A DNA stretch of 64,000 bases, from contig NZ_JAROCB010000001.1 of assembly GCF_030433675.1 (NCBI RefSeq), forward strand, positions 1,141,632 to 1,205,631, given 5' to 3'. Positions 1-64,000 of the stretch are shown one piece after another. The position numbers and the translations under genes were made by a program. Source of the stretch: Leifsonia virtsii. GTDB taxonomy: Bacteria > Actinomycetota > Actinomycetes > Actinomycetales > Microbacteriaceae. A model generated the notes under the pieces. That model did not search any database. It saw only the letters and a list, made by a program, of their open reading frames with translations, and was not told the DNA's origin. Position 1 is the stretch's first letter; each line of letters opens with the position of its first letter.

Positions 1-375
1 ACCTACACCTTCCCCGACGCGAAGAACATCGGCATGTACACCTCGTGCAAGAACCAGGGCACGGCGTGGGATGTGATCAAGTTCGCGACCAGCAAGGAGC
101 AGGACGGCAAGCTGCTCGACACGACCGGCCAGATGCCGATCCGCACCGACGTCGCCACGACCTACAAGGACTACTTCGACGCGCACCCCGCGTACAAGGA
201 GTTCGGAGCCCAGAGCGCCCACACCGTCGACGACCCCACCGGCACCAACACGATCGCGCAGATGCAGGCACTCCGTGACGCCTACACCAAGGCGGTCGTG
301 AACGGCAGCGGGTCCGTCGAGGACGCCTTCAAGGCCGCCGCCGACAAGATCGACAAGCTCCAGGCGCAGAAGTAG
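1..375 (+). CDS. Extracellular sugar-binding protein of an ABC importer (C-terminal part only)
   Basis: The reading frame is open from base 1 and ends at a TAG at 373-375, so only the last 124 codons are present; signal peptide and lipobox lie outside the window. The visible part (AWDVIKFATSKEQDGKLLD, QMPIRTDV, then a helical C-terminus with AFKAAADKID) has the character of the C-terminal lobe of family-1 solute-binding proteins that deliver oligosaccharides to MalF/MalG-type permeases. The first permease begins 2 nt downstream, which supports the role. Identification rests on C-terminal style and operon context; the sugar is not visible, though the downstream GH130-type enzymes suggest beta-linked mannosides or similar glycans. 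Confidence 0.8.
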   Translation, partial: TYTFPDAKNIGMYTSCKNQGTAWDVIKFATSKEQDGKLLDTTGQMPIRTDVATTYKDYFDAHPAYKEFGAQSAHTVDDPTGTNTIAQMQALRDAYTKAVVNGSGSVEDAFKAAADKIDKLQAQK

Positions 376-377
376 CC

Positions 378-1334
378 ATGACCACCACCTCCGCTCCCCC
401 GGCGGCGGGCACCGCGCCCGCCGCCGGGAACGGCCGGCGCCACCGCGCGCCGCTCGTGCAGCGCATCCTGGGGAAGAACCCGCTCGGCTGGCTCTTCGGC
501 GCGCCGTACATCGTGTACGTGCTCGTGATCTTCGCGTTCCCGCTGTGCTTCGCCGTGTACATGTCGTTCTTCGACTACTTCTTCGCGGCGCCCGGTGCGA
601 ACGTCGACCGGCCGTTCGTCGGCCTGGACAACTACATCCAGGCCCTCACCGATCCGGCCGTGCTGCAGTCGTTCGGCAACGTCGGCATCTTCCTCATCAT
701 CAACGTGCCGCTGACCGTCGTGCTGTCGCTGCTGCTCGCCTCCGGGCTGAACAGCATCACCCGGTTCCGCACCTTCCTGCGCACCAGCTACTACGTCCCG
801 TACGTCACCGCGAGCGTCGCGATCATCGGGGTGTGGCTGTTCCTGTTCGGGCAGAACGGCCTGGTGAACCACATCCTCGGTCCGCTCGCGCCCAGCCCGA
901 GCTGGCTGTCGAGCCCGACGCTCGCCATGCCGACCATCGCGATCTACGTCACGTGGAAGGGCCTCGGGTTCTACATCCTGCTCTACCTGGCTGCGCTGCA
1001 GAACGTGCCGACGGAGCTCTACGAGTCGGCGGCGACCGACGGTGCCGGCAAGGTGCGGCAGTTCTTCTCGGTCACGGTCCCGGGCGTCCGTCCCGCGACC
1101 GTGCTCGTGCTGCTGCTGTCCACGATCACCGGGGCCAACCTGTTCACGGAGCCGTACCTGCTGACCGGGGGCGGCGGCCCGGACGGGCACTCCACCAGCC
1201 CGGTGCTGCTCATCTACCAGCAGGGCATCCAGCAGGGCCACCCCGGCTACGCGGCTGCGATCGGCGTCATCCTCGTCATCGGGGTGCTGATCCTCGGCTG
1301 GCTCCAGAACCGGTTCGTCGGAGGAAGAGACTGA
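378..1334 (+). CDS. Sugar ABC transporter permease (MalF-like)
   Basis: A 318-residue integral membrane protein with a basic, Ala/Pro-rich cytoplasmic N-terminus (about 1-35) and six predicted hydrophobic helices. The EAA loop contacting the ATPase lies near residues 214-237 (ELYESAATDGAGKVRQFF). It pairs with the next permease to form the channel. The ATG is 2 nt after the binding-protein stop, and its TGA overlaps the next ATG (ATGA), so the two are translationally coupled. No ATP-binding gene follows, as is common in actinobacteria, where a shared MsiK-type ATPase drives several sugar importers. Confidence 0.93.
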   Translation: MTTTSAPPAAGTAPAAGNGRRHRAPLVQRILGKNPLGWLFGAPYIVYVLVIFAFPLCFAVYMSFFDYFFAAPGANVDRPFVGLDNYIQALTDPAVLQSFGNVGIFLIINVPLTVVLSLLLASGLNSITRFRTFLRTSYYVPYVTASVAIIGVWLFLFGQNGLVNHILGPLAPSPSWLSSPTLAMPTIAIYVTWKGLGFYILLYLAALQNVPTELYESAATDGAGKVRQFFSVTVPGVRPATVLVLLLSTITGANLFTEPYLLTGGGGPDGHSTSPVLLIYQQGIQQGHPGYAAAIGVILVIGVLILGWLQNRFVGGRD

Positions 1335-2254
1335 TGACGCAAACCACACCGGGGACCGGCGTGCGGCCGGCCTCTCGCCCCTCCCGTCGCCGGCGACGCG
1401 ACCTGTCGGCGCCGCGGCGCCTCACGCGCGGCCAGGCCATCGTGCAGGGCATCGTGCTCACGCTGGGCGCGATCGCGTTCCTGTTCCCCTTCTACTACAT
1501 GCTGGTGGGCTCGCTGCAGGCCGAACCCGACACGTCGGTCGCGGGAGCCTTCCCGAACCCGGCCAACCTGACGCTGCAGAACTACGGCGAGATCAACTCC
1601 CGGATCAACCTGTTCCAGGGGCTGGTCAACTCCGGGATCTTCACCGGAGGTGTGCTGCTCGGGACGGTCGTGTTCGGCGTGCTCGCCGGCTACGCGCTTG
1701 CCATCCTGCAGTGGCGTGGACGCGGCGTGACCTTCGCGCTCGCCCTGCTGGTGCAGACCATCCCGTTCCAGCTGCTGATGATCCCGCTCTACGTGCTCAT
1801 CGCGCGCAACTACGGGCTCGCCGACAACTACCTCGGGATGATCCTGCCGTTCGTGATCAACTCGGCCGCGGTTCTCATCTTCCGGCAGTACTTCCTGCAG
1901 CTGCCGCGCGAGCTGTTCGACGCGGCGCGGGTCGACGGTGCGGGCGAGTTCCGGCTGCTGTGGCGCATCGCCCTGCCGCTGGTGCGCCCGGCGCTGGTCA
2001 CCGCGCTGCTGCTGACCTTCATCGGCCCGTGGAACGAGTTCCTCTGGCCGTTCCTGATCACCAAGGAGGCGAGTCTGCAGCCGCTGGCGGTCTCGCTGGC
2101 CAACTACATCTCGACCGTCGCGGGCTCCACCTCCAACCCGTACGGCGCCATCCTCGCCGGCGCCGTCGTGCTGGCGGCGCCTGTCGTCGTGCTGTTCATC
2201 GTGTTCCAGCGCTACTTCACCTCCTCCGACCTGGGCTCGTCCGTCAAGGGCTGA
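1334..2254 (+). CDS. Sugar ABC transporter permease (MalG-like)
   Basis: A 306-residue partner permease. The N-terminal 35 residues are rich in Arg and Pro; six membrane spans follow. The EAA motif sits near residues 193-215 (ELFDAARVDGAGEFRLLW), and the segment after it (FIGPWNEFLWPF) is typical of MalG-type carbohydrate permeases. I chose the ATG at 1334 because it overlaps the stop of the upstream permease by one base and lies inside the TGATG junction; the longer open frame upstream is a shadow of the first permease. It acts in the cytoplasmic membrane with its partner and the binding protein. Confidence 0.93.
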   Translation: MTQTTPGTGVRPASRPSRRRRRDLSAPRRLTRGQAIVQGIVLTLGAIAFLFPFYYMLVGSLQAEPDTSVAGAFPNPANLTLQNYGEINSRINLFQGLVNSGIFTGGVLLGTVVFGVLAGYALAILQWRGRGVTFALALLVQTIPFQLLMIPLYVLIARNYGLADNYLGMILPFVINSAAVLIFRQYFLQLPRELFDAARVDGAGEFRLLWRIALPLVRPALVTALLLTFIGPWNEFLWPFLITKEASLQPLAVSLANYISTVAGSTSNPYGAILAGAVVLAAPVVVLFIVFQRYFTSSDLGSSVKG

Positions 2255-2271
2255 GTCCGAGATAAGGAACC

Positions 2272-3300
2272 ATGGACGACCTCCTCACCCCAGGTCTCGC
2301 TGACCACGGCGCCCTGCTCGCGTCGTACCGCGAGGCCCTCGCCCACACGAACGCCCTGACCGACCGCATCTCCACGGACCAGTTCTCGGCCTTCTACCCC
2401 GAGCGCCCCGAGTGGGCGATCGGCCCGTTCGCCAGGAACGACGCGCTCACCTTCCGCCTCGACGGCCAGTGGAACGACCCGACCGGGATCGGCTGGACCA
2501 GCGACTCCATCTTCAACCCCACGCTGATCGAGCGCGGCGACGAGCTGCACCTGTTCTACCGCGCCTCCCCGCGCAAGGAGTCGACGGCGAGCCGGATCGG
2601 GCACGCCGTCCGCCGCGACGGCGCGTGGCACGACTCCCCCGCCAACCCGATCGTGTACCCGACGTTCGAGAACGAGACGCTCGGCTGCGAGGACCCGAAG
2701 GTCTACGCGCTCGACGACGGCTACGTGCTGTTCTACAACGGCATCTGGCGGCGGGAGGACGGCTCGGTGGCCGTCGACATCCTGCACGCCGTCTCCGACG
2801 ACCTGGAGCACTGGGACAAGCGCGGCCTGGTCGTGCCGTACGAGGTCTCGGAGTACTGGGCGAAGGGCGCCGTCCTCCCGCGCGACGAGCGCGGCCGAGC
2901 TGCGCGGGTGGGCGACGACTACCTCATGTTCCTCTCGGAGGGCTGCGGCGGCCGGCCGACCGTCGGGCGCTCCCGGAACGGACTCGACTGGAGCTTCGAG
3001 GTGCAGCCGTACCTCGACCTCGGCCCGCTGGGCGGCTCGCTGTTCGAGGTCGCCTGCGCCGCGGTCACGGGCGACCACCTCGTGCTCGACTTCTTCTACG
3101 CGGACGCCGACGGCGACTTCGCGGCCGCCCAGGCCCTGTACCGGCTCGACGAGCCGTTCACCCAGCTGGCGCTGAACCGCGGCGGGTCGCTCTCCTGGGG
3201 CGGCCTCCAGAAGCTCGGGGGCCGCTGGTCGTTCGCCCAGGGCTGGGACGCCCCGGCCGGTACCCGTGAACTGTACTTCTACCAGGAGGTGGACGCATGA
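2272..3300 (+). CDS. Glycoside hydrolase/phosphorylase-like five-bladed propeller enzyme
   Basis: A 342-residue cytoplasmic protein with no signal peptide. It has the repeated short beta-blade motifs of the GH43/GH130-type five-bladed propeller, including an acidic CEDPKVY element near residues 137-143 and aromatic strands such as LHLFYRA. Its start is fixed by an AAGGA ribosome site 6 nt before the ATG at 2272. The gene sits 17 nt after the second permease and its last codons overlap the next gene (ATGA). Context says it processes the imported glycan inside the cell. It is clearly different in sequence from the following GH130 protein, so the two are not a recent duplication. Hydrolase versus phosphorylase cannot be told from sequence alone. 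Confidence 0.75.
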   Translation: MDDLLTPGLADHGALLASYREALAHTNALTDRISTDQFSAFYPERPEWAIGPFARNDALTFRLDGQWNDPTGIGWTSDSIFNPTLIERGDELHLFYRASPRKESTASRIGHAVRRDGAWHDSPANPIVYPTFENETLGCEDPKVYALDDGYVLFYNGIWRREDGSVAVDILHAVSDDLEHWDKRGLVVPYEVSEYWAKGAVLPRDERGRAARVGDDYLMFLSEGCGGRPTVGRSRNGLDWSFEVQPYLDLGPLGGSLFEVACAAVTGDHLVLDFFYADADGDFAAAQALYRLDEPFTQLALNRGGSLSWGGLQKLGGRWSFAQGWDAPAGTRELYFYQEVDA

Positions 3301-4355
3301 CCCCGTTCCCGTATCGGCTGACGCGCGCCGGTGTCGTGATGACCCCGGTCGCCGGCGACCCGCTGGAGGCGGAGGGCGTGCTGAACCCGGCGTCCGGCCG
3401 TGGCCCCGACGGCGAGCTCTACCTGCTGCCGCGGCTGGTCGCCGAGGGCAACGTCTCCCGGGTCGGCCTCGCGCGGGTCGTGGTGGAGGACGGCGTGCCG
3501 GTCGCCGTGGAGCGGCAGGGGGTCGTGCTCGAGCCCGACCGGCCGTTCGAGCGCGGCCGTGACAACGCGGGCGTCGAGGATCCGCGCATCACCTTCATCC
3601 CGGCGCTCGGCCTGCACGTGATGACCTACGTCGCCTACGGGCCACTGGGCCCGCACACTGCCGTCGCCGTCTCCGACGACCTGCGCGCCTGGCGCCGCCT
3701 CGGTCCGGTCTCGTTCGAGTACGACGACGAGCTCGGCATCGACCTGGCCCTGTTCCACAACAAGGACACGGTGTTCTTCCCCGAGCCGGTGACCGCGCCC
3801 GACGGCACGCCGAGCTTCGCGGTGCTGCACCGCCCGGTGTGGGACCTCGGCGGCATCCGTCCGGGCGAGGGAGAGCACCCGCCCGCGGGCGAGACGCGCC
3901 CGAGCATCTGGATCGCGTTCATCCCGGTGGAGGCGGTCGAGCGCGACCTCGCGGAGCTCGCCCGCTGGCGCCAGAACCGGTTCCTCGCCGGTCCCGAGTT
4001 CCCGTTCGAGGAGCTGAAGATCGGCGCGGGACCGGCTCCTCGCCGCGTCCCCGAGGGCTGGCTGCTGCTCCACCACGGCGTCACCGGACGGCTCGAGCCC
4101 GGCGTCGACCAGCAGAAGAACGTCAACTACGCGGCCGGCGCGATGATCCTCGACGCGGACGAACCGTGGCGCGTGATCGACCGGACCACCGAGCCGCTGC
4201 TGTCGGCGGAGACGGCGGACGAACGCAGCGGGATCGTGCCGAACGTGGTCTTCCCGACCGCGATCGAGACGGTCGACGGGCGCGACTGGGTCTTCTACGG
4301 GATGGCCGACTCCAAGATCGGTGTGGCGTCGCTGGAGCGTGACGTGTCGAAATAG
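3297..4355 (+). CDS. GH130-family beta-mannoside phosphorylase-like protein
   Basis: A 352-residue protein with GH130 signatures in order: an acidic EDPR motif (residues 94-97), HNKD (154-157) followed by FPEP (161-164), a LLHHG phosphate/sugar-loop element near residue 258, and NVVFPT near 318. Family members phosphorolyse or hydrolyse beta-1,2- or beta-1,4-mannosides. It overlaps the preceding propeller gene by 4 nt and closes the import operon, so it probably degrades the imported oligosaccharide to a sugar phosphate. The linkage specificity is not readable from the sequence. A short inverted pair (AGGGGCG at 4354, CGCCCCT at 4385) follows the stop and may be a weak terminator. Confidence 0.85.
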   Translation: MTPFPYRLTRAGVVMTPVAGDPLEAEGVLNPASGRGPDGELYLLPRLVAEGNVSRVGLARVVVEDGVPVAVERQGVVLEPDRPFERGRDNAGVEDPRITFIPALGLHVMTYVAYGPLGPHTAVAVSDDLRAWRRLGPVSFEYDDELGIDLALFHNKDTVFFPEPVTAPDGTPSFAVLHRPVWDLGGIRPGEGEHPPAGETRPSIWIAFIPVEAVERDLAELARWRQNRFLAGPEFPFEELKIGAGPAPRRVPEGWLLLHHGVTGRLEPGVDQQKNVNYAAGAMILDADEPWRVIDRTTEPLLSAETADERSGIVPNVVFPTAIETVDGRDWVFYGMADSKIGVASLERDVSK

Positions 4356-4427
4356 GGGCGGCCCGTTCGTATAGACGGTGAGAGCGCCCCTTCCCATCGA
4401 CCCGGGCGCTCGGGAAGGATCACCATC

Positions 4428-4769
4428 ATGACCCAGTACCTCCTCAGCGTCATCGAGCCCGACGGACCCGTCCCCGAGCCGGAGGTGATGGCGCGGATCG
4501 ACCGTGACGTCACCGCCGTGGACTCCGACATGCGCACCTCCGGCGTGTGGGTGTTCTCGAACGGGCTGCTGCCGCCGTCGTCCGCGACCGTCCTGCGCCC
4601 GGGCGACGGCGAGGTGCTCGTCACCGACGGCCCGTTCGCCGAAGGCAAGGAGCACCTCGGCGGGTTCTCGATCGTCGACGTGCCCGACCTAGATGCGGCG
4701 CTCGAGTGGGGCCGCCGCCTCGCCCTGGCGACCACCCTCCCCATCGAAGTGCGGCCCTTCCGCGGCTGA
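4428..4769 (+). CDS. YCII/DGPF-domain protein
   Basis: A 113-residue small alpha/beta protein of the DGPF/YCII-related family: the motif VTDGPFAEGKEHLGGF (about residues 66-81) is the family hallmark, and it ends with the usual LPIEVRPF strand. Members are ferredoxin-fold proteins encoded next to ECF sigma factors; the biochemical role is unknown. The start is preceded by a GGAAGGATCACC ribosome site. The sigma factor begins 6 nt downstream, so they form a two-gene unit, which matches the well known ECF/DGPF pairing. Confidence 0.9.
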   Translation: MTQYLLSVIEPDGPVPEPEVMARIDRDVTAVDSDMRTSGVWVFSNGLLPPSSATVLRPGDGEVLVTDGPFAEGKEHLGGFSIVDVPDLDAALEWGRRLALATTLPIEVRPFRG

Positions 4770-4775
4770 ACCCCG

Positions 4776-5999
4776 ATGGACGACGATGCCCGCATCGCGC
4801 GGATCTTCCGCGCGGACTACGGTCGCGCCGTCTCCGTGCTGTACCGCGTCCTCGGCGATCTCGACCGCGCCGAGGACGCGGTGCAGGAGGCGTTCGCGGT
4901 CGCGGTCGAGCGCTGGCCGCGCGACGGCGTCCCGCCCGCGCCCGCCGGCTGGATCATCACCACCGCCCGGCGGCGCGCGATCGACCGGCTGCGCCGGGAG
5001 GGGGTCGGGCGGTCACGGGAGGCCGAGGCCGTACAGCTCGCCGCACTGAGCGAACCGACCGTAGCGTCGGACGACATCCCCGACGACCGGCTGCAGCTGA
5101 TCTTCACCTGCTGCCACCCGGCCCTGTCGCCCGAGGCGCGCGTCGCCCTCACCCTCCGGCTGCTCGGAGGACTCACCACGGCGGAGATCGCGCGTGCGTT
5201 CCTCGTGCCGGAGCCGACCATGGCACAGCGCCTGTCGCGGGCGAAGGCGAAGATCCGGGATGCCCGCATCCCGTACCGCGTCCCATCGTCCGCCGACCTG
5301 GCGCGGCGGCTGCGGTCGGTGCTGTCGGTGCTGTACCTCATCTTCAGCGAGGGCTACGCGGCGAGCGCCGGCGACCGGCTGGTGCGCGAGGAGCTGTGCG
5401 ACGAGGCGGTCCGGCTCGCGCGCGTTCTGCGGTCGCTGCTGCCGCACGAGGAGGAGGTGCGGGGCTTGCTCGCCCTGCTGCTGCTCGTGGATGCGCGGCG
5501 CGCGGCCCGGGTCGACGCAGCCGGCCTGATGGTCCCGCTGCCGGAGCAGGACCACTCGCTCTGGGACGCCGCGCTGATCGCGGAGGGGCACGACATCGTG
5601 CGGGAGTGCCTGCGGCGCGGCCGCCCGGGGCCGTACCAGTTGCAGGCGGCCATCCAGGCGGTGCACGACGACGCGCCCTCGGCCGACGCGACCGACTGGC
5701 GGCAGATCGTGCTGCTGTACGACCAGCTGCTGCGCGTCGCCCCCACGCCGGTCGTCGCCCTGAATCGCGCGGTGGCGGTCGCCGAGGTGGAGGGTCCGGT
5801 CGTCGCCCTGGACGCGGTCGAGCCGCTGCGCGAACAGCTCGCGAGCTTCTACCTGCTGCACGGCATCCGCGCCGGACTGCTCGCCCGCGCCGGTCGCCTC
5901 GAGGAGGCGGCCGACGAGTACGAGACCGCTGCCGCTCTCTGCACCGGCGAGGCGGAGCGCACCTTTTTGCTGGGTCGCCGCGCGGCGCTCACCGGCTGA
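4776..5999 (+). CDS. ECF RNA polymerase sigma factor with C-terminal TPR-like extension (ECF42 type)
   Basis: A 407-residue sigma-70 family protein. Region 2 covers about residues 5-75 (LGDLDRAEDAVQEAFAVA); region 4 about 115-170 (LGGLTTAEIARAFLVPEPTMAQRL). Between them lies the PDDRLQLIFTCCHPAL motif typical of the ECF42 group. The last 200 residues (DUF6596-type, TPR-like helices) replace a separate anti-sigma factor in this group. No anti-sigma gene is adjacent; the DGPF gene immediately upstream is the usual partner. It would direct RNA polymerase to a small regulon, probably including its own operon, but the trigger is unknown. Confidence 0.92.
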   Translation: MDDDARIARIFRADYGRAVSVLYRVLGDLDRAEDAVQEAFAVAVERWPRDGVPPAPAGWIITTARRRAIDRLRREGVGRSREAEAVQLAALSEPTVASDDIPDDRLQLIFTCCHPALSPEARVALTLRLLGGLTTAEIARAFLVPEPTMAQRLSRAKAKIRDARIPYRVPSSADLARRLRSVLSVLYLIFSEGYAASAGDRLVREELCDEAVRLARVLRSLLPHEEEVRGLLALLLLVDARRAARVDAAGLMVPLPEQDHSLWDAALIAEGHDIVRECLRRGRPGPYQLQAAIQAVHDDAPSADATDWRQIVLLYDQLLRVAPTPVVALNRAVAVAEVEGPVVALDAVEPLREQLASFYLLHGIRAGLLARAGRLEEAADEYETAAALCTGEAERTFLLGRRAALTG

Positions 6000-6045
6000 G
6001 CCTGCGCCCCTTCCCCCGGTGTCCGGACAGGCGCAGAGTGGGGTC

Positions 6046-6888
6046 ATGGACATCGCCTTCCTCGGACTCGGCCGCATGGGCCGCGAACTCGTGCCGCATC
6101 TGATCGACGCCGGCCATCGCGTGACCGCCTGGAACCGCTCCCCGGGTCCCACGGAGACCATCGGCCGGCGCGGTGCCCGCATCGCCTCGTCCGCGGCCGA
6201 GGCCGTGGAGGGGGCCGAGGTCGTCGTCACCGTCCTGTTCGGCCCGGACGCCGTCCGCGAGACCGTGCTCGAACCGTCGCTGCCGATCCCCTCCGGCGCA
6301 CTGTGGATCGATGTGACCACCGTCGCCCCGGCCGACGCCACCGACTTCGCGGGGTGGGCCGAGCGGGCGGGGGTGCGCTACGTCCACTCGCCCGTCGTCG
6401 GGTCGCTCGCGCCCGCTCGGGCCGGCGGCCTGGCCGTGCTCATCGGCGGCGAGCACGACGCCGCCCGCGAGGCCCGCTCGGTGGTCAGCCTGTGGGCCGA
6501 CCCGGATAAGATCCGCACCTTCGACGCACCGGAGAAGGCCGCGTCGGCGAAGCTCGTCGCGAACCTCGCGCTCGCCATCTCGATGGAGGCGCTGAGCGAG
6601 ACGCTGCGGCTGGGTGCCGCGGGCGGCCTGTCCACCGACGAGGTGCTGTCGCTGCTGCCGCTCACCACCATCGCCCCGATCGCCTCGATGAAGGGCCCGG
6701 TGGTGGCCTCGGGCGACTTCGTGGACACGCAGTTCTCGGCCGCCCTTCTCGCCAAGGACCTGCGCCTCATGCTGGCGACGGCCGAAACCCCGCTACCCGC
6801 CGCCGCCCTCGTGGCCGCAGAACTGCAGCGCGCCGTCGACGCCGGCCACGGCGAGGAGGACTTCTCGGTGATCGCGCGGGACCGCTGA
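6046..6888 (+). CDS. NAD(P)-dependent beta-hydroxyacid dehydrogenase (HIBADH/6PGDH family)
   Basis: A 280-residue enzyme. The Rossmann motif GLGRMGRE lies at residues 6-13, followed by an alpha/beta NAD(P) domain; the all-helical C-terminal domain carries a conserved KLVANLALA segment with the catalytic-type lysine near residue 165. Relatives oxidise 3-hydroxyisobutyrate, tartronate semialdehyde or reduce imines; the exact substrate is not visible. The ATG at 6046 was preferred over a GTG nine codons upstream because the Rossmann strand must begin within a few residues of the start (MDIAFLGLG). It stands alone; the palindrome at 6918-6971 follows its stop. Confidence 0.85.
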   Translation: MDIAFLGLGRMGRELVPHLIDAGHRVTAWNRSPGPTETIGRRGARIASSAAEAVEGAEVVVTVLFGPDAVRETVLEPSLPIPSGALWIDVTTVAPADATDFAGWAERAGVRYVHSPVVGSLAPARAGGLAVLIGGEHDAAREARSVVSLWADPDKIRTFDAPEKAASAKLVANLALAISMEALSETLRLGAAGGLSTDEVLSLLPLTTIAPIASMKGPVVASGDFVDTQFSAALLAKDLRLMLATAETPLPAAALVAAELQRAVDAGHGEEDFSVIARDR

Positions 6889-6917
6889 CGGCTCGTTCAG
6901 GGGGCAACGCTTCATCG

Positions 6918-6971
6918 ATGGGCCGCAACACGCCGTGAACGACAGACGGTTCGCGGCGTGTTGCGCCCCAT
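6918..6971. repeat. Dispersed inverted repeat, ACACGCCGTGAACG type (copy 1)
   Basis: Two 18-nt arms (6918-6935 and 6954-6971) are complementary except for one base and enclose an 18-nt loop. The left arm plus loop start reads GCAACACGCCGTGAACG. A second element with the same arm design lies at 52805-52853. It follows the stop of the dehydrogenase gene by 30 nt and could form a stable RNA hairpin, but there is no clean T-run, so termination is only one possibility; a REP-like role is another. Confidence 0.75.
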
Positions 6972-7086
6972 GGATACGCGAAGAGCCGAGCCAGGCACAC
7001 GCGAGCGAGAACTGACCACGGACAAGCGAAAGACGCCCGCACCTGTCGGCTGAGCGCCGTCCTCCGCTCACGGCAGAATCCTCTGT

Positions 7087-7888
7087 ATGAACGGTGAACT
7101 CGCTGCCCTGATCGCACAGTGCCTGCACGGAAACGAATGGCTCGCGTCCGGGACAGGTCCCGCGCCGACACTCGACACGTCCAACTCCACCTTTCAGTAC
7201 GTCAGCCGGCTGCATTCCACGTGCCCGCAACGGCGCTTCCTCGGGCGGAAAACGTGGGAGGCCGACGGCGTCGCGCCGTGGCTCGAGTTCCTGCGCGACT
7301 CGGGCACCCGTCGGCTGTCGCTCGTCGTCGCCGGCTCCTCCGATTCCGGGCTTCCGGATCACCTCGCGGTGTCGTTCGCGGGCGGCGGCCGGTGGGCGCT
7401 CGCGAGCGATGGCCCGCTCCCGCGTCTGTGGCGGTCGAGGTGGGCGGTTCAGGACCGGGACAGGCCGGACCGGCGAATCTGGACGGTTGAGCAGGCGGGC
7501 ACCCCGGTGGCGGATCCGTGGCCCGCACGGGATGTGGAGGGCTCGGCGCGCGAAGACCTGAGACGGGCTCTGGAGGGGATCCGCGAGTACGCCGACCGCG
7601 CGGGCCTGGACGAGTGGGCCCGGTGGTTCGCCGAGGCCCTCCGCCTCCTCGACTCCCCGGATCCGGTCATCCCCTACAACCCGGACCTCGCGCCGGCCTC
7701 GCTGCCCCCTGGCGGCGCGACAGCTGCTGGCCGGGACGGTCAAGGCCTGGGTGTTCTGCGGGATGGGATCGTGGAACGACATCGCGCTCGCCGACGACGC
7801 CCTGGCGCAGGAGTACGAACGGCGGACTGCCGATCTCTACTCCGCCGTCCTCGCTGCCGTGGTCGCGGTGACCGACGGCGTGGCCTGA
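7087..7888 (+). pseudogene. Hypothetical protein gene interrupted by a +1 frameshift
   Basis: Reading from the ATG at 7087 gives a plausible coding frame (MNGELAALIAQCLHG...) up to about 7705. The frame then degenerates into Arg-rich text, while the +1 frame continues sensibly (LLAGTVKAWVFCGMGSWND... ending TDGVA) to a TGA at 7886-7888. The switch falls at a run of five C (7705-7709); removing one C would restore a single 266-codon gene. The last segment resembles the helical C-terminus of small cytosolic proteins with AWVFGGMGSWND-like motifs. No function is recognised. It may be a genuine pseudogene, a phase-variable homopolymer, or a sequencing error in the C-run. Confidence 0.7.
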
Positions 7889-7896
7889 GAGGATCG

Positions 7897-8220
7897 TCAG
7901 GGCGCTTCTGGCGACTGCTGGTCCGGTTCCGGCCGCAGCTCCGAGGCCGGCACCCGCGTCGCCTGCCGGACCCACCACGCGCCAGGCCCGGCGGCGACCG
8001 CGCCGAAGACCAGGACGCCCAGGCCACCGAAGACGTTGCCCGCGATCAGACCGAGCACGCCGAGTGCCGCCGCAGCTGAGCCCCCCACCAGGAGGACGAT
8101 CCAGTTGTGCTGGTTCGTCTGGGTGGCTCGAACGATCAACGGCGCTCGTTCGGTCGGACTGGCAGGACTCTCCCCCGGCACCATGGGGAGATCATCGCAC
8201 GCGGAGTGGTTCGAGCGCAT
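7897..8220 (-). CDS. Small membrane protein with two transmembrane segments
   Basis: A protein of up to 107 residues: a polar N-terminus (about 1-38), two adjacent hydrophobic segments (WIVLLVGGSAAAALGVLGL and the following VFGGLGVLVFGAV, about 40-78), then a charged C-terminal tail. A second possible start (ATG at 8184) would shorten it by 12 residues; neither has a convincing ribosome site. It converges with the frameshifted gene (8 nt between stops). No family recognised. Confidence 0.55.
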   Translation of the reverse strand: MRSNHSACDDLPMVPGESPASPTERAPLIVRATQTNQHNWIVLLVGGSAAAALGVLGLIAGNVFGGLGVLVFGAVAAGPGAWWVRQATRVPASELRPEPDQQSPEAP

Positions 8221-8270
8221 GCCGCCCGGGCATCCAAGCCGCGCGGAGAAGACCCCGGATAAGCGAAAGA

Positions 8271-8298
8271 CCCCCGCCGCTGTCTCCAGCTGCAGGGG
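8271..8298 (-). terminator. Rho-independent terminator of tRNA-Lys
   Basis: Read on the minus strand, the stem is CCCCTGC (8298-8292) pairing with GCGGGGG (8277-8271, one G-U pair), followed by TCTTTCGCTT. It lies 13 nt downstream of the tRNA 3' end. Confidence 0.65.
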
Positions 8299-8310
8299 CC
8301 TTTCCGGTGG

Positions 8311-8383
8311 TGCGCCCCCAGGGACTTGAACCCTGAACCCATTGATTAAGAGTCAATTGCTCTGCCGATTGAGCTAGAGGCGC
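8311..8383 (-). tRNA. tRNA-Lys (anticodon CTT)
   Basis: A 73-nt cloverleaf on the minus strand: acceptor GCGCCTC pairs with GGGGCGC, the D-arm contains AGCTCAATCGGCAGAGC, the anticodon loop is GACTCTTAA with anticodon CTT, and the T-arm reads GGTTCAAGTCC. The CCA end is not encoded. A -10 box TAGTGT (plus-strand 8414-8419) lies about 30 nt upstream; a terminator hairpin follows. Confidence 0.97.
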
Positions 8384-8460
8384 ATCCGGTTCGGTGACCC
8401 GAACCGAGGCTCAACACTAGCATCCGTTTCGGGCATCCCGCCAATCGAGGATCGCTCGCG

Positions 8461-9579
8461 TCAGCGGAGCTCCTTTCTCGGCATCACGATCTCCTTGATG
8501 ATCAGGATGATGCCCGCCGAGATCGGGATGGCGACGAGGGCGCCCGGCAGACCGAACAGGGTCGATCCGGCCAGCGCCGAGATGAGCACGACCGATCCGG
8601 GCACCTGCACGGCCTTCCCCATCACGCGCGGCGTCAGGATGTACGCCTCCACCTGCATGTAGACGAGCATCAGCACCAGCACGACCACGCCGCTCACCGG
8701 CGAGTGGATGAACGCCAGCACCGTCATGACGGCGGTCGTCAGCACGGTTCCGATGAGCGGGATGAGGGTGATGAAGAAGGCGGCGAGCGCGATCAGGAAG
8801 GCGCCGGGGACGCCGGTGGCGAGCAGCAGGATGAGGCTGTAGACGGCGTTGCAGAAGGCGAGGATCACCATCCCGCTCAGGTACTTGCCGAAGTTCTGCA
8901 GGATGCGCTCGGCGTAGCTCTCGAAGCGGGCGCGATTGGAGCGGCGCACGAGCCGATAGGCGGCCTGCTTGGTGCTGTCGTAGGACGCGATGAAGTAGAT
9001 GGTCAGGATGGCGATGAAGAAGCCGGTCGTGACGGCGTTGAGCACCGAAAGGCCGAAACCCACCAGACCGTTGCCGATCGTCGCCCACGTGTTCGGGTCC
9101 TTCACCTGGTCCGAGATCCAGGTGAAGACCTGGCCGAGGACACCGTTGGTCGCCTCATTGGCGGAATCGAACCAGCCCTCCGCGCGGAGGGTGTTGATCT
9201 CCTTCGGCACCTGCGTGGCCAGGTTCGAGATCTGCTGAACGATCAGCGGCACCACCACCCAGACGATGGCGATCAGCAGGGCGACGATGAGCAGGATGAC
9301 GGTCACGATCGCCCAGACGCGCTTCATCCCCCGGCGCTGGAACCAGCGGATCAGCGGGTCGAGGCCGACCGTGGCGAACATGGCCAGGAACACCGAGAAG
9401 ATGATCGAGCGCAGACCGTAGAGCATGAAGCCGGTGGCGACGGCCCCGATCGCGCCGAGCGAGACGAGGTAGCCGAAGAGCAGCGGGCTGCGGCGGATGA
9501 GTGGCTCACCTGCGGCCCGGCGCGAGGGCACGCCGCCGCCGTAGCTGCTTCGGCTGACGGGCCGACGGATGAAACGCAT
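8461..9579 (-). CDS. AI-2E family transporter (PerM/YdiK-like)
   Basis: A 372-residue membrane protein with the AI-2E exporter family pattern: an early pair of helices (GYLVSLGAIGAVATGFMLY), a third and fourth around residues 55-115, a soluble loop of about 90 residues, then a C-terminal cluster of four helices with the family-typical LIPLIGTVLTTAVMTVLAF and ending in an ILIIKEIVMP stretch. The start has a GGAGG ribosome site 4 nt upstream. Members export small molecules or act as sodium/proton antiporters; the substrate cannot be assigned. It is transcribed towards tRNA-Lys. Confidence 0.85.
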   Translation of the reverse strand: MRFIRRPVSRSSYGGGVPSRRAAGEPLIRRSPLLFGYLVSLGAIGAVATGFMLYGLRSIIFSVFLAMFATVGLDPLIRWFQRRGMKRVWAIVTVILLIVALLIAIVWVVVPLIVQQISNLATQVPKEINTLRAEGWFDSANEATNGVLGQVFTWISDQVKDPNTWATIGNGLVGFGLSVLNAVTTGFFIAILTIYFIASYDSTKQAAYRLVRRSNRARFESYAERILQNFGKYLSGMVILAFCNAVYSLILLLATGVPGAFLIALAAFFITLIPLIGTVLTTAVMTVLAFIHSPVSGVVVLVLMLVYMQVEAYILTPRVMGKAVQVPGSVVLISALAGSTLFGLPGALVAIPISAGIILIIKEIVMPRKELR

Positions 9580-9705
9580 GCTGCCTCCGCTCGACGCCCA
9601 GACGGGCTATCTGGACCCTATTGGCAATCCGCCCGGCGGGGCTATCTTTCCGCGAGGGTCGGGCGAAGACTGGAGAGCCCCACGCCGAAACCGAGGAGGT
9701 CGAGC

Positions 9706-10071
9706 ATGGGCTCCATGACCTACGACGGCATCGTCATCCACTTCGAGGACCGGCACCTCGCCCACCTGCAGATCGTCATCGTCAACAAGCTGCGGCGGCA
9801 GGAGTCGTTCGCGATGTCGTGGCGCGACTCCACCGACGTGGGCGACGGGCGCAGCGCCATCTGGCTGGACCCGAGCATCCCCCTCTACTTCAAGTTCGAG
9901 GGGTCGCGCGTCCCGTCCATCAACAAGGACTGGGTGGACCGGCTCGCCGAGTCGGCGAGCGGACCGCAGGGCCTCGTCGTCACCGGGGAGGACGGCGAGC
10001 TCGACGAGCGGCCCGGCCGGCTGGGTCCGGTGACGGGCTCGCTGCCCGCGATAGTGCCGCCGAACGGCTGA
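9706..10071 (+). CDS. Small conserved protein, DUF7882-like (paralogue 1)
   Basis: A 121-residue soluble protein that I recognise only as a family common in Microbacteriaceae. The core is MGSMTYDGI, then IVIVNKLRR, SWRD, DGRSAIWLDP and IPLYFKFEGSR. The ATG at 9706 has a GAGGAGG ribosome site; the longer upstream frame is a shadow. A paralogue of identical length lies at 20859-21224, identical in most of residues 20-70 but divergent in the last 30 residues. Both stand as single genes. No catalytic motif is evident; function unknown. Confidence 0.85.
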   Translation: MGSMTYDGIVIHFEDRHLAHLQIVIVNKLRRQESFAMSWRDSTDVGDGRSAIWLDPSIPLYFKFEGSRVPSINKDWVDRLAESASGPQGLVVTGEDGELDERPGRLGPVTGSLPAIVPPNG

Positions 10072-10098
10072 GGCACCGGTCGGACGACGCCGGACCGG

Positions 10099-10440
10099 TC
10101 AGCCGAGGTCGTCGAACGTCTGCGGCGCCTCCGTCCCGGTTCCCGTCGGCTCCGCCGCCGGCTTGCGCGGCGCGAGCTCCGCGGTCTTCGCCCCGAGACT
10201 GCCCACCAGCCCGGCGTCCTCGATCTCGGCACTGTCGAGGTCGACCGGCTCGCTGACGATCTGGCTTGCCGGCCCGAGCAGGAGCTCGATGCGGTCGCGG
10301 TCGCCCTGCAGGGTCCGGCCGGGGACGAACACCGTGTCGGCGATGCCGTGCCTGGCGAGCGCCCGGGCGTACTCCATGACCGCCTCCGCCAACGCGTCGC
10401 CGGTGTAGAACGCCGTCCCCGCATACACGATCCGTCGCAT
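10099..10440 (-). CDS. Hypothetical small alpha/beta protein
   Basis: A 113-residue protein starting MRRIVYAGTAFYTGDALAEA. The first 60 residues alternate short strands and helices (ADTVFVPGR, then a PASQIVSEP strand); the last 25 are Ala/Pro/Thr-rich. A GGAGG sits directly before the ATG at 10440, closer than usual, and an alternative GTG start four codons later is possible. It converges with the DUF7882 gene and is divergent from hisN (62 nt). Similar short proteins occur in related genera, but I do not know a function. Confidence 0.65.
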   Translation of the reverse strand: MRRIVYAGTAFYTGDALAEAVMEYARALARHGIADTVFVPGRTLQGDRDRIELLLGPASQIVSEPVDLDSAEIEDAGLVGSLGAKTAELAPRKPAAEPTGTGTEAPQTFDDLG

Positions 10441-10489
10441 ACCTCCACAGTTACGCTCGGCGACCCCGGCTGCCAACCCCGCACCCCGC

Positions 10490-10502
10490 TAGGCTCGTCG
10501 CT
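10490..10502 (+). promoter_or_regulatory. Leaderless promoter of hisN (-10 TAGGCT)
   Basis: TAGGCT at 10490-10495 lies 7 nt before the GTG start and no ribosome site is present, so transcription should begin at or near the start codon. The same box occurs before several other genes in this window. Confidence 0.6.
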
Positions 10503-11303
10503 GTGACGAACACCGCCGACCCCCGCCCGCTCGACGGCGACCTCGCGCTGGCCCTGCGGCTGGCCGACACCGCCGATGCGATCTCGCTCCGCCGGTTCCG
10601 CGACCTCGACCTGCACGTCGAGACCAAGCCCGACCGCTCCCCCGTCACCGAGGCCGATCTCGCGGTCGAGCGCGCGATCCGCGAAGCCATCAAGGCCGAG
10701 CGCCCGGGCGACGGCATCCTGGGCGAGGAGTACGGCACCGAGGGCGACAGCACCCGGCAGTGGATCGTCGACCCGATCGACGGCACCGCGAATTACCTGC
10801 GCGGCGTCCCGGTGTGGGGCACGCTCATCGCGCTCGCCATCGACGTCACGCCCCGCGTCGGCGTCGTCAGCTCCCCCGCGCTCGGCCGCCGCTGGTGGGC
10901 GACGACGGGTGGCGGGGCGTGGACGACGGATGCGCCCGGCGCCCAGCCGCGACCCCTCCACGTCTCCGGCGTCACCGACCTGGAGCACGCGTCGCTCAGC
11001 TTCCAGAGCATCGCCCAGTGGGACCAGGCCGGCTACCTCGACCGGCTCATCGACCTCACCCGGCGCGTCTGGCGCGACCGGGCGTACGGCGACATGTGGT
11101 CGTACATGCTGCTGGCGGAGGGCGTGCTGGACGCGGTGGCCGAGTTCGACGTGAAGACCTACGACCTTGCCGCACTCATCCCGATCGTGGAGGAGGCGGG
11201 CGGCACCTTCACGTCGGTCGACGGGACGCCGGGGCCGGGCAACGGCTCCTCCCTCGCGTCCAACGGGCTGCTTCACCCCGCCCTGCTGGACGCGCTTTCC
11301 TGA
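10503..11303 (+). CDS. hisN: Histidinol-phosphatase, inositol monophosphatase family
   Basis: A 266-residue Mg-dependent phosphatase. Motif 1 (GEEYG, metal-binding Glu) is near residues 76-80, motif 2 WIVDPIDGTANYLRG at 88-102, and the C-terminal motif with KTYDLAALIPIVEEAGG near 218-235. This combination, with Tyr-Leu after the DPIDGT box, fits the HisN branch that removes phosphate from histidinol phosphate in histidine synthesis, but general inositol-phosphatase activity cannot be excluded. The GTG at 10503 is the only start compatible with the domain, and a TAGGCT box 7 nt upstream implies a leaderless mRNA. Confidence 0.85.
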   Translation: MTNTADPRPLDGDLALALRLADTADAISLRRFRDLDLHVETKPDRSPVTEADLAVERAIREAIKAERPGDGILGEEYGTEGDSTRQWIVDPIDGTANYLRGVPVWGTLIALAIDVTPRVGVVSSPALGRRWWATTGGGAWTTDAPGAQPRPLHVSGVTDLEHASLSFQSIAQWDQAGYLDRLIDLTRRVWRDRAYGDMWSYMLLAEGVLDAVAEFDVKTYDLAALIPIVEEAGGTFTSVDGTPGPGNGSSLASNGLLHPALLDALS

Positions 11304-11505
11304 CCGGACCGACGGGTCCGTCGCCGGCGGTCGGTGCGCTGCGCCGCCGGTTGGCCGCTGCTCGACCACTTTCGGACCGGGCTGGGGCACCGGTTCCCCA
11401 TGCTCCCTCTTCTTGTACGCACATTTGGTATTTTCTGCTGCGCGCGACATCGCGCGCACGACGATGTGTTCTCCGTCTGAGAACGCAAGCCAAGAAAGAG
11501 AAGAA

Positions 11506-12093
11506 ATGAAGACGAAGCTGATGCGTTCGAGAATCGCGGGTATCGCGGCGACCGCTGCCGTCGCCGCCGGAATCGGACTGTTCTCCGCCGTCCCCGCGCA
11601 GGCAACGCCGATCGAGTACGGCATCACCAACTACTGTCCGATTCCGAGCGGCAACTTCACGTTCAAGAATGCCTGGACGGGGTTCTACATGTCGGCTCGC
11701 CTCGACAACGCAGGAACCCCCGTGATCGCCGGCAACAATCAGACGTTCGCCAGCACGTGGGAGGAGTTCACCCTCTCGCTGGTCGGCAGCAATACCTACA
11801 AGACCAGCAGCACGGAATGCACCTATGCGCTGAAGGCGTCCAACGGCAAGTACGTGTCAGCGGCGCCCGACGGCAGCCGCCTCGTCGCCGACCGCACGGC
11901 GGCCAGCACGTGGGAGCTCTTCTCCCTCGTCAACAACGGCGGCCAGTCCCGGAGCCTCCTGGCGAAGTCCAACGGGAAACTCGTCCAGGTCCAGCCCGAC
12001 GGCAACACCCTCGCAGCCACCGGAACCAACACGGGGTCGCCCAGCGCGCAGTTCAGCCTCGGGGGGAAGGCCGCCTGGTACACGCCCTATTGA
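11506..12093 (+). CDS. Secreted fascin-like beta-trefoil protein
   Basis: A 195-residue precursor. Residues 1-32 are a signal peptide: KTKLMRSR, a hydrophobic Ala/Gly core, and an AQA-type cleavage site. The mature part has three imperfect repeats of the trefoil type: NAWTGFYMSARLDN, then ALKASNGKYVSAAPDGSRL, then LLAKSNGKLVQVQPDGNTL, the pattern of fascin/actin-crosslinking-like lectin folds, and two cysteines likely to form a disulfide. The start has a purine-rich AAGAGAAGAA ribosome site. The gene and its upstream stretch (about 11400-11500) are visibly less GC-rich than neighbours, which hints at horizontal acquisition. Ligand unknown; carbohydrate binding is an inference from the fold. 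Confidence 0.75.
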   Translation: MKTKLMRSRIAGIAATAAVAAGIGLFSAVPAQATPIEYGITNYCPIPSGNFTFKNAWTGFYMSARLDNAGTPVIAGNNQTFASTWEEFTLSLVGSNTYKTSSTECTYALKASNGKYVSAAPDGSRLVADRTAASTWELFSLVNNGGQSRSLLAKSNGKLVQVQPDGNTLAATGTNTGSPSAQFSLGGKAAWYTPY

Positions 12094-12120
12094 GGTGAAC
12101 GGGGATCAGCCCGCATGACC

Positions 12121-12158
12121 CCTGTCCTGCCTGCCGACTCGTCGGCGGGCAGGACGGG
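12121..12158 (+). terminator. Hairpin terminator after the beta-trefoil gene
   Basis: Seventeen-nt arms (12121-12137 and 12142-12158) pair with 15 Watson-Crick and two G-U pairs around the loop CTCG, 27 nt after the stop codon. No long T-run follows, as usual for this lineage. Confidence 0.65.
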
Positions 12159-12206
12159 CATCGCTCCCACTTCGCGCGGCGTCGGCCGTGCCCCTAGGCT
12201 GGCCGG

Positions 12207-13139
12207 GTGAGCGCACCGACACCCACGACGACGACGGAGCCGCTGGTCCACATCGCCAACTTCCGGATGGACTTCGGCCGCACCACCGTGATCCGCGACC
12301 TCTCCTTCGACATCCGGCGGGGCGAGACGTTCGGGTTCCTGGGCAGCAACGGCTCGGGCAAGACGACGACGATCCGCGCCCTGCTCGGCATCTACCAGCC
12401 GACCGCAGGGGTGCTCCACATCGACGGTCGCCCGTTCAGCCCGGAGGCAGGGGAACGGCTCGGCTACCTCCCGGAGGAGCGCGGGCTGTACAAGAAGGAG
12501 TCCGTGATCGACGTCATGGTCTACTTCGGCCGGCTGAAGGGGCTCGGCGCCGAGCAGGCGCGGCGCTGGTCTCGCGCCTACCTGGAGCGCGTCGGCATCG
12601 GCGACAAGGAGAAGGTGCGGCTCGACAAGCTCTCCGGCGGCCAGCAGCAGAAGGTGCAGCTGGGCGTGACCATCATGAACGACCCCGAGCTCCTCATCCT
12701 CGACGAGCCGACCAAGGGCTTCGACCCGGTCAACCGGCGCCTGCTCATGGACATCATCGACGACCAGAAGCGCGCCGGCTCCACAGTCATGATGGTGACC
12801 CACCAGATGGAGGAGGTGGAGCGCCTCTGCGACCGCGTCATCCTGCTGAAGGACGGCACGGCGCGCGCCTACGGCACCGTCGAGGAGGTGCAGGACCAGT
12901 TCGGCGGCACGATCGTGCACGTCGACCACGCCGGCGCCATCCCCGACTCCCCTGCGTACCGGCTGCTCTCGGACGTGGACGGTCACGCCCAGCTGGAGGT
13001 GGTCGACGGCGCCGACGCCGCCGCTATCCTGCAGGGACTCGTGGATGCGGGCGTCCGCGTCTCGCGCTTCGCCCCCACCCGGAAGTCGCTCGACGACATC
13101 TTCGTCGAGGTCTACGGCGCAGAGAGCCAGGAGGACTGA
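12207..13139 (+). CDS. ABC exporter ATP-binding protein (NatA-like)
   Basis: A 310-residue ATPase: Walker A GSNGSGKTT near residues 49-57, signature LSGGQQQKVQ near 143-152, Walker B LLILDEPTKGFDP near 163-175, switch histidine in MMVTHQ. A C-terminal DUF4162-type domain (about 220-310) ends in FAPTRKSLDDIFVEVYG, as in sodium or drug exporter ATPases. A TAGGCT box 6 nt before the GTG implies leaderless initiation. The permease follows after 3 nt, forming a two-component exporter, with an oxidoreductase coupled behind. Confidence 0.92.
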   Translation: MSAPTPTTTTEPLVHIANFRMDFGRTTVIRDLSFDIRRGETFGFLGSNGSGKTTTIRALLGIYQPTAGVLHIDGRPFSPEAGERLGYLPEERGLYKKESVIDVMVYFGRLKGLGAEQARRWSRAYLERVGIGDKEKVRLDKLSGGQQQKVQLGVTIMNDPELLILDEPTKGFDPVNRRLLMDIIDDQKRAGSTVMMVTHQMEEVERLCDRVILLKDGTARAYGTVEEVQDQFGGTIVHVDHAGAIPDSPAYRLLSDVDGHAQLEVVDGADAAAILQGLVDAGVRVSRFAPTRKSLDDIFVEVYGAESQED

Positions 13140-13142
13140 CAC

Positions 13143-14396
13143 ATGGCCCGCCACAACCTGGGCACCGTCATCGCGTTCGAGTTCCGCCGCACCGTCACCA
13201 AGCGGCGGTTCTGGGCGATCACGCTCATCCTCCCGATCCTCGTGTTCGGGCTGGGCGGCCTCATCATCGCCTCCAACGTGTCCACGGCGAACACGGCCGA
13301 CCAGCAGAAGAACGCGCGCTTCGAGTTCTTGTACACCGACGCCTCCGGCCTCGTCGACGCCGGCATCGCCAAGCAGTACGGCGGCACGGAGATCGCCTCG
13401 GAGGCGGAGGGCGTCGAGGAGGTGCAGATCGGCGGGACGCCGGCGTACTTCTCCTACCCGGCCGACCCGGCGAAGCAGACCGTCAAGGTGTGGGGCGAGG
13501 ACGCGGGGGTGTTCCAGAACAGCAGGTACTCCGCCGTCGCGCAGTCGCTGCTGGCGGCGAGCGTGGAGAAGAAGGTCGGCGATCCGACCGATGTGGCGGT
13601 GCTGCGCGGAGACGTCAGCACCTCGACCACCACGTTCAAGGACGGGAAGGTCGCACCCGGTTTCGAGGCCATCCTGCCCGCCCTGGTCTTCCTCGCCGCG
13701 TTCTTCATCGTGATCGTGTTCCTCGGCAACCAGATGCTGAACTCCACGCTGGAGGAGAAGGAGAACCGCGTCACGGAGATGATCCTGACGACGATCAACC
13801 CGACGAACCTGCTGATCGGCAAGGTGATCTCGCTGTTCGCCATCGGGATCATCCAATTGGCCGTCTTCGCGCTGCCGATGCTGATCGGGTACCTGTTCTT
13901 CCGCGACCAGCTGCAGCTGCCGAACTTCGACCTCAGCGGACTGGTGTTCGACCCGCAGAAGATGATCGTCGGCGCGCTCATCCTCATCGGCGGGTTCGCG
14001 CTGTTCACCGGCACGCTGGTGGCCGTCGGCGCCGTCATGCCCACGGCGAAGGATGCGGCGCCGGTGTTCTCCGTCGTGATCTTCGCCGTCGTCATCCCGC
14101 TGTACGCGTCGGGCTTCGCGATCAGCTCCCCGCAGGCGCCGATCGTGCAGCTGCTCGCCTACTTCCCCTACACCGCGCCGATCACGGCCCTGATCCTGAA
14201 CGCCTTCGGCTCACTGCCGCTGTGGCAGGCGATCGTCATCATCGTCGAGCTGTTCGCGTTGTCGGTGGTGGTGCTGCGCATCGCGGTGCGGCTGTTCCGC
14301 TACGGGTCGATCGAGTACACCAGCAAGGTGCGCATCCGGGATGTGCTCGGCCGCCGGCCCGAGCGGGCGCAGCCGACGCAGCGGACGGGCGCCTGA
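13143..14396 (+). CDS. ABC exporter permease (NatB/ABC-2 type)
   Basis: A 417-residue ABC-2 membrane protein. One N-terminal span (about 22-45) is followed by a large extracytoplasmic domain (about 46-170), then five to six membrane spans from residue 175 onward, with the conserved TLEEKENRVTEMILT motif near 203-217. This is the architecture of NatB/CcmB-like exporters. Its stop overlaps the start of the following oxidoreductase (TGATG). Substrate unknown. Confidence 0.9.
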   Translation: MARHNLGTVIAFEFRRTVTKRRFWAITLILPILVFGLGGLIIASNVSTANTADQQKNARFEFLYTDASGLVDAGIAKQYGGTEIASEAEGVEEVQIGGTPAYFSYPADPAKQTVKVWGEDAGVFQNSRYSAVAQSLLAASVEKKVGDPTDVAVLRGDVSTSTTTFKDGKVAPGFEAILPALVFLAAFFIVIVFLGNQMLNSTLEEKENRVTEMILTTINPTNLLIGKVISLFAIGIIQLAVFALPMLIGYLFFRDQLQLPNFDLSGLVFDPQKMIVGALILIGGFALFTGTLVAVGAVMPTAKDAAPVFSVVIFAVVIPLYASGFAISSPQAPIVQLLAYFPYTAPITALILNAFGSLPLWQAIVIIVELFALSVVVLRIAVRLFRYGSIEYTSKVRIRDVLGRRPERAQPTQRTGA

Positions 14397-15376
14397 TGCG
14401 CGCCGTCGTCGTGACGCAGCCGGGCGGGCCGGAGGTGCTTGCGCTCGAGGAGCGGCCCGATCCGGTTCCCGGCGAGCACGAGCTCCGTATCCGCGTCGCC
14501 GCGGCCGGGCTCAACGGGGCCGACCTCAGCCAGCGCCGCGGCTTCTATCCGGCGCCGCCTGGCGCCCCCGAGTGGCCGGGGCTCGAGGTCTCCGGCACGG
14601 TCGACGCGGTGGGTCCCGGGGTCGACGGCTGGAGCGTCGGCGACCGGGTGTGTGCGCTGCTGCCGGGCGGCGGCTACGCCGAGCTCGTCACGGTCGATGC
14701 CGGGCTCGCCCTCCCGGTGCCGGAGTCGGTGGACCTGGTCGAGGCGGCCGGTCTCCCCGAAGTGGCGGCCACGGTCTGGTCGAACGTCTTCCGCATCGGG
14801 CGGCTGGTAGCCGGCGAGACGCTGCTGGTGCACGGCGGGTCGAGCGGCATCGGCAGCATGGCCATCCAGCTGGGCGTCGCGTTCGGCGCCGAGGTCATCG
14901 CGACCGCGGGCAGCGCCGACAAGGCGGCGTTCTGCCGCGAACTCGGCGCTCAGGCAGCGGTGGACTACCGCACGCAGGACTTCGTGGAGGCGGCGCGCGC
15001 GTTCACCGACGGCCGCGGCTTGGACGTCGTCCTCGACATCGTCGGCGGGTCGTACATCGCCCGGGACCTGGAGGCCCTCGCAGTGGGCGGTCGCATCCTG
15101 TCGATCGCTGTGCGCGACCGGGAGCCTGCTGCGGTCGACATGGGGTTGCTCATGCGCAAGCGCGCGAGCATCCACGGCACCACGCTGCGCGCCCGGCCCC
15201 TCGCCGAGCGCACGGCCGTCATCGCCGGGGTGCGCGCGGCGGTGTGGCCGCTGCTCGCCGAGGGCCGTGTCCGGCCGGTCATCGACTCGGTGTTCCCTCT
15301 GGAGGATGCGGCGGCCGCGCACCGGAGGATGGAGAGCTCGGCGCACCGCGGGAAGATCCTGCTGCGCGTCGGCTGA
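14396..15376 (+). CDS. Quinone oxidoreductase-like zinc-independent MDR-family enzyme
   Basis: A 326-residue medium-chain reductase. The N-terminal GroES-like domain (about 1-120) contains LNGADLSQRRGFYP in place of the zinc-binding residues, and the nucleotide-binding motif VHGGSSGIGSMAIQL (about 143-157) is typical of NADPH:quinone reductases and the PIG3 group. The start at 14396 overlaps the permease stop by one base. The end runs 98 nt into the 3' end of the convergent DUF2809 gene. It probably reduces quinones or enones in the cytosol; its link to the exporter is positional only. Confidence 0.88.
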   Translation: MRAVVVTQPGGPEVLALEERPDPVPGEHELRIRVAAAGLNGADLSQRRGFYPAPPGAPEWPGLEVSGTVDAVGPGVDGWSVGDRVCALLPGGGYAELVTVDAGLALPVPESVDLVEAAGLPEVAATVWSNVFRIGRLVAGETLLVHGGSSGIGSMAIQLGVAFGAEVIATAGSADKAAFCRELGAQAAVDYRTQDFVEAARAFTDGRGLDVVLDIVGGSYIARDLEALAVGGRILSIAVRDREPAAVDMGLLMRKRASIHGTTLRARPLAERTAVIAGVRAAVWPLLAEGRVRPVIDSVFPLEDAAAAHRRMESSAHRGKILLRVG

Positions 15377-15737
15377 CCCCGTCCACCAGGGCCGCAGCGA
15401 CCGCGCCGAGCAGGTAGGCGAGCAGGTCCGACCATTGGAACGTGGTGCCCAGCACCAGCGCGGCAACCGGCACGGTCTGCGCGAGCGCGGCCGGGACGCC
15501 GGTGAGCTGGAAGACCTCGACCGCCGCGCAGATCGCGGTCGCGACGGTGGCGACCACGGCGGGCCGAGCCCGCACGGCGACGGCCGCGAAGATCGTGTAG
15601 ATGAGAACGGCGTACAGCGCGTCGCCCACAAAGGTCCAGGCGGCACTGTCGGTCCACCGGGCGACGGCGAGGCCCGCGGCGACGGTCAGCAGCGCGGCCG
15701 CGGCGAGGACAACGCGACGGGAGCGGGCGGGAGGCAT
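15279..15737 (-). CDS. DUF2809-like small membrane protein
   Basis: A protein of up to 152 residues with four hydrophobic helices (residues about 8-30, 36-55, 58-78, 85-118), including AICAAVEVFQLTGVP and WSDLLAYLLGAVAAALVD, the pattern of the DUF2809/VanZ-like membrane families. The last 35 residues (Ser/Pro/Arg-rich) lie opposite the 3' end of the oxidoreductase gene and look like unconstrained sequence, so the folded protein probably ends near residue 118. A TAGCGT -10 box (15744-15749) sits 6 nt before the ATG, suggesting a leaderless mRNA. Function unknown. Confidence 0.7.
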   Translation of the reverse strand: MPPARSRRVVLAAAALLTVAAGLAVARWTDSAAWTFVGDALYAVLIYTIFAAVAVRARPAVVATVATAICAAVEVFQLTGVPAALAQTVPVAALVLGTTFQWSDLLAYLLGAVAAALVDGVSRRAAGSSRGAPSSPSSGARPPHPPEGTPSR

Positions 15738-15817
15738 GGCTCAACGCTACGGTCGCTCCGGCAGCCGCGCGTCCATCGGGCGGCGCAGACGGGTCCGTCG
15801 GTGGGAGGATCGTAGAC

Positions 15818-16831
15818 ATGACCGACGCCCTCACCGACGACGCCCTGTCCGCCCTCCCGAAGGCCGAGCTGCATCTCCACATCGAGGGGACCCTGGAGCC
15901 GGAGCTGGCGTTCGAGCTCGCGACACGCAACGGGGTGGAACTGCCGTACGCGGATGTCGCTGAGCTGGCCGCGCAGTACGACTTCGACGACCTGCAGTCG
16001 TTCCTCGACCTCTATTACGCGACGATGGCGGTGCTGCGCACCCGAGAGGATTTCGCCGAGCTGACCCGCCGCTACCTGCGCCGCGCTCATGTGCAGGGCG
16101 TGCGGCACGCGGAGCTGTTCTTCGACCCTCAAGCACATACGGCCCGCGGCGTCGCGTTCGACGACGTGGTCGACGGGATCGGCGACGCGCTCGACGAGGC
16201 GGAGCGCGAGCTCGGGATGTCGGGCGGCCTCATCCTGTGCTTCCTCCGCGACCAGCCGGTCGAGTCGGCCGAGGAGGCGCTCACCGCGGGCCTCGCCCGC
16301 ACCGACCGCATCATCGGCGTCGGACTCGACTCCGCCGAGGTCGGCTACCCGCCGTCGCTGTTCGAAGGCGTCTACGCCCGGGCGCGCGCGGCCGGCCTAC
16401 ACGTCGTGGCCCACGCCGGCGAGGAGGGACCGCCCGCGTATGTGTGGGAGGCGCTCGACCTGCTGAAGGTGGAGCGCATCGATCACGGCATCCGCTCGAT
16501 CGAGGACGACGAGCTGGTCGCGCGTCTGGCGTCCGAGCGCATCCCGCTCACGGTGTGCCCGCTGTCGAACGTGCGGCTGCAGGCCACGCCCGACCTGCGC
16601 GACCATCCGCTGCTCCGGCTGGATGCGGCGGGCGTCCGGGTGACCGTCAACTCGGACGACCCGGCGTACTTCGGCGGCTACGTGGGCCGCAACTTCGAGG
16701 CGGTCCGGGATGCGCTGGGCGTCACGGCGGACCAGGCGCGACAGTTCGCCCGCACCTCGATCGAGGCGTCGTTCGCATCGGACCAGCGCAAGGCGCAGCT
16801 GCTCGACGAGCTGGAGGCATGGCGGCCATGA
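15818..16831 (+). CDS. Adenine/adenosine deaminase family enzyme (adenine-deaminase type)
   Basis: A 337-residue metal-dependent amidohydrolase-fold enzyme. Zinc ligands are visible in LHLHIEGT (residues about 18-25), VVAHAGEEGPP (about 195-205), the catalytic His in ERIDHGIRSI, and Asp in VNSDDPAYFGG. The motifs FFDPQAHTARG and GVGLDSAEVGYPPSLF are those I associate with the bacterial adenine deaminase branch rather than true adenosine deaminases, so adenine to hypoxanthine salvage is the preferred reaction; adenosine remains possible. The ATG has a GGGAGG site upstream. Its stop overlaps the next gene (ATGA). Confidence 0.85.
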   Translation: MTDALTDDALSALPKAELHLHIEGTLEPELAFELATRNGVELPYADVAELAAQYDFDDLQSFLDLYYATMAVLRTREDFAELTRRYLRRAHVQGVRHAELFFDPQAHTARGVAFDDVVDGIGDALDEAERELGMSGGLILCFLRDQPVESAEEALTAGLARTDRIIGVGLDSAEVGYPPSLFEGVYARARAAGLHVVAHAGEEGPPAYVWEALDLLKVERIDHGIRSIEDDELVARLASERIPLTVCPLSNVRLQATPDLRDHPLLRLDAAGVRVTVNSDDPAYFGGYVGRNFEAVRDALGVTADQARQFARTSIEASFASDQRKAQLLDELEAWRP

Positions 16832-17661
16832 GCGACCCCCGATCCTTCGTCACCGCCGACGGCCGCGCCGTCCGGTACTTCGACACCGGCGGCGACCCCG
16901 CCGCGCCTGTGCTCATCTGGCACCACGGGACGCCGCAGACCGGCGCGGTGATCGCACCCGTCGCCGCCGAGGCCGCCGCGCGCGGCTTCCGGGTCGTCTC
17001 GGCGGCGCGGCCCGGCTATCCGGGGTCGGACGCCCTGCCCGGCCGCTCCATCGCCGACGCTGCGGCGGACGTGCTGGCGATCGCGGACGCGCTCGGCGTC
17101 GAGCGCTTCGTCACCGTGGGTGCGTCCGGAGGCGGACCGCACGCCCTCGCACTCGCCGCCCTCGCGGGCGAGCGGGTGACGGCGACGGTCACGCTCGCCG
17201 GGCTCGCCCCCTTCGACCACTCCCCCGACTGGTTCTCCGGGATGGCGTCGCCCGACGCGCTGCGCGCCGCGCTGGCCGGGCGCGACGCCCGGCTCGCCTT
17301 CGCGGAGACGGCGGAGTTCGACCCGGAGTCGTTCACCTCGCGCGACTACGAGACGCTGAACGGGGCCTGGGGTGCGCTCGGGGCGGACGCCGGCGCCGGC
17401 GCGGCGGAGGGTCCGGTGGGCGAGGCCGACGACGACCTGGCCTACGTCGCGCCGTGGGGCGTCGAGCTGCGTGCGGTGCGCACGCCCGTGCTCCTGATCC
17501 AGGGCGGCGCCGACCGCGTCGTCCCCGCACCGCACGCCGCGGCGATGCTGGAGCGGCTCCCGGACGCCGAGCTCTGGATCCGTCCTCGCGAGGGGCACGT
17601 CTCCGTGCTCACGGCGCTCGGCGTCGCGCTCGACTGGACCCTCGCGATTCGTGCCGAATGA
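16828..17661 (+). CDS. Alpha/beta hydrolase
   Basis: A 277-residue alpha/beta hydrolase: oxyanion loop WHHGTPQTG (about 33-41), nucleophile elbow GASGGGPHA (Ser near residue 95), acid in LLIQGGADRVVP, and histidine in REGHVSV. No signal peptide. The ATG at 16828 overlaps the deaminase stop and is 10 nt after a GGAGG; the ATG at 16819 is too close to it. The stop codon lies within the palindrome 17646-17700, so the last four residues are encoded by that repeat. Substrate unknown. Confidence 0.85.
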   Translation: MSDPRSFVTADGRAVRYFDTGGDPAAPVLIWHHGTPQTGAVIAPVAAEAAARGFRVVSAARPGYPGSDALPGRSIADAAADVLAIADALGVERFVTVGASGGGPHALALAALAGERVTATVTLAGLAPFDHSPDWFSGMASPDALRAALAGRDARLAFAETAEFDPESFTSRDYETLNGAWGALGADAGAGAAEGPVGEADDDLAYVAPWGVELRAVRTPVLLIQGGADRVVPAPHAAAMLERLPDAELWIRPREGHVSVLTALGVALDWTLAIRAE

Positions 17662-17700
17662 GCGCAATTCGTGACGAATAGCGCTCATTCGGCACGAATC
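17646..17700. repeat. Nested palindrome with ATTCGTGACGAAT core (copy 1)
   Basis: Perfect 20-nt arms (17646-17665 and 17681-17700) flank a central 15-nt segment that itself contains the palindrome ATTCGTGACGAAT. It lies between convergent genes (hydrolase and TetR regulator) and includes the hydrolase stop codon. Related core motifs occur three times at 34513-34563. It could act as a bidirectional terminator or as a protein-binding/REP-like element. Confidence 0.85.
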
Positions 17701-17708
17701 GTGGGCTC

Positions 17709-18284
17709 TCAGGAGGCGGCCGGGCCGAGCACCAGGTCGACGAGGCGCTCGGCGTAACCCGGGTCCGAGGGCGTACGGGCGAGCGCACGGAAGACGAGGG
17801 CGCCGATGATGGTCTCGCTCACGTCCTCGATCGGGAGGTCGGCGCGGAGGTCGCCGGATTCGCGGGCCTCGCGCAGCCGGGACGCGAAGAGCCGCGGATC
17901 GGCGAGGCTCTCGCGCAGCCGGCGGCCGACGTCCTCGTTCTCCGTCGCCGCGGCGATCAGCGAGCGGAACAGGCCCACGCCGGTCGGACTCTCGATGATG
18001 CCCTCGGCCGTCTTCAGCCAGGAAGTCATGTCGGCGCGCAGGTCGCCGGTGTCCGGGAAGTCGAGGGTGCCGGGCAGCAGCATCCCCTCGAGCAGGCAGT
18101 CGGCGATCAGGGCGCTCTTGCCCGACCACCAGCGGTAGACGGTCTGCTTGCCGACGCCGGCGCGCGCCGCGATGCCCTCGATGCTCAGGTGGTCGTAGCC
18201 GCGCTCGGCGAACAGGGCCGCGGTGGCGTCGAGGATCGCCACGCGCGCGGCCTCGCTGCGCGGAGCACCCCGTCGTCCGGCCAT
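17709..18284 (-). CDS. TetR/AcrR-family transcriptional regulator
   Basis: A 191-residue repressor. The N-terminal helix-turn-helix (about residues 13-58) contains ILDATAALFAERGYDHLSIE and VGKQTVYRWWSGKSALI, the TetR DNA-reading helix. The C-terminal ligand domain fits the TetR_C_11-type group. It is divergent from the MMPL exporter with 77 nt between starts, and a 9-nt palindrome ACGGACCGT (18313-18321) just before the exporter's TATTAT -10 box is a good operator candidate. It therefore probably represses the exporter and itself. Inducer unknown. Confidence 0.9.
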   Translation of the reverse strand: MAGRRGAPRSEAARVAILDATAALFAERGYDHLSIEGIAARAGVGKQTVYRWWSGKSALIADCLLEGMLLPGTLDFPDTGDLRADMTSWLKTAEGIIESPTGVGLFRSLIAAATENEDVGRRLRESLADPRLFASRLREARESGDLRADLPIEDVSETIIGALVFRALARTPSDPGYAERLVDLVLGPAAS

Positions 18285-18312
18285 GGCTCCCAGCCTATCG
18301 TCACTTTACGAG

Positions 18313-18331
18313 ACGGACCGTTGCGTATTAT
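18313..18331 (+). promoter_or_regulatory. Candidate TetR operator and -10 box for the MMPL exporter
   Basis: ACGGACCGT at 18313-18321 is a perfect odd-centred palindrome; TATTAT at 18326-18331 is a good -10 hexamer 30 nt before the exporter ATG. Repressor bound here would cover the promoter. Confidence 0.5.
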
Positions 18332-18361
18332 GAACCGACCCACGCCACACGAAGGGACGTC

Positions 18362-20752
18362 ATGGCCGAGCTGCTGTACCGGATCGGGAAGTTCTCCGCG
18401 CGCCGCGGCGGGAAGGTGATCGTCGCGTGGCTGCTCGTACTCGGCATCGCGGTCGGCGGGTTCCTGATCGGTTTCAAGGGGCTCGCGACCAGCTTCGACG
18501 TGCCGAACACCGCCTCGGGCAAGGTCGTCGACGAGCTCACCGAGAAGCTCCCGGACTATGCGGGCGCGTCGGGCACCGTCGTCTTCCAGACCAAGGACGG
18601 TTCTGTGCTCGACGCCGACCAGCGGGCCGCGATCAGCGCGCTCGTCAAGGATGCGGACAGCCTCCCCGACGTCTCCAAGGTCGTCGACCCCTTCGCCACC
18701 GAGGCGCAGCGCGCGCAGGCCAGGCAGCAGGTCGCCGATGGCCGGACCCAGCTGGATGCCGCGGCGGCGCAGCTCGACGCCGGCCAGGCGCAGCTGGATG
18801 CCGCGAAGGCCCAGCTGCAGGCTGCGGGAGCCCCCACCACGGCACTCGACGTGCAGCAGCAGACCATCGACCAGGGCCGCGCCCAGCTCACCGAGAAGCG
18901 CACGGAGCTCGAGCAGGGCTCCGAGCTGCTGTCGCTCTCGGACGGCATCCGCGTCGTCTCGAAGGACGGCTCGACCGCGCTCGTCAACATCGCCTTCACC
19001 AAGCCCCGGCTGGAGCTGTCGGAGGACGCGAAGCAGGCCGCCATCCACCACTTCGAGTCGAAGCCCGTCGACGGCGTGCGGGTCTCGTTCTCGACCGACA
19101 TCGCGCAGGGCGTTCCGCAGATCGTCGGCGTCGGCGAGGCGGTCGGCGTCGTGTTCGCCGCGATCGTGCTCGTCGTCGTGCTCGGCTCGATCGTCGCCGC
19201 GGCGCTGCCGCTCGTGACCGCTCTGTTCGGCGTCGCCGTCGCCGCGCTCGGGTCCCTCGCCTTCTCCGGCGTGGTCGACATGGCCTCGGTCACCCCGGTT
19301 CTGGCGATCATGCTCGGGCTCGCGGTCGGCATTGACTACTCCCTCTTCATCGTGAACCGGCATCGCCGTCAGCTGCTCGAAGGCGCCGAGGTGCGCGAAT
19401 CCATCGGCCTCGCCAACGGCACCTCCGGCAACGCGGTCGTCTTCGCCGGCACGACCGTCGTCGTGGCCCTGCTCGCGCTCAACGTGACCGGGGTGCCGTT
19501 CCTCGGGCTGATGGGAACGGTCGGCGCGGTGGCCGTCATCCTCGCGGTGCTCATCGCAGTGACCCTCACGCCGGCCCTGCTCGGACTGCTCGGGACGCGG
19601 TTGCTGAGCCGGCGGGCCCGCGCCAGGATCGGCACGGAGCAGCACTCCGACCCGAACGTCCGCCCGATGCGCACGTGGCGCGCCGTGCTCACGGTGGTCG
19701 TCACCGCCGTGGTGCTGCTGATCGTCGCCATCCCCGCGCTGTCGATGCGGGTCGGTCTGCCCGACGGATCGTCCGAGCCGGTCGGCTCGACCACGTACGA
19801 CGCGTTCACCGAGACCGCCGACGCGTTCGGCGCCGGGTCCACCGGTCCCCTGCTCGTGACCGCGACCGTCGCGGGCGGCGTCGCCGAGGCGGACGTGACC
19901 GCCATGCAGCTGCGGGTGGCGAAGACCCTCGCCGACCAGCACGACGTCTCCGCGGTCGCACCGATCGCGGTCTCGAAGGACCGCGAGCTGCTCGCCTTCC
20001 AGGTCGTGCCCGAGGAGGGGCCGAACGCGGTCTCCACCGAGAAGCTCGTGAACGCGTTGCGCGACCTCGGCCCGCTCGACGGCGGCATCCGGCTCGGCGT
20101 CTCCGGGCAGACGGCGATCAACCAGGACATCTCCGCAAACCTCGCCGCCGTGCTGCCGCTCTACCTGCTCGTCGTGGTGGGACTGTCGCTGATCATCATG
20201 ATCCTGGTCTTCCGCTCGCTCCTGGTGCCGCTGATCGCGACGGGAGGCTTCATCCTGTCGCTGTTCGCCACCTACGGCGCCGTCACGGCCCTGTTCCAGT
20301 GGGGCTGGGGCGCCGACGCGCTCGGGATCCACACCGGTCCGGTGCTCAGCTTCCTGCCGGTGATCCTCGTCGGGATCCTGTTCGGCCTCGCCATGGACTA
20401 CCAGCTCTTCCTGGCCTCCGGGATGCGCGAGGCCTACGTCCACGGGGCGCCCGCACGGCTGGCGGTCGCCCGCGGGTTCCGCGCCGGCCGGACCGTGGTC
20501 GTGGCCGCCGCGCTCATCATGGTCTCCGTCTTCGGCGGGTTCGTCTTCAGCGACTCCACCATGATCCGCTCGTTCGGGTTCGGCCTGGCGTTCGGCGTGC
20601 TCGTTGACGCGTTCGCGGTGCGGATGCTGCTCATGCCCGCGCTCATGCACCTGCTGGGTCGTTCGGCCTGGTGGATCCCGCGCTGGCTCGACCGCATCCT
20701 GCCGAACGTGGATGTCGAGGGCGCGGCTCTGGAACGCCGTCACCACGCCTGA
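18362..20752 (+). CDS. MMPL family (RND-type) exporter
   Basis: A 796-residue membrane transporter with two RND halves. One span near residues 17-38 precedes a periplasmic-side domain containing an unusual Ala/Gln heptad-like stretch (about 118-180, repeated AQLDAGQAQLDAAKAQLQAA-type units) that may form a coiled coil. Five spans (about 255-415) contain the conserved GLAVGIDYSLFIVNRHR motif; the second half repeats the plan, with VGILFGLAMDYQLFLASGMRE near 665-690. An AAGGGA ribosome site precedes the ATG. Family members export lipids, siderophores or drugs using the proton gradient. Control by the divergent TetR gene is likely. Confidence 0.92.
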   Translation: MAELLYRIGKFSARRGGKVIVAWLLVLGIAVGGFLIGFKGLATSFDVPNTASGKVVDELTEKLPDYAGASGTVVFQTKDGSVLDADQRAAISALVKDADSLPDVSKVVDPFATEAQRAQARQQVADGRTQLDAAAAQLDAGQAQLDAAKAQLQAAGAPTTALDVQQQTIDQGRAQLTEKRTELEQGSELLSLSDGIRVVSKDGSTALVNIAFTKPRLELSEDAKQAAIHHFESKPVDGVRVSFSTDIAQGVPQIVGVGEAVGVVFAAIVLVVVLGSIVAAALPLVTALFGVAVAALGSLAFSGVVDMASVTPVLAIMLGLAVGIDYSLFIVNRHRRQLLEGAEVRESIGLANGTSGNAVVFAGTTVVVALLALNVTGVPFLGLMGTVGAVAVILAVLIAVTLTPALLGLLGTRLLSRRARARIGTEQHSDPNVRPMRTWRAVLTVVVTAVVLLIVAIPALSMRVGLPDGSSEPVGSTTYDAFTETADAFGAGSTGPLLVTATVAGGVAEADVTAMQLRVAKTLADQHDVSAVAPIAVSKDRELLAFQVVPEEGPNAVSTEKLVNALRDLGPLDGGIRLGVSGQTAINQDISANLAAVLPLYLLVVVGLSLIIMILVFRSLLVPLIATGGFILSLFATYGAVTALFQWGWGADALGIHTGPVLSFLPVILVGILFGLAMDYQLFLASGMREAYVHGAPARLAVARGFRAGRTVVVAAALIMVSVFGGFVFSDSTMIRSFGFGLAFGVLVDAFAVRMLLMPALMHLLGRSAWWIPRWLDRILPNVDVEGAALERRHHA

Positions 20753-20858
20753 CGGAGCCGCCCAGCCGATTCATCAGTGCAAGTTCTGCGCTTTCCGTAT
20801 ACATCATGCGCAAAAGGGAGGAAGGGGAGGAACGCAACCCGGGTGACGGGAGGTGACC

Positions 20859-21224
20859 GTGGGTTCGTTGACGTACGCGGGAGTGGCGGTGGAGTTCGAC
20901 GACCGCCTGCTGTCGCATCTCGAGATCGTGATCGTGAACAAGCTGCGGCGGCGCCAGGGGTTCGTGCTGTCGTGGCGTGACAGCCCCGACATGGGAGACG
21001 GCCGGAGTGCGATCTGGCTCGACCCCCCCATCCCCCTCTACTTCAAATTCGAGGGTTCCCGTCTGCCGGCGATCGACCGCGACTGGCTTCAGCGCCTCGC
21101 GGACTCCGCCGACAGTTCGACCGGCCTCGTCGTCATGAATGAATCGGGACATCCCATGACGGCGGGGCACCGGTTCACGGTGCGGCGGACCAGGCCCGCC
21201 GAGCACGTCCTTCAGCACGTGTAG
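20859..21224 (+). CDS. Small conserved protein, DUF7882-like (paralogue 2)
   Basis: Starting at the GTG at 20859 gives MGSLTYAGV..., 121 residues, exactly the length of the paralogue at 9706-10071, and leaves a GGGAGGTGA ribosome site 5-6 nt upstream; the GTG two codons earlier overlaps that site. The conserved block IVIVNKLRR, SWRD, GDGRSAIWLDP, IPLYFKFEGSR is shared. The C-terminal 30 residues differ. The upstream 100 nt are AT-richer than surroundings and contain the promoter region. Function unknown. Confidence 0.85.
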   Translation: MGSLTYAGVAVEFDDRLLSHLEIVIVNKLRRRQGFVLSWRDSPDMGDGRSAIWLDPPIPLYFKFEGSRLPAIDRDWLQRLADSADSSTGLVVMNESGHPMTAGHRFTVRRTRPAEHVLQHV

Positions 21225-21245
21225 CCCCGGGCCCCCGACGCAGCC

Positions 21246-22172
21246 TCAGCGCCGCAGCGTCCGGCTCGGGTTCTCGCCGAAGGCCTCACGGTACGCCTGT
21301 GCGAACCGTGCCGCGTGGACGAACCCCCAGCGTGCGGCGATCTCCGCCACCGAGGCGCTCTCCGCGTCGGAGCGTTCCAGCTCCGCCCGCGCGCCATCGA
21401 GCCGTACGGCCCGCAGGTACCGTGTCGGGGTCGTGCCGAGGGAGCGGCGGAACAGGTCTTGCAGTCCGCGCGGGCTCAACCGCGCCGCGCCCGCGATCTC
21501 CTCCACCCCGATCGGCCGGGACGCGTTGTCGTCGATGAACCGCAGCGCCCGGCGCAGGGTGGCCGGCCGGTCGGCCGTGCCGCTCGGCGTTCCCTCCGGC
21601 ACCTCGACGGCGAAGCAGGCGAGCGCGTGGGCTATGAGCACGTCCCCGACCGTGCGCCGCACGAGATCCTCGCCGAGCAGCGCGGGGTTCTCGAAGGTCT
21701 CGGCCGCGAACCGGCGGGCCGCATCCCACTGCCGCTGCATCGCCGCGTCGATGGGGTGGAGTGCGACCACGCGCAGTCGCACGACGTCGAACTCCGGACC
21801 GGCGACCGCGGCGGCCAGCGCCCGCAGGTCGAGGTACACCGTGGCGAGGTCGAGCCCGCGCGACCACGAGCGGGCCTGACCGGGAGGGAGGAGGAAGGCG
21901 CCCGACGGGTCGACGCCCTCCCCGTTCGCCTCGGCCCGGTAGGCGCCTGAGAGGAGAGAACCGACGGCGAGCACCCCGTCCACATCCACCGCGAATTCGG
22001 CAGGCGACGGGATGCGGTACCGCGCGAGCTGGACACGGTCGTCGCCGCGCACCGATTGCTCGAAGCGGAACGGCTCGCGGGTCTCGAGGACGTTCGCGCG
22101 GCGGTACGTCCCGGCGAGCACGCGTTCCGCCTCCTCGATGTCCGAGGTCCGGACGTCCTCCGTGATCAGCAT
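21246..22172 (-). CDS. AraC-family transcriptional regulator
   Basis: A 308-residue regulator: an N-terminal AraC-binding-like domain (about 1-175, of the AraC_binding_2 type with FRFEQSVRGDDRVQLARYR) and a C-terminal double helix-turn-helix (about 205-305) with GVEEIAGAARLSPRGLQDLFRRSL and ending in the signature ARFAQAYREAFGENPSRTLRR. I prefer the ATG at 22172 (GGGGGCGG upstream) to the GTG at 22208. A TAGGGT box lies about 30 nt before the ATG. No obvious target gene is adjacent; it converges with the DUF7882 gene. Confidence 0.85.
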   Translation of the reverse strand: MLITEDVRTSDIEEAERVLAGTYRRANVLETREPFRFEQSVRGDDRVQLARYRIPSPAEFAVDVDGVLAVGSLLSGAYRAEANGEGVDPSGAFLLPPGQARSWSRGLDLATVYLDLRALAAAVAGPEFDVVRLRVVALHPIDAAMQRQWDAARRFAAETFENPALLGEDLVRRTVGDVLIAHALACFAVEVPEGTPSGTADRPATLRRALRFIDDNASRPIGVEEIAGAARLSPRGLQDLFRRSLGTTPTRYLRAVRLDGARAELERSDAESASVAEIAARWGFVHAARFAQAYREAFGENPSRTLRR

Positions 22173-22254
22173 CGCCGCCCCCGTTCGTGTGTGACGGTCA
22201 TGCCTCACCCTAGGCCCGCGCGCCGAGGCTACGGAACCCGGTGCCCGATCGTGG

Positions 22255-22641
22255 TCAGCTCTGCCCGGCGAGCGCCTTCGCCTTCAGCGTGTCGAACTCG
22301 GCCGGGGTGATGGCCCCGCTGTCGAGCAGCCGCTTCGCGGACTCGATCTCATCCGCCGCCGAACCGGACCCCGCGACCGACCGGATGTACTGGTCGTTGG
22401 CCTGCTGCGCCTCCACGGCGCCCGCCATGCTCCGCTGCGCCATCTTCCTACCGCGGGCGATCAGGTAGATGAGCGCCGCGAGGAATGGCACCACGACGAT
22501 GAACAGTACCCACAGCGCCTTCGCCCACCCGTTCAGCTCGGGGTCGCGGAAGATGTCGATGAGGATGCGGATGAAGATCGTGATGCACACGATCACGATG
22601 TAGAACCAGAACGCCCAGACGAGGAAATCCCAGAAAGTCAT
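22255..22641 (-). CDS. SHOCT-domain membrane protein with PLDc_N-type helices
   Basis: A 128-residue protein: two transmembrane helices (about 5-30 and 42-62) around a short loop with FRDPELNGWAKALW, a cytoplasmic linker, and a C-terminal SHOCT domain (about 98-127, KRLLDSGAITPAEFDTLKAKAL). The two-helix part resembles the PLDc_N/DUF2207-like anchors found in many actinobacterial SHOCT proteins. A GGGAG site precedes the ATG. SHOCT proteins are thought to mediate oligomerisation; the specific role is unknown. Confidence 0.85.
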   Translation of the reverse strand: MTFWDFLVWAFWFYIVIVCITIFIRILIDIFRDPELNGWAKALWVLFIVVVPFLAALIYLIARGRKMAQRSMAGAVEAQQANDQYIRSVAGSGSAADEIESAKRLLDSGAITPAEFDTLKAKALAGQS

Positions 22642-22730
22642 GACGGCTCCCTTCCTTCCGCCAAGCGCCCATCGCTTCGCGTGGCCAGAAGGTACGTCTG
22701 GCGGTGCCGTCGTGGCTAGACGGCAACTGC

Positions 22731-23270
22731 TCACCAGGTGGCGGGATACACGAAGTCGGCCGCGGGCCGGCCCAGCCACTGCGTCAGCCGCATGGTAAGC
22801 TCCATGTCCGCAAGACGTGCGGTGCGCAGGTTGGTGAGGCGGCTCGCGGTGCAATCCAGCTGTTCGGCGAGGGCCGCCCACGTCAGACCGCGTCGGCGTC
22901 TCTCCTGGTTCACGGCGTCATGGAGTTCGGGAAGGTCGAGGCGGAGTCGGGCATCCTTCCCGACGGCGGGCAGACGCGTGTCCCCGACCTCGCGTCCCTC
23001 GCCGAACAGGAAGTCTTCGGGAGAACGGTCCAGCCATTGCAGCAGCATCAGCGCGTACTGGCAGGACATCGAACCGCGTCGCACCGTGCGGACGAGCGCC
23101 CCCGAGCACACAGCATGGTCGCCCAGCGCGGCTCTCAGCTCGCCCGACTGCTGCGTCAGCTCCTCAGCCAGAGCCGGCCAGCCCAGCCCAGACCGGAGCC
23201 GGCAGGCGTCCAGCTCGGCGACCAAGGCGCCCCCGTTGAAGACCGGAGCTATCGGCATGCGAGCAGTCAA
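22731..23270 (-). CDS. Hypothetical protein with two tandem helix-turn-helix-like units
   Basis: A 179-residue protein made of two similar halves. Residues about 15-92 (ELDACRLRSGLGWPALAEEL ... LMLLQWLDRSPEDFLFG) and about 115-176 (HDAVNQERRRRGLTWAALAEQL ... MRLTQWLGRPAADFVYP) share the same helix order: a basic helix, G-L-(G/T)-W-x-A-L-A-E-x-L, and a closing QWL.R...DF. The second half also has a plausible recognition helix (CTASRLTNLRTARLADM). This looks like a duplicated Xre/Cro-type domain. A start at 23258 is also possible. It lies just downstream of ssrA on the same strand. DNA binding is inferred, not shown. Confidence 0.65.
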   Translation of the reverse strand: MTARMPIAPVFNGGALVAELDACRLRSGLGWPALAEELTQQSGELRAALGDHAVCSGALVRTVRRGSMSCQYALMLLQWLDRSPEDFLFGEGREVGDTRLPAVGKDARLRLDLPELHDAVNQERRRRGLTWAALAEQLDCTASRLTNLRTARLADMELTMRLTQWLGRPAADFVYPATW

Positions 23271-23332
23271 TCACGCGGGGCGGATCGCCGGAAGAGCCCT
23301 GGATTCGAACAACGCGTGACAGCGACCGTAAG

Positions 23333-23724
23333 TGGAGATGGGGGGAATCGAACCCCCGTCCACTGCTGTGGTCATGTGCCTTCTACGGGCGTAGCCAGTG
23401 AAATCGCTTTCTCGGCCCCGGAGCTTGTCGCTGGCACCTGCTCCGACGGGCCCAGTATCAGTGGAAGTCCCTCTGCACCCTGATGCTCAATGCAGAAGCA
23501 AGTCCCCTAGCTGACGCCAGGATCCGGGTAGGGAACAGTTCCCGGTCTGACGGTCTCTCAAATGGCGGAGGTGAACTTACGCCGCGAGGGCGAAGTCGGC
23601 CTTGGCCGAGACAGTGCTCTTGTTATTGGCACTTATTTTTTCGCATGGATCGTTAACGAGATAACCATGCATCCTCGACCCGCTTCTCACAGTCACGCAG
23701 ACAATGTCGAAACCGATCATCCCC
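23333..23724 (-). ncRNA. ssrA: Transfer-messenger RNA (tmRNA)
   Basis: On the minus strand the 5' end GGGGATG (23724-23718) pairs with 3' CATCTCC (23340-23334), leaving discriminator A at 23333; CCA is not encoded. The 5' part contains the tRNA-like GATCGGTTTCGACA, the 3' part a T-arm GGGGGTTCGATTCCCCC. The tag reading frame (23630-23577) encodes ANNKSTVSAKADFALAA followed by TAA; the C-terminal ALAA is the ClpXP/tail-protease degron. Length of 392 nt is normal. tmRNA rescues ribosomes stalled on broken mRNA together with SmpB (26026-26502). A TATGAT box about 85 nt upstream is a tentative promoter. Confidence 0.97.
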
Positions 23725-23851
23725 GTGAACGGCCGTGAGGCCGGGTCGCTGTCACGCGCTGTTGAGTTGTCCAGATGCAGTGCCCGCCGTCATCCGGCGA
23801 GCTTCTCATCATACAACACCGACGGCCGCCGCATTATGCCAGCATCGATGG

Positions 23852-24520
23852 ATGGCCGACACGATCATCACCGTCCAAGGCGAGTACGAACTGCGGCACC
23901 CGGCGGAGCGGGGAGCGCTCCGGCTCCGGGTGTCGTACGAGGGTCCCTCGCGGGAGGAGGTGCTGTCGCTCACGACGCAGCGCCAGATGTCCCTCACGTC
24001 CGAGCTGCGGGAGCTGCACAGCCCGCAGGCGGGCCCGGTGACGCAGTGGTCGTCCGATCAGCTCCGCGTCTGGGGCGAGCGGCCCTGGGGTCCGGACGGG
24101 CAGCGTCTCGAGGTCGTGCACCACGCGGAGGTCGGCATCGACGCCCTGTTCAGCGACCTGGCCGCGCTCTCCGACTGGGTGGGCGTCGTCTCCCTGCTCG
24201 ACGGCGTCACGGTCGACGGGGTCACCTGGTCGCTGACCGAGGCGCGCCGCCAGTCGCTCACCCGGGAGGCGCGCCGGCGTGCGGTGGAGAACGCCGTGGC
24301 CAAGGCCACCGTTTACGCGACGAGCCTCGGGCTGACGACGGTGAAGCCGCTCGCGCTCAGCGACCCGGGGATGCTCGGCGACGGGTCGGCTCCCGGTCAG
24401 CCAACGCAGCCGCTGTTCGCGCGCTCCGTCTCGGCCGACAGCGGTGGGGCGACGCTCGCGCTCAAGCCGGAGCAGCTGACGATCGCGGTCCAGGTGCACG
24501 CCCGGTTCGCGGCCAGCTGA
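23852..24520 (+). CDS. SIMPL domain (DUF541) protein
   Basis: A 222-residue cytosolic protein (no signal peptide) of the SIMPL/DUF541 family: the N-terminal strand ITVQGEYELRHPAERG, a central region with WSLTEARRQSLTREARRRAVENAVAKATVYATSLGL (typical of the A-x-x-A-R-x-x-A-x-x-K-A helix), and a C-terminal strand IAVQVHARF. Most SIMPL proteins are periplasmic; this short actinobacterial form lacks an export signal. Divergent from ssrA, 127 nt apart. Function unknown. Confidence 0.8.
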   Translation: MADTIITVQGEYELRHPAERGALRLRVSYEGPSREEVLSLTTQRQMSLTSELRELHSPQAGPVTQWSSDQLRVWGERPWGPDGQRLEVVHHAEVGIDALFSDLAALSDWVGVVSLLDGVTVDGVTWSLTEARRQSLTREARRRAVENAVAKATVYATSLGLTTVKPLALSDPGMLGDGSAPGQPTQPLFARSVSADSGGATLALKPEQLTIAVQVHARFAAS

Positions 24521-24541
24521 CCGGCCGCAGGCGCCCTACGT

Positions 24542-25189
24542 TCAGGAGCCCGGCGTGGCGGGACCCGGCGTCGACGGCGGCCGGGTCGGGAAGCCGGTGA
24601 GCTTGAGCACACGGGTCGCGGTCACCGTCCCGCCGGAGCGGGTCCCGATCACGACGACCTCGTCGCCGCTCGCGAAGTCCGACTTCGAGGCCGACTGGCC
24701 CGGGACGCCGAACACGGTCGACGAGTCCACTTTCACCTTCACCGAGGCGCCTCCGTCGCGATCGATGGTCCAGGTGTCGCCGGAGATGGAGGCGATCGTC
24801 CCGCGGACCATAACGTGGCCCATCTGGCCGTTCCCGTCGCCCTTGCCGCCGTTGCCGTTCTCATCGCCGTCGCCCGGCCGGCCGGGCATGCCCGGCATCC
24901 CGGGCACCCCCGGCTGCTGACCCTGCGGAAGCACCCGCGAGATCGCCCGCTCCCCCACGTGCGTGACCACGTTCGCGACCGCGAAGGCCCCGGCGGTGAA
25001 CAGCCCGAGCAGGATGACGACCGAGAGCACCAGGGTCGAGATCGCGAAGGCGAGACCGTGCCGCTTGTAGAACGGCTCCGGCGGAGCGCCTGCCGGCGCG
25101 GTGCCTGCGGGCGCCGGCCCCGCAGCAGGCGGAGGCGTCGCGTTCTCCGGCCGTGGCGGAAGCGGCTCAGTGGGCTGGGTGTCGCTCAT
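24542..25189 (-). CDS. Single-pass membrane protein with external OB/DUF5666-like domain
   Basis: A 215-residue protein: a Pro/Ala-rich cytoplasmic N-terminus (about 1-42), one transmembrane helix (about 48-75), a Gly/Pro/Asp/Asn-rich low-complexity linker (about 92-125), and a C-terminal beta domain with MVRGTIASISGDTWTIDRD, FASGDEVVVIGTR and TATRVLKL, the pattern of DUF5666-type domains. I prefer the ATG at 25189 over the GTG two codons upstream. It converges with the SIMPL gene. Likely surface-exposed; function unknown. Confidence 0.75.
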   Translation of the reverse strand: MSDTQPTEPLPPRPENATPPPAAGPAPAGTAPAGAPPEPFYKRHGLAFAISTLVLSVVILLGLFTAGAFAVANVVTHVGERAISRVLPQGQQPGVPGMPGMPGRPGDGDENGNGGKGDGNGQMGHVMVRGTIASISGDTWTIDRDGGASVKVKVDSSTVFGVPGQSASKSDFASGDEVVVIGTRSGGTVTATRVLKLTGFPTRPPSTPGPATPGS

Positions 25190-25262
25190 GCTCACATGAA
25201 AGCAGCGTTCCCCCCGAATCGCGCTGGGAACCGGTTATGGGTCCGATGAGAATGTCGGCCGC

Positions 25263-26003
25263 TCAGGCCGGCTCGACGAGCACGGAACGGAGTTTCGCGA
25301 GCTCCAGCTCGTCCAGCCCCGCGTCGAGCAGGTAGGCACGCACGCTGCCGGCGCGCTCCTCGATGCGGTCGATCGTCGTCTCCAGCGCCTCGCGGGGGCT
25401 GCCGCCGAGGATCACCCGCAGGTCGGGCGTCACCTCGACGCCGTAGCCGCGGACGAGCTCCAGCATGCCCTCCAGCCATGGTCCCTCGAGGTTGGCCTCG
25501 GTGAGCGCGTAGTCGGCGACGACCGTCTCCCGGTCGACCCCGACGGCGAGCAGCGCGAGCGCGACGACGATGCCGGTGCGGTCCTTGCCTGCCGTGCAGT
25601 GCACGACCACGGGCTCGTCGCGGGTGTCGGCGATCTCGCGCAGCGCGGACACGATCACGTCGGTGTGCTGGAAGACGATCTTGTCGTAGAGGTGCACGAT
25701 CGTCGCGCCGATGCTCGACGCGGATGCACCCGAGCCTTCGAAGACCGGCAGCCGGAGCACCTCGATGTCGAGGCCGTCCAGGTCGTCGGGCAGCGCCTCC
25801 ACCTCGAAGTCGTCGCGCAGGTCGATCACGACCCGGACGCCCAGCTCACGCAACGCCTCGCGGCCCGACTCCCCCAGCCGGCCGAGCGCGTCGGCGCGGT
25901 ACAGCTTGCCCACCCGCGTGGTGCCGCCCGCCGCCGGATAGCCCCCGACGTCGCGGAAGTTGTAGGTGCCGTCGATCGGGAGGCGCTGAGCGGTGGAGTC
26001 CAT
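25263..26003 (-). CDS. Tyrosine-protein phosphatase (Y_phosphatase3/DUF442-like)
   Basis: A 246-residue cytosolic phosphatase. The P-loop HCTAGKDRTG lies at residues 135-144, with nucleophile Cys136 and Arg142; the N-terminal motif NFRDVGGYPA (about 15-24) is characteristic of the bacterial PtpA/Siw14-like group that includes IphP and the Listeria LipA. Such enzymes act on phosphotyrosine or phosphoinositides. Stop of smpB lies 22 nt upstream, so it may be cotranscribed as the last gene of the ftsE-ftsX-smpB run. Confidence 0.9.
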   Translation of the reverse strand: MDSTAQRLPIDGTYNFRDVGGYPAAGGTTRVGKLYRADALGRLGESGREALRELGVRVVIDLRDDFEVEALPDDLDGLDIEVLRLPVFEGSGASASSIGATIVHLYDKIVFQHTDVIVSALREIADTRDEPVVVHCTAGKDRTGIVVALALLAVGVDRETVVADYALTEANLEGPWLEGMLELVRGYGVEVTPDLRVILGGSPREALETTIDRIEERAGSVRAYLLDAGLDELELAKLRSVLVEPA

Positions 26004-26025
26004 GAGGCTAGTCTCGCACCGCCGG

Positions 26026-26502
26026 TCACTCGCCCAGGTGGTTGCGGTTCGACATCGCCCGCTCCGCCTCGCGCTTGTCCTGGCGCTCGCGCAGCGCCTG
26101 GCGCTTGTCGTACTCGCGCTTGCCCTTCGCGACCGCGATCTCGACCTTCGCCCGGCCGTCGTTGAAGTAGATCGAGAGCGGCACGATGGTGTAACCGCCC
26201 TGCTTCACCTTGCTCTCGATCTTGAGGATCTGCGCCTTGTGCAGCAGCAGCTTGCGCTTGCGCCGAGGCGCGTGGTTGTTCCAGGTGCCGTCGGCGTACT
26301 CCGGGATGTGCACGGCGTCGAGCCACGCCTCACCGCCGTCGACGAAGCCGTAGCCGTCGACCAGCGACGCCCGGCCCAGCCGCAGCGACTTGACCTCGGT
26401 GCCGGTCAGCACGAGTCCGGCCTCGAAGGTGTCCTCGATCAGGTAGTCGTGGCGCGCACGGCGATTGGTGGCCACGACCTTCTGGCCACGTTCCTTCGGC
26501 AC
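26026..26502 (-). CDS. smpB: SsrA-binding protein SmpB
   Basis: A 158-residue protein of standard SmpB length. Conserved elements: [56 protein letters not shown], and a basic C-terminal tail ([23 protein letters not shown]) that enters the mRNA channel. It binds the tRNA-like part of tmRNA (ssrA at 23333-23724, 2.3 kb away) for trans-translation. It follows ftsX on the same strand, 77 nt apart, the usual actinobacterial order prfB-ftsE-ftsX-smpB. Confidence 0.97.
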
Positions 26503-26579
26503 GGCTCACTCCTCACGTCGACACCGGATCCGCCCGCGGGTTCGCGGGGGCAGCGGACCAGTCTAGCGCAAGGCGCCCC

Positions 26580-27485
26580 CTAGACCTTCAGATAGCGCTT
26601 GATCGCGAAGTTCGCGGACGCGGCGGCGAGCACGACGCCGATCACCACCAGGATGGGGATGACGAGCCACGCCTGCTCCATCCCGACGAAGTTGATCGAC
26701 TGGATGCGCTCGCTCAGGTACCCGCGGACGAAGAACTGAACGCCGAGGCCGATCACCACCGACGCCAGGATCGAGCCGACGAGCGCCGCGATCACGCCCT
26801 CGATGATGAACGGGGTCTGGATGAAGCGGTTCGACGCCCCGACCAGCCGCATGATCCCGATCTCCCTCCGGCGCGAGAAGGCGGAGAGCCGGATCGTGGT
26901 CGCGATCAGCAGCACGGCCGCGACCAGCATCAGCGCGGCGACGCCGATGGCGGTGTAGCTGGCGGCGTTCAGGATGCTGAAGATCTGATCCAGGTAGCTG
27001 CGCTGGTCGACGACGCTCTGCACGCCGGCCGACCCGGAGAGGGTCTCGGTGAGGACCGCGGACTGGTTCGGGTCCTTGAGGTTCACCCAGAACGTCTGCG
27101 GGATCATGTCCGGCGTGACGAAGTCGGCGATCTGGTTGCCCTTGAACTGCTCCTTGAACTGCTCGTAGCCCTGCTTCTGATCCTGGAAGTAGAACTTCTG
27201 GATGTAGGGCGAGAGCTCGGGCGACTCCAGCTGCTTCTTGACCGCCTCGACGGTCTGGTCGCTCGCCGGGCCGCTGGCGCAGTTGTCGGTCGGGGTGCAG
27301 AGATACACGGCGACCTGGGCGCGGTCGTACCAGTACGTCTTCATCTGGCCGATCTGGAGCTGCAGCAGCACGGCCGTGCCCACGAAGGTCAGCGAGATGA
27401 ACGTCACCAGCACGACGGAGACGACCATGGAGAGGTTGCGGCGGAGGCCGTTGCCGACCTCCGACCAGATGAGTCCGAATCTCAT
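26580..27485 (-). CDS. ftsX: Cell-division ABC permease FtsX
   Basis: A 301-residue membrane protein: a first span (about 22-45), a large extracytoplasmic loop (about 46-170) with the two Cys of [10 protein letters not shown], then three C-terminal spans within the FtsX domain (about 175-300) containing the [13 protein letters not shown] motif that contacts FtsE. In actinobacteria the loop activates RipC-type peptidoglycan hydrolases. Its start overlaps the ftsE stop by 4 nt (ATGA), giving coupled translation. Confidence 0.97.
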
Positions 27486-28648
27486 TTCGTCGGCCCCACA
27501 TTCTGGTCGCCGTCACGGTCGGAGCCCTCGCGGAGACCGCTGAGGTCGAGGTTGGCCGTGAAGTTGAGGTGGTCGGGCAGCTCCTCCGAGGAGGGCGCCG
27601 GGGGGACGGGCGCTGTCGCGAACTGCTGCGGCGGCGGGTAGGCCGACGACTGCTGCGGCTGGGCCGGCTGCTGCTGCACGGGCTGCTGCTGCACCGGCTC
27701 CGCGTACGGCTGTTCGTACGGCTGCTGCGGCTGCACCGGCTGCGCGTACGGCTGCTGCTGCACCGGCTGCACGGGCGCCGTCTGCTGCGGCACCGCCACG
27801 GGCGCCGTCGGCGTCGACGTCGGTGCGTTCGGACGGGTCATCGGCCCCTCGGCGTGGGCCGCGGCGCCTGCCACGTGCGATCCAGCCGCAGCCCCGGCGA
27901 ACACGGGGGTCGCCGCCGAGACGGGCTCGTCGCGCTCCAGCGGCTGGGCGACCGGGATCGCGGCGGTGAAGCCGTACCCGCCGTGCCGCTCGTCGCGCAC
28001 GATCTGGCCGCCGACGAGCTCGATCACGCGGCGCTTCATCTGGTCGACGATCGCGGCCTCGTGGGTCGCCATGAGCACCGTGGTGCCTCCGGCGTTGATG
28101 CGCTCGAGCACGGCCATGATGCCGGCGCTCGTCGCGGGGTCCAGGTTTCCGGTCGGCTCGTCGGCGAGCAGCACCTGCGGCTTGTTGACCACCGCGCGGG
28201 CGATCGCGACACGCTGCTGCTCACCGCCGGAGAGCTCGTGCGGCAGACGCTGGGCCTTGCCGTCGAGTCCGACCATCTTCAGCACGTCCGGTACGGCCTC
28301 CTGGATGAAGCCGCGCGACTTGCCGATCACCTGCAGCGTGAACGCGACGTTCTGGAAGACCGTCTTGTTCGGAAGCAGGCGGAAGTCCTGGAAGACGACG
28401 CCGATGTTGCGGCGGAAGTAGGGGACCTTGCGGGAGGAGATCGTGCCGAGGTCCTGCCCCAGCACGTGGATCCTGCCCTTGGTCGGCTTCTCCTCTTTCA
28501 GGATGAGGCGGAGGCAGCTGGACTTGCCCGACCCCGATGCGCCGACGAGGAAGACGAACTCTCCGCGCAGCACTTCGAGGTTGATGCCGTTCAGCGCCGG
28601 GCGCGCTGTGCCCGGGTACTGCTTGGATACGTGTTCGAACCGGATCAT
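27482..28648 (-). CDS. ftsE: Cell-division ATPase FtsE with long Pro/Gln-rich C-terminal tail
   Basis: The first 225 residues are canonical FtsE: Walker [10 protein letters not shown] (36-44), signature LSGGEQQR near 138, Walker [15 protein letters not shown]-loop MATHE. Normal FtsE ends near residue 230; here 160 more residues follow, dominated by Pro, Gln, Ala and Thr ([17 protein letters not shown]-type units), ending in a less repetitive [20 protein letters not shown] segment. FtsE powers FtsX to activate cell-wall hydrolases. The tail would be cytoplasmic and disordered, possibly a docking region at the divisome. A TAGTCT box lies 9 nt before the ATG (28658-28663). Confidence 0.95.
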
Positions 28649-28756
28649 GACTGTTCGAGACTATGCAGTCGCGCCGCGATCCGCAGTAACGACATGCCCG
28701 GCGGCGGCAAGCCTGACAGCGAGCCGGACGGCCGCCGCACGTCGCCTTTGCGCGGA

Positions 28757-29875
28757 TCAGGAGTCGGCGTCGGCCTTGTTGCCCGCGCGCCAGCGGATGC
28801 CCGCCGCGATGAACCCGTCGAGGTCGCCGTCGAAGACGGAGCTCGGGTTGCCCGACTCGTAGCCGGTGCGGAGGTCCTTCACCAGCTGCTGGCCGTAGAG
28901 GAAGTAGGAGCGCATCTGGTCGCCCCAGCTCGCCGTGATGGTGCCGGCGAGCTCCTTCTTCTTCGCGGCCTCCTCCTCGCGCTGCAGCAGGAGCAGGCGG
29001 GTCTGCAGGACGCGCATTGCGGCAGCGCGGTTCTGGATCTGCGACTTCTCGTTCTGCATCGAGACGACGAGTCCGGTCGGGAGGTGGGTGATGCGCACGG
29101 CGGAGTCGGTCGTGTTGACCGACTGGCCGCCGGGACCGGAGGACCGGAACACGTCCACGCGGATGTCGCCCTCGGGGATCTCGACCTCGGTCGCCTCCTC
29201 CATGAGCGGGATGACCTCGACCGCGGCGAACGAGGTCTGCCGCTTGTCGGCCGAGCCGAACGGGCTGATGCGCGCGAGCCGGTGCGTGCCGGCCTCCACC
29301 GACAGCGTGCCGAAGGCGTAGGGCGCGTCCACCTCGAAGGTCGCCGACTTGATGCCCGCACCCTCGGCGTAGGAGGTGTCCATCACCTTGACCGGGTACT
29401 TGTGCTGCTCCGCCCAGCGCAGGTACATGCGCATGAGCATCTCGGCGAAGTCGGTGGCGTCGTCGCCGCCCGCGCCGGAGCGGATGGTCACGATCGCCGC
29501 GCGCTCGTCGTACTCCCCGCTCAGCAGGGTCTGCACCTCGAGGTCGCCGAGCGCGGTCTGCAGCGACTGCAGCTCCGCGCGGGCCTCGGCGGCGGACTCC
29601 TCGTCCTCCGCCTCGTTCGCCAGCTCGACCAGCACCTCCAGGTCGTCGAGCCGCTGCTCGATGGCGGTGATGCGCGACAGCTCGGCCTGGCGGTGGCTGA
29701 GCGCGCTGGTCACCTTCTGTGCGTTGGCGGTGTCGTCCCAGAGGTCGGGCGCCCCGGCCTGCTCGCTGAGCTCGGCGATCTCGGCGCGCAGCTTGGGCAC
29801 GTCGACGACCGCGGTGATGTCGGAGAAGGTGGAGCGCAGGTCCGCGATCTGGGAGGAGAGGTCGAGTTCGATCAT
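28757..29875 (-). CDS. prfB: Peptide chain release factor 2
   Basis: A 372-residue class-I release factor. The stop-reading motif SPF (residues 204-206, in [12 protein letters not shown]) identifies RF2 (UGA/UAA), and GGQ (249-251) is the catalytic motif for peptidyl-tRNA hydrolysis. The gene is read in one frame: there is no in-frame TGA near codon 25, so the programmed frameshift found in many bacteria is absent, as in other actinobacteria. A TAGGCT box (29886-29891) lies 10 nt before the ATG. It is first of the prfB-ftsE-ftsX-smpB series. Confidence 0.97.
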
Positions 29876-29952
29876 GTCGGCATCCAGCCTACCGGCCCGG
29901 ACCTCGTCGCCGGGCGGGAGACCCCTGCCGAAAGTTGTACGGTGTTAACGAC

Positions 29953-31218
29953 ATGACTTCCGACGAGCGCCCGTTCAGCTTCCGCTCCGTCGCCCTCGCC
30001 GCCTTCCTCCCGACGCTGCTGTTCTCGATCGGGGAGGGCGCGATCATCCCGATCATCCCCGTCGCCGCCGGCAACCTCGGTGCGAGCCTGGCGATGGCCG
30101 GCTTCATCGCGTCCATGGTGATGCTCGGCGAGCTGGCCGGCGACATCCCGAGCGGCTGGGTGGTCTCCCGCGTCGGCGAGCGCACCTCGATGATCGGCGC
30201 GGCCGTCGTCGCCATCGCCGGCGTCGCGGTCTGCCTGGTCGCGCCGAACTACTGGGTGCTGATGGGCGGCATTTTCCTGGTCGGGATCGCCACCGCCGTG
30301 TTCGCGCTCGCCCGGCACGCCTTCATGACCTCGTACGTTCCCGTGCAGTACCGGGCGCGGGCGCTGTCGACGCTGGGCGGCATCTTCCGCGCGGGATGGT
30401 TCGTCGGGCCGCTGATCGCCTCCCTCGTCATCAGCGCGACGGGGTCGACGCAGTCGGTGTTCTGGATCTTCATCGTCAGCTGCCTCGGCTCGGTGGTCGT
30501 GCTGATCGCGCTGCCCGACCCGGAGAAGATGTTCGGGCCGTCCGCCCACGTCACCGACGACCGCGGTGAGCGCGTGACCGAGGGCGAGGAGGACGCCGAG
30601 GAGCGCGCGCACGGCCTGTTCCGCACGATCTGGTCGTTCCGAGAGGTGCTGCTGCGGATGGGCGCCGGCGTCTCCCTGGTGGCGGCGATCCGCTCGGCCC
30701 GCACGGTGCTGCTGCCGCTCTGGGCCGTGTCCATCGGGCTGAGCGAGTCGAACACGGCGCTCATCATCGGCATCGCCGGCGCGGTCGACTTCGCCCTGTT
30801 CTACGCCAGCGGGCAGATCATGGACCGGTTCGGCCGGATGTGGAGCGCCATCCCGTCGATGCTCGGGCTCGGGACGGGGTTCATCGTCCTCGCGTTCTCG
30901 CACGACCTGCCGTCGAACGTCGCGTGGTACATCGGCGTCTCGCTGTTCCTGTCGGTCGCGAACGGCATCGGCTCCGGGATCGTGATGACCCTGGGCGCCG
31001 ACCTCGCGCCGAAGGACCACCCGGCGCCGTTCCTCGGCGCGTGGCGGTTCTCGGCCGATGCCGGTCAGGCCGCGGCTCCCCTGTTCGTGTCGCTGCTGAC
31101 CGCGCTCGTCTCGATCTCGTTCGCCAGCGGGGTGATGGGCGTGCTCGGGCTGGTGGGCGCCGGGATGCTGGCGCGCTACATCCCGCGCTACGTCCCGCGG
31201 AGGGCGCGGCCGGCCTGA
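29953..31218 (+). CDS. Major facilitator superfamily transporter
   Basis: A 421-residue carrier with 12 predicted membrane spans. The motif between TM2 and TM3 (GDIPSGWVVSRVGERTSMI, about 63-81) is a variant of the MFS signature; a charged cytoplasmic loop near residues 190-220 (TDDRGERVTEGEEDAEER) separates the halves. A TACGGT box 9 nt upstream and no ribosome site suggest a short or absent leader. Divergent from prfB. Substrate unknown; a drug or metabolite efflux role is typical for this group. Confidence 0.88.
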   Translation: MTSDERPFSFRSVALAAFLPTLLFSIGEGAIIPIIPVAAGNLGASLAMAGFIASMVMLGELAGDIPSGWVVSRVGERTSMIGAAVVAIAGVAVCLVAPNYWVLMGGIFLVGIATAVFALARHAFMTSYVPVQYRARALSTLGGIFRAGWFVGPLIASLVISATGSTQSVFWIFIVSCLGSVVVLIALPDPEKMFGPSAHVTDDRGERVTEGEEDAEERAHGLFRTIWSFREVLLRMGAGVSLVAAIRSARTVLLPLWAVSIGLSESNTALIIGIAGAVDFALFYASGQIMDRFGRMWSAIPSMLGLGTGFIVLAFSHDLPSNVAWYIGVSLFLSVANGIGSGIVMTLGADLAPKDHPAPFLGAWRFSADAGQAAAPLFVSLLTALVSISFASGVMGVLGLVGAGMLARYIPRYVPRRARPA

Positions 31219-31282
31219 ACGGGAATAGCCTCGGGACGCGTGGCGCTAGCATCCATGCAGACGCATGAATCGAGGGGACGAC

Positions 31283-32320
31283 ATGGCCGGGACACTGGAA
31301 CTCGGGATCGACACGTTCGGCGACGTGACGCTGGACTCCGAGGGGGCCCCGCTGCCCCAGGCGCAGGTGCTGCGCAACGTGGTCGCGGAGGGGGTGCTGG
31401 CCGACCGCGTCGGCCTCGACTTCTTCGGCATCGGGGAGCACCACCGCTCCGACTTCGCCGTGTCCGCGCCCGAGGTCGTGCTGGCGGCGATCGCCGGGCA
31501 GACCGAGCGCATCCACCTCGGCTCGGCCGTCACCGTGCTGAGCTCCGACGACCCGGTGCGCGTCTTCCAGCGGTTCGCCACGCTCGACGGGGTCTCGGGA
31601 GGCCGCGCAGAGGTGATCCTCGGCCGCGGCTCGTTCATCGAGTCGTTCCCGCTGTTCGGCCTCGACCTGGCGAAGTACGAGGAGCTGTTCGAGGAGAAGC
31701 TCGCTCTGTTCGCCGAGGTGCGCAAGCAGCAGCCGGTGACCTGGACCGGCGAGCTGCGCGCCCCGCTCACCGAGCAGTCCGTCTACCCGCACGTCGAACA
31801 CGGCCTGCTGAAGACCTGGGTCGGCGTCGGCGGCAGCCCGGAGTCGGTCGTCCGCGCTGCCCACTACGGCTTCCCGCTCGTGCTCGCGATCATCGGCGGA
31901 GGCCCGATGCGCTTCCAGCCGCTGGCGGAGCTGTACCGCAAGGCGCTGGAGCAGTTCGGCCAGGACACGACGCTGCCGATCGGCGTCCACTCCCCCGGCT
32001 TCATCGCCGAGACCGACCAGGAGGCGAAGGACATCCTCTGGCCGCACTACGAGGTGATGACGAACCGCATCGGCCGCGAGCGCGGCTGGCCGCCCGCGTC
32101 CCGCGCCCGGTTCGAGCACGAGGCCGGGCCGGACGGCGCGCTCGTCGTCGGCTCGCCGGAGACCGTCGCCCAGAAGATCGCGTACGCGGCGAAGGGGCTC
32201 GGCGCCTCCCGGTTCGACATCAAGATGAGCAACGGGACGCTGCCGCACGAGGACCTCATGCGCTCCATCGAGCTGTACGGCACAGAGGTGGCCCCGCGCG
32301 TGCATGAGCTAATGTCGTAG
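31283..32320 (+). CDS. LLM-class flavin-dependent oxidoreductase
   Basis: A 345-residue luciferase-like TIM-barrel enzyme, expected to use FMN or F420. Characteristic parts: LELGIDTFGDV at the start, DFFGIGEHHR near 45-54, IHLGSAVTVLSSDDPVR near 80-96, RAEVILGRGSF near 110-120, and SPGFIAETDQEAKD near 235-250. I chose the ATG at 31283, which has a GAGGGG site, over the ATG at 31265. The tRNA-Leu gene starts 17 nt after the stop. Substrate unknown. Confidence 0.88.
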   Translation: MAGTLELGIDTFGDVTLDSEGAPLPQAQVLRNVVAEGVLADRVGLDFFGIGEHHRSDFAVSAPEVVLAAIAGQTERIHLGSAVTVLSSDDPVRVFQRFATLDGVSGGRAEVILGRGSFIESFPLFGLDLAKYEELFEEKLALFAEVRKQQPVTWTGELRAPLTEQSVYPHVEHGLLKTWVGVGGSPESVVRAAHYGFPLVLAIIGGGPMRFQPLAELYRKALEQFGQDTTLPIGVHSPGFIAETDQEAKDILWPHYEVMTNRIGRERGWPPASRARFEHEAGPDGALVVGSPETVAQKIAYAAKGLGASRFDIKMSNGTLPHEDLMRSIELYGTEVAPRVHELMS

Positions 32321-32337
32321 CCGCGCGCTGACGCGTC

Positions 32338-32419
32338 GCGGGAGTGGTGAAACTGGCAGACACGCAGGATTTAGGTTCCTGTGCTTCACGGCGTGAGGGT
32401 TCGAGTCCCTTCTCCCGCA
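32338..32419 (+). tRNA. tRNA-Leu (anticodon TAG)
   Basis: An 82-nt class-II tRNA: acceptor GCGGGAG pairs with CTCCCGC, D-arm GTGAAACTGGCAGAC, anticodon stem CAGGA/TCCTG with loop TTTAGGT (anticodon TAG, reading CUA), a short variable arm (TGCTTCACGGCG region), and T-arm GGGTTCGAGTCCC. Discriminator A at 32419; CCA not encoded. A TAATGT box (32310-32315) is a possible promoter inside the end of the upstream gene. The 3' end is duplicated 1239 bp downstream. Confidence 0.95.
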
Positions 32420-32430
32420 CCGGTGGGTCA
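32402..32430 (+). repeat. Direct repeat, left copy (tRNA-Leu 3' end; attL-like)
   Basis: A 29-bp stretch beginning in the T-loop of tRNA-Leu and running 11 bp past its end. It recurs without mismatch at 33641-33669. Confidence 0.85.
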
Positions 32431-32659
32431 CGCCCGTACTCCCGCGTGATTCTGCGGACGCTGTGGCGCGTCGCGGCCCGCCGACCGTCGATCCGGGCGA
32501 CTCTCGCGATTCCTCGCCCCGTCGCGTCATGAAGCAATCGGCGTTGTCGTCTTAGCAGGTGACGGGATGACATTCCGTCACGGTCGGGGACGGTCAATCC
32601 TTCCGCTTGCGGGTGAGGAACATGTCCACGCGTTCGATGAGGAACACGAGAGGTCCACC

Positions 32660-33319
32660 ATGATCCATCGCATTACACGCGCCTCTGTCCGGTCCGCGAT
32701 CAGCCTCGCCATCGTTACGTTCGTGTCCTCGACCGGCGTCGCGGTCGCGAACGCGGCCGACGCACCCGCCGACAACGAGGCGACCTTCCAGGAGTTCGTG
32801 GAGGGCATGGGCGTCGATTCGGCGAGCGCGACGGTGTTGACCGCGAAGTTCGACGAGCTGCCCGCGGCAGAGCAGGAGCGCCTCGCTGACGTGATCGAGA
32901 CCGACCCGTTGTCGGTGCTCGACTTCCAGGACGACGGCGCCGCCCCGACGATCGCCCCGGCGGGCGGCGGCCTCAGCGTCCAGGCATACGCGACCGCGAG
33001 TAAGTACACGGCCACGTACCCGGTCAACGCCACGCTGTTCGGTATCACCACCGGCACGTTCAATCTGAGGTACACCTTCGAGGCGACCTCCAACGCCGTG
33101 ACGCGAAATCTGGAGTGCACCGGATGGTTCACGGGTACGGCAGGCGTCTGGACGGTCGACTCCCGGTCGAGCCAATACATCTCCAGCGGCGTCGGAACAT
33201 GCACGGTGACGCACAAGATGTCGCTGCTGTACAAGGGCTCGTCGTTCACCGCCAACAAGCAGCAGCAGCTCAACTACCGCGGGACCACCCTGGTCAGCGG
33301 TGGCCTGAAGAACATCTGA
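32660..33319 (+). CDS. Secreted hypothetical protein (islet gene 1)
   Basis: A 219-residue precursor with a clear signal peptide (residues 1-35: RITRASVR basic region, hydrophobic AISLAIVTFVSSTGVAVA, cleavage after ANA-A). The mature part has an acidic helical N-terminal region (about 36-105, with FQEFVEGMGVDSASATVL and AEQERLADVIE) and a beta-rich Thr/Ser-rich C-terminal domain (about 120-219) with two Cys (LECTGWF and GTCTVTHK) that could pair. No family recognised. The following membrane-protein gene starts 2 nt downstream. The composition is visibly lower in GC than the neighbours. A beta-sandwich toxin, bacteriocin or adhesin-like role is conceivable but unsupported. Confidence 0.75.
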   Translation: MIHRITRASVRSAISLAIVTFVSSTGVAVANAADAPADNEATFQEFVEGMGVDSASATVLTAKFDELPAAEQERLADVIETDPLSVLDFQDDGAAPTIAPAGGGLSVQAYATASKYTATYPVNATLFGITTGTFNLRYTFEATSNAVTRNLECTGWFTGTAGVWTVDSRSSQYISSGVGTCTVTHKMSLLYKGSSFTANKQQQLNYRGTTLVSGGLKNI

Positions 33320-33321
33320 TC

Positions 33322-33615
33322 GTGGACTTCACCGACCCGGTTCCCCGCCGGGCGAGCCCCGATGGGTGGCTGCTGGCCGCAGCGATAGTGGTCGCGGGCG
33401 CTGCGGTCCTGCTGCCCGTGGCGCTGATCGGAGTCGTCGCGCTTCTAGTCTGGGCGTCGGTGCGCCTCGCCCGCCGCCGACCAGGTGCGGTTGCTCTTCT
33501 GACGGCCACGGTCATTGTGCTCGCCTCCTCCCTCCTCGCGGCGATCGCGGTCGGTATCGTTACGGCGACCGCAGCGTCCACGAGTCCGGAGGGAGTGACC
33601 CTCATCCGAGGATGA
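33322..33615 (+). CDS. Small two-helix membrane protein (islet gene 2)
   Basis: A 97-residue protein from the GTG at 33322 (2 nt after the secreted-protein stop): a charged start, then two or three hydrophobic segments (LLAAAIVVAGAAVLLPVALIG, followed by VVALLVWASV, and ALLTATVIVLASSLLAAIAVG) split by a RLARRRPG loop. It is tightly coupled to the secreted protein, which suggests joint function, for example immunity or anchoring; this is inference from spacing only. No family recognised. Confidence 0.65.
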   Translation: MDFTDPVPRRASPDGWLLAAAIVVAGAAVLLPVALIGVVALLVWASVRLARRRPGAVALLTATVIVLASSLLAAIAVGIVTATAASTSPEGVTLIRG

Positions 33616-33640
33616 CCCCGTCTCGAAACGCCCTCAGCTC

Positions 33641-33669
33641 CGAGTCCCTTCTCCCGCACCGGTGGGTCA
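33641..33669 (+). repeat. Direct repeat, right copy (attR-like)
   Basis: Exact 29-bp copy of 32402-32430, here outside any tRNA gene. Flanking bases differ from the left copy on both sides, so the boundaries are sharp. Confidence 0.85.
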
Positions 33670-33785
33670 GACCACGGGATGATCTTTTCTCCTGGGCCCG
33701 GAATTCGCACGCTTCGTGCAGCTTCCGGACATGGGCCGACGCTAAACTCGGGCTCAGCTTTCCCACCGATCCCTCATGGAGAACA

Positions 33786-34502
33786 GTGATCCATCACGCC
33801 GGCCTCATCCCGTGGCTCGACCCGCACACCATCATCTCGGCGGCGGGTCCGTGGGCGCTGCTCGTGGTCGCGGCGATCGTCTTCTCGGAGACCGGCCTGC
33901 TGGTCGGCTTCCTGCTGCCGGGCGATACGCTGCTCATCATCTCGGGTCTGCTGACCCACACCTCGCTGGTCTTCGGCGTCGACATCTGGTGGGTCTGCCT
34001 GGCGATCGCGTTCGCCGCGTTCCTCGGCGGAGAAGTCGGCTACCTGATCGGCCATAAGGCCGGTCCCCGGATCTTCGAGCGAAAGGAGTCCGGCCTGTTC
34101 TCGATGGAGAACGTGCGCCGGACGAACCACTTCTTCGAGCGCTTCGGCGCCCTCGCGATCATCGTGGCGCGCTTCGTGCCGATCGTGCGCACCTTCGCGC
34201 CGGTCGCGGCGGGCGTCGGCCACATGAGCTACAAGAAGTACTCGCTGTACAACGCGATCGGCGCACTGCTGTGGGGCGCGGGCCTGACATTCTTCGGGTA
34301 CCTGATCGGGTACATCCCGCCCGTCGCGAACTTCGTCTCGAGCTACATCGACGTCATCCTGATCGGCGCGGTGCTCATCACCCTCATCCCGACGCTGTTC
34401 CACTACTTCCAGTCGGTGCGCAAGGCGAAGCGCAAGGCCGCCGACGACGTGACCGCGCCGCCCGTCGTCGACGAGCCCGCACCCTCCCGCCCCGAGGCCT
34501 GA
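33786..34502 (+). CDS. DedA family membrane protein
   Basis: A 238-residue protein of the DedA/SNARE-associated family. Family motifs: ETGLLVGFLLPGDTLLI (about 35-51), the GEVGYLIGHKAGP segment (about 83-95), and the basic VARFVPIVRTFAPVAAGVGHMSY (about 126-148) with conserved Arg residues needed for lipid flipping. Five to six spans; a charged C-terminal tail. Start: GTG at 33786 with GGAGA upstream and a TAAACT box at 33743-33748. DedA proteins recycle undecaprenyl phosphate or phospholipids across the membrane. Confidence 0.93.
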   Translation: MIHHAGLIPWLDPHTIISAAGPWALLVVAAIVFSETGLLVGFLLPGDTLLIISGLLTHTSLVFGVDIWWVCLAIAFAAFLGGEVGYLIGHKAGPRIFERKESGLFSMENVRRTNHFFERFGALAIIVARFVPIVRTFAPVAAGVGHMSYKKYSLYNAIGALLWGAGLTFFGYLIGYIPPVANFVSSYIDVILIGAVLITLIPTLFHYFQSVRKAKRKAADDVTAPPVVDEPAPSRPEA

Positions 34503-34512
34503 CCGCCGCAGC

Positions 34513-34563
34513 TCGTGACGAATCGGCGCGGTTCGTCACGAATCGGCGCGATTCGTGACGAGT
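34513..34563. repeat. Triple TTCGT(G/C)ACGAA palindrome array (copy 2 of the ATTCGTGACGAAT family)
   Basis: Three inverted units centred about 20 nt apart (near 34518, 34538, 34557), each close to TTCGTGACGAA, separated by CGGCGCG or CGGCGCGA. The whole block is itself almost self-complementary. It lies in the 71-nt gap between the convergent dedA and cation-exporter genes. The same core occurs at 17646-17700, also between convergent genes. Confidence 0.8.
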
Positions 34564-34573
34564 GACGGCCGGG

Positions 34574-35476
34574 TCAGCGGTGGAACTCGTCCTCGTGGGC
34601 TGCGTGCTCGGCGGGCTCCAGCTGGAAGGTGGAGTGCTCCACGTCGAAGTGCTTCGACAGGCACCCCGAGAGCTCGTCCAGCAGGACGCCGGTGCGTCCC
34701 GAGCGGAACACCTCCGGCTCGCACACCACGTGCGCCGTGAACACGGGCGCGCCCGACGTGATCGCCCAGACGTGGACGTCGTGCACGGCCACCACCCCGG
34801 CCGTGCCGAGGATGTGGTCGCGAATCTGCGCGACGTCCGTGTCGGCCGGAGCCGCCTCGCTGAGCACGCGCACCACGTCCCGCAGCAGCGTGAACGCCCG
34901 CGGCACGATCAGCACCGCGATCAGCAGCGATGCGATCGCGTCGGCGGGCATGAACCCGGTGGTCAGGATGATGACGGCCGCGATGATCACGGTCGCCGAC
35001 CCGATCAGGTCGCCGAGCACCTCCAGGTACGCACCGCGCATGTTGATCGAGTGCCCGGCCGCCGGGCGCAGCAGCAGCAGCGCGCCGAAGTTGGCCACCA
35101 GGCCGATCGAGGCGACGATCAGCATCGGGACGCTGTGCACCTCGGTCTCACCGCCCACCAGCCGCCCGATCGCCCCGACGGTGACGCTCACCGCGACGAC
35201 GACCAGGATGAGGCCGTTGATGAGCGCCCCGAACACCTCGGCCCGGCGGAACCCGAACGTCTGCCGGTCCGTCGCAGGCCGGGCGGCGACGATCGTCGCG
35301 AGGAGCGCGACGATCAGGCCGGCGAGGTCGCTCAGCATGTGCCCGGCGTCGGCGAGCAGCGACAGCGACCCGCTCAGCCAGGCGCCGACGACCTCCACCA
35401 CGAGCACCGTCGCCACGATGGCGATGGCGATCGACAGGCGGTTGCGGTTGGCCGTGTGGCCGTGGTCGTGACTCAT
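34574..35476 (-). CDS. Cation diffusion facilitator (zinc/cobalt/cadmium exporter, CzcD-like)
   Basis: A 300-residue CDF transporter: His-rich start (SHDHGHT), six spans, the TM2 metal site in LADAGHMLSD (HxxxD), the TM5 motif GAYLEVLGDLIGS (ExxxD), and a C-terminal cytoplasmic regulatory domain (about 205-300) with VHDVHVWAITSG and several His residues in the tail. Family members export Zn2+ in exchange for H+. It is a single gene on the minus strand; no metal-responsive operator was recognised. Confidence 0.93.
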   Translation of the reverse strand: MSHDHGHTANRNRLSIAIAIVATVLVVEVVGAWLSGSLSLLADAGHMLSDLAGLIVALLATIVAARPATDRQTFGFRRAEVFGALINGLILVVVAVSVTVGAIGRLVGGETEVHSVPMLIVASIGLVANFGALLLLRPAAGHSINMRGAYLEVLGDLIGSATVIIAAVIILTTGFMPADAIASLLIAVLIVPRAFTLLRDVVRVLSEAAPADTDVAQIRDHILGTAGVVAVHDVHVWAITSGAPVFTAHVVCEPEVFRSGRTGVLLDELSGCLSKHFDVEHSTFQLEPAEHAAHEDEFHR

Positions 35477-35545
35477 CGCTTCTACGGTAGGGAGAACTCG
35501 CCGCGCCCGCCAGGGCCGCGGCCTAGTTGGGAATGAGTGCCGTTC

Positions 35546-36133
35546 TCAGCCGAGGTCGCGCAGTGCCGGGGCGATGGCCGCGAGGGCGCGGGCGCGGTGG
35601 CTGTCGGCGTTCTTCTGCTCCGCCGACAGCTCGGCCGCGGTCGCCTCGCCGCCGTCGGGAACGAAGATCGGGTCGTAGCCGTGGCCGTTCCCACCGCGCG
35701 CCTCGCGTGCGATCCGGCCCGGCCAGATGCCCTGCACCACGGTCGGCTCCCCGCCGGGGGCGACCAGCGCCAGCGTCGCGGTGAAGTGCGCGCCGCGGTC
35801 GGTGTCCGGGATGTCGGCGAGCTGGTCGAGCAGCAGCCGCAGGTTCGCCTGGGCGTCGCCGTGCGCACCGGCCCATCGGGCGGAGAAGATGCCGGGGGCG
35901 CCACCCATCACGTCCACGCAGATGCCGGAGTCGTCGGCGAGCGCCGGGAGGCCGGTGTGCTCCGCCGCGGCGCGCGCCTTGATCAGCGCGTTCTCCTCGA
36001 AGCTGGTGCCGTCCTCCACCGGCTCGGGGCCGTCGTAGGTGACGATCTCGAGCCCGGGAACGGCGGCGCCTAGCAGCTGCTGGAACTCCCGTGCCTTGTG
36101 CGGGTTGTGCGTGGCGAGGACGACGCGGACCAC
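35546..36133 (-). CDS. rdgB: RdgB/HAM1 non-canonical purine NTP pyrophosphatase
   Basis: A 195-residue enzyme that hydrolyses dITP, ITP and XTP to monophosphates. Motifs: VVLATHNPHKAREF (residues about 4-17), ADDSGICVDVMGGAPGIFSARWAG (about 72-95), GYDPIFVPDG (about 155-164) and SHRARAL near the end. The GTG at 36133 lies 2 nt after the rph stop; the longer upstream frame is a shadow. The order murI-rph-rdgB on one strand is the common actinobacterial cluster. Confidence 0.96.
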   Translation of the reverse strand: MVRVVLATHNPHKAREFQQLLGAAVPGLEIVTYDGPEPVEDGTSFEENALIKARAAAEHTGLPALADDSGICVDVMGGAPGIFSARWAGAHGDAQANLRLLLDQLADIPDTDRGAHFTATLALVAPGGEPTVVQGIWPGRIAREARGGNGHGYDPIFVPDGGEATAAELSAEQKNADSHRARALAAIAPALRDLG

Positions 36134-36135
36134 GC

Positions 36136-36894
36136 TCAGCCCTCCGCGGGGGCCGCCGCCGCAGGGGCGAGCGCGGCGGCCTGGATGCCGGCGAGCTCGG
36201 TCGTGCCGCCGAGCGCCAGGTCGAGCAGCGCGTTCAGCTCGTTCCGGTCGAACGGCGCGCCCTCGGCGGTGCCCTGCACCTCGACGAACAGGCCGCGGCC
36301 GGTGACGACGACGTTCATGTCGGTCTCGGCGCGCACGTCCTCCACGTAGGCGAGGTCGAGCATGGGCGTTCCGTCGATGATGCCGACCGAGACGGCGGAG
36401 ACCGAGTCGATCAGCGGCGTCGCCTTCTGGCCGATGAAGCGGTGCTCCCGGCCCCACTCCAGCGCCTCGGCGAGCGCGAGATAGGCGCCGGTGATCGCCG
36501 CGGTGCGGGTGCCGCCGTCGGCCTGGAGCACGTCGCAGTCGAGAACGATCGTGTTCTCGCCGAGGGCCTTCATGTCGACGACCGCGCGCAGGCTGCGGCC
36601 GACGAGACGGCTGATCTCGTGGGTGCGGCCGCCGACGCGTCCCTTGACCGACTCGCGGTCCATGCGCTCGTTGGTGGAGCGCGGGAGCATGGCGTACTCG
36701 GCGGTGACCCAGCCGCGGCCCTTGCCCGACATCCAGCGCGGGACGCCGTTGGTGAACGACGCGGTGCACAGCACCTTGGTGTTGCCGAAGGAGATGAGGG
36801 CCGACCCCTCCGCCTGCGTGCTCCAGCCGCGCTCGATGGTCACCGGTCGGAGCTGGTCGGGGGTGCGCCCGTCGGCGCGGGTGATGTCGGTCAC
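36136..36894 (-). CDS. rph: Ribonuclease PH
   Basis: A 252-residue phosphorolytic 3'-5' exonuclease that trims tRNA 3' ends. Family elements: [22 protein letters not shown] near 16-37, [12 protein letters not shown] with [29 protein letters not shown] near 62-105, [23 protein letters not shown] near 118-140. The GTG at 36894 gives [15 protein letters not shown], the usual N-terminus. The C-terminal dozen residues are Ala/Pro-rich. 50 nt after murI. Confidence 0.96.
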
Positions 36895-36944
36895 TTCGGA
36901 CTCCTCGATGGGGATGGACGGGGTGGCGGGATGGACGATGCGGC

Positions 36945-37763
36945 TCAGAAGGGCAGCTCGATGACGCCGGTCTGCACCAGGTCGACGCGCGAGACCTCCG
37001 GGCCGATGAACCGGTGCGCCAGACGCAGGAAGTAGTCGGCGTCGGTACCGGTGGCCTCGTAGCGGATGGTCGGCGGCAGCGGGGAACGGCGCTCCAGCCC
37101 CTGGCCGACGAGGGTGCGGTAGACGTCTTTGGCGGTTTCGGTGTCGCTCGAGACGAGCGAGACCCCCTCGCCCATCACATAGGAGATCGCACCCTTGAGG
37201 AACGGGTAGTGCGTGCAGCCGAGCACGAGCGTGTCGATGTCGGCGTCGCGCAGCGGGCGCAGGTACTCGGCGGTCACCCGCAGCACCTCGTCGCCGCTGG
37301 TGATCCCGGCCTCGACGAATTCGACGAAGCGCGGGCACGCCTGGGTGAACAGGTCGAGCGTCGGGGCGGCGGCGAAGGCGTCCTCGTAGGCGCGCGAGGC
37401 GATGGTGCCGACCGTGCCGATGACGCCGACACGGCCGGTGCGCGTCGCCGCGACGGCCCGGCGAACGGCCGGCTGGATGACCTCGATGACGGGCACGTCG
37501 TACCGCTCGCGCGCATCCCGCAGCACGGCGGAGGACGCGGTGTTGCAGGCGATCACGAGCAGCTTCACGCCCTGCTCGACCAGGAAGTCGAGCACCTCGA
37601 GCGAGTACTGGCGCACCTCGGCGATTGGCTTGGGGCCGTATGGCGAGTGCGCCGTGTCGCCGACGTAGAGCAGGGACTCGTTCGGCAGCTGATCGCGGAT
37701 CGCGCGGGCGACGGTGAGCCCGCCGACTCCCGAGTCGAAGATCCCAATCGGCGCATCCGTCAC
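36945..37763 (-). CDS. murI: Glutamate racemase
   Basis: A 272-residue enzyme making D-glutamate for peptidoglycan. Motifs: [18 protein letters not shown] (about 5-22), the first catalytic Cys in [12 protein letters not shown] (about 72-83), and the second in [12 protein letters not shown] (about 182-193). The GTG at 37763 gives [10 protein letters not shown]; a TAGGCT box (minus strand, 37777-37772) 8 nt upstream suggests leaderless initiation. Divergent from pncB across 63 nt. Confidence 0.97.
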
Positions 37764-37826
37764 AGCAGACCAGCCTACCCGCCCGGGCCGGGACGGCGCT
37801 GTGCACGCGTGAGTAGGCTGAACGGC
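37764..37826. promoter_or_regulatory. Divergent promoter pair for murI and pncB
   Basis: TAGGCT occurs on both strands: 37814-37819 (plus, 7 nt before the pncB GTG) and 37777-37772 (minus, 8 nt before the murI GTG). Both would yield leaderless mRNAs from one 63-nt interval. Confidence 0.6.
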
Positions 37827-39146
37827 GTGACCGAGACCAGCGCGTCCTCCGCCCTCCTGACCGATCGCTACGAGCTCACGATGCTCGACGCGGCACTGCT
37901 CGCCGGCACGCACGAGCGCGAATGCGTGTTCGAGGCGTTCACCCGCCGGCTTCCGGCCGGCCGGCGCTACGGCGTGCTCGCCGGAACGGGACGCCTACTG
38001 GAGCTGATCGAGCAGTTCCGCTTCGGCGACGCCGAGCTGCAGTTCCTGCGCGACAACGACGTCGTGCGCGACGAGACGCTCGACTGGCTCGCCGACTACC
38101 GCTTCTCCGGCACGATCCGCGGCTACCGGGAGGGCGAGCTGTTCTTCCCCGGGTCGCCGTTCCTGGTCGTGGATGCTCCCTTCGCCGAGGGCGTCATCCT
38201 GGAGACCCTACTGCTCAGCGTCTTCAACTACGACTCGGCGGTCGCATCGGCGGCCGCGCGCATGGTGTCGGCGGCGGTGGGCCGCCCGCTGGCCGAGATG
38301 GGGTCGCGACGCGCCAGCGAACGGTCGGCGGTCGCGGCGGCGCGCGCGGCGTTCATCGCGGGTTTCTCCGCCACGTCGAACCTGGAGGCGGGGCGCACCT
38401 GGGGCGTCCCGACCATGGGCACCGCGGCGCACGCGTTCACCCTGCTGCACGACACCGAGGAGGCCGCCTTCCGCGCGCAGGTGGACGCGCTCGGCCCCGG
38501 CACGACGCTCCTGGTGGACACGTTCGACGTCGAGAAGGCGATCGAGACGGCCGTGAAGGTGGCGGGCCCAGAGCTCGGCGCCGTCAGGCTCGACTCGGGC
38601 GACCTCCCGAAGCTCGTCAAGCAGGTGCGCGAGCAGCTCGACTCGCTCGGCGCGACGAAGACCCGCATCACCGTCACGAACGACCTCGACGAGTTCACGA
38701 TCGCGGCCCTGGCCGCCTCCCCCGTCGACTCCTACGGCGTCGGCACGTCGGTCGTCACCGGCTCCGGCTACCCGGCCTCCGGGATGGTGTACAAGCTGGT
38801 GGCGCACCGCCGCGCCGACGGCGAGGGCGAGTGGATCCCGGTGGCCAAGAAGTCGGAGCACAAGGCGAGCGTCGGCGGCCGCAAGCACCCGATCCGCCGC
38901 CTCGACGCGTCCGGCACCGCGGTCGCCGAGGTCGTGCACATCGTCGAGAAGGGCGACACCCCCGACGACACCGGGCGCGACCTGCTCGTGCCGCTCATCA
39001 CCGACGGCGAGGTGCATCGCGAGCACCTGGGCGCGGAGGGGACGCGGCGGGCGCGCGAGCACCGCGAGCTCGCGATGCGGGAGCTTCCGGACGAGGCGTT
39101 CCGGCTCGGCCGGGGAGACCCCGTGCTGCCGACGATCTTCGAGTGA
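37827..39146 (+). CDS. pncB: Nicotinate phosphoribosyltransferase
   Basis: A 439-residue enzyme converting nicotinate, PRPP and ATP to nicotinate mononucleotide in NAD salvage. Motifs: [16 protein letters not shown] (about 9-24), the catalytic-histidine region TMGTAAHAF, the PRPP-binding [11 protein letters not shown] (about 253-263), and [21 protein letters not shown] (about 303-323). The GTG at 37827 matches the expected N-terminus; the long upstream extension is antisense to murI. Leaderless promoter upstream. Confidence 0.95.
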
Positions 39147-39149
39147 GGG

Positions 39150-39437
39150 CTACTCGTCCTTCAGCTTCTCGTAGATCTCGCGGCAGGTGGGGCAGACCGG
39201 GAACCGCTCCGGATCGCGGTTCGGCGTCCACATCTTGCCGCACAGCGCCTTGACCGGCTTGCCGGTGACCGCAGACTCGAGGATCTGCTCCTTCTTCACG
39301 TAGTGCGAGAAGCGCTCGTGGTCGCCCGGCTCCTGGTTCTGCAGCAGCTCTTCGAGCTCACGGTCGAGCGTCGTCGTCCCACCGCCGGAGGGAAGCCCGT
39401 CGGGCCCGCCCGGCTCGGTGATGCTCGCGTCGTTCAT
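39150..39437 (-). CDS. DUF3039 small protein with zinc-ribbon-like cysteines
   Basis: A 95-residue protein typical of actinobacteria. After a Gly/Pro-rich start, the conserved part reads ERFSHYVKKEQILES, AVTGKPVKALCGKMWTP, and PVCPTCREIYEKL; CxxC plus a third Cys suggests a small zinc site, with His43-like residue a possible fourth ligand. GGAGG lies directly before the ATG, and a TACACT box 6 nt upstream is a candidate -10. Convergent with pncB (3 nt apart). Function unknown. Confidence 0.92.
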   Translation of the reverse strand: MNDASITEPGGPDGLPSGGGTTTLDRELEELLQNQEPGDHERFSHYVKKEQILESAVTGKPVKALCGKMWTPNRDPERFPVCPTCREIYEKLKDE

Positions 39438-39462
39438 GCCTCCAGTGTAGACGCGCGGGACG

Positions 39463-41019
39463 TCAGTCGTTCCGGTTGGCGAACGCCATCAGCTCCGGCC
39501 CGCGGCGGTCGAACACGCGACCGCCGAGCCACAGGCCGAGGAACAGCGTCCCGAACCCGATCAGCACCGCGACGACCGGCGCGATCGCCAGCCAGAAGGC
39601 GTTGACCGTGAGCCCGAGCACCAGGAACACGAGCACCGGCGAGGCGAGGATCACGATGGCGAAGAAGCTGAGCGCCTGCACCGTCGCAGCCGACGCGCCG
39701 GAGGTCTGCGGCTGCGTGAACGCGCTGTCGCCGGGCTTCGTGGCCGGGTACGGGAGGAGCACCGAGGTGATGCTGGAGAGCCCGAGGCCGATCACGAGGA
39801 TCGCCCCGCTCAGGGCCGCGACGGAGGGCAGGACCGCCCAGTCGCCGAACGCGATCGTGGTCGCGATCGAGCCGACGACGAGCACCGGGATGCCGACGAC
39901 GACCGGCGGGAACATGCGCCCCGCGCGGTCGGCGATGCCCCGGGTGCCGGAGACCAGGTGCAGCCAGATCGCGGTGCTGTCGAACGCCAGGTCGTTGTGG
40001 ATGCTCCAGCCGAGGAACAGGCACACCAGCGGAAGCGGCACGAGCGCGACGTAGTGCGCCGGCAGGCCGGCGAGGATCAGCACGACGATCACGCAGATCG
40101 GGATGACGGGGATGAGCACGATCGACACCCAGTACCGGGCGTCACGGCCCCAGTAGGTCATCGAGCGCGCGGCGATGGCGGCGGTCGGACCGCCGGGCAG
40201 CCGGTCGAACCAGCCGAGGCCGCGGTACGCCTTCGAGTGCCCCTCGCGCTCCGGTGTCGCGACGACCCGGCCCACGAGGCCGACCCAGGCGAGCCACAGC
40301 AGGCCGACGGTGGCGAGGGCGATCAGCAGCTGCAGCAGCGCGGCGCCCCACTCCCCCTGCGCCGCCGCGCCGGGGGCGGACCAGGCCGCGCCGAGCGGCG
40401 TCCACGACAGCCAGCCGGCGGCGCCGGTCAGCGCGCCGAACCCGTCCCGCGCCCAGTCGACGGTCAGCAGGAGCAGCACCACCGAGCCGATGATCAGGAG
40501 CACCAGGATGCCGACGACACCTCCCGCCTCGCGCGAGCGGCGCGTGGCGAACAGCACGTGCGCGATCGCTGTCGTCACCCGCGAGGCCACCACGCAGGTG
40601 AGCACCCCGGCGGCGGCGGCGATCAGAGCGACCAGCACGGTCGCCGGGTTCTGCGACCAGGTGACGACCGTCGCGGCGGCGCACACGATGAGCACGAGCG
40701 ACGGGATGCCGATCAGCCCGGCGAGCAGCAGCCCGGTGGCGAGCGTCCGGTTCGGGATGCCGAACAGTGCGAACTCGCGCGGGTCGAGCGTGTCGTCGAC
40801 TCCGAACAGCAGCGGGAGCAGCGCGAACCCGAGCACCGCGACGGCGCCGATCACGACGACGACGCTGTGGGTCGCCGACACGTCGGTGACCAGGCGCGCG
40901 GTCACGAGCGACCCGACGACGAGCACGGTGATGAACGCCCCGTAGAGCAGCCCGATCACGAGGCCGAAGACCTGCCACGGGCTTCGCCGGAAGGCGTTGC
41001 CCATGATCCGCAGCTTCAC
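39463..41019 (-). CDS. ABC exporter membrane protein (large, about 10-12 spans)
   Basis: A 518-residue multi-span protein starting VKLRIMGNAFRRSPWQVFG. Hydrophobic segments occur in pairs around residues 17-45, 55-80, 93-115, 120-140, 155-185, then again in the C-terminal half (about 280-515), with a cytoplasmic loop after residue 215. It resembles the large membrane subunits paired with CcmA/NatA-type ATPases in actinobacteria. The GTG at 41019 overlaps the ATPase stop by 4 nt (GTGA), better than the ATG at 41040. Substrate unknown. Confidence 0.8.
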   Translation of the reverse strand: MKLRIMGNAFRRSPWQVFGLVIGLLYGAFITVLVVGSLVTARLVTDVSATHSVVVVIGAVAVLGFALLPLLFGVDDTLDPREFALFGIPNRTLATGLLLAGLIGIPSLVLIVCAAATVVTWSQNPATVLVALIAAAAGVLTCVVASRVTTAIAHVLFATRRSREAGGVVGILVLLIIGSVVLLLLTVDWARDGFGALTGAAGWLSWTPLGAAWSAPGAAAQGEWGAALLQLLIALATVGLLWLAWVGLVGRVVATPEREGHSKAYRGLGWFDRLPGGPTAAIAARSMTYWGRDARYWVSIVLIPVIPICVIVVLILAGLPAHYVALVPLPLVCLFLGWSIHNDLAFDSTAIWLHLVSGTRGIADRAGRMFPPVVVGIPVLVVGSIATTIAFGDWAVLPSVAALSGAILVIGLGLSSITSVLLPYPATKPGDSAFTQPQTSGASAATVQALSFFAIVILASPVLVFLVLGLTVNAFWLAIAPVVAVLIGFGTLFLGLWLGGRVFDRRGPELMAFANRND

Positions 41020-42059
41020 TCCGAGAAACTGTGCAACCACTCCATGCCTTCCGCTGCCTTCCGACCGCCGGCGAGGTCGACGAAGCGCTCCTCGAGCGTC
41101 TGCTCGCCGCGCACCTCGTCGATCGTGCCGGCGGCGAGCACCTGACCGCGGACGATGATGGCGACGCTGTCGCAGACGCGCTGGATCATGTCCATTCCGT
41201 GACTGGAGACGACCACCGTGCCGCCCGCGGCCGTGTAACGCTGCAGGATGTCGATGATGTTGGCGGCGGAGACCGGGTCGACCGACTCGAACGGCTCGTC
41301 GAGCACCAGCAGGCGCGGCGAGTGGATCATGGCCGCGGCCAGCGCGATCTTCTTGGTCATGCCGGCGGAGTAGTCGGCGACGAGCCGGTCGAGCGCGTCG
41401 TCGATGCCGAAGGCGGCCGCGAGGTCGTCGGTCCTGGCCCGCACGGTCTTGGCGCTCAGTCCGCGCAGCGTGCCCGCGTAGCGCAGGAACTGCGCGCCGC
41501 TCAGCCGGTCGAACAGGCGCAGCTTGTCCGGGAGCACGCCGACGATGTGCTTGGCGCGCACGGGCTCGGCCCAGACATCGACGCCGTGCACGACGACGCG
41601 GCCGGCGTCCGGGCGGAGCAGTCCCGTGACGATGGACAGCGTGGTCGTCTTTCCCGCGCCGTTCGGCCCCACGATCCCGTAGAACGAGCCCTCTTTGATG
41701 TCGAGGGTCACGCCGTCGACGGCGACGGTGTCGCCGTAGCGCTTGCGCAGGCCGTCGATCGTCAGCACCGTCGGGCGCGTGTCGACCGGAGGTGCCGGAG
41801 CGGCCGGCGCGGTCGTCTCCGCGGTGCGCGCCTGCGCCGTCTTGCGCGTGCGCGGCTTCGCCGTCGTGGTCCGCGCGCGAGGCGCGCGGGTGCTCGGAGC
41901 GGCGGCCGCGGCCGCCGTCTTCGCCGGTGCTCTCTTCTTCGCCGGGCGCGCGGTCGTGCCCGCGTCGGTCTCCGTCGCCTCGGCTTCTCCCGCCCGGGTC
42001 TGCGCCGCCGTCGTGGCCTCGGCGTCCCCCGAGACCGCCGTCTCGGCCGTCTCCGCCAT
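41016..42059 (-). CDS. ABC exporter ATPase with long Ala/Lys/Arg-rich N-terminal extension
   Basis: From the ATG at 42059 (strong AGGGGGGAG site) the protein has 347 residues. Residues about 1-100 are low-complexity, Ala/Thr/Glu first and then Ala/Lys/Arg (AKKRAPAKTAAAAAAPSTR), histone-tail-like. The ATPase domain follows: Walker A GPNGAGKTT, a degenerate signature YSAGMTKKIALAAAM, Walker B LLVLDEPFESVDP, and SSHGM as H-loop. A GTG at 42152 would extend it by 31 residues. It is coupled to the membrane subunit. The basic extension could bind nucleic acid or acidic lipid; that is speculation. Confidence 0.85.
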   Translation of the reverse strand: MAETAETAVSGDAEATTAAQTRAGEAEATETDAGTTARPAKKRAPAKTAAAAAAPSTRAPRARTTTAKPRTRKTAQARTAETTAPAAPAPPVDTRPTVLTIDGLRKRYGDTVAVDGVTLDIKEGSFYGIVGPNGAGKTTTLSIVTGLLRPDAGRVVVHGVDVWAEPVRAKHIVGVLPDKLRLFDRLSGAQFLRYAGTLRGLSAKTVRARTDDLAAAFGIDDALDRLVADYSAGMTKKIALAAAMIHSPRLLVLDEPFESVDPVSAANIIDILQRYTAAGGTVVVSSHGMDMIQRVCDSVAIIVRGQVLAAGTIDEVRGEQTLEERFVDLAGGRKAAEGMEWLHSFSE

Positions 42060-42432
42060 GGTCTCCCCCCTCTGCGGCCCCGCCGCCGCGTCCAGCGCCC
42101 CGTCCTCGACGGTCTGGGGCTCGGTACGCGCACGCTCGGAACTCACCCCGCTAACGTACCAATTCACACCAGGCTGCGTAGCCCCCGCGCGTAAGGAAGA
42201 GGCCGCTTTCCGCACCTCTTAAAACCCTGTGAGGAACATAACGACCCCCTAACGACATCCGTCAACCCCTGCCCCCGCACGGGGGCCGTCGGTATTCTGG
42301 CGGAGGCATGAAGGGGTGTCGAAACGCGTAAGCGCGGATGAATCCTGGGTGAACCTCTCCCGGGCGCAGGCCGACGGCGACCGAAGAGGCGCCGCCACCG
42401 GTCTGGTTCGCGTCGACTCAAGGAGATTGATT
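42060..42432. other. Intergenic region with promoter, GC hairpin and short leader ORF
   Basis: This 373-nt gap separates the ABC ATPase (minus) from the nucleotidyltransferase (plus). It holds an inverted pair CCCCCGCACGGGGG near 42272-42285, a TATTCT -10 candidate at 42293-42298, a ribosome site GGCGGAGGC and a seven-codon ORF MKGCRNA at 42308-42331 (TAA), and then about 100 nt of leader with no further clear structure up to the AGGAG at 42421. The first 100 nt (next to the ATPase) may encode an N-terminal extension of that gene if the GTG at 42152 is used. Confidence 0.5.
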
Positions 42433-43125
42433 GTGACGACCCAGGTAGTGATTCTCGCCGCCGGCATGGGCAGCCGGCTCGGACGGAGCCTCCCGAAGCC
42501 GCTGACCGAGCTGAGCGACGGCCGCACGATCATGCAGCAGCAGTTCGACAACATCCACGCGGCCTTCGGCAAGGACGTCCAGGTCACGATCGTCGTCGGC
42601 TACAAGCTCGAGCACATCATCGAGGCGTTCCCCGACGCCGAGTTCGTCTACAACGAGCAGTACGACCAGACCAACACCTCCAAGAGCCTCATGCGCGCCC
42701 TGCAGGCCTCGGGCCCCGGCGGCGTGCTGTGGATGAACGGCGACGTCGTCTTCGACCCGGCCGTGCTCGTCCGCGGCGCCGCGAACGTGGCTCGCGACCA
42801 GACCTTCGTCACCGTCAACACCTCGTCGGTCGCCGACGAGGAGGTCAAGTACACCACCGGCACCGAGGGCTTCATCCAGGAGCTCTCCAAGACCGTGAAG
42901 AACGGTCTCGGCGAGGCCGTCGGCATCAACTACGTCTCCTCGAAGGACAAGGCCACCCTGCTGCGCCAGCTGCAGCGCGTCGGCGACCAGGATTACTTCG
43001 AGCGCGGCATCGAGCTCGCCATCGAGCAGGACCGCATGCTGGTCGAGCCGGTCGACATCTCCGACCTGTACGCGGTCGAGGTCGACTTCCAGGAGGACCT
43101 GGAGCGCGCGAATCTTTTCGTATAG
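42433..43125 (+). CDS. LicC-like nucleotidyltransferase (sugar/phosphocholine-phosphate cytidylyltransferase type)
   Basis: A 230-residue Rossmann-like nucleotidyltransferase: LAAGMGSRLGRSLPKPL (about 8-24) is the NTP-binding loop, YDQTNTSKSLMRAL near 77-90 recalls LicC/phosphocholine cytidylyltransferases, and LWMNGDVVFDP near 99-109 holds the metal-binding Asp. The GTG at 42433 has an AGGAG site 7 nt upstream. It lies ahead of a TagG/TagH-like exporter, so it probably activates a building block (CDP- or NDP-linked) for a secreted polymer. The exact substrate is open. Confidence 0.85.
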   Translation: MTTQVVILAAGMGSRLGRSLPKPLTELSDGRTIMQQQFDNIHAAFGKDVQVTIVVGYKLEHIIEAFPDAEFVYNEQYDQTNTSKSLMRALQASGPGGVLWMNGDVVFDPAVLVRGAANVARDQTFVTVNTSSVADEEVKYTTGTEGFIQELSKTVKNGLGEAVGINYVSSKDKATLLRQLQRVGDQDYFERGIELAIEQDRMLVEPVDISDLYAVEVDFQEDLERANLFV

Positions 43126-43175
43126 TCGAAGCCGCGTGAGCACTCACGCAGTTTCGATCAATACGATGGGTTGCC

Positions 43176-44060
43176 GTGACCAGTATCCCGACTGAGGTGC
43201 GCCCTGCGCAGCGTTCCCGCTTCACGCGGTACCGGCACTCCCTGTGGCTGCTGACCAAGCGCGACCTGAGCGTCCGCTACTCCACCAGCGCCCTCGGCTA
43301 CCTGTGGTCGATCCTCGACCCGCTGGTGATGAGCCTGATCTACTGGTTCGTCTTCACGGTCATCTTCCACCGGTCGGTCGGCGAGAACCCCTACATCGTC
43401 TTCCTGCTTGCGGCCCTGCTGCCGTGGATGTGGTTCAACGGGGCGGTGTCGGACAGCACCCGCGCGTACATCCGCGAGGCGAAGCTGATCCGCTCGACGA
43501 TGATCCCGCGCACCATCTGGGTGAACCGGATCGTCGCGTCGAAGGGCATCGAGTTCCTGCTCTCGCTCCCGGTGCTCGCCGTGTTCGCGATCTTCACCGG
43601 GGCGCGGGTGAACGTCGACATCCTGCTGTTCCCGCTGGCGATCCTGATCCAGACGGTGCTGACCGTCGGCGTCGGGCTCATCGTGGCACCGCTCGTCGTG
43701 TTCTTCCGCGACCTGGAGCGCGCGGTGAAGCTGGCGCTGCGGTTCCTCTTCTACGCCTCCCCGATCATCTACAGCGCCCGCGACCTGCCGGGCGGCTGTG
43801 GCGGAGGCGTCGCGGCGAAGCACTGCGCGGCCTATGTGGCGACGCACCCCGGCGCGCAGACGGACGTGCTGTTCTCGCTGCATTTCTGGTCGGCGTTCAA
43901 CCCCCTGACGGGCATCTTCAGCCTGTACCGGGCGGCGTTCTTCCCGGAGGAGCTGGACTGGTTCCTGGTCGGCGTGAGCGCGGCGATGTCGCTCGTCCTG
44001 CTCGGGATCGGCTGGGCCGTGTTCAAGCGCTTCGAGCGCGACGTGCTGAAGGAGATCTGA
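43176..44060 (+). CDS. Polysaccharide/teichoic-acid ABC transporter permease (TagG/Wzm-like)
   Basis: A 294-residue ABC-2 permease with six spans. Typical features: cytoplasmic start with LLTKRDLSVRYSTSALGYLWSILDPL (about 28-53), PWMWFNGAV, and the STMIPRTIWVNRIV loop; the region before the last two spans carries two Cys (GGCGGGVAAKHCAAY) in an outer loop. TACGAT lies 8 nt before the GTG (43162-43167), suggesting leaderless initiation. The ATPase starts immediately after the stop. It exports lipid-linked glycan or teichoic-acid-like polymer. Confidence 0.9.
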   Translation: MTSIPTEVRPAQRSRFTRYRHSLWLLTKRDLSVRYSTSALGYLWSILDPLVMSLIYWFVFTVIFHRSVGENPYIVFLLAALLPWMWFNGAVSDSTRAYIREAKLIRSTMIPRTIWVNRIVASKGIEFLLSLPVLAVFAIFTGARVNVDILLFPLAILIQTVLTVGVGLIVAPLVVFFRDLERAVKLALRFLFYASPIIYSARDLPGGCGGGVAAKHCAAYVATHPGAQTDVLFSLHFWSAFNPLTGIFSLYRAAFFPEELDWFLVGVSAAMSLVLLGIGWAVFKRFERDVLKEI

Positions 44061-44795
44061 GTGGCACCGGTCATCGCGGTCGACGGCCTCGGCGTGCGCT
44101 TCCGCCGCAACCGCGGCGCTCGGCGCTCGTTCAAGGACCTGTTCTCGTCCCGGCAGCGCCGGTCGCGCCCGGACGACTTCTGGGCGCTCCGCGACGTCAG
44201 CTTCGATGTGCAGCCCGGTGAGGCGATCGGCGTGGTCGGCCGCAACGGCCAGGGCAAGTCGACGCTGCTGAAGCTCGTGGCGGGCGTGATGCTCCCCGAC
44301 GAGGGCTCCGTGAAGGTCACCGAGGGCGTCGCTCCCCTGATCGAGATCACCGGCGGGTTCGTCGACGACCTCACCGTGCGCGACAACGTCTACCTGACGG
44401 CGGGCCTGCACGGGATGTCGCGGTCGGAGATCGACGGGCGCTTCGACGACATCATCGACTTCGCCGAGATCGGCGACTTCGTCGACACCCCGTACAAGCA
44501 CCTCTCCAGCGGCATGAAGGTGCGCATCGCGTTCTCCGTGATCGCGCAGCTGGAGGAGCCGGTGCTGCTGGTGGACGAGGTGCTCGCGGTCGGCGACCGC
44601 GGCTTCCGGGAGAAGTGCTATCGCCGGATCGAGGAGCTGCTGGCGGGCGGGCGGACCCTGTTCTTCGTCTCGCACAACGAGAAGGACCTGCGCCGGTTCT
44701 GCCAGCGCGGGCTCTACCTCGACAAGGGGTCGCTGGTGCTCGACGGGCCGATCGACGACGTGCTGTCGCTTTACAACGCCGACTACGGCAGCTGA
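44061..44795 (+). CDS. Polysaccharide/teichoic-acid ABC transporter ATPase (TagH/Wzt-like)
   Basis: A 244-residue ATPase. Walker A GRNGQGKST near 62-70, signature HLSSGMKVRIAFSV near 149-162, Walker B VLLVDEVLAVGD near 170-181, FVSHNEKD. The LSSGM signature and EVLAVGD are specific to the KpsT/Wzt/TagH group. No C-terminal carbohydrate-binding domain, so it is the short type. It starts at the GTG directly after the permease stop with AAGGAG 7 nt upstream. Confidence 0.93.
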   Translation: MAPVIAVDGLGVRFRRNRGARRSFKDLFSSRQRRSRPDDFWALRDVSFDVQPGEAIGVVGRNGQGKSTLLKLVAGVMLPDEGSVKVTEGVAPLIEITGGFVDDLTVRDNVYLTAGLHGMSRSEIDGRFDDIIDFAEIGDFVDTPYKHLSSGMKVRIAFSVIAQLEEPVLLVDEVLAVGDRGFREKCYRRIEELLAGGRTLFFVSHNEKDLRRFCQRGLYLDKGSLVLDGPIDDVLSLYNADYGS

Positions 44796-44932
44796 GTCGC
44801 CCCCGCGGGCCGTGCCTTCTCCACAGCGCCGAAAGGTGTCCACAGAAGAGATTTCGGCGAGTTATCCCCGGAAGTGGCATATGTGCCCGATTCCGGGCCG
44901 AGAGCGTCGGAGGGGCTGGTTAGCGTCATCGC

Positions 44933-45250
44933 ATGAATCGACTCCGCTTTCTCCGCAGCCCTTCGCCCGCACCCCGTCCGCGCCGTTTCGCGTACCCCGT
45001 CCCCTGGCGCGTCGACCGTTCGACGGCGCCCCATCTCCGGCTCGTGAACGCCGGCCGTGAGCCGCTCAGCGGCGTCACCGTGAGCGTCTCCGGCGGCTCC
45101 CGGCTGCGTGTGAGCGGCCCGAGCTCCGTCCGGCCCGGCGAGGCGGTGCGCGCCAGCATCTCCGGCCCTGACCCCGAGCGCGACACCGTCCTGGTCGTGC
45201 GGTGGTTCCCGCCGGACGGCCGCGAGTACCTCTGGCAGATCAGCCTCTGA
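44933..45250 (+). CDS. Hypothetical protein with Ig/CARDB-like strand pattern
   Basis: A 105-residue protein: an Arg/Pro-rich start (RSPSPAPRPRR), then a run of strands (APHLRLVNAGREPLSGVTVSV, SGGSRLRVSGPSSVRPGEAVR, ERDTVLVVRWFPPDGREYLW). The alternating pattern with a RPGE turn resembles a single immunoglobulin/CARDB-type domain, but without a signal peptide. A TAGCGT box 6 nt upstream (44921-44926) implies a leaderless mRNA. The upstream 130 nt hold three DnaA-box-like 9-mers. Function unknown. Confidence 0.65.
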   Translation: MNRLRFLRSPSPAPRPRRFAYPVPWRVDRSTAPHLRLVNAGREPLSGVTVSVSGGSRLRVSGPSSVRPGEAVRASISGPDPERDTVLVVRWFPPDGREYLWQISL

Positions 45251-45397
45251 CGGCGTTCCTCGGGCCGCCGGTCCCGGCCGCCCGAGGACGCCCCAATTGC
45301 CTGCAACGCTGGCATTTCCGGTCGGTGATGCGCGAGGTCCGCGACGCGTGGCCCAGCCGCTCTGGAGTCCCGTCCAGGCCGGCCCTTGACTGGGAGC

Positions 45398-45712
45398 ATG
45401 AACAACACGGCCGAACCGGCGGCCAAGCTGCTCGGCGAGCGCATCAGACACGTTCGCATCCAGCTGGGCCTCAGCCAGGAGGCGATCGCCAGCCTCGCCG
45501 CCATTCACGTCACCAACTACGGGAAGATCGAGCGCGGCAACGCCAACCCGAGCCTGCTCACGATCGTGCGGATCGCCGCGGTGCTCGGCACCGACGTCGC
45601 GACGCTGACCAAGGACATCACGCGGGAGCACCTGCCCGAGGGCGTCCGTGTGCTCGCGGCGCAGGAGTTCCTCGCCGAGCGCCGGCGTCGGTCCCGCCGC
45701 TCCAAGACCTGA
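45398..45712 (+). CDS. Xre-family helix-turn-helix protein
   Basis: A 104-residue regulator: the HTH_3 domain (about 10-67) reads LGERIRHVRIQLGLSQEAIASLAAIHVTNYGKIERG and SLLTIVRIAAVLGTDVATL; a helical, Arg-rich C-terminus follows (ERRRRSRRSK). The ATG at 45398 is preferred to the TTG at 45386. It stands alone in a 530-nt region between the polymer exporter and the next membrane protein; regulated genes unknown. Confidence 0.85.
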   Translation: MNNTAEPAAKLLGERIRHVRIQLGLSQEAIASLAAIHVTNYGKIERGNANPSLLTIVRIAAVLGTDVATLTKDITREHLPEGVRVLAAQEFLAERRRRSRRSKT

Positions 45713-45787
45713 CAGAGGCTGGGTGCTCCCCGCGAGCCCGCCGGGCGGCCGTCGACACCGCGGCAGAGCGGCCTACACTCTGTGGGG

Positions 45788-46765
45788 ATGGCCAAGAAAC
45801 AGCAACCGATCATCTCCGTCACCGGAGGCCCGGCGAAGGGCGGGGACACCCCGCGCGCCCTGGATGCGACGCTCGACCGCGTCCTCGCCATCCAGCGGCC
45901 CGTGGTGCTCGCGCACCTGCGCAGCATCCGCCGCCGGAACCCCGACGCCACCGCGGAGGAGCTCGCACGCATCCTGGAGCGGCGCTACATCGCCGCGGTG
46001 ACCAGCGGCGGCGCGGCGGTCGGTGCGACGGCCGTCATCCCGGCCATCGGGACCGGCGTGACGCTCGCGCTCTCCGGGGTCGAGACCGCCGGCTTCCTGG
46101 AGGCGACCGCGCTGTACGCCCAGTCCATGAGCGAGCTGCACGGCATCGCGGTCGACGACCCGGAGCGCGCGCGGGCGCTCGTGCTCACCATGATGCTCGG
46201 CCGAGAGGGCTCCGACCTGGTGCGCCAGCTCGCCGGGCAGTTCGGCGGCGGCGGCGTGACGCGCACGGCGTACTGGGGCGAGCTGGTGACCTCCAGCCTC
46301 CCCGCCATGGTGGTCGGGCCGCTGGTCGACAAGCTGAAGAGCACCTTCATCCGCCACTCCGCGGTGCGCGGCGGTGCGAGCATGCTGGCCCGCGCGATCC
46401 CGTTCGGGGTGGGCGCGGTCATCGGCGGCGCCGGGAACAACATCCTGGGCCGCCGCGTCGTGCAGAACGCCCGGCTCGGCTTCGGACCGGCGCCGCTGGT
46501 CATCCCGGAGTCGCTGACTCCCGTCGAGGGCCCCGGAGCGGTCCGTCGTCTCGGCTCGGCGACGGGCGGCGGCGTGGTGCGCCTCGGCCGTGCGACCGGC
46601 GAGCGCGCCGCGCGCGTGGGAAAGGCGCTGGGCTCGGCCGTGCCCCGGCGGACCAAGCGCGGCGCGGAGACGGAGGAAGCGCCGCGCGGGCCGCTCGCGC
46701 TCCCGCCGGCCTCGAGCGCCCCGGAGGACCCGGACACCGCGCTCCGCGCCGCCAGCGGCGAGTGA
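45788..46765 (+). CDS. Hypothetical membrane-associated protein with glycine-zipper segment
   Basis: A 325-residue protein. Residues about 25-55 are charged and helical (LDRVLAIQRPVVLAHLRSIRRR), then a Gly/Ala-rich hydrophobic stretch (about 68-105: AAVTSGGAAVGATAVIPAIGTGVTLALSG), an amphipathic helix with LVLTMMLGREGSDLVRQLAGQ, a second hydrophobic region (about 200-225: ARAIPFGVGAVIGGAGNNILG), and a basic, disordered C-terminus (about 255-325). TACACT lies 8 nt before the ATG (45774-45779), so it is probably leaderless. No family recognised with certainty. Confidence 0.7.
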   Translation: MAKKQQPIISVTGGPAKGGDTPRALDATLDRVLAIQRPVVLAHLRSIRRRNPDATAEELARILERRYIAAVTSGGAAVGATAVIPAIGTGVTLALSGVETAGFLEATALYAQSMSELHGIAVDDPERARALVLTMMLGREGSDLVRQLAGQFGGGGVTRTAYWGELVTSSLPAMVVGPLVDKLKSTFIRHSAVRGGASMLARAIPFGVGAVIGGAGNNILGRRVVQNARLGFGPAPLVIPESLTPVEGPGAVRRLGSATGGGVVRLGRATGERAARVGKALGSAVPRRTKRGAETEEAPRGPLALPPASSAPEDPDTALRAASGE

Positions 46766-46777
46766 GCGCGTGTCGGG

Positions 46778-47662
46778 TCAGATGACCGGCGGCCGCCCGG
46801 CTGCGGTCATCCGGGCGACGGTGCGCCAGCGCAGCGGGCGACGCTCGCCCGGATCGGCGCGCCAGCCCTCGGCCCAGCCGCCGAACCAGGCTCGCAGCAC
46901 CGCGGGCTTGCGGAACCACCGCAGCAGCTGGATGCCGGTCCACGACCCGACGTAGAGCGGGACGAGCACGGCAGGCAGGTTGCGGCGGGCGAGCCAGACC
47001 CGGTTCCGCGCGTTGAGCCGGTAATAGTACGAGTGCCGCGTCGGCGACACGGACGGGTGCTCCGCCACCAGGTCGCCCGCGTACCAGACGCGCTTGCCCT
47101 GGTCCCACACCTTCCAGGCCAGGTCGATGCCCTCGTGCGCGTAGAAGAACGGGTCCGCCCAGCCGCCCGCGCGTTCGAACACCTCCCGCGGGAGCACCAC
47201 GGCCGCCTCCAGCACGGCGAACACGTTGCTGGAGCGCTCCGGGTCGCCCTTGCGGATGCGCGGGATCCAGCGCCGCGGCGACGGCGAGCCGTCGGGCACG
47301 CGCAGGCGGGGCTGCAGCATCCCGATGCCCGGATCCGCCTGCAGCTTGGCGACGGCGTCGGCCAGGAACGTGGGCGACGGGATGTCGGCGTCGTCGTCGA
47401 GGAAGAACAGCCACTCCCCCGTGACGAGCGGGACGCCCGCGTTGCGTCCGGCCGGGATGCCGACGTTCTCCGGCAGCGCCAGGGTGCGCACGCCCTCCGG
47501 GAGTGCCGGGTCGGCCGTCGCCGGATCCCAGCCGTTGCCCACCACGACGATGTCGGTGGTGACGCCGTGCTGGGCGAGCACCGAGTCCACGCCGCGGCGC
47601 AGCTCGGCCGGCCGGGCGCCCTGTGTGAGCACCACGACCGCGACGGCCGGCTGGTCAGCCAC
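46778..47662 (-). CDS. Family 2 glycosyltransferase
   Basis: A 294-residue GT-A enzyme: VVVLTQGARPAELRRGVDSVL at the start, nucleotide-sugar region PENVGIPAGRNAGVPLVTGEWLFFLDDDADIPSP (DDD near 90-92), acceptor domain with FYAHEGIDLAWKVWDQGKRVWY. C-terminal hydrophobic segments (about 228-250) suggest membrane association. Its start overlaps the CDP-alcohol phosphotransferase stop by 8 nt. Last gene of a three-gene operon for a glycan or glycolipid. Confidence 0.9.
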   Translation of the reverse strand: MADQPAVAVVVLTQGARPAELRRGVDSVLAQHGVTTDIVVVGNGWDPATADPALPEGVRTLALPENVGIPAGRNAGVPLVTGEWLFFLDDDADIPSPTFLADAVAKLQADPGIGMLQPRLRVPDGSPSPRRWIPRIRKGDPERSSNVFAVLEAAVVLPREVFERAGGWADPFFYAHEGIDLAWKVWDQGKRVWYAGDLVAEHPSVSPTRHSYYYRLNARNRVWLARRNLPAVLVPLYVGSWTGIQLLRWFRKPAVLRAWFGGWAEGWRADPGERRPLRWRTVARMTAAGRPPVI

Positions 47663-48473
47663 GGACCCGCCGCGACGCCATGATGGTCACGAAGTGGCCG
47701 ATCAGCGCGAGGATCGACAGCGGCACGAGAGCGGACAGCAGGATGCGGTCGGCCAGCGTGGACCCGATGAACAGCCCGACGATCGAGAACACGAAGATCA
47801 GGATCGTCAGCTCGACCGAGTGGTACAGCCGGTGGAACGGCAGGAAGCGCGCAGCGCGGCGCAGCGTGGCGACGACGCCGTGGGTCGGCGCGTACTCCGA
47901 CTGCGTGTCGGCGAGCTTCGGCAGGCCCGCGTTCGCCCGGGCGACCCGCACCATGTCGTTGAGCGCCTTATTGAGCACGATCACGAGCGCCAGCAGGGTG
48001 CCGAGGTTCGTCCAGAGGAAGTCCTCCGGCGCCTGGAACGGGTAGCCGGCTGCGCGGATGCCGAGCACGATCGCGATCAGCGTCTCGGTCGAGTAGTGGC
48101 CGACGTTGTCGAGGAAGATGCCGGCGGGAGACGAGGTGCCGCGCCAGCGGGCCACCTCGCCGTCGCAGCAGTCGACCAGCATCTGCAGCTGGCCGAGCAC
48201 CAGCGCGAGGGCGGCGCCCGCGATGCCGGGGATCAGCAGGGAGGCGGCGGTCGCCCATCCCGTCAGGATCATCAGGCCGGTGACGCCGTTCGCCGAGATC
48301 GAGGTCTTCAGCAGGAACCAGGTCAGGTACGGCGAGAGGTTGCGCAGGTACAGCGACGCGGTCCAGTGCTCGGCGTTGCGGCGTCCGCGCACCTCCGGCG
48401 GCTGGGCGACGGCCCGGAGCTCGGCGATGGAGGTGGGGCGGGCGCCGTGTGCGGCTGCTCCGGGTGCGGACAT
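47655..48473 (-). CDS. CDP-alcohol phosphotransferase family protein with altered motif
   Basis: A 272-residue membrane enzyme. The signature is DCCDGEVARWRGTSSPAGIFLDNVGH: D101, D104, G105, A108-R109, G118, D122 are present, but the fourth Asp (catalytic base in the DxxDGxxAR...GxxxDxxxD motif) is His126. Six hydrophobic helices follow the N-terminal soluble part (about 1-50). Members transfer a phospho-alcohol from CDP-alcohol, for example in phosphatidylinositol or polyol-phosphate synthesis. Start at the ATG 48473 with GGTAGGC upstream, 2 nt after the first GT stop. Flanked by two GT2 genes. Confidence 0.85.
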   Translation of the reverse strand: MSAPGAAAHGARPTSIAELRAVAQPPEVRGRRNAEHWTASLYLRNLSPYLTWFLLKTSISANGVTGLMILTGWATAASLLIPGIAGAALALVLGQLQMLVDCCDGEVARWRGTSSPAGIFLDNVGHYSTETLIAIVLGIRAAGYPFQAPEDFLWTNLGTLLALVIVLNKALNDMVRVARANAGLPKLADTQSEYAPTHGVVATLRRAARFLPFHRLYHSVELTILIFVFSIVGLFIGSTLADRILLSALVPLSILALIGHFVTIMASRRVRG

Positions 48474-48475
48474 GC

Positions 48476-49519
48476 CTACCTTCCCGTGTGGGCTGTGATG
48501 TTGCGGGTGAGCGACAGGTATCCGAGGACGAAGCCGATCCCCCAGCTGAAGTGGATGCACGGCAAGACTACGAGAAACCAGAGGAACGGGCGAAAGCCGT
48601 CGCGCCGGCCCCAGACCAGGGCGGAGACGACCACGATGACGAGGTACAGCAGCGGCGCGGCGAAACCCCAGAGCAGCCACGGGGTCGCCCCGAGAGCCGC
48701 CTGCACGATCCCGGCGATGCCGAGCAGCGTGCCGACGGTGACGCCGATCACCATGACCGGAGGCGCGAAGTAGCGGAGGCCGTTCGAGGCGGGGAAGCGG
48801 CGGGCGAGCTCGCCGCGCCAGATGCCGGTGGAGAAGAACTGGCGCGCCAGGCGGTACAGGTTCGGCCGGGGACGGTAGGTCACCTTCAGCCGCGGCGTGA
48901 ACCAGACGGTGCCGCCGGCAGTGCGGATGCGGCGGTTCAGCTCCCAGTCCTGCCCGCGTTTGATCTCCTCGTCGAACAGGCCGACCTCGAGTAGCCGGTC
49001 ACGGCGGAAGACGCCGAGGTACACGGTCTCGGCAGGCCCCGCCTCGCCGCCGACGTGCAGCTTGGTGCCGCCGAGGCCGACCCTGCTGCCGTAGGCGCGC
49101 GCGACGGCGCGCTCGAAGTCGGTGGTGCCCTGCGCGTCCATCAGTCCGCCGACGTTGTCGGCGCCGGTCTCGAGCATGGTCTCGACCGCGATGCGGGCGT
49201 ACTCGGGCGGGAGGACGCTGTGGGCGTCGACGCGGATCACGATCGGGTACTGCGACTCCCGGATGGCCAGGTTGAGCCCCGCGGGCGTGGAGCCGACGAC
49301 GTTGTCCACGACGCGGATGCGGTCGTCGACGGCCGCCAGCTCCTCGACCAGTTCGGTGGTGCCGTCCATGCTCGGGCCGAGGGCGATGGTCACCTCGAAA
49401 GGCCCCGCGTAGTCCTGCGCCAGGAGGCTGTCGACGGCGGCGCGCACGTGGGTGACCTCGTTGAGCACGGGCATCACGTATGAGACACCGGGGAGGGTGT
49501 TCATGGCGGGGTCCGGCAT
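48476..49519 (-). CDS. Family 2 glycosyltransferase with C-terminal membrane spans
   Basis: A 347-residue enzyme, first of the operon. N-terminal GT2 domain: VSYVMPVLNEVTHVRAAVDSLL (about 12-33), donor-binding VIRVDAHSVLPPEYARI (DAH near 98-100), and EEIKRGQDWELNRRIRTAGGTVWF (the D/E-x-W acceptor motif). Three to four C-terminal spans (about 258-340). It resembles ExoA/succinoglycan-type transferases. Start ATG with AAGGA 5 nt upstream; a TAGGCT box (minus strand 49556-49551) lies 31 nt before it. Confidence 0.9.
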   Translation of the reverse strand: MPDPAMNTLPGVSYVMPVLNEVTHVRAAVDSLLAQDYAGPFEVTIALGPSMDGTTELVEELAAVDDRIRVVDNVVGSTPAGLNLAIRESQYPIVIRVDAHSVLPPEYARIAVETMLETGADNVGGLMDAQGTTDFERAVARAYGSRVGLGGTKLHVGGEAGPAETVYLGVFRRDRLLEVGLFDEEIKRGQDWELNRRIRTAGGTVWFTPRLKVTYRPRPNLYRLARQFFSTGIWRGELARRFPASNGLRYFAPPVMVIGVTVGTLLGIAGIVQAALGATPWLLWGFAAPLLYLVIVVVSALVWGRRDGFRPFLWFLVVLPCIHFSWGIGFVLGYLSLTRNITAHTGR

Positions 49520-49593
49520 CTGGTCCTTCGGTCGTACGGGTCGGCGTCGAGCCTATCAGCCGCCCCTGCGACGAGCCCGGGAGGAACGGCGGA

Positions 49594-49675
49594 GGGCCGC
49601 CCCGCGTGTGCGGGACGGCCCTCCGGGCGCTTCCGGGCCGCCCCGCGTGTGCGGGACGGCCCTCCGGGCGCTTCC
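49594..49675 (-). terminator. Perfect 41-bp tandem duplication of a GC hairpin after the HtrA gene
   Basis: Units 49594-49634 and 49635-49675 are identical. Each contains arms GGGCCGCCCCGC and GCGGGACGGCCC around GTGT (one mismatch). The pair starts 3 nt after the protease stop codon and probably acts as a double terminator; no T-run is present. Confidence 0.75.
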
Positions 49676-49678
49676 GGG

Positions 49679-51454
49679 TCACTCCGCCGGGAGCGATCCC
49701 AGCGTCACCGAGGCGGTCTTGGTCTGGCCGTCGCGGATGTAGGTGACATCCACCTTGGCGCCCGCGGCCTGTGCCCGCACCTGGGCGGTCAGGTCGGTCG
49801 CGTCGGTGATCGGCGTGTTGCCGAAGTTGACCACGACGTCGCCGGCCTTCAGGCCCGCGCTCGCGGCGGCGCCGCCCGACGTGACGTTCTTGATCAGGGC
49901 GCCGACCGTCGTCGCGTTGCTGTCGCTGCTCGCGTCGGCGACCGACGCGCCGAGCAGACCGTGGCTGGCCGACCCGTTCTTGATGATCTCGTCGGAGATG
50001 CGCTTGGCGAGGTTGGACGGGATCGCGAAGCCGACGCCGATGCTGCCCGACTGGGAGCCGTCGGAGCTGGAGCCGCCCGCGCTGGCGATGGCGACGTTGA
50101 CGCCGATCAGCTGGCCCTTGTCGTTCAGCAGCGCGCCGCCGGAGTTGCCGGGGTTGATGGACGCGTCGGTCTGGATGACCGGCAGCGAGATCGTGCCCTG
50201 CGACTGCTGCTGCTGTTGCTGCTGCTGGCCGCCCTGTCCGGGGAAGTCGAAGTTGAACGGGTTCTGGCTGCCGCCGTTGCCGTTGCCGTCGCTGTTGGAG
50301 TCGCCCTTCGGGGCGGCCGACGAGGCGATGCTGATGCTCCGGTTGAGGGCGGAGACGATGCCGTCGGTGACGGTGCCGGAGAGGCCGAGCGGGGCGCCGA
50401 TGGCGACCGTCGTGCTCCCGACGTTCAGCTTGCTGGAGTCGCCCCAGGTCATCGGGGTCATGCCGGACGCCTTGTCGAGCTTGATCACCGCGAGGTCGGT
50501 CGTCGGGTCGGTGCCGACGAGCTTGGCGGTGTAGATCTTGCCGTCGTTGTCGGTCACCGTGATGCTGACGTTCGACGCCTGGCCGTCGAGCGTGACGACG
50601 TGCGTGTTGGTGAGCACGTAGCCGTCGCTGGTCAGGACGATGCCGGAGCCGGTGCCGCCGGAGCTCGACGCGCTCACCGAGATGGTCACGACGCTGGGCG
50701 ACGCCTTGGCGGCGACGGCCGTGACGGTCGTGGCGTTGTTCGCGTCGTTCACCGTGATGTTCTGCGGGCCGGACACGGTCTTGATCGTGGCGTTGCCGCC
50801 GTCGGTGGCAGCGTAGAGGCCGACCCCGGCGCCGGCGCCGGCGATGCCGCCGACGAGTGCGCCGATCGCGAGCGTCGCGATGATGAGGCCGGTGTTGCCG
50901 CGCTTGGCCGGCTTCTGGGCCGGCGCGGCGCCCGGGGTGCCGGGAGCGCCCGGGGTGCCGGGAGCGGTGGCGTAGGGCTGCTGGTGGCCGTTCGGGGCGT
51001 AGGGCTGCTGGCCGTAACCGGCGGGCTGGCCGAAGGAGCCGTTGCCGTAGTTCGGCTGCTGCTGACCGTACGGCTGGCCGTAGGGCTGCGGGTGCACGGG
51101 CTGCGTCGGCTGAGTGTGCTGCGCGGCCGGCTGCACCGGCGCGGGCTGCGGGACGGTCGGCTGCTGCGCCGTCGGCTGGTAGTCGGCGGGCTGCTGCGCG
51201 GCCGGCTGGTGCTCGATCGGCTGCTGCGGGACCGTCGGCTGCACCGCGGTCGGCTGCGACGCGGTGTCCTGGGCGGCGGGCGCGGCGGGCGCGGGGGTCT
51301 CGAGGTTCTCGACCGGGGCGGCGGCCTCGGTGTGCTGAGGGGCCGTCGTCTCGGCGGCGGGGGCCTGCTCGGTGCCTGCAGCATCCACGACCGCGTCGGT
51401 GTCGGCGTCGTGCTGGGGCTTCGCGGGCTCCGGGGTGTTCGGGGTGTCGGTCAT
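49679..51454 (-). CDS. HtrA/DegP-type serine protease with long P/Q-rich cytoplasmic region
   Basis: A 591-residue membrane-anchored protease. Residues 1-187 are cytoplasmic and low-complexity (Pro, Gln, Ala, Tyr; units such as QQPTVPQ and QPYGQPYG); one transmembrane helix lies at about 188-213. The trypsin-like domain has His285 (LTNTHVV), Asp320 (TTDLAVIKL) and Ser438 (NPGNSGGAL), with a polyGln stretch (about 410-417) in a surface loop; the PDZ domain is about 495-590 (GLKAGDVVVNFGNTPI). The ATG at 51454 has AAGGAG 7 nt upstream; the longer open frame upstream is not coding. It degrades or senses misfolded exported proteins. Confidence 0.95.
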   Translation of the reverse strand: MTDTPNTPEPAKPQHDADTDAVVDAAGTEQAPAAETTAPQHTEAAAPVENLETPAPAAPAAQDTASQPTAVQPTVPQQPIEHQPAAQQPADYQPTAQQPTVPQPAPVQPAAQHTQPTQPVHPQPYGQPYGQQQPNYGNGSFGQPAGYGQQPYAPNGHQQPYATAPGTPGAPGTPGAAPAQKPAKRGNTGLIIATLAIGALVGGIAGAGAGVGLYAATDGGNATIKTVSGPQNITVNDANNATTVTAVAAKASPSVVTISVSASSSGGTGSGIVLTSDGYVLTNTHVVTLDGQASNVSITVTDNDGKIYTAKLVGTDPTTDLAVIKLDKASGMTPMTWGDSSKLNVGSTTVAIGAPLGLSGTVTDGIVSALNRSISIASSAAPKGDSNSDGNGNGGSQNPFNFDFPGQGGQQQQQQQQSQGTISLPVIQTDASINPGNSGGALLNDKGQLIGVNVAIASAGGSSSDGSQSGSIGVGFAIPSNLAKRISDEIIKNGSASHGLLGASVADASSDSNATTVGALIKNVTSGGAAASAGLKAGDVVVNFGNTPITDATDLTAQVRAQAAGAKVDVTYIRDGQTKTASVTLGSLPAE

Positions 51455-51599
51455 GGTGTTGCTCCTTCCAAGCACGAACAGCTTGGGATGCCAACCTGAG
51501 CGTTCTCTTTCCCGATGCTGTGGACGACCTTCTGCAAGTCGATGACTCTCCACAACGTAACCGATGGGTGCGATGGGAGTAAGGCCGTACGGTGGATCC

Positions 51600-52796
51600 A
51601 TGACGATTCCCGGAGCCTGGCGCCGCGCCGCCGAGGGCGCGGGGCTGCTCGGCGCCGACGGCTCCGTGCGGCCCACCATCTTCGCCGAGATGAGCGCGCT
51701 GGCCGTGCGCACGGGCGCGATCAACCTCGGCCAGGGCTTCCCCGACGAGGACGGCCCCGCCGAGGTGCTGGACGCCGCGGTCGCGGCCATCCGCGGCGGC
51801 GAGAACCAGTACCCGCCCGGGATGGGCATCCGCGATCTGCGCCTGGCCGTCGCCGAGCACCAGCGGCGGTTCTACGGCCACGAGGTCGACCCCGACCGGG
51901 AGGTGCTCATCACCGCCGGCGCCACGGAAGCCATCGCGGCGACCCTGCTCGCTCTCCTGGAGCCCGGCGACGAGGTCGTCACGTTCGAGCCGTACTACGA
52001 CGAGTACGGCGCCGTCATCGCCCTCGCCGGCGGGGAGCATCGCACCGTCCCGCTCGAGCCGCCCACGTTCCGGCCCGACCTCGACCGGCTGCGCGACACC
52101 GTGACCGACCGGACGCGGGTCATCCTGGTGAACACCCCGCACAATCCCACCGGCGCGGTGCTCGACCGCGAGACCCTCTCCGTGATCGTGGAGCTGGCCG
52201 AGCGGCACGACGCCGTCATCGTCACCGACTCGGTGTACGAGCACCTGACCTTCGGGCCGGAGCACATCCCGCTCGAGTCGCTGCCCGGAGCACGGGAGCG
52301 CACGGTCGCCATCTCGTCCGGCGGCAAGACCTTCAACACGACGGGCTGGAAGGTCGGCTGGCTCACCGCGCCGCCTGCGCTCGTGACAGCCGTGCTCGCC
52401 GTGAAGCAGTTCCTGACCTACGTGAACGGCGCGCCCTTCCAGCCGGCGATCGCCGCAGGGCTCCGGCTGCCCGACGCCTACTTCCGCGGCATCGCCGAGA
52501 CGCTCGCGCACAAGCGCGACATCCTCTCCGACGGCCTGCGGGCGGCAGGCTTCGGCGTGTTCCCGAGCGACGGGACCTACTTCGTGGTCGCCGACGCCGC
52601 GCCGCTAGGGTTCCCGGACGCCGTGGAGCTGTGCCGGACGCTGCCCGAGCTCACCGGGGTGGTCGCCGTGCCGCTCGGCGCGTTCAGCCGCGGCGAGTAC
52701 GCCGCGCGCACCGCATCCCTGGTCCGGTTCGCGTTCTGCAAGCGCGCCGAGGTGCTGGAGGAGGCCGCCCGCCGCCTGTCGGCGCTGCCGCGCTGA
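51600..52796 (+). CDS. PLP-dependent aminotransferase, class I/II
   Basis: A 398-residue fold-type I aminotransferase. Features: AINLGQGFPDEDGP near 40-53, ENQYPPGMGIRDLR near 71-84, GATEAIAATLLALL near 107-120, NTPHNPTGAV near 178-187, catalytic Lys in SSGGKTFNTTGWKVGW (Lys near 243), and a C-terminal RFAFCKR. This pattern fits the kynurenine/methionine aminotransferase branch (YbdL-like). TACGGT (51588-51593) 6 nt before the ATG implies a leaderless mRNA. Confidence 0.93.
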   Translation: MTIPGAWRRAAEGAGLLGADGSVRPTIFAEMSALAVRTGAINLGQGFPDEDGPAEVLDAAVAAIRGGENQYPPGMGIRDLRLAVAEHQRRFYGHEVDPDREVLITAGATEAIAATLLALLEPGDEVVTFEPYYDEYGAVIALAGGEHRTVPLEPPTFRPDLDRLRDTVTDRTRVILVNTPHNPTGAVLDRETLSVIVELAERHDAVIVTDSVYEHLTFGPEHIPLESLPGARERTVAISSGGKTFNTTGWKVGWLTAPPALVTAVLAVKQFLTYVNGAPFQPAIAAGLRLPDAYFRGIAETLAHKRDILSDGLRAAGFGVFPSDGTYFVVADAAPLGFPDAVELCRTLPELTGVVAVPLGAFSRGEYAARTASLVRFAFCKRAEVLEEAARRLSALPR

Positions 52797-52804
52797 GCAT
52801 CGAG

Positions 52805-52853
52805 GGGACGCGACACGCCGTGAACGCGCCGGCATAGCGGCGTGTCGCGTCCC
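52805..52853. repeat. Dispersed inverted repeat, ACACGCCGTGAACG type (copy 2)
   Basis: Perfect 16-nt arms (52805-52820 and 52838-52853) enclose a 17-nt loop. The left arm and start of loop read GCGACACGCCGTGAACG, 16 of 17 matches with the element at 6918-6971. It lies between convergent genes (aminotransferase and nitrilase-family gene) and may terminate both. Confidence 0.85.
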
Positions 52854-52865
52854 ACGGCTGCGGCG

Positions 52866-53720
52866 TCAGCGCGCGACGACGCGGTAACGGCGCAGCGCCA
52901 GCGCGGGGTTCCGCTCGCGCACCTCGCGGATGCGGGCGGTCGAAACCTCCGCCACGGCGACTCCGGTCGTCTCGCCGAGGCCGGCGACCGTGACGCCCAT
53001 CGGGTCCACGATCGCGCTCGAGCCGACGCCGATCGACGGCGGGTGGTCCGCCGCGGCGACGTACAGCGTGTTCTCGATCGCGCGCGCGGCGAGCAGGGTC
53101 GTCCAGTGGAACTCCTTGAGCGGCCCGCGCACCCATTCCGCCGGCACCGCGACGAGGTCGGCTCCCGCGTCCGCGAGGCGGCGCGTGACCTCCGGGAAGC
53201 GCAGGTCGAAGCAGGTCTGCAGGCCCACGGTCACGCCGTCGACCGCGAACATCTGCGGCTCCTCGACCGGGCCGGGCACGACCCACTCCGACTCCCGAGC
53301 GCCGAACGCGTCGTAGAGGTGCTGCTTCCGGTAGGTCGCCAGCACATCGCCCGAGTCCCCCACCGCGACGAGCGTGTTGGAGAACTTGCGCGCCTCATCC
53401 GTGCGCTCCACGAGCCCTGCCACCACCGTGACGCCGTGCTCGCGGGCCGCTGCGGCGAGCCCGCCGACGAACTCGCCGTCGAGCGGCTCCGCGTTGCGGG
53501 CGAACGACGGCCCGAGCGGGTCGGTGAAGTACGACGCGTACTCCGGCAGCACGGCCAGCCGGGCGCCGCGGGAGGCGGCCACCGCGATCAGGCCGGCCAC
53601 CACATCCCGGTTGTGAACGCGGTCCTCCCCCGGCGCGAACTGCACGACCGCGACGCCGATGCTCCGCCCCTCGACGGTCAGCTCGGCCGGCCGGTCGCTC
53701 ACGGCGCCACGCTCGCTCAC
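52866..53720 (-). CDS. Nitrilase-superfamily carbon-nitrogen hydrolase (operon gene 7)
   Basis: A 284-residue amidase with the complete catalytic triad: Glu in AVLPEYASYF, Lys in TYRKQHLYDAFG, Cys in VGLQTCFDLRFPEV. It resembles the Nit/omega-amidase group (branches 9-10), which hydrolyse deaminated glutathione, alpha-keto acid amides or similar. Its GTG start at 53720 overlaps the histidine-kinase stop by 4 nt, so it is the translationally coupled last gene of the signalling operon. It converges with the aminotransferase; the pair could act together in amide/alpha-keto acid metabolism, as omega-amidase and aminotransferase often do, but the genes are on opposite strands. Confidence 0.9.
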   Translation of the reverse strand: MSERGAVSDRPAELTVEGRSIGVAVVQFAPGEDRVHNRDVVAGLIAVAASRGARLAVLPEYASYFTDPLGPSFARNAEPLDGEFVGGLAAAAREHGVTVVAGLVERTDEARKFSNTLVAVGDSGDVLATYRKQHLYDAFGARESEWVVPGPVEEPQMFAVDGVTVGLQTCFDLRFPEVTRRLADAGADLVAVPAEWVRGPLKEFHWTTLLAARAIENTLYVAAADHPPSIGVGSSAIVDPMGVTVAGLGETTGVAVAEVSTARIREVRERNPALALRRYRVVAR

Positions 53721-55495
53721 GGCGCCACCTCGGCGCGCGGGATGGCCGCCGTGACCGGCTCCGGCGTCTCCACCGGCAGGACGATGCTGATCGACGTGCC
53801 GACGCCCTCCTCGCTCGCGATGTCGAGCCGGCCGCCGTGCGCCGTGACGATCGCCTTGGTGATGGTGAGGCCGAGACCCACCCCGGGCACCGCGTTGCGC
53901 GTGGCGGTGGACGCGCGGAAGAAGCGCTGCGAGAGCCGGCTGAGCTCCACCGCAGGGATGCCGATGCCGGTGTCGGAGACGGCGATCACCGCCGTCTCGC
54001 CCTCAGCCCGGAGCGCGACCGTGACGGTGCCGCCCGACGGCGTGAACTTGATCGCGTTGGAGACGAGGTTGTCGACCGCCTGCCCGAGCCGCACCGCATC
54101 GCCACGGACCGTGAGCGGCCCGTCCGGCAGGTCGCCGACGATCGTCACGCCCGCGTTGGCCGCGACCGGACGTGCGGACTCGATGGACGCCGACACCACG
54201 CTCCCGAGCTCCACATCCTTGATGTCGAGCGGGAACCGGCCCGACTCCACCTGAGCGGTGAACAGCAGGTCGCCGACCAGGCGCAGCAGCCGATGCGCGT
54301 TGCGCTCCGCGACGCCGAGGTACTGCAGCTGCTCCTCCGAGAGCGGCGCCTCCTCATCGTCGCGCATGAGCTCCAGGTAGCCGAGGATCGACGACAGCGG
54401 CGTGCGCAGCTCGTGCGAGATCAGGCCGACGAACTCGTCCTTGAGGCGCGCGAACTCCCTCGCCTGCGTCATGTCGGTCGCCACGAAGATGAAGCCGACG
54501 CGGTGCCCGTTCTCGTCGAGCCGCGGCGTCGCGGCCACCTGCACCGCCACGCGCTTGCCGTCGGGACGCACGTAGGTCCAGTCGCGCACGTCGGCGGAGC
54601 CGGCCCGCACGGTGTCGACCAGGGCGGAGAACTCGTCCACGCTCGACACCGTGGTGACGCGGGCGTCCATGTCCTCCAGGCGCTGCTCGATCTCCTGGGT
54701 GTCGTGAAAGTCGATGATGTGGTGCTTGCCGTCGAGCACCTGCTTCTCGGTCAGGCCGAGCATCTTCGCCGCGCCCGGGTTCCAGACGTCGATGAGCCCG
54801 TCGAGGTCGGTGCCGATGACAGACTGCTCGGTGACCGCGTTCCAGATGCTCTGGATGAGACGGTTCGCGGTCTTCAGCCGCGCCTCGTTGAGCACCAGCT
54901 CGTCCTGCGCGGTGACCGCCTGAGCCAGCAACTGCTGCTGCTGCTCGACCGCCTCGCGCGCGACCTTGAGCTGCACGCGCATCCGGTGGGCGATCTCGTT
55001 GATGACGACGGCCACGATCAGGTAGAGCACCGGCGAGAAGAACGCGCGGACGACGTCGGCCGGCGATCCTCCTCCGCCATCGATCACGAGCGGGGCCAGC
55101 AGCACGATGAAGGTGCCGGCCGCCGCGATCAGGATGTTGATCCGCCCCTCCTCGGAGGCGATCCACACGAACGGCAGCAGGGTCAGCACCACGAACGGCG
55201 ACGCAGAAGACCCGGTGCCGAGACGCATCAGCCCGACGGCGAAGAGGGACAGCACCGGGACGATGACCGCCCACTCCGCGGCCAACCGTCGCCAGGGCAC
55301 GACGAGGGACAGCACCGTGGCGACCAGGACGAGCACGATGCTGGCGACGAACTCCGGCCAGTCCGTGACCGGCACGCCGTTGGGCATCAGCGCGATGAGA
55401 GCGACGATGCCGAAGCCGATGAGCGTCGGCACCTGCTTCATGAAGGCGGACGGCGAGTCGATGGGGATGCGGCTGAGCCAGCGGTCGAGGGTCAT
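53717..55495 (-). CDS. Membrane PAS-domain sensor histidine kinase (operon gene 6)
   Basis: A 592-residue kinase. Five or six N-terminal membrane spans (about 22-38, 50-68, 74-92, 98-115, 120-140, 152-170) are followed by a helical linker rich in Gln (180-205), a PAS domain (about 208-345 with IGTDLDGLIDVWNPGAAKMLGLTEKQVL and a PAC end), HisKA with phospho-His361 (LISHELRTPLSSILGYL), and HATPase with NLVSNAIKFTP, DTGIGIP and GVGLGLTI. No extracellular sensor domain; the membrane part itself may sense. Its start overlaps the receiver gene's stop (ATGA). Confidence 0.95.
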   Translation of the reverse strand: MTLDRWLSRIPIDSPSAFMKQVPTLIGFGIVALIALMPNGVPVTDWPEFVASIVLVLVATVLSLVVPWRRLAAEWAVIVPVLSLFAVGLMRLGTGSSASPFVVLTLLPFVWIASEEGRINILIAAAGTFIVLLAPLVIDGGGGSPADVVRAFFSPVLYLIVAVVINEIAHRMRVQLKVAREAVEQQQQLLAQAVTAQDELVLNEARLKTANRLIQSIWNAVTEQSVIGTDLDGLIDVWNPGAAKMLGLTEKQVLDGKHHIIDFHDTQEIEQRLEDMDARVTTVSSVDEFSALVDTVRAGSADVRDWTYVRPDGKRVAVQVAATPRLDENGHRVGFIFVATDMTQAREFARLKDEFVGLISHELRTPLSSILGYLELMRDDEEAPLSEEQLQYLGVAERNAHRLLRLVGDLLFTAQVESGRFPLDIKDVELGSVVSASIESARPVAANAGVTIVGDLPDGPLTVRGDAVRLGQAVDNLVSNAIKFTPSGGTVTVALRAEGETAVIAVSDTGIGIPAVELSRLSQRFFRASTATRNAVPGVGLGLTITKAIVTAHGGRLDIASEEGVGTSISIVLPVETPEPVTAAIPRAEVAP

Positions 55496-55908
55496 GCCTT
55501 CTCCTCCAGCGCGAGCATCTCGCGGATGCGGGTCGACAGCAGCCGCGGGCTGAACGGCTTCACGATGAAGCTGTCGGAGCGGTCGGCGACCACGCCGTGG
55601 TCGGTGAGCAGCTGCACGGAGGCGGACACCATGAGGATGAGCGTGTCCTTCGTGAGCGCATCGGAGCGGATGGCCTCGGCGACTTCGACGCCGTTGAGTC
55701 CCGGCATCGAGATGTCGAGCACGGCCAGGTCGACCCCGCCGGAGCGGACGGCGTCGAGTGCGTCCCGGCCGTTGTCCACGGCGGCCACGATGTCCACACC
55801 CGCACGGGAGGCGGCGATCGTCATGAGGCCCCGGATGTCGGCGTCGTCGTCCGCGATGACGACCCGCTTGCGGTCGCCCGCCACGAGTCTTTCGGCGGCC
55901 TCAGACAT
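55492..55908 (-). CDS. Stand-alone response-regulator receiver (CheY-like; operon gene 5)
   Basis: A 138-residue single-domain receiver: acidic pocket DDD near residues 20-22, phospho-acceptor D65 (AVLDISMPG), switch Ser95 region (LMVSAS), Lys117 (FIVKPFS). There is no DNA-binding or enzymatic output, so it must act by protein contact or as phosphate sink. It overlaps the kinase gene by 4 nt and the small membrane protein gene upstream by 8 nt. Confidence 0.93.
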   Translation of the reverse strand: MSEAAERLVAGDRKRVVIADDDADIRGLMTIAASRAGVDIVAAVDNGRDALDAVRSGGVDLAVLDISMPGLNGVEVAEAIRSDALTKDTLILMVSASVQLLTDHGVVADRSDSFIVKPFSPRLLSTRIREMLALEEKA

Positions 55909-56059
55909 GCAGGAACACCACCCGGACGATCACGATGACCGCGGAGACCAGCAGCGCCACACCGGCGTACACCGGCAGCCGGTACTCCCAGCGGCGGTTG
56001 CGCTCGAGCTCCTCCTCGATCTGCTTCCGCACCTCGACCGGCGGTTCGACGGGACTCAT
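55901..56059 (-). CDS. 52-residue single-pass membrane protein (operon gene 4)
   Basis: A 52-residue protein: a charged amphipathic N-terminal helix (VEVRKQIEEELERNRRWEYR, residues about 8-27) and one transmembrane helix (about 29-50, VYAGVALLVSAVIVIVRVVF), ending LHV. Its ATG overlaps the PHP stop (ATGA at 56056-56059). The position between PHP and receiver genes suggests an adaptor or modulator of the kinase. No known family. Confidence 0.8.
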   Translation of the reverse strand: MSPVEPPVEVRKQIEEELERNRRWEYRLPVYAGVALLVSAVIVIVRVVFLHV

Positions 56060-56841
56060 CGGGCCTCCTCGGTCTCGGCTGCGTTCTCGGCTGCGACGCG
56101 GGCGGACGCCGCGTCGAGGAGCGCGGGGACGCGTTCGTAGCGTCCGACGTCGGCGGCGACGTGGCTGTCGGTGGAGGCAACGATACGCGCTCCGGCACGC
56201 AGCAGCGCGGCGATCGCGTCGGGCCCCGGGCACGCCCACTTCTCGTTGACCTCGACGATCGTGCCGGTCGCGGCCGCCGCGTCCGCCCAGGCGAGCAGGC
56301 GCTGCGGACCGAGCTGCGACTCGTCCAGGCCCACCTTCGGCAGGATCGAGAACCAGTGCGCCAGCTGGGCGTGCGGCGTGCGCTCCATCGCCCGGATGCT
56401 GGCCTCGACGAGCAGGTCGAGCGCGTCGTCGGCGGAGAGCCCGGCGTCGAGCCGTTCCCGGGTCGCGGTCGGCGACCACGGGCCGTCGGTGCCGGGGAAC
56501 TGGTGGTCGCCGATGACGACCGCGTCCACGCCGCCGGGGCCGACGACCAGGCCGGCCGGCGTGTCGACCCTGCCTGCCGCATCCAGCAGCTTCGCCTCCA
56601 CCCCGGTCAGCACCGTGAGCCCCTCCGGGATGCGCTCCGCAGCGACCGCCGACAGGAACTCCGGCACCCAGGTCGTCGACGCGCGCACGTGATCGGTCAG
56701 GCGGAGGGTCGCGAGGCCCGCGGCCGACGCTGCGGCGATGTTTTCCGCAAGGGTGCTCCTGGCGTCGTCGGAGAACGTGGAGTGGACGTGGAAGTCGCCG
56801 TGCAGCACGGCGGGCAGCCGAGCGGCCTCCGTGGCGCTCAC
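56056..56841 (-). CDS. PHP-domain phosphoesterase/amidohydrolase-like protein (operon gene 3)
   Basis: A 261-residue PHP protein. Metal-binding motifs: HGDFHVHSTFSDD near 13-25 (HxH), LRLTDHVR near 45-52, GVEAKLLD near 80-87, VVIGDHQ, HWFSILPK and a C-terminal ASTDSHVAADVGRY. Family members hydrolyse phosphomonoesters (HisK-like histidinol-phosphatase, polymerase-associated phosphatases). No attached domains. The GTG start at 56841 overlaps the ATP-grasp stop by 4 nt. Confidence 0.9.
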   Translation of the reverse strand: MSATEAARLPAVLHGDFHVHSTFSDDARSTLAENIAAASAAGLATLRLTDHVRASTTWVPEFLSAVAAERIPEGLTVLTGVEAKLLDAAGRVDTPAGLVVGPGGVDAVVIGDHQFPGTDGPWSPTATRERLDAGLSADDALDLLVEASIRAMERTPHAQLAHWFSILPKVGLDESQLGPQRLLAWADAAAATGTIVEVNEKWACPGPDAIAALLRAGARIVASTDSHVAADVGRYERVPALLDAASARVAAENAAETEEAR

Positions 56842-57851
56842 TCCTCCGGTCCCTCCGTGTGCGCCGCGTTCTCGGAGACCAGCACGTCGGCGGGACGCAG
56901 GAACACGTCCTCCAGGAAGCGGACGTTCGCCAGCTCCTCGAAGTCGACGGCGGAGGGGACGGGGCGGCCGAGCACGAGGTCGAGCAGCAGCGACGGCATG
57001 TCGACGCCCGCGGCGATCGTCAGCGGCATCGCGCCCGGGAAGCGCGGATTCACCTCCAGCAGCGCCGGGACGCCGTCGGAGCTGTAGCGCAGCTGCACGT
57101 TCGCGACGCCGGTCAGGCCGATCGCGCGCGCGACGTCGGCGGCGGTGTCGGAGAGCTCCGCCCGCCGCACGGTGCGCCCGGCGATCGAGACGCCGGAGTC
57201 GACCCGCTCGCGCGATCGCGGGACCGCGGCGATGACCGCTCCGTCGAGACCCGCCAGCACGTCGACGGAGAACTCCTCGCCCGGCAGGTTCTCCTGGATG
57301 ATGATGCTCTCGTCGGTGCCGAGCGCCTCGAGCGTCCCGCGGTCCGGGATGAGGCGCACGCCGCGCGAGCCGGCCCCGCTGCGGGGTTTCACGATCACCG
57401 GGAAGGTCCAGTCGGCTCCGACGCCCTCGCGGTTCAGCAGGCGGGTCACCGGGATGCGCGCGCGTCCGTCGACGCGCTGCACCAGCGCGTACTTGTCGAG
57501 GCACGTGACCAGGGTCTCGTGGGTGGGCGCGGCCAGCGCCGTGCCGACCGCGGCGAGCTCGTCTCGCCGGGCCGCGAGTCCCGGGAGCTCGACGTCGACG
57601 GTCGAGAACAGCACGTCGATGCCGTCCTCGCGGCTCATGGCGATGAGCGCGTCGACGAAGCCGTCGGAGCGGCCCGGCGGAACGATGCGCCGGCGCTCTG
57701 CGGGCACGAGGTACAGGCCGCTCGCCCAGCCGTCCATGTCGGCGGCGAACACGTCGACGTCGTCGCGGGCGAGCAGCGACCGGATCACGGCGACGCCGGC
57801 CGGGCCGCCCGCGCCGGTGACCAGGACGCGGGTTCGGGTGGTGTCGGTCAT
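56838..57851 (-). CDS. ATP-grasp ligase (operon gene 2)
   Basis: A 337-residue ATP-grasp protein. The pre-ATP-grasp Rossmann part starts VLVTGAGGPAGVAVIRSLL (about 9-27); the ATP-grasp core covers about 115-300 with FPVIVKPRSGAGSRGVRLI (about 147-165), IIQENLPGEEFSVDVL, and the metal-binding ALLEVNPRFPGAMPL (about 268-282). This is the CarB-like group that includes ligases forming amide or peptide bonds via acyl phosphates. No attached domains. It abuts the REC-PIG-L gene with no gap. Confidence 0.9.
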   Translation of the reverse strand: MTDTTRTRVLVTGAGGPAGVAVIRSLLARDDVDVFAADMDGWASGLYLVPAERRRIVPPGRSDGFVDALIAMSREDGIDVLFSTVDVELPGLAARRDELAAVGTALAAPTHETLVTCLDKYALVQRVDGRARIPVTRLLNREGVGADWTFPVIVKPRSGAGSRGVRLIPDRGTLEALGTDESIIIQENLPGEEFSVDVLAGLDGAVIAAVPRSRERVDSGVSIAGRTVRRAELSDTAADVARAIGLTGVANVQLRYSSDGVPALLEVNPRFPGAMPLTIAAGVDMPSLLLDLVLGRPVPSAVDFEELANVRFLEDVFLRPADVLVSENAAHTEGPEE

Positions 57852-58916
57852 CTACGCGGTCCTCCGGATGCGGGCGTCGGTCTGGATGCTGGAGGCCGGC
57901 ACCGAGATGTCGGCGGTGTCGCGCATGACCTCCAGGGGTTCGCAGCTCTTCCCGCCGCCGAAGCGCGACCAGTAGCGGGCGGTGGCGAGCACGAAGTCGG
58001 GCTCGAGGTAGGCGCGCAGCTCGGTCTGCGAGCGGAAGCAGTCGAGCAGCCGCAGCTTGGTCTCCGTGAACCCGTCGATCGGCACGAAACGGGTGGGCCG
58101 GAAGTCGATGGTCGCCGACGGGCTCTGATAGCAGCACACGGTCCGCACCGAGCGCGTCGCCACGTTGGTGGCGGCGTGGACGGCCCGGTGGTCCTGGTGC
58201 CGGTCGTGCGACGAGTGGGTGTAGACGATGTCGGGCTGCACCTCGGCTACCACTCGCTCGATGATGCTCACCGTCGGGTCCGCGGCGGAGATGTGGGTGT
58301 CCTCCAGGTCCTCCAGGAACAGCCGGGCGCCGAGCAGCTCCGCCGAGGCGAGCGACTCGTGCTGCCGGTCGTCGGCGTCGCCTCCGCGGGCGCCGCGCGA
58401 GAGGGTGAGGATGACGACGTCGTTGCCCGCGTCGCGGTGGGCGGCGAGGATGCCGCCGACGCCGATCTCGACGTCGTCCGGGTGGGCTCCGATCGCCAGC
58501 ACGACCTGCCGGCGCTGTGCAGCGCGCTTGACGCGGCTCTCGGCCGCGAGACGGTTCACGATCTCCACCAGCTCCGCCGAGGCGACCGGCTTGGTGAGGA
58601 ACTCATCCGCCTGCGCGCGCAGAGCGGAGACGGCGTAGTCGACCGAGACGTGCGCGGTCATCACGACGACGGGCATGCCAGGGTACCGGTTGCGCAGCTC
58701 CTTGAGCAGGTCGAGGCCGGAGATACCGGGCATCTCGATGTCGGTGATGACCAGGTCGGGATCGACCTCCGCGATCGTCTCCAGAGCGACCGCCGGATCC
58801 GTCACGGCGAACGCCACAGCATCCGCTCGCTTCTCCAGCACGGTCTTCATGAAGAAGGCCACATCCGGGTCGTCCTCGACCACCACCACCCGGAACTTCG
58901 TCACGGCACTCGCCAT
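57852..58916 (-). CDS. Receiver domain fused to PIG-L/LmbE-type deacetylase (operon gene 1)
   Basis: A 354-residue fusion. Residues 8-122 form a receiver: acidic residues E14-D16, phospho-acceptor D59 (LVITDIEMPG), T87, K109. After a basic linker (about 128-136) the PIG-L domain runs to the end: zinc motif AIGAHPDDVEIGVGG (141-155; His145, Asp147, Asp148) and the C-terminal His motif HDRHQDHRAVH (237-247). PIG-L enzymes remove N-acetyl groups from GlcNAc-type sugars (MshB, LmbE, PIG-L). The fusion implies phosphorylation-controlled deacetylation. ATG with AGGGGAT site; TAGAGT box at 58938-58943 (minus strand) marks the likely operon promoter. Confidence 0.92.
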   Translation of the reverse strand: MASAVTKFRVVVVEDDPDVAFFMKTVLEKRADAVAFAVTDPAVALETIAEVDPDLVITDIEMPGISGLDLLKELRNRYPGMPVVVMTAHVSVDYAVSALRAQADEFLTKPVASAELVEIVNRLAAESRVKRAAQRRQVVLAIGAHPDDVEIGVGGILAAHRDAGNDVVILTLSRGARGGDADDRQHESLASAELLGARLFLEDLEDTHISAADPTVSIIERVVAEVQPDIVYTHSSHDRHQDHRAVHAATNVATRSVRTVCCYQSPSATIDFRPTRFVPIDGFTETKLRLLDCFRSQTELRAYLEPDFVLATARYWSRFGGGKSCEPLEVMRDTADISVPASSIQTDARIRRTA

Positions 58917-58994
58917 CGCATCCCCTATCTGGAACAGACTCTAGTAGGACGACCGGTCCACACGGATCGACGCGCCCGGGCGGGTGTTCGCGAT

Positions 58995-59023
58995 TTCACC
59001 CCCCTGAAGAACCGTGCTAGAGT
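58995..59023 (+). promoter_or_regulatory. Promoter of initiator tRNA
   Basis: TTCACC (58995-59000), a 17-nt spacer and TAGAGT (59018-59023), 12 nt before the tRNA 5' end, form a standard sigma-70 type promoter. Confidence 0.65.
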
Positions 59024-59035
59024 CATTTCTTGTGC

Positions 59036-59112
59036 CGCGGGGTGGAGCAGCTCGGTAGCTCGCTGGGCTCATAACCCAGAGGTCGTAGGTTCAAATCCTG
59101 CCCCCGCAACCA
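59036..59112 (+). tRNA. Initiator tRNA-fMet (anticodon CAT)
   Basis: A 77-nt cloverleaf with the CCA end encoded (59110-59112). Initiator features: first base C1 unpaired against A (acceptor CGCGGGG versus CCCCGCA) and three G-C pairs in the anticodon stem (TGGGCTCATAACCCA). T-arm GTAGGTTCAAATCCTGC. Confidence 0.97.
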
Positions 59113-59115
59113 ATA

Positions 59116-59151
59116 AGGCCCCTGACCGGGAAGTTCTCCGGTCAGGGGCCT
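59116..59151 (+). terminator. Rho-independent terminator of tRNA-fMet
   Basis: AGGCCCCTGACCGG (59116-59129) pairs perfectly with CCGGTCAGGGGCCT (59138-59151) around an 8-nt loop, followed by TTGCTTTG. Confidence 0.85.
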
Positions 59152-59187
59152 TTGCTTTGCCCAGACCCGCCCGCGAGTGCGCCCCTG

Positions 59188-59227
59188 CGTCACGTCTGCG
59201 GGTGCGCGCGCACCCGCAGACGTGACG
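59188..59227. repeat. Loop-less 40-nt perfect palindrome
   Basis: The sequence from 59188 to 59227 equals its own reverse complement, with central GCGCGC; arms begin CGTCACGTCTGCGGGTGCG. It lies between the fMet terminator and the stop of the UPF0182 gene (convergent). It could form a cruciform or serve as bidirectional terminator; it is unrelated in sequence to the two other palindrome families in this window. Confidence 0.8.
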
Positions 59228-59310
59228 GGCGGCGGCAGTCGCGCGAAGTGCGGAGACGGCGAAGCGGCCCGCACCCGGAGGCGCGAGCCGCTTCTGCGAC
59301 GATCGTGACG

Positions 59311-62238
59311 CTACTTGGCCGCGGGCTGCCCCTCGGCCGCGACGGCGTCGGCGATGGCCTGCTGCAGGCGCTGCTGCGCCGCACCGTACGCCGTCCAGTC
59401 CCCCGCCTTCAGCGCGGCCTGGCTGTCCGACAGGGCCTGCCTGGCGCGCTGCAGCGCATCCTGCAGTGCGGGGTTGTTCGCCGACGAGCTTCCGCCGCTG
59501 CCGCCCGAGGTCTCACCGCCGGACTGGCCGGTGCCTCCCGTGCCGGTTCCGGTGGTCGGGACGTTGTTGTCGCCCGCACTCGCACCCGAGTCGCCGCCGA
59601 ACAGGGCGTCGAGCGCCTGGTCGAGCGTGTCCTCGAACTCGATCTTGTCGCCGAACGCGACCAGCACCTTCTGCAGCAGCGGGTAGCTGGTCTCTCCCGA
59701 CGACCGGACGTAGACCGGCTGCACGTACAGCAGTCCGCCACCCACCGGCAGCGTCAGGAGGTTGCCGTTGATGACCTCCGATTTACCCTGGCGCAGCAGG
59801 TTCAGCTGCTGCGACACGGTCGGATCGGAGTCGAACTGATTCTGCATCTGCCCGGGCCCTGGGATGCTGTCGCCCGACGGCAGCTGCAGGAGTCTGAGCT
59901 TGCCGTATCCGGAGGCGACCTTGCCCTTCTGGTCGCCGGCGTCCGCATCCACCGACAGGTAGCCCTTGAGCACCGACCTGCTCGACTCGCTCGTGCCCTG
60001 CGGGATGAACGTCGAGTAGAGCGAGAACGTCGGATCCTTCTGGCCCGGCATCTTCAGCGTCAGGTAGTACGGCGGCTGCAGCGCCGGGTTGCTCGACGGC
60101 GAGGTCGGGTCGTTCGGCGTCGTCCAGGCGTCCTCACGCGAGTAGAAGGAGCCCGCGTCGGTCACGTGGTACTGCCCGAGCACCGACCGCTGCACCTTGA
60201 ACAGGTCAGACGGGTAGCGCACGTGGCTCATCAGCTGCGCGCTCATGTCGCTGACCGGCTTCACCGTCGACGGGAAGATCTTCTGCCACGTCTTGAGCAC
60301 CGGGTCGGTGGTGTCCCACGCGTAGAGGGTCACCGAGCCGTCGTAGGCGTCGACCGTGGCCTTCACCGAGTTGCGGATGTAGTTGATGTCGTCGAAGGCG
60401 TACGCGGGCTTCGGGGTGTCCTTGTCGGCCGTCGCGTCGCTCAGGCTGCCGACGTGCGAGTACGGGAACTGGTCGCTCGTCGTGTAGCCGTCGATGATCC
60501 ATTTGACCCGGCCGTCGACCACGGCGGGGTACGCCTGCGAGTCGAGCGTCAGGTAGGGCGCGACCTTCTGCACGCGCTTGATCGGGTCGCGGTCGTAGAG
60601 GATCTGCGAGTCGTTGTTCACCGCGTCGGAGAGCACGATCTGCTCGTCCTGGAACTTCAGCGCGTAGACCAGTCGCTTGAAGATGTTGTCGAGCTTCGGG
60701 CCTCCGTTGCCGTTGAACGTGGTGTACGTCTGCTGCGCCCCCTCGGCTCCGCCCGGGTAGTCGAGCTCGACGGCCTTGCTGCCCTTCGGCGCGCCGACGA
60801 TCGAGTAGGTGGGCGACTGCTCGCCGAAGTAGATGCGCGGCTGGTACGACCCGAGCGTGCCGGAGGTGGGGATGCCCGACTCCAGGAACACGGGCTGCCC
60901 GTCGGTCGAGCGCTTGTTGCCGTAAGCGGCCACCAGACCGTAGCCGTGCGTGTACACGATGGTGTCGTTGAACCAGTTGCGGGCGCCGCCGAGGCCGGAC
61001 TGCTGCAGCTCGCGCACGGCGACCACGGCGTCCTGCTGGGTGCCGTCGAGGTTGTAGCGGTCGACGTTCAGCTTCTCCGGGAACGCGTAGTACTGCCGGA
61101 ACTGCTGCAGCTGACGGAACGATGGGCTCACGACGGCGGGGTCGAGGATGCGGATCTGCGCGGTGGTCTGCGCGTCCTGCCGCAGGGCGCCCTGCTCGGC
61201 CGTGGTCTTGGCGTTGTACGGGATCGTCTCGATGTCGCTCAGGCCGTATGCCTCGCGGGTGTAATCGATCCCCCGCTGCACGTAGGGCGTCTCGAGCGTC
61301 TTCTGGCTCGGGTCGACCTGGAAGCGCTGCACGACCCAGGGCACGATCGCGCCGACCACCAGCGCGGCGACGACGAGCAGCGCCGTGCCGACGATCGGGA
61401 ACCGCCAGCGTCCGATGAACGCCGTCAGGAAGAACAGGATGGCGACGAAGATCGCCGCGCCCGCCAGGATCGCGCGGCCCGGGATGGTCGCGTTCACGTC
61501 GGTGTACGAGGCGCCGTTGATCATGTCGTTGACGTTGGAGTCGGTGACCGTCGCGTAGCGGTCGAGCCAGATGCTCACTCCCTGCAGCAGCAGGTAGAGC
61601 CCGGCGACGACCGAGATCTGGACGCGTGCGGCGCGCGAGATGCGCACCTCGCGCCCGCTCACCCGGATGGACCCGTAGAGGTAGCAGGTGGCGAGCGTCG
61701 CCAGCAGCGAGATGAGCACGACGGCCGAGGCGAAGCCGACCAGGCTGCGCAGGAACGGCAGGTCGAAGAGGTAGAAGCCGATGTCGAGGTGGAACAGCGG
61801 GTCGGACTTGCCGTACGAGGTGCCGTTCAGCCAGAGAGCGGCGGTCTGCCAGCGGCTGGCCGCCGAGACGCCAGCGAAGATGCCGAAGACGATCGGGATG
61901 CCGTACATCGCCAGCCGGCGCAGCGGCTCGATGACCTGCTGGTAACGGTCGAGCTGCGAGTTCAGCTTCGCGTAGACCGGCCGGAGCCGGTAGGCGAGCT
62001 GGATGCACAGCCACAGCGGGACCGCCATGCCGAGGAAGCCGATGAAGAACATGGCGAGCCCGGCCAGCCACTGCGTGGTCAGCACGTTGAGGTAGCCCAG
62101 CTGGTCGTACCAGAGGATGTCCGCGTACAGCCCGGCGAACACGAAGAAGAGGATCACCACCGCGACGATCACGCCGAGAGTGATCCAGATGGCCGCGCGC
62201 CGGCGGCCTGCGGGTCGAGCTGCTGCTGTTGAACTCAC
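59311..62238 (-). CDS. UPF0182 family large membrane protein
   Basis: A 975-residue protein of the UPF0182 family, universal in actinobacteria. Seven N-terminal spans (about 18-40, 58-80, 108-130, 165-190, 210-230, 258-280, 288-312) are followed by a large extracytoplasmic domain (about 315-870) with conserved motifs such as LDPAVVSPSFRQLQQFRQYYAFP, DTIVYTHGYGLVAAYGN and SHVRYPSDLFKVQRSVLGQYHV; a Gly/Ser/Thr-rich linker (about 895-930) and a short Ala/Gln-rich helix end the protein. Function is unknown; it may be a transporter or assembly factor for cell-envelope components. Start ATG 62238 in front of a basic segment (RPAGRRRAAIW). Confidence 0.95.
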   Translation of the reverse strand: MSSTAAARPAGRRRAAIWITLGVIVAVVILFFVFAGLYADILWYDQLGYLNVLTTQWLAGLAMFFIGFLGMAVPLWLCIQLAYRLRPVYAKLNSQLDRYQQVIEPLRRLAMYGIPIVFGIFAGVSAASRWQTAALWLNGTSYGKSDPLFHLDIGFYLFDLPFLRSLVGFASAVVLISLLATLATCYLYGSIRVSGREVRISRAARVQISVVAGLYLLLQGVSIWLDRYATVTDSNVNDMINGASYTDVNATIPGRAILAGAAIFVAILFFLTAFIGRWRFPIVGTALLVVAALVVGAIVPWVVQRFQVDPSQKTLETPYVQRGIDYTREAYGLSDIETIPYNAKTTAEQGALRQDAQTTAQIRILDPAVVSPSFRQLQQFRQYYAFPEKLNVDRYNLDGTQQDAVVAVRELQQSGLGGARNWFNDTIVYTHGYGLVAAYGNKRSTDGQPVFLESGIPTSGTLGSYQPRIYFGEQSPTYSIVGAPKGSKAVELDYPGGAEGAQQTYTTFNGNGGPKLDNIFKRLVYALKFQDEQIVLSDAVNNDSQILYDRDPIKRVQKVAPYLTLDSQAYPAVVDGRVKWIIDGYTTSDQFPYSHVGSLSDATADKDTPKPAYAFDDINYIRNSVKATVDAYDGSVTLYAWDTTDPVLKTWQKIFPSTVKPVSDMSAQLMSHVRYPSDLFKVQRSVLGQYHVTDAGSFYSREDAWTTPNDPTSPSSNPALQPPYYLTLKMPGQKDPTFSLYSTFIPQGTSESSRSVLKGYLSVDADAGDQKGKVASGYGKLRLLQLPSGDSIPGPGQMQNQFDSDPTVSQQLNLLRQGKSEVINGNLLTLPVGGGLLYVQPVYVRSSGETSYPLLQKVLVAFGDKIEFEDTLDQALDALFGGDSGASAGDNNVPTTGTGTGGTGQSGGETSGGSGGSSSANNPALQDALQRARQALSDSQAALKAGDWTAYGAAQQRLQQAIADAVAAEGQPAAK

Positions 62239-62322
62239 GTATGGCCTTCTTGGTCTCGCGTGACGGGTGTGACCTCCATCCTAGGCAGCCGACGCTGGGA
62301 GAATGTTGCGGCTCCGCCGACC

Positions 62323-63462
62323 TCAGCCTGCGGGGCAGGTGGGAAGATCCGCCGTGCTCGACCCGTCCCGCACGGCCTCGAGGACCTTGAGCGAGTCGGA
62401 CAGCGTCTTCACCGCGAACACGTGCAGGCCCGCCGGGATGTGGCCGGTGACCTCGTCGCAGTTGGAGGCCGGTGCGAGGAAGTAGCTCGCCTTCCCCTGG
62501 TCGCGTGCGGCGTACATCTTCTGCCGGATGCCGCCGATCGCGCCGATCTGGCCGGTGTTGTCGATCGTGCCGGTTCCGGCGACGCGCTTGCCGCCGTTGA
62601 GGGAGCCCGGGGTCAGCTTGTCCATGATCCCGAGGGCGAACATCTGGCCCGCGCTCGGGCCGCCGACGTCGTTGAGCTGGATCTTCACGTCGAACGGGAA
62701 GGTGTAGTCCATGCCGGCGCCGATCCCGAGCACGACCTGGCCCTCCGACTCGGTCGGCGTGAGCGAGACCGTGGTCGCAGCGCCGTCGCGCACGATCCCG
62801 AGCTCCGCCGCCTTCGACGCGCCGTTCGCCTTCACGGCGCTGCGCAGCTCGTCGACGCTGCTGACGACCGTGCCGTTGACCGTGGTGATCTCGTCGCCGA
62901 CCTTGAGCACGTCGGCGGCCGGGGTCTTCGGGATGAGCTGCTTGACGGCCACGTGCTCGGGAAAGGTGTAGCCCAGCTCGTTGAGCGCCGCGGCGATCGC
63001 GTCCTGCTGCGAGTCGACCATGAGGGCCGCGTTCTGGGCGTTGGACTGCTCGGTCGTAGTCCCGGGCGGGAAGACGCTGTCGATCGGCAGCACCGCCTTG
63101 CTCGGCTGGAACCACGCGCCGACGATCTCGATCCAGCTTGGCCGCTGATCGGGGTTGCCGACCAGCGAGACGGTCAGCAGGTCGAGCGAGCCCGAGGTCG
63201 GGTAGGTCTTCTGCCCGGGGATGCTGATCAGCGGTTTCGTGTCGCCGCTGGGCTTCGCGCCCACCTGCTGATCGGTGCCGAGCGTGTTGTACACCGGTCC
63301 CGGTTGCTCGATCACGAACGGCGCGGGGACGAAGGCGAGCACCAGCGCCAGCAGCACGGCGACGGCGATCGCCACCCAGCCGACGATGACCCGCTTCGGC
63401 GGCGCCACGCGCTCCGGCTCCTGCCTGTACAGCGCCGGATCGTCGTCGCTGAACAGGGTCAC
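62323..63462 (-). CDS. Membrane-anchored PDZ and Lon-like (S16) serine protease (YlbL-like)
   Basis: A 379-residue protein: cytoplasmic start, one transmembrane helix (about 25-47), PDZ domain (about 170-236, with LIPKTPAADVLKVGDEITTVNG), and a C-terminal Lon-like proteolytic domain with Ser270 (GGPSAGQ) and Lys315 (IRQKMYAA) forming the catalytic dyad. This architecture matches the YlbL/secreted PDZ family. The GTG at 63462 is chosen because the sequence upstream is arbitrary and the protein then starts MTLFSDDDPALY. It cleaves or senses peptides outside the membrane; target unknown. Confidence 0.92.
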   Translation of the reverse strand: MTLFSDDDPALYRQEPERVAPPKRVIVGWVAIAVAVLLALVLAFVPAPFVIEQPGPVYNTLGTDQQVGAKPSGDTKPLISIPGQKTYPTSGSLDLLTVSLVGNPDQRPSWIEIVGAWFQPSKAVLPIDSVFPPGTTTEQSNAQNAALMVDSQQDAIAAALNELGYTFPEHVAVKQLIPKTPAADVLKVGDEITTVNGTVVSSVDELRSAVKANGASKAAELGIVRDGAATTVSLTPTESEGQVVLGIGAGMDYTFPFDVKIQLNDVGGPSAGQMFALGIMDKLTPGSLNGGKRVAGTGTIDNTGQIGAIGGIRQKMYAARDQGKASYFLAPASNCDEVTGHIPAGLHVFAVKTLSDSLKVLEAVRDGSSTADLPTCPAG

Positions 63463-63634
63463 GGGCCCATCCTCTCGGTCGTGTTCGCCACGGGCGCACG
63501 GCCCGAAGGCGAGCATAGGGCAATTCCCATCCGCCTCCCCGGCACCAGCGGCTAGCGTAGACGACAAGCCTGAAGCCGAGCCGACGACGACGGCACGCCT
63601 CGGGCCGGAACACTTCGAGAAGAGGACGCTGACG

Positions 63635-64000
63635 ATGGCCGACGATCGGAACGACGACCGGGACCCGGACCGCGACGACGACGAGCTCCGGGACATGCTG
63701 AACCAGTTCCTGTCGGGGAACGGCGCATCGATCGACCCGAGCCGGCTGGCCGGCGCCGCGGGCCTGCCGAACGATCCGGCCAGCATCCAGGCCCTGCTCG
63801 GGCAGCTGCAGAACGCCCTGATGAACCCGGGCGGCGGCATCAACTGGGACATCGCCGAGCAGCAGGCGAGGCAGCTCGCCGCCGACGGCGCCCACACCGT
63901 CACGCCGGCCGAGCGCGCGTCGCTCGACCAGGCCTTCCACGTCGCCTCCCTCTGGCTCGACGAGGCGACCGGCGTCGCCGGGCTGAGCGCGTCGCCCGAG
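63635..64000 (+). CDS. Zinc-dependent metalloprotease-like protein (N-terminal part)
   Basis: The frame is open from the ATG at 63635 to the window end (122 codons), so the gene is truncated here. The visible part has a highly charged start (ADDRNDDRDPDRDDDELRD), then NQFLSGNGASIDPSRLAGAAGLP, PGGGINWDIAEQQARQLAA and SLDQAFHVASLWLDEATG, the N-terminal pattern of the actinobacterial DUF2342/zinc-metalloprotease family (usually about 450 residues, HExxH in the missing part). Divergent from the PDZ/Lon-like gene, which is the usual partner arrangement in actinobacteria. Confidence 0.85.
   Translation, partial: MADDRNDDRDPDRDDDELRDMLNQFLSGNGASIDPSRLAGAAGLPNDPASIQALLGQLQNALMNPGGGINWDIAEQQARQLAADGAHTVTPAERASLDQAFHVASLWLDEATGVAGLSASPE

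Follow-up and report, generated by a model that had tools for sequence, protein, structure and literature searches.

A two-component-linked gene set in Leifsonia virtsii that probably serves a synthase-type glycan system with its glycosyltransferase in trans

What would a membrane histidine kinase control when it is encoded among coupled enzyme genes and no DNA-binding protein? The question is raised by a 64,000-nucleotide stretch of Leifsonia virtsii (contig NZ_JAROCB010000001.1, positions 1,141,632 to 1,205,631), here called the window, in which the ORF list and a Pfam scan recovered seven coupled minus-strand genes at 52866-58916 with the composition given in an initial annotation. The junctions computed from gene 1 to gene 7 are 0, -4, -4, -8, -4 and -4 nt, so every join is indeed zero spacing or a 4-8 nt overlap, and the claimed lack of a DNA-binding output agrees with the absence of DNA-binding Pfam domains from all seven proteins at E 0.01. 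Coupling, mostly by 4-nt overlaps, recurs in the seven relatives with computed junctions (L032, L034, L036-L039 and L043, with estimated start codons) and is therefore not chance. A consensus scan of 52600-59400 for promoters and terminators found nothing promoter-like; its one terminator-like site lies within the operon, on the opposite strand. A perfect 16-bp inverted repeat spanning 52805-52853 (arms 52805-52820 and 52838-52853), between the nitrilase gene and a convergent aminotransferase gene, is probably a two-way terminator. Anti-phage defence was rejected as a role, given that PADLOC matches were weak and confined to three of the seven proteins.

Gene 1 (57852-58916, minus strand) encodes a receiver (residues ~10-120), a helix and a PIG-L/LmbE-type deacetylase domain (residues ~137-335), as delimited by Pfam, a 24-row alignment and an AlphaFold model. 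It scores 104 bits for Response_reg and 83.3 bits for PIG-L (PF02585, gathering score 28.2), and in the model (pLDDT 85.8, pTM 0.64) a helix at 113-133 separates the two domains. Structural alignment of the model matched the PIG-L half to BshB (Z 25.9, 204 residues, rmsd 2.5); other matches include the receivers of PleD and WspR-type proteins and the GalB hydratase, which has the same fold and another reaction. Receiver residues D15, D59, T87 and K109 are invariant in 24/24 aligned REC-PIG-L proteins, and from family knowledge we take Asp59 (codon 58740-58742, minus strand), acting with Asp15, Thr87 and Lys109, to be the phospho-acceptor. In the PIG-L active site, which we compared across loci, the AHPDD motif (58473-58487, minus strand; including His145, Asp147 and Asp148, with residue roles presumably as in MshB) and the HQDH motif (58188-58199, minus strand; His240-His243) are intact in the window.

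The next five genes, all on the minus strand, supply further enzymes and the signalling partners. Gene 2 (56838-57851) encodes an ATP-grasp ligase-like protein of the PRK12767/ATPgrasp_Ter type (Pfam/NCBIfam) that scores under every listed NCBIfam cut-off; K155, E266 and N268 are invariant in 19 sequences, and the nearest PDB sequence is 2pn1. Gene 3 (56056-56841, GTG start) encodes a PHP-family phosphoesterase, identified by Pfam, with the PHP fold and a complete metal ligand set (H18, H20, D25, H51, E82, H113, H162, D225 and H227, invariant in 18 sequences). It falls under the NCBIfam cut-offs of all ten models matched, and its structure model (pLDDT 95) has histidinol phosphatase, PolX-PHP and YcdX as top matches (Z 20.6-18.4); a YwqE/CpsB-type tyrosine phosphatase was rejected because 3qy8 (Z 11.2) matched far more weakly than histidinol phosphatase. 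Gene 4 (55901-56059) encodes a 52-residue single-TM protein with no match in Pfam, NCBIfam or PADLOC. Gene 5 (55492-55908) encodes a stand-alone receiver (Pfam), found in many but not all relatives, and gene 6 (53717-55495) a PAS histidine kinase (Pfam PAS, HisKA and HATPase_c) with membrane segments read from the sequence. A HisKA and HATPase kinase together with a receiver carrying the conserved Asp, Thr and Lys identifies a two-component system.

Comparison with relatives revealed an enzyme that the window lacks. In many relatives the unit consists of REC-PIG-L, ATP-grasp, PHP, a PgaC-like membrane GT2 glycosyltransferase, an ~50-aa membrane protein, receiver(s) and kinase, with the GT2 gene following PHP and preceding the small membrane protein. 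Homologues or look-alikes of gene 4 lie directly 3' of the GT2 gene in relatives; the small-TM pattern was flagged at 44/48 GT2 loci, or 45/48 once corrected (the wrong segment was flagged at L086 and L121, where the right ORF is present, and L117 was missed and found by eye), and no small TM protein was found at L111, L115 and L125. Of 23 loci compared from relatives, 11 have both GT2 and the small TM protein in the operon. The window's genus has a reduced operon without GT2: the window holds neither a GT2 nor a remnant of one (no match better than E 0.5). The genome nevertheless encodes a same-family GT2 on another contig (G000:C3:273709-275166), with 64% identity to the operon-borne enzyme of a relative. 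The soil actinobacterium L. virtsii thus holds most of the gene set here, with the presumed polymer-building enzyme elsewhere in its genome.

GT2 (at least 61%) and ATP-grasp (at least 63%) were found in the same 14/150 family genomes, three of them with GT2 in trans, among matches listed under E 1e-30 and E 1e-15, respectively (Fisher p 5.6e-20, uncorrected for kinship). In the phylum sample, in which the best 3-5 candidates per genome were scored, strong matches to all three proteins occurred in the same 3/396 genomes. In a tree, the trans GT2 of L. virtsii falls with a second copy in genome G025 rather than with the operon copy of the sister genus, which argues against simple relocation of the operon GT2; in the 4.4-kb locus of the second G025 copy, GT2 itself is the sole part common to the trans loci. 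Membership of the unlinked GT2 in the system rests on co-occurrence and phylogeny.

The GT2 proteins match Glyco_tranf_2_3 above cut-off, have C-terminal membrane segments visible in the sequence and keep D91, D92, D149, D151, E242, D243, Q279, R282 and W283 invariant in 16 rows, the L. virtsii trans copy included; we take these to be the D, DxD, ED and QxxRW motifs of processive synthases. The best NCBIfam model for the L034 GT2 is PgaC_IcaA, followed by NodC (89 bits), HpnB (73.9 bits) and HpnI (51.6 bits). At 128.2 bits against an equivalog cut-off of 422.3, the PgaC_IcaA score is so low that the sugar cannot be named, and a PNAG system proper was rejected on the same score. A processive-type GT2 and a small membrane protein linked to it accompany the unit, which therefore points to a glycan and away from the 'small-molecule enzymes' first proposed. 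On balance, genes 1-6 probably represent what the operon contributes to a two-component-controlled, synthase-type glycan system, with GT2 in trans and an exopolysaccharide as the probable product.

Gene 7 (52866-53720, minus strand, GTG start) is not supported as a member of this pathway. It encodes a nitrilase-superfamily amidase (CN_hydrolase Pfam match) whose nearest NCBIfam model, deaminated glutathione amidase, gives 234.2 bits, below the cut-off of 355. The nitrilase lies at most 1 kb from an aminotransferase in 24/33 genomes that have no cassette and carry both genes on one contig, and in many other loci it is placed differently or outside the stretch. In the window this conserved partner is the convergent aminotransferase-like gene at 51564-52796 (plus strand, name read from the sequence), outside the glycan unit. 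Functionally, the nitrilase probably belongs beside the aminotransferase and is a bystander in the operon. The omega-amidase/glutamine transaminase pair described in PMC6302742 resembles gene 7 and its convergent neighbour in that a nitrilase-superfamily amidase and an aminotransferase-like gene adjoin; the likeness is one of gene adjacency and covers these two genes alone.

How far, then, does the initial proposal of one pathway hold? Genes 1-6 are a conserved unit with the kinase beside an enzyme-fused receiver, and it is the nitrilase that drops out. Rare co-occurrence of the seven genes had been named as evidence against the proposal; the neighbourhood comparison found such rarity for the exact order, seen only in the window, L032, L033 and L084 among the loci compared, but not for the core. 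A single small-molecule pathway of all seven genes, in which no glycosyltransferase takes part and the kinase controls a deacetylase, a ligase and hydrolases (the nitrilase among them), would suit the way the seven genes are tightly coupled in the window and L032, and an operon that really is without GT2 in the window's genus. We nevertheless regard it as very unlikely, given that GT2 is operon-borne in those 11/23 loci and that three genomes of the genus have it in trans, and given a nitrilase that is elsewhere or missing in many stretches and is paired with the aminotransferase where the cassette is absent.

The state of the PIG-L active site bears on whether the deacetylase works in this system. 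Catalytic residues are intact in 14/14 aligned proteins from genomes with GT2/ATP-grasp and damaged in 5/10 from genomes without (p 0.006; this and the other counts are uncorrected for phylogeny), while D15, D59, T87 and K109 persist in the five damaged family loci. Adding G107 (42% over full length), which lies outside the 24-row alignment, would make the latter count 6/11; its locus (L055) has no ATP-grasp match, an Arg at H240 and a degenerate receiver. Among named loci, some of which came from a search with the pattern VLA[IV]GAHP[DN] that favours intact sites, damage was seen in 0/41 with an ATP-grasp match versus 4/10 without, tallied by hand over L084-L136 minus L085 and L110 (which, like L139, were dropped as duplicates: L035, L051 and L056 come from the genomes of L085, L110 and L139, respectively); the counts take in L114, with an ATP-grasp match of just 30% on the opposite strand, L117, placed among the ten although a contig end lies close to its GT2, and L134-L136, which have no convincing receiver. 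D242S in L046 was not scored as damage.

A reading of REC-PIG-L as chiefly a signalling protein or phosphate sink, with the deacetylase fold a scaffold and the glycan genes just co-regulated, would account for the family loci that lost the PIG-L site and kept the receiver, and for the loss of H240 in G107, whose receiver is degenerate as well. It is distinctly improbable, as the site is kept wherever the set or an ATP-grasp match is present (14/14 proteins and 41/41 named loci) and L059 and L060 have PIG-L, ATP-grasp and GT2 without REC. REC-PIG-L with its kinase does have another life too, since 5/10 proteins from genomes without GT2/ATP-grasp keep an intact PIG-L site. A thiol-pathway deacetylase of the mycothiol (MshB) or bacillithiol (BshB) type is suggested by BshB being closest in fold and sequence and by gene 1 being the sole PIG-L match of the genome at E 0.001. 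It was rejected as extremely improbable: the BshB1 model gives 81.4 bits against a cut-off of 182.5, and MshC is not above cut-off in 10/24 genomes, the window's included, which makes a mycothiol role unlikely. G119 misses the MshC cut-off narrowly (470 versus 485 bits); the two matches in the window's genome (G000; best 242.5 versus 485.1 bits) are read as CysS and a further tRNA synthetase.

We consider it unlikely, too, that GT2 transfers a single sugar to a lipid and that PIG-L deacetylates the glycolipid head group in an HpnI-type or GPI-type manner. The HpnB and HpnI matches agree with such a role, as do the origin of the PIG-L name in GlcNAc-PI de-N-acetylase and the fact that no exporter was seen in the actinobacterial loci; PgaC_IcaA and NodC are the best models, however, and the processive-synthase motifs QxxRW and ED do not vary. 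Outside Actinomycetota, moreover, 8/11 REC-PIG-L loci have a gene for a TPR/barrel-like, putative outer-membrane protein, the barrel being read by eye (L117, L121, L122, L123 and L127 by reading, L130-L132 by tblastn; L129 is weak and none was seen at L116 and L128). PNAG and cellulose systems carry a TPR/barrel protein. All PgaA/BcsC TPR matches of these proteins in NCBIfam are under cut-off.

The favoured glycan system shares parts with known ones. The closest known locus is E. coli yaiS-yaiP-yaiX-yaiO (annotated as putative deacetylase, putative glucosyltransferase, putative acyltransferase and outer-membrane protein), for which we know of no established function. There, too, a PIG-L protein adjoins a GT2: YaiS is 33% identical to the window PIG-L (E 5e-23) and YaiP 26% to GT2 (E 8e-14). 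The E. coli stretch has an acyltransferase but no receiver, ATP-grasp, PHP or kinase, and YaiO does not match the TPR/barrel proteins of the Gram-negative relatives, which were hence rejected as its homologues. PgaABCD and IcaADBC resemble the set in the nearest GT2 model, a small membrane protein after GT2, a deacetylase and, in Gram-negative REC-PIG-L loci, the putative TPR/barrel-like protein. However, PgaB/IcaB deacetylases are extracytoplasmic whereas the PIG-L enzyme reads as cytoplasmic, and ATP-grasp, PHP and the receiver fusion are extra. CheB and PleD/WspR are response regulators with enzymatic output, likewise with a catalytic domain joined by a helix to a receiver, but the output here is a PIG-L-type N-deacetylase. 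Searches of non-subscription literature gave no match for these wordings: PIG-L + ATP-grasp; LmbE + ATP-grasp; PIG-L + ATP-grasp + glycosyltransferase + exopolysaccharide; response regulator + PIG-L + receiver domain. The gene set is widespread, apparently undescribed and probably makes a surface sugar polymer.

We infer the polymer chemistry, the order of steps and phosphorylation control as follows. The PIG-L domain would strip N-acetyl groups off a cytoplasmic precursor, the ATP-grasp protein would couple the amine to a carboxylate such as an amino acid, the PHP enzyme would take off a phosphate, and the PgaC-like processive GT2, together with gene 4 as its small single-TM partner, would build and extrude a polymer that contains amino sugar. 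With GT2 absent from the operon in the window's genus, the same-family GT2 would act there in trans. Phosphate from the PAS kinase would pass to the receiver domain(s), and the PIG-L-fused receiver may switch or localise the deacetylase without a transcription step; the fusion and the conserved receiver site make it plausible that phosphorylation controls the deacetylase directly. Such a phospho-switch need not be general, since some receivers are non-canonical (D15 missing in the non-actinobacterial L121, L130 and L131; K109 replaced by Arg in L122, L128, L131 and L132; K109 missing from the stretch ahead of PIG-L in the actinobacterial L134-L136) and several such loci (L121-L123 and L130-L132) gave no kinase match. 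Tentatively, the kinase might thereby set the number of free amines and their re-acylation in a synthase-made polymer, a direct, transcription-free control that would occur here and there in several phyla and whose derived lineages have lost the catalytic residues but retain the receiver.

Fast control of exopolysaccharide synthases is known to run largely via c-di-GMP or transcription. A receiver fused to the pathway's modifying enzyme would, if true, offer another route, one that the conservation of the gene set opens to testing. The locus also shows how one window can mislead when the probable key enzyme, GT2, lies on another contig. Finally, the gene set hints at what an anonymous membrane protein of 52 residues may do and offers a frame for the E. 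coli yaiSPXO locus.

The tight coupling of the seven genes described in the initial annotation was confirmed in the window, with junctions in gene order of 0, -4, -4, -8, -4 and -4 nt. All seven open reading frames stand: a receiver fused to a PIG-L-type deacetylase domain (REC-PIG-L), an ATP-grasp protein, a PHP protein, a 52-residue single-TM protein, a receiver, a PAS kinase and a nitrilase-type amidase. A domain search of all seven proteins found no DNA-binding domain, in line with the proposed lack of a DNA-binding output. A divergent tRNA-Met gene (59036-59112, + strand) adjoins the operon start, and past the operon end, in the gap between the nitrilase gene and its convergent, aminotransferase-like neighbour, lies a perfect 16-bp inverted repeat (52805-52853) that is likely a terminator common to both. 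The window's genome is a relative of Leifsonia, the nearest named locus being that of Leifsonia sp. Root227 (84% over REC-PIG-L).

Membership of the nitrilase in the pathway, as first proposed, is not supported by the comparison: the gene pairs with the aminotransferase where the cassette is missing, and beside the cassette its position varies or it was not found. In a sample of 40 genomes without full-length REC-PIG-L, both genes were matched in 34 and shared a contig in 33 (G050 has them on different contigs), at a distance of up to 1 kb in 24, up to 5 kb in 30 and more in three. The nitrilase lies upstream of REC-PIG-L in some cassette loci (for example L036, L039 and L044) and downstream of the kinase in L032-L035, L040 and L041, and was not found in some other stretches. 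It reads as a resident gene that the cassette adjoins. A natural guess is that the two genes encode an omega-amidase/glutamine transaminase pair, enzymes whose biochemical coupling is described in PMC6302742.

The conserved unit is larger than the gene set of the window. A full-length REC-PIG-L match occurs in 25 of 150 same-family genomes, the window's included (24 at ≥55%, G107 at 42%). The surroundings were fetched for the other 24 genomes, and the window and 23 relatives were aligned, with G107 excluded. Eleven of the 23 relatives' loci (L034-L043, L045) carry a membrane glycosyltransferase of about 496 aa (PgaC-like, GT2) flanked by PHP and the small TM protein; it is joined to PHP by a 4-nt overlap in all six loci computed (L034, L036-L039, L043), and many have a second receiver. 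The window's arrangement without GT2 recurs in L032 and L033, both from the window's own genus, and in Root227 (L084). The other ten loci (L044, L046-L054) hold REC-PIG-L and a kinase, with receivers present or absent, the kinase match missing in L053; ATP-grasp, PHP and GT2 gave no match in these ten. In one of them, L051 (4004-13491), the signalling half is unusually expanded on the spot: behind REC-PIG-L stands a row of four kinases and three receivers from the same families. In two genomes of the family, a receiver akin to the one in REC-PIG-L (54-55%) is fused not to PIG-L but to a part that reads like a PP2C/SpoIIE-type phosphatase (L056:3962-5080, L057:3962-5071).

The window's genome has its GT2 outside the operon (497 aa, C3:273709-275166, 64% identity to the L034 GT2), as do its congeners G055 and G125, and in all three the copy lies near an oxidoreductase-like gene that reads like the LLM type. 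In the GT2 tree these three copies and a second, unlinked GT2 of G025 form a supported clade within the family's operon GT2s, separate from the operon copy of the sister genus; hence the operon gene of the window's genus was probably lost after the second copy was gained. Across the 150-genome sample, GT2 at ≥61% and ATP-grasp at ≥63% pick out an identical set of 14 genomes, the next-best listed matches being 36% and 31%, and in the ten family genomes with REC-PIG-L and without ATP-grasp (G143, G037, G080, G044, G084, G091, G008, G071, G022 and G147) GT2 matches were never better than E 2e-17. Among 396 sampled phylum genomes, REC-PIG-L, ATP-grasp and GT2 all score highly in the same three (the window's, G305 and G520); seven more have weaker ATP-grasp matches, and one of these, G378, has a PIG-L without the receiver part.

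The state of the PIG-L site follows the same division. All 14 aligned proteins from ATP-grasp-bearing genomes keep H145, D147, D148, H240 and H243, and 5 of 10 from genomes without ATP-grasp show damage among these residues (Fisher p 0.006, kinship not corrected): H240D in L047, D147S in L049, D147N and H240S in L050 and L052, and H145R, D148E and H243S in L054. A wider scan of named loci, selected partly for an intact PIG-L site, found damage in 0 of 41 with an ATP-grasp match versus 4 of 10 without (L107, L109, L118, L119). We take this sequence pattern as evidence that deacetylation, GT2 and ATP-grasp serve one product. Within the alignment, receiver residues D15, D59, T87 and K109 are intact even where the PIG-L site is damaged, which we likewise take as evidence that the receiver can be of use independently of deacetylation. 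Counting against a general phospho-switch, proteobacterial receivers depart from the canonical residues in L121, L122, L128 and L130-L132; they keep them in L116, L117, L123 and L127. The predicted REC-PIG-L model (pLDDT 85.8) has a helix (113-133) extending from the receiver towards PIG-L, with relative domain placement insecure at pTM 0.64. Structural matches of the PIG-L half are BshB (Z 25.9), diacetylchitobiose deacetylases (Z about 24) and also GalB hydratase (Z 24.4); those of PHP are histidinol phosphatases, PolX-PHP and YcdX (Z 20.6-18.4), with YwqE/CpsB far lower (about 11).

Linked REC-PIG-L, ATP-grasp, PHP and GT2 occur in Microbacterium, Leucobacter, Cellulomonas, Blastococcus and several actinobacterial metagenome bins, and PIG-L, ATP-grasp and GT2 with no PHP match in Rhodospirillales, Acidiferrobacterales, Burkholderiales and Legionella rowbothamii. 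At about the position of PHP, L123 has a protein that by its motifs reads like a low-molecular-weight phosphatase, and L131 and L132 have one that reads like a histidine phosphatase. The small TM protein lies directly behind GT2 in 45 of 48 GT2 loci (pattern search, corrected by eye), and 8 of 11 non-actinobacterial REC-PIG-L loci encode a signal-peptide protein with TPRs and then a barrel-like region (barrel judged by eye, L130-L132 by tblastn, PgaA/BcsC TPR matches weak). An Actinomycetes metagenome bin has two GT2 genes of the same family in tandem behind PHP (L111:13044-15990). G020 carries the PIG-L, ATP-grasp and GT2 trio twice, on different contigs and without a receiver (L059:7725-10911, L060:7755-10944), so the enzyme module exists also without two-component genes.

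The closest described locus known to us is yaiSPXO of E. coli; a literature search found no paper with its function as the subject by title, the matches being a genome announcement and promoter surveys. The acyltransferase gene of this related locus, yaiX, is annotated in E. coli K-12 as interrupted by an IS2 element (L164, NC_000913.3:380844-382872). Set beside the observed gene set, linkage, co-occurrence and residue pattern, family knowledge suggests each biochemical step of the most likely mechanism. The kinase would sense a signal and phosphorylate the free receiver or receivers and that of REC-PIG-L, which may activate the deacetylase or bring it to the membrane synthase. The deacetylase would then uncover an amine of a precursor sugar, to be acylated by ATP-grasp; PHP would take off a phosphate, and GT2 with its small partner would polymerise and export the product.
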